Source of the DNA: a virus
Strand: one strand, 5' to 3'
Virus record (IMG/VR): IMGVR_UViG_3300004095_000016
Span: 1 to 22,486 of that record
DNA length: 22,486 bases
Shown here: one piece after another, positions 1-22,486 of the stretch
How positions within the stretch are numbered: position 1 is the first letter of the stretch
Layout: every line of letters starts with the position of its first letter
Notes under the pieces: generated by a model
Told to the model about the DNA's origin: nothing
What the model saw: only the letters and a program-made list of their open reading frames with translations
Databases searched by the model: none
Program-made: the position numbers and the translations under genes

Positions 1-111
1 GACGCATACGGGTACGTTAATAAAGTTGGTTTAGACAGAGTTTACGTCTATCAGAAGAAGATCTTCTCAGAAGAAGAACGCCAAATAAGCATTTTTAGCC
101 ACAGTCAATAA
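1..111 (+). CDS. C-terminal end of a LamG/concanavalin A-like protein (partial)
   Basis: An open frame enters from the left edge and stops at TAA 109-111, giving 36 residues. The piece GLDRVYVYQKKIFSEEER fits the last strand of LamG/concanavalin A-like lectin domains, which usually end in a pattern like 'D-x-V-x-I-Y-x-x-x-L-S-x-E-E-I'. Such domains bind glycans and are common at the ends of phage tail-fibre and adhesin-type virion proteins, so a role in host-surface binding is an inference. The start and most of the protein lie outside the window. The family call rests on one short motif; another beta-sandwich domain is possible. Confidence 0.5.
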   Translation, partial: DAYGYVNKVGLDRVYVYQKKIFSEEERQISIFSHSQ

Positions 112-123
112 GGGCTAAGAGCT

Positions 124-225
124 TTCAAGTTGCCTTGTACTGAGTAGCTAGGGTTAGCGCCTAGTTTTGTATGTACCTCTGTTGTTTACACTGCTTTATG
201 TGCCCTCAGTACAAGGCATTCAAGT
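124..225. repeat. 88-bp element with 14-bp perfect inverted ends, flanked by 7-bp direct repeats
   Basis: TGCCTTGTACTGAG (131-144) is the exact reverse complement of CTCAGTACAAGGCA (205-218). Directly outside each arm lies the same heptamer TTCAAGT (124-130 and 219-225), in direct orientation. The interior can fold further: CTAGG (148-152) pairs with CCTAG (160-164). Inverted ends plus a duplicated flank is the structure left by a transposition event (a MITE-like element), but 88 bp is very small and there is no coding capacity. The alternative is a structured RNA or processing site, with the long stem closing a branched fold. There is no T-run after the right arm, so a simple terminator is unlikely. 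Confidence 0.6.
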
Positions 226-332
226 TTATAGTAGGAATTTTTATTTGTGTTCAATAGTCTGTTCTTTGGTTACCTTAGTCGGTAATTGTCTCCCTGATCC
301 GCTAGTCATCGCGCTAGTACCCTATTGACATT

Positions 333-360
333 CTGATGAATTAACATCAGCTACTTTTTT
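333..360 (+). terminator. Weak hairpin with T-run
   Basis: CTGATG (333-338) pairs with CATCAG (345-350) around a 6-base AATTAA loop, followed by CTAC and six T (355-360). The stem is short and AT-rich, so termination would be inefficient. It abuts the ATG at 361 and occupies the place where an SD sequence would normally be. Confidence 0.35.
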
Positions 361-618
361 ATGACGCCTGAACCGTTCTTTGGTCTTTCTTTGGAAGAAT
401 TCAAATCTAAGGGAATGAAAATCTCGATAGAGCCAGGAGAAAAAGTCTTTATAAGAGTTTCATCTGTAAGTACAATTACAGGCGGTACAATTGCTTTAGC
501 AAAGATGCTGGCAGCGCAAAGTTCTCTAAATTCCTGGACGCAAGATTCTCTTAAGCCTGCTTTAAACGAACCTAAGAATAAACCTTACTACCGTAAGTTT
601 TCTAAGTCTAAATTTTAA
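361..618 (+). CDS. Small hypothetical protein (85 aa)
   Basis: This is an unrecognised protein. The first 40 residues are mixed polar and hydrophobic (a stretch around IEPGEKVFIRV looks like a beta strand), a short Ala-rich segment (IALAKMLAAQ) lies mid-protein, and the C-terminus is strongly basic and aromatic (KPYYRKFSKSKF). The ATG follows a T-run with no SD. The only internal ATG (415) has a GGG only one base away, which is not usable, so the start is uncertain. It sits 15 bases before the Ig-like gene in the same direction, which argues for a real gene. No function can be given. Confidence 0.5.
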   Translation: MTPEPFFGLSLEEFKSKGMKISIEPGEKVFIRVSSVSTITGGTIALAKMLAAQSSLNSWTQDSLKPALNEPKNKPYYRKFSKSKF

Positions 619-633
619 TTTTATTAGCATAAA

Positions 634-1068
634 ATGAACCCTCTTCACCTAGCACTAATTACGGTCGGGTTGCTTGCGTTTTATCTGCTTGAGCAAAAAC
701 TCATGCAGATAAAAAGTAATCAGCCCACCTTAACCCTCGTCGTTGCAAACAACGGCAATCTCAAAGTCTCAAAAGGAAAATCTATGACCGCTACTACAAG
801 TATTGACCACACCGTTTTGGTTTCTTTGGCTATCGCTGATGCTAAAGGTAACCCAACAGCAGCACCCGCTGTTCCCGTGTGGACATTGGACAACCCAACT
901 GTTGCAACCGTAGTTGCTGCTGCGGACGGCATGACCGCAGTGGTAACTCCCACAACTGTGGGTGTTGTTAATCTGACCGTTACGGTCGGCTCATTGACTG
1001 CTTCTGTTGCCATTACGTTCACCGCTGGCGCACCTGCAACAATCACTATTACCACAACTATTCAGTAA
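634..1068 (+). CDS. Ig-like domain protein with N-terminal membrane anchor
   Basis: The protein has 144 residues. Residues about 3-20 form a hydrophobic helix (LHLALITVGLLAFYLL) fitting a signal anchor. Residues about 50-140 read as one bacterial Ig-like (Big_2-type) fold: a V-P-V-W-T-L-D-N-P strand, an A-D-G-M-T turn, then alternating Thr/Val strands. Small phage Ig-like proteins usually decorate capsids or tails and bind surfaces weakly; a membrane anchor on one is unusual. The first ATG has no clear SD, whereas ATG 784 (residue 51) has AAGGA six bases upstream and would give a 94-residue soluble Ig domain. Both products may be made. A strong terminator follows 22 bases after the stop. Confidence 0.7.
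   Translation: MNPLHLALITVGLLAFYLLEQKLMQIKSNQPTLTLVVANNGNLKVSKGKSMTATTSIDHTVLVSLAIADAKGNPTAAPAVPVWTLDNPTVATVVAAADGMTAVVTPTTVGVVNLTVTVGSLTASVAITFTAGAPATITITTTIQ
773..786 (+). promoter_or_regulatory. Internal SD and second start within the Ig-like gene
   Basis: AAGGA (773-777), a 6-base spacer, then ATG 784-786 in the frame of the Ig-like gene. This is a better initiation site than the upstream ATG 634, and it separates the Ig domain from the membrane anchor. Confidence 0.5.
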
Positions 1069-1090
1069 ACCTGAATTTTAGAGTTGATAT

Positions 1091-1127
1091 AAAAAGGACG
1101 AAATGTTAATTCATTTCGTCCTTTTTT
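1091..1127 (+). terminator. Strong rho-independent terminator
   Basis: GGACGAAATG (1096-1105) pairs perfectly with CATTTCGTCC (1112-1121) around a 6-base loop, preceded by five A and followed by six T, so the arms can extend to 15 bp and the signal would also work on the other strand. It closes the unit ending with the Ig-like gene. Confidence 0.93.
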
Positions 1128-1150
1128 CGTTTTAGGTTTCTCAATTTAAT
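1128..1150 (+). promoter_or_regulatory. Post-terminator element, copy 1 (candidate promoter/leader)
   Basis: CGTTTTAGGTTTCT (1128-1141) follows the terminator T-run immediately and is repeated exactly at 18947-18960 after another terminator. CAATTTAAT (1142-1150) also recurs, at 18969-18977. Position between a terminator and the first gene of a 13-gene unit suggests a phage-specific promoter or transcript start. This is inference; no canonical -35/-10 pair is visible. Confidence 0.45.
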
Positions 1151-2816
1151 GACAATTAACTGGAGTTTAATCTTGAAAACTTTGGAAACCTACACACTTA
1201 CCGCATCGCAATTAGTTAACCTACTCCAGGTACTAGGGGCTTTAGTCGCAGACTACGTAGAGAACCCAACAAAGCCCATGTCTGCAGAGTTACGCCCGTT
1301 TGTTTCGGGCCCGCTGAAGTGGAAACAACTCCCTAGTCTGGATAAGACTGTTAACGTCTGTCTAAAAGGCGGCGATAAACTTAGCGCCTTGTTTGCGCTC
1401 TCAAACGAGATTAAAGACGCTTATCACGATTTCTATACGGTTAAAGAGTACGAAACACCTGAGCTGAATATGCTTCGCCAGCTTCGCTCTTATTTGGCAA
1501 CCGACTCTGAGAATGCCCTGACTTATATTCGTAAAAATGCAGCTATTTTGGGTTCCCCAGAGCTTGCTCGCATTTTGGTGCCTGCCGAAGTCGCTTCAGA
1601 CAAAAAGGCTTTGTCTAACACCGTCAAAAAACTTGTAGGTCGTGAAGGTACGTTCCTAACGCCGCAAGAAATTGAGATGTTGAAGTCCACCGACCCTAAG
1701 GGATTGGCGGCTTATCAAGAACATCGTCGTATGCACAATAAGGACTTTGCAGCAACCTTGTCTGCTTATGTGCGCTCACAGGGCAAAACCTTGGTGCCCT
1801 ACCAAGGTGCTTACAAATACCTAGTAGGTGAGGGTTTTACTCACTCTATGGTACCTGGTTTTACTGGCTTGATTGACGACTCCAATCGCTGGTATACGTC
1901 TAAAGGTGAACTCCTTAACGGTACGCCTAACCTAACTACCTACAGCAAAGTAGTAATGAACCCTGAAAAGGGTAGTGAGGACTCAAGCTGGGTCTTTAAA
2001 GCAATCAAACATGACGACTCTGGGGTGGCCTACGGATACACCGTTGGTTACATGGGCCAACAACGCAAGCTTAAAGCCGAGCATGTTAAAGAGCTTATTG
2101 TTAACCTGGATAAGATACAGGCAAAATGGCGTCAAAAGATAACAAAATTTTCTGACACAGATCCAATGTGTGTTGCAGCTGTCGTGCTAGAGCTCCTAAT
2201 AACATTTGCTGCTCGCATAGGTAGCGCACCTGGCCGTGGTTTAGGAACGCTTCTTGTTAAAAACGCGTCCATTGTTAACAATGGTATAAACCTTGCTTAC
2301 TTGGGTAAGGACTCTATTCCAACCAAACACGCCCTAAAGACTTCTGATCCTTGGCAAAAGAAGTGCATTGCCGCTTTAGAAATTATGCTAAAGGATAAAG
2401 TAAAGTCTGATTTCATCTTTACCTACACGGCTGGTAACCGCCAATTGCGAGTTACACCGCAAATGATTAACAGGGCTTTTCATGCCTTCGGTGCACCACA
2501 GACAGTAACAGTTCATAAACTACGTACTTTACGTGCAACTAACCTGTTTAATGATCTCTGCAATCAAGATGAAGAGAAGCGCCGTCCACCGGCCTCAATG
2601 AAAGAGGCTCTGGCTCGTTATAAAGAAATGACTGAAAAAGTTGGTAAGCTTCTCAATCATAAACGCAACGTCGGCGGAGAAACTGAAAAAGTTACTGGTA
2701 CAACAGCCGCCGTAAGCTACATTGACCTATCTGCCCAATTGGATCTCTGGGCACGTTGGGGCTTACGTCCTCCTATTGCTCTGGAGAAAGCTGCTAAGGC
2801 CGACAAAGGAGACTAA
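1149..2816 (+). CDS. Type IB topoisomerase-like / tyrosine recombinase-superfamily enzyme
   Basis: The protein has 555 residues. The C-terminal 210 residues carry the catalytic set of the DNA breaking-rejoining superfamily: R356 in ARIGS, followed by GLGTLL as in topoisomerase IB; K387 in YLGKDS (hairpin lysine); H456 and R459 in HKLRTLRAT; H504 in LLNHKR; and candidate nucleophile Y524 in SYID. The first arginine and SYI context resemble topoisomerase IB, while HxxR is as in tyrosine recombinases. Members nick DNA through a 3'-phosphotyrosine and relax supercoils or recombine. H504 to Y524 is 20 residues, versus about 9 in small viral enzymes, so there is an insert. The N-terminal 330 residues are not recognised. 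ATG 1149 has no SD; TTG 1173 has TGGAG seven bases upstream and may be the true start (547 aa). It is the first gene of the long unit. Confidence 0.68.
   Translation: MTINWSLILKTLETYTLTASQLVNLLQVLGALVADYVENPTKPMSAELRPFVSGPLKWKQLPSLDKTVNVCLKGGDKLSALFALSNEIKDAYHDFYTVKEYETPELNMLRQLRSYLATDSENALTYIRKNAAILGSPELARILVPAEVASDKKALSNTVKKLVGREGTFLTPQEIEMLKSTDPKGLAAYQEHRRMHNKDFAATLSAYVRSQGKTLVPYQGAYKYLVGEGFTHSMVPGFTGLIDDSNRWYTSKGELLNGTPNLTTYSKVVMNPEKGSEDSSWVFKAIKHDDSGVAYGYTVGYMGQQRKLKAEHVKELIVNLDKIQAKWRQKITKFSDTDPMCVAAVVLELLITFAARIGSAPGRGLGTLLVKNASIVNNGINLAYLGKDSIPTKHALKTSDPWQKKCIAALEIMLKDKVKSDFIFTYTAGNRQLRVTPQMINRAFHAFGAPQTVTVHKLRTLRATNLFNDLCNQDEEKRRPPASMKEALARYKEMTEKVGKLLNHKRNVGGETEKVTGTTAAVSYIDLSAQLDLWARWGLRPPIALEKAAKADKGD
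1161..1175 (+). promoter_or_regulatory. SD for an alternative TTG start of the topoisomerase-like gene
   Basis: TGGAG (1161-1165), a 7-base spacer, then TTG 1173-1175 in frame. The annotated ATG 1149 lacks an SD and lies inside the repeated post-terminator element, so the TTG may be the working start. Confidence 0.45.
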
Positions 2817-2817
2817 A

Positions 2818-4020
2818 ATGCCTATCATTGACCGCCGAGCAAATCTAACTGCCAATAACGCCAGAGCCGCTGACGTTGCTGCAAAAATGGTAGAGCACAT
2901 TGTGCCTATCCAACAGCAAAAAACAATGGCAGCTTTTAGAGTACAAGGCGTTCCTGGCATTTTGTACTCCAGGCTGTCCTCAGGCATGAAGTGTACGTGC
3001 AAGTCTAAAAACAATGAGGTTATTGCTCTGTCACCAGACGGTAAAGCCTCTAGTGGCGCTATTAACCGCGCACTGACAGGCGAGAATAATTTTGGCATTT
3101 CGGACTACAATCCTGAAATGTCGGATGATGAGTTTGCAGGTATTTTGGATACGCCCACTACGCCGAATGCTAGTGGCTTTACCTGGTTAGATAATAACAC
3201 CAACAAAGTAGGTAAAAACCAATTCGATATTGGACCTACTGTTGGAGATAACGGTCAAGATTCTCCAGATTTAGAAGATATGTTTAAGGGTTTTGACTTG
3301 TCAGAGTTAGGTCTCACTGACATATCTTGCCCGATTTGTTTTGGCACTAACTACGTTGGTGGCTATCAGTCTTTCAGAAACTTTCGCTTTGTCGCTGTAC
3401 CTTCGATGATGGTAACCAGCAGCTACTTAGAGCTGCCTAGCATGGCTTTATCCCCGGGTGTACACAGCGTGTCTGTTGTATTGCCTCAAGGTGCAACCAT
3501 TCTTGACGTCTTTAGGACAATGAATGGCAATCAAGCAACGGTGTCTAGTTTTACAATAGACAACCAAAGCATAAGTAGCGTAAGTCCTTTAAAGTTTTTT
3601 GATGGTAAGATGCACGTTATAACTATAACGACACAGTCGGCTATGACCCATCTAGAAATTCAAGCAGGTATGTCCACTCAGCCTGTCTACTTTGAGTTTC
3701 CTAAGAGGACTAAAAGTCAAGACATTAGTTTACTAGACCAATCTGACCCATTTCAAATAATTTTAAGTCCGGACGTTCCTAATTTACAAACGTTGGACGT
3801 AATAGCTGAATCTCAGTTAGGCAAACTTCTTATTGTGCAAAGTGTCAGTCCTTGGAATACACGCAATAGGCAAATGCTTGGGTGGGAGTGTCAGGTACGT
3901 GTGGCCCAACCGCAAGAGCTTTTTCAGATACTGCCAGTGCGCAGACATATAACCGGGCAAAAGGCAACTAATCCTGCGGCACCTAGCATATCACAACCCT
4001 TATCAGGTTTTCAGTTTTAA
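2818..4020 (+). CDS. Phage structural-type protein with paired Cys motifs
   Basis: The protein has 400 residues. The start is ATG 2818, preceded by AAAGGAG and one base after the previous stop; a longer in-frame extension to 2722 would overlap the topoisomerase-like gene by 95 bases and is not preferred. C59 and C61 (CTC) and C171/C174 (CPIC, followed by FGTNYVGGYQSF) look like two halves of a zinc site. From memory, a 'CPxC-GT-x-x-GGY' segment occurs in phage virion proteins near the neck or tail. A Ser/Asp/Gly-rich region lies between, and residues about 190-385 look beta-rich. This pattern, length and position favour a virion component, but no function is proven. The C-terminal tail is Pro/Ser-rich. 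Confidence 0.6.
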   Translation: MPIIDRRANLTANNARAADVAAKMVEHIVPIQQQKTMAAFRVQGVPGILYSRLSSGMKCTCKSKNNEVIALSPDGKASSGAINRALTGENNFGISDYNPEMSDDEFAGILDTPTTPNASGFTWLDNNTNKVGKNQFDIGPTVGDNGQDSPDLEDMFKGFDLSELGLTDISCPICFGTNYVGGYQSFRNFRFVAVPSMMVTSSYLELPSMALSPGVHSVSVVLPQGATILDVFRTMNGNQATVSSFTIDNQSISSVSPLKFFDGKMHVITITTQSAMTHLEIQAGMSTQPVYFEFPKRTKSQDISLLDQSDPFQIILSPDVPNLQTLDVIAESQLGKLLIVQSVSPWNTRNRQMLGWECQVRVAQPQELFQILPVRRHITGQKATNPAAPSISQPLSGFQF

Positions 4021-4064
4021 CTTTTCATTTACCCGATTACATCAACTAATGAATGAGATAAATT

Positions 4065-4421
4065 ATGTTAGAAAAAGTCAAACAACCTATTGTGCAGTTT
4101 TCTAAAGTGCCTAGCGTAGTTGCTTCTTTTGTTGCGGCGATTATATCCTTAGGCAGCCTAGTTGGCGGTTTTCTTTTTATAGACGACCGATATGCCCATG
4201 CAGATGAAGTTAACAAACTCTTTAAACGCACAGAGACTCAGCAGATTGAGATTACGCAACAACTTCAATCTCAGCTAACTCAATACAAAAAGAATCAGTT
4301 AGAAGATGCCCTGTTTGCTTTGCAACTTAAAAAACAATTCAACAAGGCTGATAAAGTAGATGACGCAATGATGTTGCGGTATTCTCAGCAGCTAAAAGAC
4401 CTGCAAACTAACGGCAAATGA
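4065..4421 (+). CDS. Small membrane protein with coiled coil (spanin-like)
   Basis: The protein has 118 residues. Residues about 17-40 form one transmembrane helix, followed at once by DDRYAHADEV and then a Gln/Lys/Leu-rich coiled coil to the end. One N-terminal anchor plus a periplasmic coiled coil is the layout of inner-membrane spanins (Rz type), and the RYAHADEV junction recurs, as I remember, in many phage membrane proteins of unknown role. No partner lipoprotein with a lipobox is nested in or after the gene, so the spanin label is only a possibility. The start ATG has a weak GAG upstream. A run of 8-bp repeats begins nine bases after the stop. Confidence 0.6.
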   Translation: MLEKVKQPIVQFSKVPSVVASFVAAIISLGSLVGGFLFIDDRYAHADEVNKLFKRTETQQIEITQQLQSQLTQYKKNQLEDALFALQLKKQFNKADKVDDAMMLRYSQQLKDLQTNGK

Positions 4422-4430
4422 AAATTAGAC

Positions 4431-4486
4431 AATCAAAGAATCAAAGAATCAAAGAATCAAAGAATCAAAGAATCAAAGAATTAAGG
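4431..4486 (+). repeat. Six perfect tandem copies of AATCAAAG leading into an SD
   Basis: AATCAAAG occurs six times in a row (4431-4478). A seventh, altered copy AATTAAGG (4479-4486) supplies the AAGGA SD of the gene at 4496. The array lies wholly between two genes. Octamer arrays of this sort can gain or lose units by slippage, and here that would change the length of unstructured A-rich RNA upstream of the ribosome site rather than a reading frame. Confidence 0.95.
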
Positions 4487-4495
4487 AAATAAACT

Positions 4496-5659
4496 ATGAA
4501 ACCGTTTCGCACAATTGACGAGATTAAAACATTCCTTAAGGCAACAAGGGAAAGCTTCCTTCAGGAGCAGGTGCTGTTTAATATTTCAGTAGCACGCCTG
4601 TCTAAGTCTGTCTTGACCGCTGCTGACCCCAAAATTATGGATATCTCTGGCGATAAGGACTTGAAGATTAAACGAACCAAGACCTTGAATGTAGACTTCC
4701 CTGTGGTTACTGTTCCCAACATGAACGAACTACAGAAGAATTACTCGCGCGTCTCAAAATATTCAGAGCAATACAAAAGTTTGATTGCCACAGAGAACGA
4801 AATTAAGATGAATTTTAAGAATGCAAGTAACAAGAATCTTGTTGCTTTGCTAGGTTCTTTTACAAAGCTTAAAGAGGACATGGAAGCCGCAATGCGCGAG
4901 CTATTTGCCTTCCTGCATAAGGTAGCACAAAAACATGCTCCTAAAGAATATTTGGATTTTGTTACCAGTGTGGCTAAGAATCTAGAAGAAAACAAACACA
5001 TTGAGTGCGATTCTATTGATACGTTTACCTACGTTGCGTTGTCTAAGGAAGGTGAGCTCGTATTTGCAGGCTACGTAATTCTTAAAAACGCCGTGTCTGA
5101 CGACGGTAAGATTGCTCCTCATATCTACGTGACCATTAAGTGGACTGTTAAGGGTAACGTTGAGATTTTTGTAGAGCACGAGTTTGTTGCGCCCTCTCTC
5201 CTGGAGCACGGCAAAGTAGTTGAGGACACCAAACAGGCTGTTAAATCTATTGCTAATCAACTAGCCTTGGAGGGCTTCTCTGCGGAGATTGGGAATCTTC
5301 CAGTATCAATGCAGATTAAAGAACCTGCTGGCGGCTTGCGTCGCGAAGCTTTCTCGGCAAGTAAGAACATTGTAGACGTCCATGCCAAGCATGAAGAGCT
5401 TATTTTTGAATTGAAGCCCGGCCTAAAACCAAATGAGATTGAGGAAATCAAGGCTCAACTCTTTATGGAAGTTAAAGGTATGCGTAAGTCACGTAATGTG
5501 AAAATTCGTATGTCTCAAAAGGGTAACGATTTGACATTCACGTTTTCTAACCTGGACCAGTCTAACGGTATTCTTTTGCAGGATATTGAATTCCTCCAAG
5601 ACCGCTATCATCTAGACTCTACTCAGTTGCGTAAAATCGTTAATACCATTAACGGTTAA
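4496..5659 (+). CDS. Hypothetical protein (387 aa), Lys-rich, helical N-terminal half
   Basis: No family is recognised. Residues about 1-165 are rich in Lys, Glu, Leu and Asn with few prolines and look helical, with possible coiled coils around residues 75-140. Residues about 170-260 contain alternating hydrophobic strands (TFTYVALSKEGELVFAGYVI). The last 100 residues again mix helix and strand. There are no signal peptide, membrane segments, Cys clusters or nucleotide-binding motifs. It has a good SD (AAGGA) created by the last, diverged unit of the tandem repeat array, and a 12-base gap to the Nudix gene. Position suggests a cytoplasmic or virion-associated role; nothing more can be said. 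Confidence 0.8.
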   Translation: MKPFRTIDEIKTFLKATRESFLQEQVLFNISVARLSKSVLTAADPKIMDISGDKDLKIKRTKTLNVDFPVVTVPNMNELQKNYSRVSKYSEQYKSLIATENEIKMNFKNASNKNLVALLGSFTKLKEDMEAAMRELFAFLHKVAQKHAPKEYLDFVTSVAKNLEENKHIECDSIDTFTYVALSKEGELVFAGYVILKNAVSDDGKIAPHIYVTIKWTVKGNVEIFVEHEFVAPSLLEHGKVVEDTKQAVKSIANQLALEGFSAEIGNLPVSMQIKEPAGGLRREAFSASKNIVDVHAKHEELIFELKPGLKPNEIEEIKAQLFMEVKGMRKSRNVKIRMSQKGNDLTFTFSNLDQSNGILLQDIEFLQDRYHLDSTQLRKIVNTING

Positions 5660-5671
5660 AAGGAAATTAAA

Positions 5672-6193
5672 ATGAAACTCTTTTGCAATGCTTGCGGTAA
5701 ACCCAATAGCAGCCTCTTAAAAGGCTACATGGGAATGGTATGCGCTAATTGCCATCAGACAAACATGGAGCCTGCAATGCTAACCTCAGGCGCTCAGACT
5801 ATGGGCGGACATGGCGCTGGTGTAATGTTCTATTGTGAGCCTAAACAGTCTGTCCTTCTCCTGAAACGTTCAAACTTAGGTGACGGTGAAGGTACGTGGT
5901 GTCCCCCAGGTGGTGGTGTTGAGAATGATGAGACTATTCAAGAAGCCGCGCAAAGAGAATGCCGAGAAGAAATTGGGTTTGACCCTCGCGAGTTTACTTC
6001 GGTTTTGCATCATATGCATCGGGTTTACAATCCTGAAACTCACTATACTTTTCATAATCATTACGCTATAGTGCCTTATGAGTTTGAACCTAAGCTAAAT
6101 GAAGAGCATACAGACGCTAAATGGTTTACTACATTTCCTGAAAATTTACATCCTGGTTTTAAAAAGGCAGTAACTTCTTTTTACGGAGCCTAA
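5672..6193 (+). CDS. Nudix hydrolase with N-terminal zinc ribbon
   Basis: The protein has 173 residues. The Nudix box is complete at residues 81-103: G81, E87, R95-E96, E99-E100, G102 (GGVENDE...RECREEIGF). These residues bind Mg2+ and place a nucleoside diphosphate linked to another group (X) for hydrolysis. Residues 1-30 hold C5-x2-C8 and C24-x2-C27, a zinc ribbon like that of NudC-type NADH pyrophosphatases and related enzymes. The substrate (NADH, NDP-sugar, oxidised dNTP, RNA cap) cannot be read from the sequence. Phage Nudix proteins can clean nucleotide pools or act on capped RNA. SD AAAAGGA precedes the ATG; the next gene starts one base after the stop. Confidence 0.93.
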   Translation: MKLFCNACGKPNSSLLKGYMGMVCANCHQTNMEPAMLTSGAQTMGGHGAGVMFYCEPKQSVLLLKRSNLGDGEGTWCPPGGGVENDETIQEAAQRECREEIGFDPREFTSVLHHMHRVYNPETHYTFHNHYAIVPYEFEPKLNEEHTDAKWFTTFPENLHPGFKKAVTSFYGA

Positions 6194-6194
6194 T

Positions 6195-7211
6195 ATGGAT
6201 CAACCGGATATTGTAAAATTTCTAGCAACGTTTGGTTTTGAGGGTTTGTCTTTGATTGACAACAAAGATCATATCACAACCTACAAGTACACTTCTCTTA
6301 ATCCTAAACTTCTAAAAAAATTAGGAGAAAGCACTGTAACGTCCAACGGCAAAACCGCAGTCTACAATTTACCTGGCGTAGCAAGCATTGGCTATTTGCC
6401 TTCTAAGAATCTGGTGCGTTTTGTTTACAAAGGCAAAGCGCGGGCGGCTGTTAAAAATCAAACAGTGGACCACGAAGTTATCGTAACTCCTGAGCTGCAT
6501 AAGATGTTTATGCAGGTTCAGGTTAACCCGGGAAAAGCTGTAGCATTCTGCAAAAAGCTTTGGCACTATTTTAACGAACACAAATTCAATTCGGTTATGC
6601 AGGAGCCTACCCTGCTTGTCTCGCCTACGCCACCGCATAAGACTAATCTAAAGAACGCTCGTGGTATCTACTTCTCTAGGTGTGAAGGGGAACCTGGTAC
6701 TTTGTGGATGAACACCAAGGTGTTTAATGCTACTGAGCAAGTTTTCTTGACTATCTTTTTGCATGAAATGTGCCACCAGGCCTGCAATCAGATTTCTCGT
6801 CTCTCGAGGGCTGAAAACTCGATTGAAAAGGGTCATGGCCCTGTCTGGAAACAATGGATGGTTAAAGTAGGACTGAACCCCAGCCGTTACGACCATACAG
6901 ATGAGATAGAATACGGAACGGCAATGGACCGCGCAAAGCGTGAGGCTTCTGAGGCAGCCAGAATTGGGCCGCGCATTACACCTGAGTCTTTTAAAGGTAA
7001 ACGTAAAGTAACTGAACCTGAAGATAGGGACCGTGTTATTTTTGAACACGAGGGGCGTGTAGCCTCCGGCGTTATTGAAAAATTAGGTAAGGCTATAAAG
7101 ATGATGGACCCTACTTTTAGGCATCCCTTATTTAAGACAGTCTACCTTGAAAATGCAGGTCCTGTCTACTACGCAGACGACTACGTTATGCCTACATGGA
7201 AGGATAAATAA
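6195..7211 (+). CDS. SprT-like zinc metallopeptidase
   Basis: The protein has 338 residues. H190-E191-x2-H194 (LHEMCHQ) is the zinc and catalytic motif, and H214 in KGHGPVWKQWM supplies the third ligand in the context typical of SprT/Spartan-like proteins (a G-H-G-x-x-W helix). Spartan proteases digest proteins crosslinked to DNA; bacterial SprT roles are unclear. The 185 residues before the motif include beta-type sequence not recognised, and the tail after residue 225 is Lys/Arg/Glu-rich, perhaps nucleic-acid binding. It is translationally coupled: the SD CGGAG lies in the end of the Nudix gene, and its stop overlaps the next ATG by one base (TAATG). The protease call is strong; the substrate is unknown. 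Confidence 0.85.
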   Translation: MDQPDIVKFLATFGFEGLSLIDNKDHITTYKYTSLNPKLLKKLGESTVTSNGKTAVYNLPGVASIGYLPSKNLVRFVYKGKARAAVKNQTVDHEVIVTPELHKMFMQVQVNPGKAVAFCKKLWHYFNEHKFNSVMQEPTLLVSPTPPHKTNLKNARGIYFSRCEGEPGTLWMNTKVFNATEQVFLTIFLHEMCHQACNQISRLSRAENSIEKGHGPVWKQWMVKVGLNPSRYDHTDEIEYGTAMDRAKREASEAARIGPRITPESFKGKRKVTEPEDRDRVIFEHEGRVASGVIEKLGKAIKMMDPTFRHPLFKTVYLENAGPVYYADDYVMPTWKDK

Positions 7212-8665
7212 TGAACACTTCAGTCTTTACTAAAGGCGCAGCAGACCTAAATAATCAGATTAGTCTGCTCTTGGGCGTTGGTGAGACAATAACCAATGTT
7301 CAAATATCTACAGCTACTCCTGTAGACGCAAACACGCCCATAATATCTCTGTTGTCGATCGTAGCCAACGTAATATCTTTTCAGGTAACTGGCGGTACTG
7401 CCGGCGTTACTTACGGATTCGTTGCTACAGTAAAAACTACGCAGCAGACTCTAACATGGACTATTGCAGTTCAAGTTACTAGCGATAGTTTTGCGCCCGT
7501 AAACAACGAAGATCCAGATTCATATCAAAATTTAGTGGGTCAATTGCAGGCTGGTGACTCTGCCTTGGCAACAACGCAGTTTCAGTTTGCGGCATCTTTT
7601 GATCCTACTGGCGGCTACGTTAATTGGGATGTGTTGGACTCCCAAGGTATTGTCTGGGCTTCAGGTAACGCCTACGACTATAAAGTTTTAATGACTGGTA
7701 CAGTAAATATTGTTATTGCTAAATCAGTTGTAAGTGTACCTAGCTCAATTCCACCTAGCCTAGACAATCCCTATCAGTTGCGATATACTCTTAGGCAAGG
7801 CAACAATGTCTGTTATTCCTACGAAAATATAAGGGTACTTGGTTACCCTAATATGCCTTTGGGCGCACAAGATGCGATGGAATACGCCGGAGACATGGCT
7901 GCAATTAGCTGTGTGACTGAAACTGCCTTTGCTAACTGTGCCGTGTCTGTTTTACAAAACGGCACTCTTTTAAGTTATCAACCTTTAGGTAGTCCTAAGC
8001 GCGTTGCTAACGGGTATTTTATAGGCGCGGCTATTGACACGACAAACTTGCCAGTGTCTTTAACGCCTTATCAGGTACTCTGGAGTTTTTCTAACAACAC
8101 AGTGCAAACCTATCGTGAATCTTCCTCTTTGTGGGTCGTAAACGATTCGATAATTTCGGCTGCGGAAGACGTAAAGAGTAAGATTAACAAGGCACGCACA
8201 ACTTTGTTCGGCACGCCAGACTCTCAGTATTCCAGTATTGAGGTAATGAAATGGCTACGTCGAGGCGCAGATGCTTTCAACGGAGCTTATGGTCAGTTTA
8301 CTTCTTTGACAATGACTAACGCTCAGGGACCTGTTCGTGAGTTTTGGCTCTTGTACGCAGAAAAGTATGCACTTGAGGCACAATACCTCCTTGAAGGTGA
8401 AAAGGCCTTTAATTTCTCGGGCGCAGCGATAACCCTGGATGTAGACAAGACGCAATACCTAGATAACATGATTGGCAAAATTCAGTCTACGCTAGACGCC
8501 GAAGTTAAAGCTTTGAAGGTTAACTTGATTATTCGTGGCAACGGCAGCGGAGACGGTTCTCTAGATATAACAAACACAACGGGTAATAACGTTGGTGGTG
8601 TAGCTATTGCAATAACGCCTGCTTCCATCTACAACAGTGGCGTTATCTTTACTGGTCTCTTGTAA
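7211..8665 (+). CDS. Virion-type protein with N-terminal Ig-like domain
   Basis: The protein has 484 residues. Residues about 20-95 have the alternating pattern of a phage Ig/fibronectin-like domain (QVTGGTAGVTYGFVATV, then TLTWTIAVQV). The middle is beta-rich. Residues about 315-435 are helical, with EGEKAFNFSGAAITLDVDKT, a segment I associate with phage structural or connector proteins; the tail is Asn/Gly-rich with beta strands. It is probably a virion component (connector, neck or fibre-linked), judged from composition and neighbours, not from a catalytic motif. SD AAGGA is 6 bases before the ATG, which overlaps the SprT-like stop by one base. Confidence 0.65.
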   Translation: MNTSVFTKGAADLNNQISLLLGVGETITNVQISTATPVDANTPIISLLSIVANVISFQVTGGTAGVTYGFVATVKTTQQTLTWTIAVQVTSDSFAPVNNEDPDSYQNLVGQLQAGDSALATTQFQFAASFDPTGGYVNWDVLDSQGIVWASGNAYDYKVLMTGTVNIVIAKSVVSVPSSIPPSLDNPYQLRYTLRQGNNVCYSYENIRVLGYPNMPLGAQDAMEYAGDMAAISCVTETAFANCAVSVLQNGTLLSYQPLGSPKRVANGYFIGAAIDTTNLPVSLTPYQVLWSFSNNTVQTYRESSSLWVVNDSIISAAEDVKSKINKARTTLFGTPDSQYSSIEVMKWLRRGADAFNGAYGQFTSLTMTNAQGPVREFWLLYAEKYALEAQYLLEGEKAFNFSGAAITLDVDKTQYLDNMIGKIQSTLDAEVKALKVNLIIRGNGSGDGSLDITNTTGNNVGGVAIAITPASIYNSGVIFTGLL

Positions 8666-8693
8666 AGCCGCAATTTTATGTGAAGGACTTAAA

Positions 8694-9029
8694 ATGGAAA
8701 ATACAACCGCACAACCTGCAGCAGTAAAAACCTCATTGGGTAAAAACCTCATGGGGTTTTTCTCGTCATTTTTTAATACTCTGTTTAATCAACTAGAAGT
8801 TTTTTGGACCTGGGTAGACAAACACAATATCGAGCAACATGCAGTGTCTACTGCAACCTTGGTTGGTTTAGTCTACGTAATGAAGTGGGCTTTTGCCTAT
8901 GCTGATACTCATAACGATGGTAACACGGCCTTGATTATTGCGGCGGTTACCGCACCTTACTCGGTTCTGCAAGGTGCGGTCTTGAAATTCTACTTCCATG
9001 ACCGGTCTGCTATGGGTACTACGCCGTGA
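8694..9029 (+). CDS. Small membrane protein, holin-like
   Basis: The protein has 111 residues. The start is ATG 8694 with GAAGGA six bases upstream; an in-frame ATG at 8637 lies inside the previous gene and lacks an SD. Two hydrophobic segments, about residues 52-69 (TATLVGLVYVMKWAFAYA) and 78-99 (NTALIIAAVTAPYSVLQGAV), are joined by a short Asp/Asn loop, with an amphipathic Phe/Trp-rich stretch before them. Size and topology fit class II-type holins that permeabilise the inner membrane at lysis, but many phages also carry small membrane proteins of other function, and no endolysin is adjacent. The end overlaps the HNH gene by 4 bases. Confidence 0.6.
   Translation: MENTTAQPAAVKTSLGKNLMGFFSSFFNTLFNQLEVFWTWVDKHNIEQHAVSTATLVGLVYVMKWAFAYADTHNDGNTALIIAAVTAPYSVLQGAVLKFYFHDRSAMGTTP
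8724..8761 (+). repeat. 13-bp direct repeat with hairpin near the start of the holin-like gene
   Basis: GTAAAAACCTCAT occurs at 8724-8736 and 8740-8752, a 16-base period that shifts the reading frame, so the same DNA is read once as VKTSL and once as GKNLM. AAAAACC of the second copy (8742-8748) pairs with GGTTTTT (8755-8761), giving a hairpin ending in T; the first copy could compete for the same arm. It may attenuate transcription or translation, or be chance. Confidence 0.6.
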
Positions 9030-9316
9030 TATTTACTCGACCTTTTGTTCGTAAGTCTGCTACAGGTTCAGCGAAAATTGTACGAGACTCATATTCAAAC
9101 GGTAAAACGTCTTGGTGGGACTTGCGTAAAAAAGTCTTTGACCGCGATGGTGGCAAATGTCAGGGAATGAAAGGTTGGAACAAATGCGGTGCTAAGGCTG
9201 TAGACGTACATCATATTGTACCGCTAAGCCGAGGTGGTACCTCAACAATGAGTAACTTAATGTCGGTGTGCAAAGAGTGTCATGACGCTAGGCACAATCA
9301 TATGAAAAGGAAATAG
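9026..9316 (+). CDS. HNH endonuclease
   Basis: The protein has 96 residues. H62-H63 (DVHHIVPLSRGG), N77 (SNL) and H86 form the HNH beta-beta-alpha metal site; C45, C54, C82 and C85 form the structural zinc site. HNH enzymes nick or cut DNA. Small free-standing phage HNHs may be homing enzymes or may help terminase in packaging; this one is embedded by a 4-base GTGA overlap in an operon of late genes, which favours an integrated role over a recent homing insertion, though homing cannot be excluded. The start is GTG 9026, with only a weak GGG upstream, so translation probably depends on coupling to the holin-like gene. Confidence 0.9.
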   Translation: MIFTRPFVRKSATGSAKIVRDSYSNGKTSWWDLRKKVFDRDGGKCQGMKGWNKCGAKAVDVHHIVPLSRGGTSTMSNLMSVCKECHDARHNHMKRK

Positions 9317-9317
9317 C

Positions 9318-9722
9318 ATGAAACTAGCAGCTAAGATTCGCCTTCAGGCTTCTGAAGGCGACTATGATTATGTGTTTAATAATAAGCCTCTTTGGTGGGT
9401 ATTCTTTCCTGGTCAAAATCATGACCAGCACGTTGACCGTAAGTCAGCAGAGAAGGATGCTAGCCGTGTAAAAGGTGCAAAAGTTAAATACGGTTACTTT
9501 GATAAGCTAAACAAGTTTGTTAGCGTTGAAATGCCTCCTGAGGCTACATACGTTAACTCTGAAACACGTGAGCTGCCTAAAACAGGCGTAGTGTTTGACT
9601 TAAAAAATGATGGTGTGCCTGAAAACGGCGAAAAACCAGAATTGCAAGTTCTAACCCACGATGACGGTGGTGTTGAAACTCCGCCAGAGCAATCTCTTTT
9701 GATGGACGACCTTCAGCCTTAA
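9318..9722 (+). CDS. Hypothetical protein (134 aa), acidic C-terminus
   Basis: No family is recognised. The N-terminal 70 residues contain a Trp-rich motif (KPLWWVFFPGQNHD) followed by a Lys-rich helix, and the last 60 residues are low-complexity, rich in Glu, Asp and Pro. There is no signal, membrane segment or Cys motif. A good SD (AAAAGGA) lies seven bases before the ATG, which begins one base after the HNH stop; the next gene begins two bases after its stop. Context makes it a real late gene; its role is unknown. Confidence 0.75.
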   Translation: MKLAAKIRLQASEGDYDYVFNNKPLWWVFFPGQNHDQHVDRKSAEKDASRVKGAKVKYGYFDKLNKFVSVEMPPEATYVNSETRELPKTGVVFDLKNDGVPENGEKPELQVLTHDDGGVETPPEQSLLMDDLQP

Positions 9723-9724
9723 AA

Positions 9725-10378
9725 ATGAACAACTACCCAAACCCTTTAGACTTTCCTAAGAGCTTAAACCCTTTTGCTGCGGACGCTTGGTTTCAAGCCT
9801 GCCTTAGTACAGGCGCGGCTAAATTGACGTCTAAAGAAGCTTGGGTAATTGTCTTAGAAAAGTTTATAAATCTTTGTCAGGCTCAAGGCTTAGACCCGTT
9901 TTTTAAAGGTGACGCTAACAGTGCTATTAGGCAGTACCTTTTTAAACGACGTTCTCAGTTTGTTCTCTTTTTAGACAGAACTAAGTTTCTTCGAGGTTTG
10001 AAGCCGATATTAAATGTCAAACATGAGGTAACCATTACCGACTACGGATTTGAGATACGCGTCTCAGGTCAATACAGAGTACAGGATGCTTCTTGGTTCA
10101 AGCAGGTGTTTAGGTTTCCTATACCTTATAGGTTTAGTCGTCTCCGTAAAAATGATAAGACATTCTACAGCGTTTCCTGGGAGCCTGGACTTGAAGTGTT
10201 TATTGCCAACGACCAAATAAACTCTCTCAATCAGTGGCACATAGGTTACATTCTACGTTGCCCAATTCATCCGGACGCTGAAGGTCAAAATTTAAAGGAT
10301 TTTATCTTTAACAGTCTTTGGAAACCTATAGCCAGCTCTAAAAGGCCTTATAAGGTTCCAGTAATAAGGTCAATATAG
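9725..10378 (+). CDS. Hypothetical protein (217 aa), aromatic-rich
   Basis: No family is recognised. The protein is basic and rich in Phe, Tyr and Trp, with N-terminal helices (residues about 15-75), then strands around residues 95-160, and a C-terminal mix. No catalytic motif stands out. The ATG has no SD in the 15 bases upstream, where the previous gene ends, so it probably depends on translational coupling across the 2-base gap. The next gene begins one base after its stop. Tight packing supports it as a real gene, and a virion or assembly role is only a guess from neighbours. Confidence 0.72.
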   Translation: MNNYPNPLDFPKSLNPFAADAWFQACLSTGAAKLTSKEAWVIVLEKFINLCQAQGLDPFFKGDANSAIRQYLFKRRSQFVLFLDRTKFLRGLKPILNVKHEVTITDYGFEIRVSGQYRVQDASWFKQVFRFPIPYRFSRLRKNDKTFYSVSWEPGLEVFIANDQINSLNQWHIGYILRCPIHPDAEGQNLKDFIFNSLWKPIASSKRPYKVPVIRSI

Positions 10379-10379
10379 A

Positions 10380-10748
10380 ATGACAAAAGTTGCCGCTAGA
10401 ATACCTGAGGTTACGCCTAAATATTATCTGTTTAACTTTGAATTTGAGAGTACGCCTAGATACTCAGGAACAATTCTGGGAGTATCGGTTGCGCAGGCTG
10501 TTGCAAGAGCCCGAGGAGCCTATAGTAAAAACGTTCTTAAAAACCAGCCAGGGACACCTAAATTTAGCTTAGGCGTAAACCAGGCTAAGGAATTAAGGTT
10601 AACTCTGAGCCTATCAATTTTAACCATACAGAAGTACAAAGAGCTATATAGAGTAGCCTACCAAAGCAAGTACCAGCTAGAGCCTCAAGATTTAAAAGAA
10701 TTTTCCCAACTTACCAAAATAACCGAGGATATTAAAAAATGGAATTAA
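10380..10748 (+). CDS. Hypothetical protein (122 aa), basic
   Basis: No family is recognised. It starts with a strand-rich section (YYLFNFEFES) followed by an Ala/Arg helix (VAQAVARARGAYSKNVL), then basic helical sequence to the end; pI looks high. No zinc, nucleotide or membrane motif is seen. The ATG comes one base after the previous stop, with only a distant AAGG upstream. Its last 10 bases overlap the start of the giant helicase gene, whose SD (GAGGA) lies within it, so the two are likely co-translated and may be partners. Confidence 0.7.
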   Translation: MTKVAARIPEVTPKYYLFNFEFESTPRYSGTILGVSVAQAVARARGAYSKNVLKNQPGTPKFSLGVNQAKELRLTLSLSILTIQKYKELYRVAYQSKYQLEPQDLKEFSQLTKITEDIKKWN

Positions 10749-13700
10749 AAGCTTTTCAGATAGCTCGACCTAAGACGAACCTCGTCCAAGATCAGGCTTA
10801 CTCTGTTTCCGACGCAACTCTAAAAACAGGTTTTCTTGGAGTATTTCGTAAGGTCTATACCGGCGATGCCCGAAAGGTTCTTTTGAAACTTGCATTGGGT
10901 GCCTTTATGGACACTCGCGTTATTAGCCTTGCTAAACCTCCTCGCGCAGTGTCTCAAGAAGAGCGCAAGGCAAAGAAGGCAATGTCTAAGGCACTCAGTG
11001 ACTGGGAAAATAATCGCCAAGAAATGGCTTTGGCTCAGTACACTACTCTGGTAAAATTCAATACCGAAGCTCCGTATTTTAAGCTTGAGCTTCCTATCCT
11101 TGCCATGAATAGTGTTGACAACCTGTTTAACACTCTCCAGTTGTTTACGGACGTGCCTCCGGCAGAAGAGACTCTTGAAGAGATTCGCGTAGCTTTGGCT
11201 TCTGGTGGTAAGCGTTATCCGGTTACAAAATTGTTCTTAAACTCCGGCCTCGATAACGGTACCAAGTCCATATTTTCGACTACTCTAGAAGCCGCAGTAA
11301 TCAAGGCAGGTACGCCTTCTGTTCTTTATTTGGAGTTTAAGATTCCAAAAGAAGTTGTAGAGTTTTTGACCTCTACAGACTGGCTGCAGGTACGTGCTGT
11401 TGATTTGTACCCTTTGGTTAGTGCCTGGGTGGAAGCAGAATACGTCTCTAAATACTACGGCAAGTCTGCCATTTCGATGTCTCGCATTTCTGAGACGCTC
11501 CCCAAACACGATCCCTTGGATGAGCGAGTTGACCAGTACTCTATTGCCATTAACATGGACGGAGACCCACTCTACATTCCTAGCGTTTGCGATAACACGA
11601 CTATCTATGAGTCTACTTACGCAAGTGCAAGCGTGGGAGAAAACGGTGAATTTGCTTTGCGCACTCCTAAGTCTAACATGCGCCCTCGGTTACCGTCTAA
11701 TCTGCCCATCTTGGTAGACTGGATTAACAACAAATTTTCTTATTCGGATACAAGCGGTAAGATTCAGATTATGCCCATGGAGCATTTCCGCAAATGCACT
11801 CCTACCATGGCAATGAATCTGCTTAATCGTAATGTTAATCCCGCTTTCCTCAAAGGTCTTGTTAACTTTGCGGCGCAATGCAGCGTACCTACAAACGTAT
11901 CGCGCTATCTGGGTGCCCTTACAGCAGAAGAAACCGCTGAGGCTAACGCCAAAGGTTACCTAAGCAACGTAACTATTGATCAGTATTTTGAGAAGGTATG
12001 GGAAGCTACTGTTAAAGAACAGCCCAACTTTGTCTTGCGCTATGCAGACTTTACTGCCGAGACAGATCAGCCTGGCTTTTTGCCAGTGGTAGAATTTATC
12101 TATGCCTTGCATGAGGGCATGACTAAAAACTTGGAAGCACTTTACGCCAAGTATGCGGTTGTTACTATAACCAGCCAGCTGGGTATCATTTCCCTCCTTG
12201 CTTGCTACGGTAGCAAGATTAGCCAAGTACGTGCTGAGGCAAATGAGGCAAACAAAGGCGCACTTAATCAGGGTGTAATTCCTGATTGGACTCCTCCGGA
12301 CGCTCCGCTGCTTACAGATAAATTCAGCAAACCTGACGCAGGGCTACAACCGCATCAAGTTAAAATCCGTTGTCTGCTGCGCGAGTCTCCTGACCTAGCC
12401 GTTTTGGATGTTGCTGCTGGCGGTGGTAAGAGCTTGCTTGCTATTACAGACGTTTTGTACGAGATTAAGGCTAACCGTTCGGCTCCTTATCTGATTATGT
12501 GCCCTGGTCACCTAGTGGCTAACTACGTTTCAGAACTGGTAGAGTTTACTGACGGTCAAGTTAACGTGATTCCAATTACGTCCTATAACTTTAGGACTTC
12601 TGGTATTGCTCGTTATGAGCAGATTCTAAAGGCTGCTCCCATCAATACTGTTATGATTGTTGATTACGACGCGTTGAAATTCCGCGCTCGTTCGGCTGGC
12701 TATGGAACGTCTTCTATCCTAGTATTCCCTGTAACTGAGTTGATTCGTCAGTTCCGTCCTGGGTATGTGTTCTTGGATGAGTCGCACTTTCTCAAGAACG
12801 CTAAGTCTGCTCGTGCTAAGGCAGTAATGAGCCTTATCGCCGACATTCCTAAAAAGCGTATTGCTTCAGGTACTCTTAATCCGGATTCGCCTTCTGACCT
12901 CCCTGGTCAAATGGCTATTCTTGACCCAACAATCTTTGGTACACGTAACGACTTCAATCAGACCTACGGTGAGAACGTCAGCGGTGATCGTGTTATGCAG
13001 TGGCGCACTAGTGGTGAGAACTCGATTGCTCACATTCTGCCTAAGTTAAAGGGTTCTGTTGTATGGGCTTCTGCTAAACGTCGTGAGTGGGCTTACGCTC
13101 TCCCTAAACGTGAAGACCGATTTATTTCGGTTGAGTTGACTGCAAATCAAAAGGTAATGTACGACGCTATCTTTGATGACATGATTCAGCAGATTAAGAA
13201 GTTAGCTGAAACAGACAAAGGTGCGCGTAAACTTCTGGAAAAACTTAACGGCAAGAAAGCTTCCGCTGAAGATGAGGAAAACTTTGGCGATATGGACGAA
13301 GCTGACGAAGATGCAAATACTGAAGACATTCTTGACGATAACGGCGACGTAGGCCCTGCTTTGCAACCCTACCTTGCAGACATTGAGCGCTTTGTTACTG
13401 ATCCAGCATCGCATCCTTACTCTGTTAACGGTTTTAAAACAGAAGAAGGTAAGTTTATTCCACCTTTGTCTGGTGACGACCTGAAATCTCCTAAAGCTAT
13501 GCAGTTGGCCCGCTTGCTGACTGACTGGTTTGAAAACAATACTTCTAAGGCAATTGTTTTCGTTAACTACAATGCATCTGCTGCGTCTCTGTTCGCTTCA
13601 ATGCCTCCTGAGTTGCAAAAATGCGGTTTGCTCTATTCTGCCTCACAAAAGACAGAACACGTTAATCGTTTCAAGAAAGATCCAAACATCAAATGGATGA

Positions 13701-15508
13701 TTGGTATTCGTAAGTCGCTTGAAGTTGGCTTAAACTTGCAGATTGCTGGTTACTTGGCTCGTGTTGAAGGTGTGTGGACCCCTGGTGAACAAGAGCAAGG
13801 TGATTGCCGTATTGCACGTCCTTACTTTGGTAAGGGTGGTGACCAACGTCAACGTCTGCGATTCGACACATTGGTTGCTAACCGCACTATTGACGTTACT
13901 AAAGCAGCACGTTTGCGGGCAAAGATTGTTGCTTTGGCTAAGTTTGATAACTCTACAGACCCAGCCTATCAGTCAATTGAAGATATCCCAATCATTCCAA
14001 TGAACCTGGAAGCTATTCAGACTAAGAATGACTTTGATACCAACCTGGCTCAGTACCAGCGTTCGATGCAACAACTGAATTCTGTTGTTACTTCTGACTA
14101 CGAAGAATACAAGGCCAAACAGCAGGCTGAGGGTGGGGTGAAATTTACGCCTATTAAGGTGGCCCCTGTCCCAACTGGTGCAGCTATTTTGTCTGCGGTA
14201 CCTTACGCACAAGGTACAGAGCTTTACGCAGCTTCTGAACTAGGTTTAGTCCGTGTTGACAACTACCTTGGCCTTGAGTTGTCTACTGATGACGAAGATG
14301 ATGATTCTGGTCCAGGTGGAGATGACGAAGACGAAACCGGTGCAAAGAATCCTGAGATTCGCCGTCAAAAAGAACTGTTGGCTGGTAAACGTGTTCATAC
14401 AGAATACGGTGATGGATTTATCCTGTCGGCTGGTCGTGTTAAAGGCGAATCTGTTACTGCTTTGCGTGTATCCTTAGACGACGGCACTGTGGTTTCTCGT
14501 TTGCGTGTTACTAATGCTTTTATTATTACGCGCACTGAGACTAACTCCAACGACATGAAGATTAAACTCGCAGAGGCCGCTGGCTTGCCTGTTACCGGCG
14601 AAATTACAGCGCCTGCAGTTTACTCTAAGCCTGCTAAGTTGACACTAAAACAGCAACGCGAAATTGCCAAAGAACAGGAACGTCAACGTCTGTTAGAAAA
14701 ACAGAAGGCTCGTAAGAAGGAAGGCAAGCTTTCTATTGGTCTGGACTTGACTATCGTTAACGGCTACGTTCGTCTTGGATACATTGAAAGTTCTGACAAA
14801 CGCGCGGTTAAGGCTTTGGAGGCTTTGGGCTTTAAGTTAGAACCTAAGATGGTTCACACTCGTATTCGTAATCATAAGCAACTGATTACTCAATTCCGTC
14901 TGTGGGCTGACGCAGGCTTTAACGTTTCTACCGAAGTTGATTCGGATGCGTTCATTACGTTGGCTCAAGAGTTGGATAGCAATGCTTTGCAAACACACAA
15001 ACACTATGCAAAACTTATGGGCAAGGCTGCCTATATGAATTACATGCGTTTGGGTTGGAAGCCAACGTCGAATCCTAAGTTGCTGCAAATGTTTGCGTTG
15101 GTTACGGACGGTGGTGATCGCGATGCTGCGGCTCTGAGGGAAGCAGCTAAGGCTGGTGTTGCACCGCGTTATGGTGTAGCTTATTTGGCAATGCCGTACG
15201 GTGCAGGTCATCCTGCAACAGCAAAGGCTATGAGCTCTCGTTATAAGGCTCCGTCCACTAACTGGGTAATTAGCAATCCTTCACTTAGTATCTATGCAGC
15301 CAACATTGGGGGCATTCATAAGATTCTGGGACAATTGAAGGACGCTGGAATTAGCGTTAACAACATTGACCAACTTAATGTTCAAGCTAAGTCCATTCGT
15401 AAGTTGTCTAACATCATGGAACTTAAAAACGATGCAACCGTAGATATTGGACCTGCGCAAGATCCTAAAGCGGTGGCAGAGGAAAAGGTTACCAAGAAGA
15501 CACGCTAA
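10739..15508 (+). CDS. Giant SNF2-type (superfamily 2) DNA helicase/translocase
   Basis: The protein has 1,589 residues. The motor spans about residues 535-1070: motif I AAGGGKS with K564, motif II D680-E-S-H683, a GT pair in ASGTLNP (motif III region), and in lobe 2 VFVNYN, EVGLNLQ (motif V) and Q1020-GDCRIAR-P (motif VI). It would move on double-stranded DNA using ATP. An acidic insert (about 841-868) separates the lobes; a second acidic run lies near 1181-1200; residues about 1216-1268 (GKRVHTEYGDG) resemble the small Tudor-like domain at the end of UvrD/PcrA helicases. A basic coiled coil follows (about 1300-1330). The first 530 and last 260 residues are unrecognised. No methyltransferase motif was found, unlike the DarB antirestriction proteins of P1. 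It is the last gene of its unit. Confidence 0.85.
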   Translation: MELKAFQIARPKTNLVQDQAYSVSDATLKTGFLGVFRKVYTGDARKVLLKLALGAFMDTRVISLAKPPRAVSQEERKAKKAMSKALSDWENNRQEMALAQYTTLVKFNTEAPYFKLELPILAMNSVDNLFNTLQLFTDVPPAEETLEEIRVALASGGKRYPVTKLFLNSGLDNGTKSIFSTTLEAAVIKAGTPSVLYLEFKIPKEVVEFLTSTDWLQVRAVDLYPLVSAWVEAEYVSKYYGKSAISMSRISETLPKHDPLDERVDQYSIAINMDGDPLYIPSVCDNTTIYESTYASASVGENGEFALRTPKSNMRPRLPSNLPILVDWINNKFSYSDTSGKIQIMPMEHFRKCTPTMAMNLLNRNVNPAFLKGLVNFAAQCSVPTNVSRYLGALTAEETAEANAKGYLSNVTIDQYFEKVWEATVKEQPNFVLRYADFTAETDQPGFLPVVEFIYALHEGMTKNLEALYAKYAVVTITSQLGIISLLACYGSKISQVRAEANEANKGALNQGVIPDWTPPDAPLLTDKFSKPDAGLQPHQVKIRCLLRESPDLAVLDVAAGGGKSLLAITDVLYEIKANRSAPYLIMCPGHLVANYVSELVEFTDGQVNVIPITSYNFRTSGIARYEQILKAAPINTVMIVDYDALKFRARSAGYGTSSILVFPVTELIRQFRPGYVFLDESHFLKNAKSARAKAVMSLIADIPKKRIASGTLNPDSPSDLPGQMAILDPTIFGTRNDFNQTYGENVSGDRVMQWRTSGENSIAHILPKLKGSVVWASAKRREWAYALPKREDRFISVELTANQKVMYDAIFDDMIQQIKKLAETDKGARKLLEKLNGKKASAEDEENFGDMDEADEDANTEDILDDNGDVGPALQPYLADIERFVTDPASHPYSVNGFKTEEGKFIPPLSGDDLKSPKAMQLARLLTDWFENNTSKAIVFVNYNASAASLFASMPPELQKCGLLYSASQKTEHVNRFKKDPNIKWMIGIRKSLEVGLNLQIAGYLARVEGVWTPGEQEQGDCRIARPYFGKGGDQRQRLRFDTLVANRTIDVTKAARLRAKIVALAKFDNSTDPAYQSIEDIPIIPMNLEAIQTKNDFDTNLAQYQRSMQQLNSVVTSDYEEYKAKQQAEGGVKFTPIKVAPVPTGAAILSAVPYAQGTELYAASELGLVRVDNYLGLELSTDDEDDDSGPGGDDEDETGAKNPEIRRQKELLAGKRVHTEYGDGFILSAGRVKGESVTALRVSLDDGTVVSRLRVTNAFIITRTETNSNDMKIKLAEAAGLPVTGEITAPAVYSKPAKLTLKQQREIAKEQERQRLLEKQKARKKEGKLSIGLDLTIVNGYVRLGYIESSDKRAVKALEALGFKLEPKMVHTRIRNHKQLITQFRLWADAGFNVSTEVDSDAFITLAQELDSNALQTHKHYAKLMGKAAYMNYMRLGWKPTSNPKLLQMFALVTDGGDRDAAALREAAKAGVAPRYGVAYLAMPYGAGHPATAKAMSSRYKAPSTNWVISNPSLSIYAANIGGIHKILGQLKDAGISVNNIDQLNVQAKSIRKLSNIMELKNDATVDIGPAQDPKAVAEEKVTKKTR

Positions 15509-15524
15509 AAACTCGTGGGTTAAT

Positions 15525-15558
15525 TTGATAGGGAGAATAAACTCCCTATCAATCTTTT
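15525..15558 (+). terminator. Strong rho-independent terminator
   Basis: TTGATAGGGAG (15525-15535) pairs perfectly with CTCCCTATCAA (15542-15552) around AATAAA, followed by TCTTTT. It closes the 13-gene unit after the helicase. Confidence 0.92.
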
Positions 15559-15580
15559 AGGCAAATAAACAATCGAAGGA
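15555..15580 (+). promoter_or_regulatory. Post-terminator TTTTAGG element, copy 2, and SD
   Basis: TTTTAGG (15555-15561) lies in the terminator tail, as it does after the other two strong terminators, followed by an A-rich leader and AAGGA (15576-15580), the SD of the gene at 15587. Only the heptamer is shared here, so the link with the longer repeats is weaker. Confidence 0.3.
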
Positions 15581-15586
15581 AATGAA

Positions 15587-15967
15587 ATGACTGACTACAC
15601 TAAAATCAAACAAGCAATGAACTCCGCCGGAATTAAAACATCTCCGGATAACGAGTGGACCCCTGAGGACGACGTTAATGCTCGCAGTTTTTGTTTCTTT
15701 CGTGGTATCGACATTCGTGGCGAATTTCATCGCTTTGAGGAATTTGTAAAAGATCTTATCGTAGCTCCTGCAGATAAAACCCCTGTTGCCCCTCAAGTGC
15801 CAGCCACACCACCGCAAGCTCCGGCTGCACCGGCAGCCCCTTTAGCTCCGGTAGCAGGCGTTCAAGTTGACGACACACCTGTATTACCAACCGCTGACAC
15901 CATTAAGACCGTTGTTATCTCTGCACCAGACTCTACGACTCCTGCTACTCCCGCTACCGGAGCATAA
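15587..15967 (+). CDS. Small protein with Pro/Ala-rich linker
   Basis: The protein has 126 residues. Residues 1-60 look like a small folded domain (an aromatic FCFFRGIDIRGEFHRF segment and acidic helices). Residues about 60-126 are low-complexity Pro/Ala/Thr/Val, a flexible tail. Such tails are common in phage capsid or tail accessory proteins. Start choice: ATG 15582 is one base from the SD and is followed by AAA TGA, so it is not usable; ATG 15587 has a 6-base spacer from AAGGA. It is the first gene of the unit carrying the prohead protease. Function unknown. Confidence 0.72.
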   Translation: MTDYTKIKQAMNSAGIKTSPDNEWTPEDDVNARSFCFFRGIDIRGEFHRFEEFVKDLIVAPADKTPVAPQVPATPPQAPAAPAAPLAPVAGVQVDDTPVLPTADTIKTVVISAPDSTTPATPATGA

Positions 15968-15970
15968 TAA

Positions 15971-16357
15971 ATGGCTGCCATAATTAGAAACAATGCCATT
16001 TCGGGCATTAACGGAAATAACCGAAGTGGTGGGTACGTAACTCGAAAAGTCCCCTTTGGTTACGTTACCGTACAAGGAGGCGCTGGCGATGTTGCTCGCA
16101 TACCTATTGACGCTTTGGTAACCGGTAAGGTAAGAGTTAACACTATCTCGGTACAAAAATTGGGCACTGGTCCTGTAAACGTACAAACGACGCTAGTGCC
16201 TATTGAGTTCGCCCTAGATCCAAACAATGACTCAACTAGTCATTGGCAAACCGCAGTTACTGTTTCTACCGGTGTACTAACAAACATCTCATATCCAACG
16301 ACTGCTCTGCTAATAACGTTTACAGGAGCAGCTACTTTATTTATTGGAGCGGCATAA
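15971..16357 (+). CDS. Small beta-rich protein, probably virion
   Basis: The protein has 128 residues. Composition is Thr/Val/Gly/Ala-rich with alternating hydrophobic residues throughout (GYVTVQGG, LLITFTGAATLFIGAA), suggesting a compact beta structure and no membrane span. Such proteins near prohead protease genes are often head decoration or fibre-linked proteins, but none is recognised here. GGAG lies eight to nine bases upstream, inside the end of the previous gene, and its stop overlaps the protease start by one base, so the three are likely translated together. Confidence 0.65.
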   Translation: MAAIIRNNAISGINGNNRSGGYVTRKVPFGYVTVQGGAGDVARIPIDALVTGKVRVNTISVQKLGTGPVNVQTTLVPIEFALDPNNDSTSHWQTAVTVSTGVLTNISYPTTALLITFTGAATLFIGAA

Positions 16358-17106
16358 TGCAAAAGTTTCCAAAAGCTTACTATGAAAACAAAAAACCAAT
16401 TGTTGCAGACATAAGCTACCCGGAAATGCCTATTAAAAAGGAAGAAGCTATGAACGCAGCCGATCCTATTGCCGCGGTAGATTTCTCATGGCTTCCTTTT
16501 GCAGCAAAAACTTACCACATTAGTCCGCGCATTGAAGACTATATTCTAAAGATTTTGCCTATCTGTCCTTCGGATATGCCCAACCGAAACGGCATTGCCT
16601 TTCCTTTGCAAGAGCTTATTAAGTTCCAGCCACCACCGGTAAATCGTCAGGTGTACAAAGCCTGGGCGGGCTGTCCGGTGCATTTGGAACACGATAACCG
16701 AGATTGTACAAAAGCTCTGGGCGTAGTATTTGATACAATGCTTACTCCTATTAAAGGTTTTGGCGAAGATCGACACTGGAAGGTAATGGGTCTTGTTGGT
16801 ATCGACAAGACCAAAAATCCTGAAGTAGCCAATAGAGTTCTTACTGGCGAACTTAACACCGGCTCTATGGGAACAGAAGCAGACTACTTTACATGCTCTG
16901 TGTGCGGTAAAGAGGCTACAGATAATCAGTTTAAAAACTGCGGCCACATTACGACAATTAAGGATGTAAATTGGCGGCTAATTAACGAAGGCGGAGAAGA
17001 AAAGCTTGCGTATCTAAACGCACACGGCTTGTCTCCAATTGAAATGAGCCTTGTTGCTGATCCTGCCTGGGTAGTCTGTTTGTCCGACACACACTTTAAC
17101 TGGTAG
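16357..17106 (+). CDS. Prohead (capsid maturation) protease
   Basis: The protein has 249 residues. H109 and H112 in CPVHLEHDN, followed by LGVVFD, and S170 in NTGSMG fit the His/Ser pair of herpesvirus-assemblin/T4 gp21-type prohead proteases; S-P-I-E-M-S-x-V-A-D-P-A near the C-terminus is the usual closing motif. These enzymes sit in the prohead core, digest scaffold and trim capsid proteins, then themselves. A zinc knuckle (C180, C183, C195, H197) directly follows the serine, an insertion seen in some large-phage relatives as I recall. The true start is ATG 16357, with GGAG upstream and overlapping the previous stop; the longer frame to 16243 lies inside the previous gene. Scaffold and major capsid genes lie downstream in the expected order. 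Confidence 0.82.
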   Translation: MQKFPKAYYENKKPIVADISYPEMPIKKEEAMNAADPIAAVDFSWLPFAAKTYHISPRIEDYILKILPICPSDMPNRNGIAFPLQELIKFQPPPVNRQVYKAWAGCPVHLEHDNRDCTKALGVVFDTMLTPIKGFGEDRHWKVMGLVGIDKTKNPEVANRVLTGELNTGSMGTEADYFTCSVCGKEATDNQFKNCGHITTIKDVNWRLINEGGEEKLAYLNAHGLSPIEMSLVADPAWVVCLSDTHFNW

Positions 17107-17125
17107 GCAAATATAGGTCAAAACT

Positions 17126-17521
17126 ATGACTCCTCAAAATCAAGAATTTGAGCACGGTTTAGGAAGGCAAAAAGGCGATTGTCAACGAGCAGTCATAGCA
17201 TCTCTTTTAGATTTACCTATTAGTCAAGTACCGCATTTTGCCGCGATAGCTTCCGATGCTATAAACTTCTGGGAGTTAGTTTATGATTTTGTTGCCTACC
17301 ATGGCTATGATTTTCTACCGGGTGTAAAGATAGAAGAATACATTATTCCGGGCGAAGACTTGTACCATCAGATAAGCGGTGAGTCTCCAAGAAACAAAAG
17401 AGTAAAACACGCGGTGGTAGGATTAAACGGTAACGTCTTTTTTGATCCGCATCCTAGTAGGGCTGGGCTTGCCGGTAAACCGGAACATTGGTCGCACTCT
17501 GTTATTAGAAAAATTATTTAA
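17126..17521 (+). CDS. Small phage cysteine-peptidase-like protein
   Basis: The protein has 131 residues. C19 in KGDCQRAVIASLL, H95 in KHAVVG and D107 in FFDPHPSRAGL are spaced as in papain- or C39-like folds (Cys on the first helix, His and Asp on two strands), and ISGESPRN precedes the His. I recall this overall pattern in many small phage proteins annotated as hypothetical; catalysis has not been inferred from anything beyond the three residues. It could be a peptidase, a deamidase or an inactive fold. A weak AGG is eight bases before the ATG. The stop overlaps the following C1 peptidase start by one base, so the two are probably coupled. Confidence 0.6.
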   Translation: MTPQNQEFEHGLGRQKGDCQRAVIASLLDLPISQVPHFAAIASDAINFWELVYDFVAYHGYDFLPGVKIEEYIIPGEDLYHQISGESPRNKRVKHAVVGLNGNVFFDPHPSRAGLAGKPEHWSHSVIRKII

Positions 17522-18321
17522 TGGAAACAAACATGAAACATGCGTCTGTTGTTGGTAAAAAGTACACTTGGCAAAAGCAGAAACCAGATGCACGAGATCA
17601 TCTGGTGCACGAGTCAAAAGCCTTTAAACTTGTAGAGCCTTCTGAAATTCCTAATATCGTAGACCTCCGCAGTCATTGCTCTCCTGTGTTTGACCAAGGT
17701 GAACTTGGAAGCTGCACTGCCAATGCTCTTTGCGGTGCTTTAGAATATCTAGAAAACAAAGACCGTGACTTGGAGATTAACGGCTTTGCTTCACTTAGCC
17801 GCCTATTTCTTTATTTTAACGAACGGGCTATTGAGGGAACGGTTACCGAAGATGGCGGTGCGGCACTTCGCGATGGTATTAAAGTACTAGCCAATGTCGG
17901 TGTTTGCGACGAGGCAACATGGCCTTACGTAATTCAGGCTTTTGCGGTCCGTCCACCGCAACCAGCCTACGATCAGAGCGCTAACCGAAAAATCTCTGCT
18001 TACGCTGCGGTTCCACAGGATATTCAAAGCATTAAACACACTTTGGCTTCTGGGTATCCCATTGTTTTTGGTTTCCAAGTCTTTGAGAATTTTGAAAGCC
18101 CTCAAGTTGCAATGTCAGGTGTTGCTTCTATGCCTCAGCTAGGTGAGCCGTGTCACGGTGGTCATGCTGTGTTAATGGTAGGCTACAACAATACAAGTCA
18201 GTACGTTTTAGTTCGTAACTCCTGGGGACCTAATTGGGCACAGCAAGGCTACTTCTGGTTACCCTATGCTTACGTCACCAATCCAAGTTTAGCGTGTGAC
18301 TTTTGGGTGGTTACCAAGTAA
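17521..18321 (+). CDS. Papain-family (C1) cysteine peptidase
   Basis: The protein has 266 residues. All four papain residues are seen: Q59 and C65 in DQGELGSCTANAL, H215 in GGHAVLMVGY, and N233 in VRNSWGPNWAQQGYFWLPY. The core is full length, with a short 40-residue N-terminal part and no signal peptide, so it would act in the cytoplasm or inside the virion. The substrate is unknown: a second processing protease for virion proteins, a protease ejected into the host, or a cell-wall-linked role are all possible. ATG 17521 has no SD and depends on coupling; ATG 17533 (MKHASVV) is an alternative that removes four residues. It follows prohead protease and a smaller Cys-peptidase-like gene. Confidence 0.9.
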   Translation: METNMKHASVVGKKYTWQKQKPDARDHLVHESKAFKLVEPSEIPNIVDLRSHCSPVFDQGELGSCTANALCGALEYLENKDRDLEINGFASLSRLFLYFNERAIEGTVTEDGGAALRDGIKVLANVGVCDEATWPYVIQAFAVRPPQPAYDQSANRKISAYAAVPQDIQSIKHTLASGYPIVFGFQVFENFESPQVAMSGVASMPQLGEPCHGGHAVLMVGYNNTSQYVLVRNSWGPNWAQQGYFWLPYAYVTNPSLACDFWVVTK

Positions 18322-18328
18322 AGGAAAC

Positions 18329-18877
18329 ATGATGATTCTAAATGCAGCCTATAGACTTAGAGCAACTCATGAAGACAATGCTACTCCTGAAAATGTAGAT
18401 GACGCTTTTAACTTCTCAGGGATTGCCTACGACAACCGCAAGGGCGCAGGTAACACTCCACTGGGAGCTAACGTAGCCTACCTTGGATGCACTACTTTTA
18501 TTAAACCTTCTGTTTTTAGAAAATTAGCGGCGCCGGCGGACAGAACTGAAGACACGGCAAAGCTAAAAAAGCTAATGGAAGATGGCCGTCCTATTGCCGT
18601 ACCATTCTTGGAAATTGCAGTAGACGAAAAGGGCATGGCAAAGATTAAGACACACGAAGGCCGTGCTCGCGCAGACGCAATCAGGGAACTAACAAATGAT
18701 GCCTACATGCCTGTTCAAATGTTCTTTAGAGGCGAGTTTGACCGGGCACGATACATAACAGACGATCTGCTCAAGAGCATTGCCGAAAAGGGTATTGTTC
18801 CTGAAAAGTCTACAACGCCCATAAACTGCGGCATTAAGCAGTTCTTCCTTATGGGTAGAGTAGTTACATTCAAATAA
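18329..18877 (+). CDS. Hypothetical phage protein with a ParB-like motif
   Basis: The protein has 182 residues. GRPIAVPFLEIAVDEKG followed by KTHEGRARADAIRELTND and then YMPVQMFF matches the general layout of ParB/Srx-type domains, where a 'G-x-x-R-x-x-A' helix follows a strand and precedes a 'x-P-V-x-V' strand. In that fold the motif binds nucleotide (CTP or ATP). Here the match is by eye and weak. The first 60 residues (NFSGIAYDNRKGAGNTPLGAN) look like a separate recognition segment. The start is ATG 18329 with AAGGA three bases away; ATG 18332 gives a better spacing and would shorten it by one residue. It is the last gene before a strong terminator. Confidence 0.5.
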   Translation: MMILNAAYRLRATHEDNATPENVDDAFNFSGIAYDNRKGAGNTPLGANVAYLGCTTFIKPSVFRKLAAPADRTEDTAKLKKLMEDGRPIAVPFLEIAVDEKGMAKIKTHEGRARADAIRELTNDAYMPVQMFFRGEFDRARYITDDLLKSIAEKGIVPEKSTTPINCGIKQFFLMGRVVTFK

Positions 18878-18903
18878 GAAGAGTTGAGTGGGTAGTTGCC
18901 TTT

Positions 18904-18937
18904 GGGACGTGATTGTAAAAAATCACGTCCCTTTTTT
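18904..18937 (+). terminator. Strong rho-independent terminator
   Basis: GGGACGTGATT (18904-18914) pairs perfectly with AATCACGTCCC (18921-18931) around GTAAAA, followed by six T (18932-18937). It separates the protease unit from the scaffold/capsid unit. Confidence 0.95.
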
Positions 18938-18946
18938 ACGACTGTA

Positions 18947-19078
18947 CGTTTTAGGTTTCTGCACTATGCAATTTAATTACAAGCTTTTCACAAAGCTTAA
19001 GTTAGAAAGAGTTAGGCTAAGATTGATCGGTGATCTTTCTCTAACTCATTTCATGTTTTTAAACACAAAGGAGTTTCC
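18947..19078 (+). promoter_or_regulatory. Post-terminator element, copy 3, and structured leader of the capsid unit
   Basis: CGTTTTAGGTTTCT (18947-18960) is identical to 1128-1141, and CAATTTAAT recurs at 18969-18977, eight bases further away than in copy 1. Behind it lies a roughly 100-base leader with two hairpins: AAGCTTT/AAAGCTT (18981-18987 with 18992-18998), and a longer one in which GAGTTAG (19009-19015) pairs with CTAACTC (19041-19047) and AAGAT (19019-19023) pairs with ATCTT (19033-19037). The leader ends in AAAGGAG, a strong SD for the scaffold gene. The layout suggests a late promoter with an RNA-stabilising or regulatory leader for the most abundant proteins. Confidence 0.5.
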
Positions 19079-20506
19079 ATGACTGAAAAAGTACGAGTCA
19101 AGGCTGCCCCGACTCATTTCCCTAATACGGAAAAGATGAAGGCGACTGATTCGGGATTTGGTACTACGAATCACCAAGAAGATCTAATGCTGATTGACCC
19201 CGATGAACACAAAGGCGGCTCAACTCATACTCGTGAAGATCATAAAGGTATTCCTAAAGCACCTATTCGTGCATCTGCAAAGGCTGCCCTTCTGACAGAC
19301 AAGCAGTTGCCACGCGGTGGTAGTGTTAATTCCGATACCCCAGATCCATCTATTGGCTATCTGGAAAAACAAGTTAAGATGCCAGTTATCAACACCAACG
19401 TTTCTGCGGATGTTGAAGACGAGGCTGATGAAGATAATATGGAAGACGAATTCAATATTCACTCCATTGAATCTGATTTTGAAGACTTGGGCGAAGAGAG
19501 CGAAGAAGAAAACGACGAATTCCTTGAAGACCACCAAAAAGAAATCAAGGGTGAGTTGGAGGATGACGAAGAACTGGAAGACGGCGAAGAACTGGGCATT
19601 CCGGAAGACCACGCTGCTGAAGAAATGCTTGAAACCGAAGAGCCAGAAGAAGTTGAGTCTGCTGCTGAAGAGAAATTTGAAGCTGAAGGCGAAGACGACA
19701 CAATGGCTGTGGTTGATGCTGACGAAGTTAAAGAGCACGACGAACACGATTTGCAGTTTGCAACCATTGCTTCTGCCGTTCACGTTATTCGTTCCAATCG
19801 TATCATTGCTTCTATTGGCCGTTCTTCTGCTAACAAAGCAGGCATCGGCGACATCTATCTGACACCTCAGTATCAAGATGTTGTGGCCGCTAACGTGGAC
19901 GCAAAAGGTCTGCGTAAGGGTCTTATCCAATCCGGTTTCATCCTGTCTAAGGTTAAGTTGACAGCTTCTAAAGCTGCTTCTAAGATCGTTGCTTCCAAAG
20001 TAGAAAAGCAACTTGCTTCTACTCTTGCTTCTATCGACCGTAAGTCTAAGGCTTTGGAACAAAGCTTGGCTATTGCCGCAGTTGGTATTAACCGCAAGTT
20101 TTTCAAGGGCGCAGAGAACACTCTGAAGGCTGGCTTGGAAAACGAACTTGTTAAGGCGGGCGTTCGTGGTGGTGCTAATCTGGTTCGTGCTATGTTTGCC
20201 GAACACGGTGTTAGCTACGCTAAAGCTATTTTGACATTGGCTAACAAGATTTCTGAAATGCCAGAAGAAGTTCGTAACCAGTACGCGTCTGCATTGGACC
20301 TTACTAGCGACGAAGACTATGAAGGCGAAGACGACTTGGAAGCTAACGTAGATGACGAAGAAATGGAAGACATGGAAGATTTGCCTACTACAGTAAGTGC
20401 AGCTCTTTATACTCCATTGCGTCGTGATCGTGGTGCTCTTCTTTCTGCTGGTGTGAAATCGTCTTCTGCTATGGCGATTTTGGCTGGTAATCAATCCCTG
20501 GTTTAA
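19079..20506 (+). CDS. Capsid scaffold / prohead core protein
   Basis: The protein has 475 residues. It is highly acidic: residues about 112-225 are mostly Glu and Asp, and a second acidic run lies at about 410-437. The section between (residues about 226-405) is helical, Ala/Lys/Leu-rich. Position between prohead protease and major capsid genes, strong charge and low complexity are what scaffolds show: they fill the prohead, template the shell and are then digested by the protease. The ordered middle section, including INRKFFKGAENTLKAGLENEL, may bind the capsid or portal. The strong SD AAAGGAG fits high expression. The role comes from position and composition, not a catalytic motif. Confidence 0.75.
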   Translation: MTEKVRVKAAPTHFPNTEKMKATDSGFGTTNHQEDLMLIDPDEHKGGSTHTREDHKGIPKAPIRASAKAALLTDKQLPRGGSVNSDTPDPSIGYLEKQVKMPVINTNVSADVEDEADEDNMEDEFNIHSIESDFEDLGEESEEENDEFLEDHQKEIKGELEDDEELEDGEELGIPEDHAAEEMLETEEPEEVESAAEEKFEAEGEDDTMAVVDADEVKEHDEHDLQFATIASAVHVIRSNRIIASIGRSSANKAGIGDIYLTPQYQDVVAANVDAKGLRKGLIQSGFILSKVKLTASKAASKIVASKVEKQLASTLASIDRKSKALEQSLAIAAVGINRKFFKGAENTLKAGLENELVKAGVRGGANLVRAMFAEHGVSYAKAILTLANKISEMPEEVRNQYASALDLTSDEDYEGEDDLEANVDDEEMEDMEDLPTTVSAALYTPLRRDRGALLSAGVKSSSAMAILAGNQSLV

Positions 20507-20529
20507 ATCATTATTAAAGGAAAAATGAA

Positions 20530-21258
20530 ATGATCTACTTCCCTCTTTCTAAGTTTATCGACAGCTCTGAAGCCGTTGTTACTTCTGGCTTTAGCTTGGT
20601 TACTGAAGGCGCTGCGTTGGTTCGCTCTTCGACTTCGACTGCTCAAGGTGTGACGCTTTCTACTGGCTCCGGCACTTCTGAACTTTTTGCTGGTTTCGCA
20701 GTTGCTGGTCTCTCTGCTGCTCCTACTGTTCCTACGTACGGCGTGGCTGTTGAGACTTACACTGCTACTGCTACCTCGCTGAACACTGCTCTGCCGGGCG
20801 TTTCTGGTCAGTTGGTTATTTTGAATAACGGTCCTGTCGCTAATCCTTTGGCTGTTCCTGCTGCCCTTACTATTGACGGTACTTTGATCTCTGCTACCTT
20901 CAATGCTACTAACGTTACAATTGCTGGTACTACTGGCCTTACCGTCGGTAACAGCTACACTATCGTTTACAAGTATCTGTTGTCCATCTCTCAAGCTCGC
21001 GCAATTCAAGGTGACGTGCAACCTGGTGGCTACGCTGGTACAGCCGTTAACCAAATTGGTGTTGTTAAGCGTGGTACTATCTACACATCTGAATTCGACG
21101 CTTCTAAGAACTGGAACGTTGCTACTGCCATCAAGCTTAATGCTGCTGGTCAAATTACTGACCAAACTGGTACTGGTACTACCCTGGTTGGCGCCTACGT
21201 TATTGCTGTGCCTACCTCTACTGTACCTTACCTCGGTATTGAGTTCAGCGCAGTTTAA
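20530..21258 (+). CDS. Capsid accessory (decoration-type) protein
   Basis: The protein has 242 residues. It is very rich in Ala, Thr, Val, Ser and Gly, with a beta-type pattern throughout and no Cys. It starts with MIYFPLSKFIDSSEAV, then repeated short strands; a Gly-rich loop (GDVQPGGYAGTAV) lies near residue 165. It lies between scaffold and major capsid genes, where phages usually place head decoration or cement proteins. Codon use resembles the major capsid gene (many GCT, ACT, GTT), in keeping with high expression. ATG 20525 is followed by AAA TGA, so ATG 20530 (AAGG nine bases upstream) is chosen. A minor structural role other than decoration is possible. Confidence 0.65.
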   Translation: MIYFPLSKFIDSSEAVVTSGFSLVTEGAALVRSSTSTAQGVTLSTGSGTSELFAGFAVAGLSAAPTVPTYGVAVETYTATATSLNTALPGVSGQLVILNNGPVANPLAVPAALTIDGTLISATFNATNVTIAGTTGLTVGNSYTIVYKYLLSISQARAIQGDVQPGGYAGTAVNQIGVVKRGTIYTSEFDASKNWNVATAIKLNAAGQITDQTGTGTTLVGAYVIAVPTSTVPYLGIEFSAV

Positions 21259-21295
21259 TAAATCAATTAACTAATCTCAACTAGGAGAATACTAA

Positions 21296-22351
21296 ATGCG
21301 TAATCAAGTTAGTCTTCGTGCTTCTAAAGCACCAATTTTGGCCACAGAACTGAAGTTTGCTAATTCCAACGAGCGTGCTGTTGGTGCTAATGGCGAACTG
21401 AATGCTTCGTCTAAACGTGATTTGCTGACTCAGCAATCCAAGTTCTTGCAAGCTGCTGCCTCTGGCAACATGCTGACCATTGACGCTGCTACCAGCCGCG
21501 AATTGGTTATGGCTGCTTTCAATGACAAAGAAGCTCACCGCGTTCTGGGCGAAAAGATTTCTGATGCTCTTTATCAGACCGCTAATCGTCAAGGTTTCAT
21601 GCGTAAGTATCTGGCTAAGATTGACGTGCAGCAAGGTTCTATTCCTCGCTTCCCAGTTCGCACCAAGAACGTTACCGCTGTTTGGAGCACCAGCCCCACT
21701 AAGGTGGAAAGCCAAATCACTCGTGACAAATGGTTTACCCCAACTGAAATGACTGTTATTGCACGTCCTTTCATTCCCCAAGTTGAATTGAACCAATCTT
21801 CTGGTGACGTTCTCCAAGAGAAATTCATCGAAGGCGTGGAAGCTACGATGGTTGCAGAAGATCGTTTGTACTATAACCAATTGCAAACTTTGGTTGGTGT
21901 GGACAATCCTTTGACCATTATCTCTGGCCAGTTGACTCCTTACTTGCTGTCTACTGTTGTTACGCAAGTAACTCAGTGGGGCATGAAGGCTGCTAACTTG
22001 CTGTTGGCTGCTGACTTGTGGCAAGACATTACTGGTAATAGCGATTTCTTTAACGCTATCGATCCAGTTGCTCGTCATGAATTGTTGTTGACTGGTGAAC
22101 TGGGCGTAATGTACGGCATGACCGTTACTTCCGACGCTTATCGTCATCCAGAGCACAAGGTTCTCGGCAAGGGTGAGTTCTACGTTATTGCTGACGCTCT
22201 TAACCATGGTGCTTACTCTGACCGTGGTGGTCTGCAGTCTACTCCTACTGACATCTCTATGGAAAAGATGCCAGGTCGCGGTTTTGCAATTCACGAATCT
22301 TTGGCAGTGTCGGTTGCTAACAGCCGTTCATTTGCTAAGGGCATTCGTTAA
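21296..22351 (+). CDS. Major capsid protein
   Basis: The protein has 351 residues. Length, uniform composition, position after protease, scaffold and decoration-type genes, a strong SD (AGGAG, eight bases from ATG) and a biased codon set all fit the major capsid protein of a tailed phage, expected to have the HK97 fold. Residues about 1-60 could be a scaffold-like delta region removed by the protease. Motif-like segments are ARPFIPQVELNQSSGDVLQ mid-protein, and VMYGMTVTSDAYRHPEHKV and DALNHGAYSDRGGL near the end, which resemble the closing strands of capsid proteins in large phages as I remember them. No enzyme motif is present. Confidence 0.8.
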   Translation: MRNQVSLRASKAPILATELKFANSNERAVGANGELNASSKRDLLTQQSKFLQAAASGNMLTIDAATSRELVMAAFNDKEAHRVLGEKISDALYQTANRQGFMRKYLAKIDVQQGSIPRFPVRTKNVTAVWSTSPTKVESQITRDKWFTPTEMTVIARPFIPQVELNQSSGDVLQEKFIEGVEATMVAEDRLYYNQLQTLVGVDNPLTIISGQLTPYLLSTVVTQVTQWGMKAANLLLAADLWQDITGNSDFFNAIDPVARHELLLTGELGVMYGMTVTSDAYRHPEHKVLGKGEFYVIADALNHGAYSDRGGLQSTPTDISMEKMPGRGFAIHESLAVSVANSRSFAKGIR

Positions 22352-22368
22352 TCTTTGAATTAGGCAGG

Positions 22369-22411
22369 CTGGTCGGTCAAGTTATTTTAACAGTAATACT
22401 TGACCTTCCAG
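22369..22411 (+). terminator. Long stem-loop after the major capsid gene
   Basis: CTGG (22369-22372) and GGTCAAGT (22375-22382) pair with ACTTGACC (22398-22405) and CCAG (22408-22411), separated by a 2-base internal mismatch on each side and closed by a 15-base loop. The tail (TTTGTTCTTTTG) is T-rich but broken, so termination is probably partial. It may also protect the 3' end of capsid mRNA. Confidence 0.55.
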
Positions 22412-22448
22412 TTTGTTCTTTTGAATAAACCTATATTTGGAGTAATAC

Positions 22449-22486
22449 ATGAAATACAATCGTGCTTTGGATTACACTGCATTGGC
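22449..22486 (+). CDS. Start of the next gene (partial)
   Basis: ATG 22449 with GGAG (22439-22442) upstream opens a frame that runs off the right edge after 12 codons (MKYNRALDYTAL). It begins 97 bases after the major capsid stop, behind the stem-loop, and so would be transcribed by read-through or from its own promoter. Too short to identify. Confidence 0.6.
   Translation, partial: MKYNRALDYTAL

Follow-up and report, generated by a model that had tools for sequence, protein, structure and literature searches.

A large SNF2-type motor protein of the jumbo phages and its possible delivery with the viral genome

The motor gene and its surroundings

The window analysed here, a 22,486-nt stretch of viral DNA from IMG/VR, carries on its + strand (10739–15508) a gene for an SNF2-type motor protein of 1,589 aa and 175.7 kDa, which belongs to the jumbo-phage helicase family PHROG 21391/62. 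The frame was verified from the ATG at 10739 to the stop at 15508, and the 1,589-residue open reading frame of the original prediction is thus real. Nothing near-identical to this 22.5-kb fragment was found in the annotated phage collection. Every gene of the window with a family match lies on the + strand. Upstream of the motor gene are genes for type IB topoisomerase-like, NUDIX and SprT-like proteins, a head-tail connector protein (7211–8665, phrog_17327) and a small HNH endonuclease (9026–9316, family match), as well as a 217-aa protein (9725–10378) to which no function is assigned by match, but which has a homologue a short way ahead of the motor gene in 44 loci. The genes downstream encode a head maturation protease (16243–17106, phrog_18299), a papain-like protease and an HK97-fold major capsid protein (21296–22351, family match). 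The connector, head protease and capsid genes bear out the proposal that the motor is encoded among virion genes in the window. The motor gene begins inside the preceding ORF, the two sharing 10 bp, and a hairpin resembling an intrinsic terminator, with an 11-bp stem, is located directly 3' of its stop codon (15525–15552, +). This arrangement suggests that the motor gene may be the last gene of a connector/HNH operon.

The type IB topoisomerase-like protein (1149–2816, +; Pfam Topoisom_I, phrog_23460) represents a phage-specific enzyme also known in Motura, PaBG, Lu11 and RSL1. The gene of the SprT-like metalloprotease (6195–7211, +) lies 5' of the motor gene, and a counterpart is found near the motor gene in Motura too; elsewhere, DNA-protein crosslinks are the target of SprT-like proteases. 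A 144-aa protein encoded near the beginning of the window (634–1068, +) has a hydrophobic segment at its N-terminus and a sequence of Ig-like character, and gave no family match in PHROGs. Within the head gene block, the papain-type (C1A) cysteine protease (17521–18321, +) recurs in one fetched relative only, and a strong terminator-like hairpin (18904–18931, +), with an 11-bp stem and a T run, is located 5' of an acidic scaffold-like ORF (19079–20506). The TTG start listed for the head protease ORF (+) overlaps the ORF at 15971–16357 by 115 bp, and the protease probably starts further 3'.

Architecture of the motor protein

The motor consists of two lobes. Lobe 1 (residues ~535–840; 12341–13258, +) contains the Walker A motif GGGKS at 561–565, DESH at 680–683 and SGT at 710–712, and lobe 2 (residues ~917–1100; 13487–14038, +) contains motif V (GLN, 997–999) and motif VI with Q1020, R1024 and R1027. 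Motifs I, II, III, V and VI are present with SNF2-type spacing, and the residues on which a complete motor core had been postulated (K564, D680-E-S-H683, Q1020, R1027) were found at exactly the positions predicted. Seven of the residues (K564, D680, E681, T712, Q1020, R1024 and R1027) are invariant in 63 out of 63 aligned family members, which indicates that the motif set is not a product of chance and that the family has been under selection for an active motor. The protein matches Pfam SNF2-rel_dom (E 7e-17) and, by profile, SsoRad54 (E 3e-25). Its AF2 model adopts a two-lobe SNF2 fold, the best 50 Foldseek matches listed are SNF2-family proteins (E down to 4e-18), and the best PDB folds are those of CSB (in Pol II-bound structures), Mot1, ISWI/Snf2h and Rad54. 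Judged by profile and predicted fold, the window protein is an SNF2-type motor, as originally assigned, and ATP-dependent translocation on dsDNA is predicted from this homology. With SsoRad54, CSB, Mot1 and RapA it has the motor fold and motifs in common, whereas the accessory domains are not shared.

Structure prediction of the flanks gave a confident model with no counterpart in PDB on the N-terminal side and a small barrel on the C-terminal side. The N-terminal domain (residues 1–~524; 10739–12310, +) is family-specific and shared with the PaBG-type members, the domain of PaBG being homologous to that of the window protein (hhalign prob 98, E 4e-15). Residues 1–545 are modelled with a pLDDT of 90; the search of PDB folds with this model matched no solved structure, and the search of BFVD returned only five matches at E<=1e-3, the top one being the Motura family member. 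Sequence searches with the N- and C-terminal parts yielded no credible matches. The N-terminal domain is a candidate for capsid loading or for target binding.

The motor is accompanied by two acidic linkers predicted to be disordered (pLDDT <50), one inserted between the lobes (residues ~841–870; 13259–13348, +) and the other following them (residues ~1182–1198; 14282–14332, +). Both are acidic across the family, with a median D+E content of 40–48%, which substantiates the acidic inserts noticed previously. Similarly, the Tudor-like segment corresponds to a predicted small beta barrel of the Tudor/SH3-like type (residues ~1218–1263; 14390–14527, +) with the conserved motif VHTEFGDGxI. The barrel shows a sub-threshold likeness to the UvrD/PcrA tudor in Pfam (3 of 36 members, best E 0.017) and by hhalign (prob 48), the match to DNA helicase II chain 7egs_B is not significant (E 1.3), and the likeness to Mfd is weak and likewise below significance. 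The PcrA/UvrD identity suggested by these matches does not rise above noise, as cyanate lyase and ProQ_C score equally well or better and no match is significant. The RapA tudor gave no match to the barrel. RapA carries tandem tudor domains at its N-terminus, ahead of the motor, whereas the barrel of the window protein is C-terminal to the motor and does not match the N-terminal region of RapA; the architecture thus differs from that of a RapA-type RNA polymerase recycler. The barrel is followed by a region conserved in the family (residues 1280–1589; 14576–15505, +), in which sequence searches detected no recognised domain. The C-terminal part is hence unrecognised, as stated originally, but it exceeds the 260 residues then allotted to it, because the motor ends near residue 1100 and within 1100–1589 only the barrel resembles anything known.

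The jumbo-phage family and its gene neighbourhood

The window gene adds a new member to a family that databases list under the name of DNA helicase; it matches PHROG 21391 with an E of 2e-89 and also PHROG 62, and both bear that name. Tblastn located the family in 96 phage records, mostly of jumbo or near-jumbo phages, with the best matches in Motura (97% covered, 30% identity) and then in BcepSaruman/BcepSauron, and a viral scan, which had found no relatives with a single-sequence query, detected 80 IMG/VR loci with an alignment query; these counts take in some phages recorded more than once. The nearest named phages are ~30% identical to the window protein, and the nearest IMG/VR members, six in number, 45–55%. 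Named members of PHROG 21391/62 are the Motura helicase, the BcepSaruman SNF2-like protein, PaBG gp202, Lu11 gp100 and Dickeya JA11 gp164. Three of these phages, Motura, Lu11 and PaBG, were listed by Iyer and colleagues in 2021 under subgroup 2.2 (PMC7824862). The window protein shares with the family the motor, the N-terminal domain, the barrel and the C-terminal region, as well as the upstream HNH and connector neighbours, while PaBG-type members exceed it by ~400 aa, most of which lie at the N-terminus. A scan of bacterial genomes with one conserved pattern gave no relatives, and plasmid matches were generic SNF2 proteins only, so that neither a prophage nor a cellular source came to light.

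In some relatives the motor gene is interrupted by inteins, inserted at Walker A or close to further catalytic motifs. The carriers are an IMG/VR contig with two inteins, another contig and Yersinia phage fHe-Yen9-02 (motor genes L058:9992-16261, L079:6035-14293 and L011:8176-15552). Inteins in or beside catalytic motifs are typical of conserved essential enzymes.

Among the 86 loci with at least 4 kb of upstream sequence, an HNH homologue precedes the motor gene in 78 and a connector gene in 58. Of the 83 loci with enough downstream sequence, 44 have DNA polymerase I after the motor gene and 35 head protease/scaffold/capsid genes, never both; in the PaBG-type members the motor gene is followed by DNA polymerase I, not by head genes. 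The upstream HNH/connector block is therefore the constant companion of the motor gene, whereas the downstream head genes are clade-specific. The argument from the virion gene cluster holds for the neighbours in the window and for the upstream block, but on its own it is weaker than originally assumed, since DNA polymerase I is the downstream gene in more loci than the head genes and only the HNH/connector block is widely shared.

Virion evidence and the possible role of the family

A stronger argument than the position in the cluster comes from the particles of PaBG, precisely because what comes after the motor gene of this phage is DNA polymerase I and not a set of head genes. The PaBG study reports 14 Coomassie-visible proteins in CsCl-purified particles, and the largest protein detected, in band 1, is gp202 of 221,161.95 Da, named there 'RuvB helicase-like' (PMC7412058); its designation as SNF2 comes from the present analysis. 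The translated PaBG homologue of the motor protein has 1,969 aa and a mass of 221,159.27 Da. The offset of ~12 ppm between the two masses is equal to that of PaBG gp191, and counting genes from gp191 places the helicase gene at number 202. By mass and gene order we therefore identify gp202 as the homologue of the window protein. Over the motor, the two are ~25% identical, and as the N-terminal domains are homologous too, it is the family architecture and not the motor alone that occurs in the particle. The gp202 protein may have co-purified with the particles. The literature search found no virion proteome for the relatives Lu11, RSL1 and Y3, and the paper on the Dickeya phage contains no virion mass spectrometry. 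The virion-carried role put forward originally is thus supported through the family, and for the window protein itself presence in the particle is likely, given a Coomassie-visible homologue with the same N-terminal domain. Extrapolating from sequence relationship, we consider that the window protein probably enters the host together with the viral DNA.

We propose, with a probability of about 0.4, that the protein is a virion-carried, co-ejected dsDNA translocase of the SNF2 family, serving jumbo myophages by clearing or blocking proteins on the entering genome. The motor protein would be a late product that is loaded into the head and leaves it together with the DNA on ejection. Once inside the cell, it would track along the incoming double helix at the expense of ATP and push off or block DNA-bound host proteins, whether restriction complexes or other factors, allowing the unmodified genome to survive and become accessible. 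A dsDNA translocase delivered together with DNA would most simply be used to clear or block the proteins bound there. Its action might resemble that of the motor half of P1 DarB, or of strippers of the Mot1/CSB type, without making it a DarB.

P1 DarB, an antirestriction protein, is likewise a very large SNF2-containing protein of the particle (251 kDa, ~40 copies per virion, with an N-terminal capsid signal; PMC9024508), and the Dar proteins of P1 are co-ejected (PMC12810830). However, DarB has an N-terminal adenine methyltransferase, which the window protein lacks, and falls into PHROGs other than 21391/62. No detectable homology extends beyond the generic SNF2 core (BLASTP E 0.65, hhalign prob 8%), so that the comparison with DarB, made when the gene was first noticed, is valid as an analogy and no more. 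The accompanying remark that no methyltransferase motif is seen proved correct: Pfam revealed no hidden methyltransferase in the window protein or in the extended N-terminal portions of its relatives, and just 2 of the 63 family members contain NPPY-like tetrapeptides. Comparison with phage-defence helicases did not extend the assignment either, as the PADLOC matches to Zorya ZorD, DpdE and DrmD cover the shared SNF2 core and not the full profiles. A virion helicase of phiKZ offers a precedent (PMC13282480). The phiKZ protein gp203, a Superfamily-2 DEAD/DEAH motor annotated as a jumbo-phage structural protein, resembles the window protein in its core (hhalign prob 94), but has 703 aa as compared to 1,589, and the motor core alone aligns.

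The proposed delivery has to be set against a role in replication or recombination, in which the helicase, a substitute or partner of UvsW, would be made during infection and its presence in the particle would be incidental or due to DNA carry-over. The SNF2/Rad54-like fold is in line with such a function, as are the replication genes next to the motor gene in many relatives. Moreover, Iyer and colleagues suggested a recombination role for the Snf2 helicases of other jumbo-phage groups, proposing that those of group 1 and 3 myophages replace UvsW (PMC7824862). Nevertheless, PaBG possesses its own annotated UvsW-type helicase beside the SNF2 homologue, and further helicases are annotated near the motor gene in Lu11 and PhiXhv-15, which leaves no vacancy to fill there; the window phage is represented by 22.5 kb only. 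The Coomassie-visible virion band of PaBG and the location of the motor gene among head genes in the clade of the window protein also make this explanation unlikely. Still less probable is an injected, transcription-linked motor of the RapA/Mfd/CSB kind, whose barrel would dock on the host RNA polymerase while the motor recycles, removes or redirects the polymerase on the incoming genome. The similarity to the RapA motor, the Pol II-bound CSB structures among the best folds and the faint tudor character of the FGDG-type barrel would fit this function, but the barrel matches are all below significance and rivalled by those to cyanate lyase and ProQ_C, the RapA tudor is unmatched, Mfd is only weakly similar, and CSB ranks near all other SNF2 remodellers.

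Two further roles within the particle appear improbable. The dsDNA translocase fold and the virion location in PaBG would suit a DNA-uptake motor that translocates on the DNA leaving the tail and so draws the >200-kb genome into the cell, yet there is no sign of tail association, and the neighbours shared across the family are connector and HNH genes. The same neighbours, so frequent upstream of the motor gene, would agree with a joint role of the motor, the HNH nuclease and the connector in packaging or head maturation, after which the motor protein would stay in the head; HNH proteins encoded near packaging genes often assist terminases. SNF2 folds are not known to act as packaging motors. 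PaBG has a conventional large terminase of its own elsewhere, encoded by gene 108 (PMC7412058), an assignment taken from that paper, the check with Pfam PF03237 being insensitive (1/9).

Returning to the proposed virion-carried translocase, the family may, more tentatively, represent a widespread class of SNF2 motors that lack a methyltransferase and are delivered by the virion; jumbo phages would eject copies of a DNA-tracking ATPase, the family-specific N-terminal domain would serve capsid loading and the motor would strip the incoming genome of host defence proteins or of others. The present analysis is useful in that it links a family known as DNA helicase, and its unusual N-terminal domain, to a published virion band. 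This domain is a candidate capsid-loading tag. Ejection of the family would mean that dozens of jumbo phages supply the host with a pre-made motor resembling chromatin remodellers before any phage gene is expressed, and a genome of >200 kb would thereby be protected or opened in a general way that does not depend on modification.
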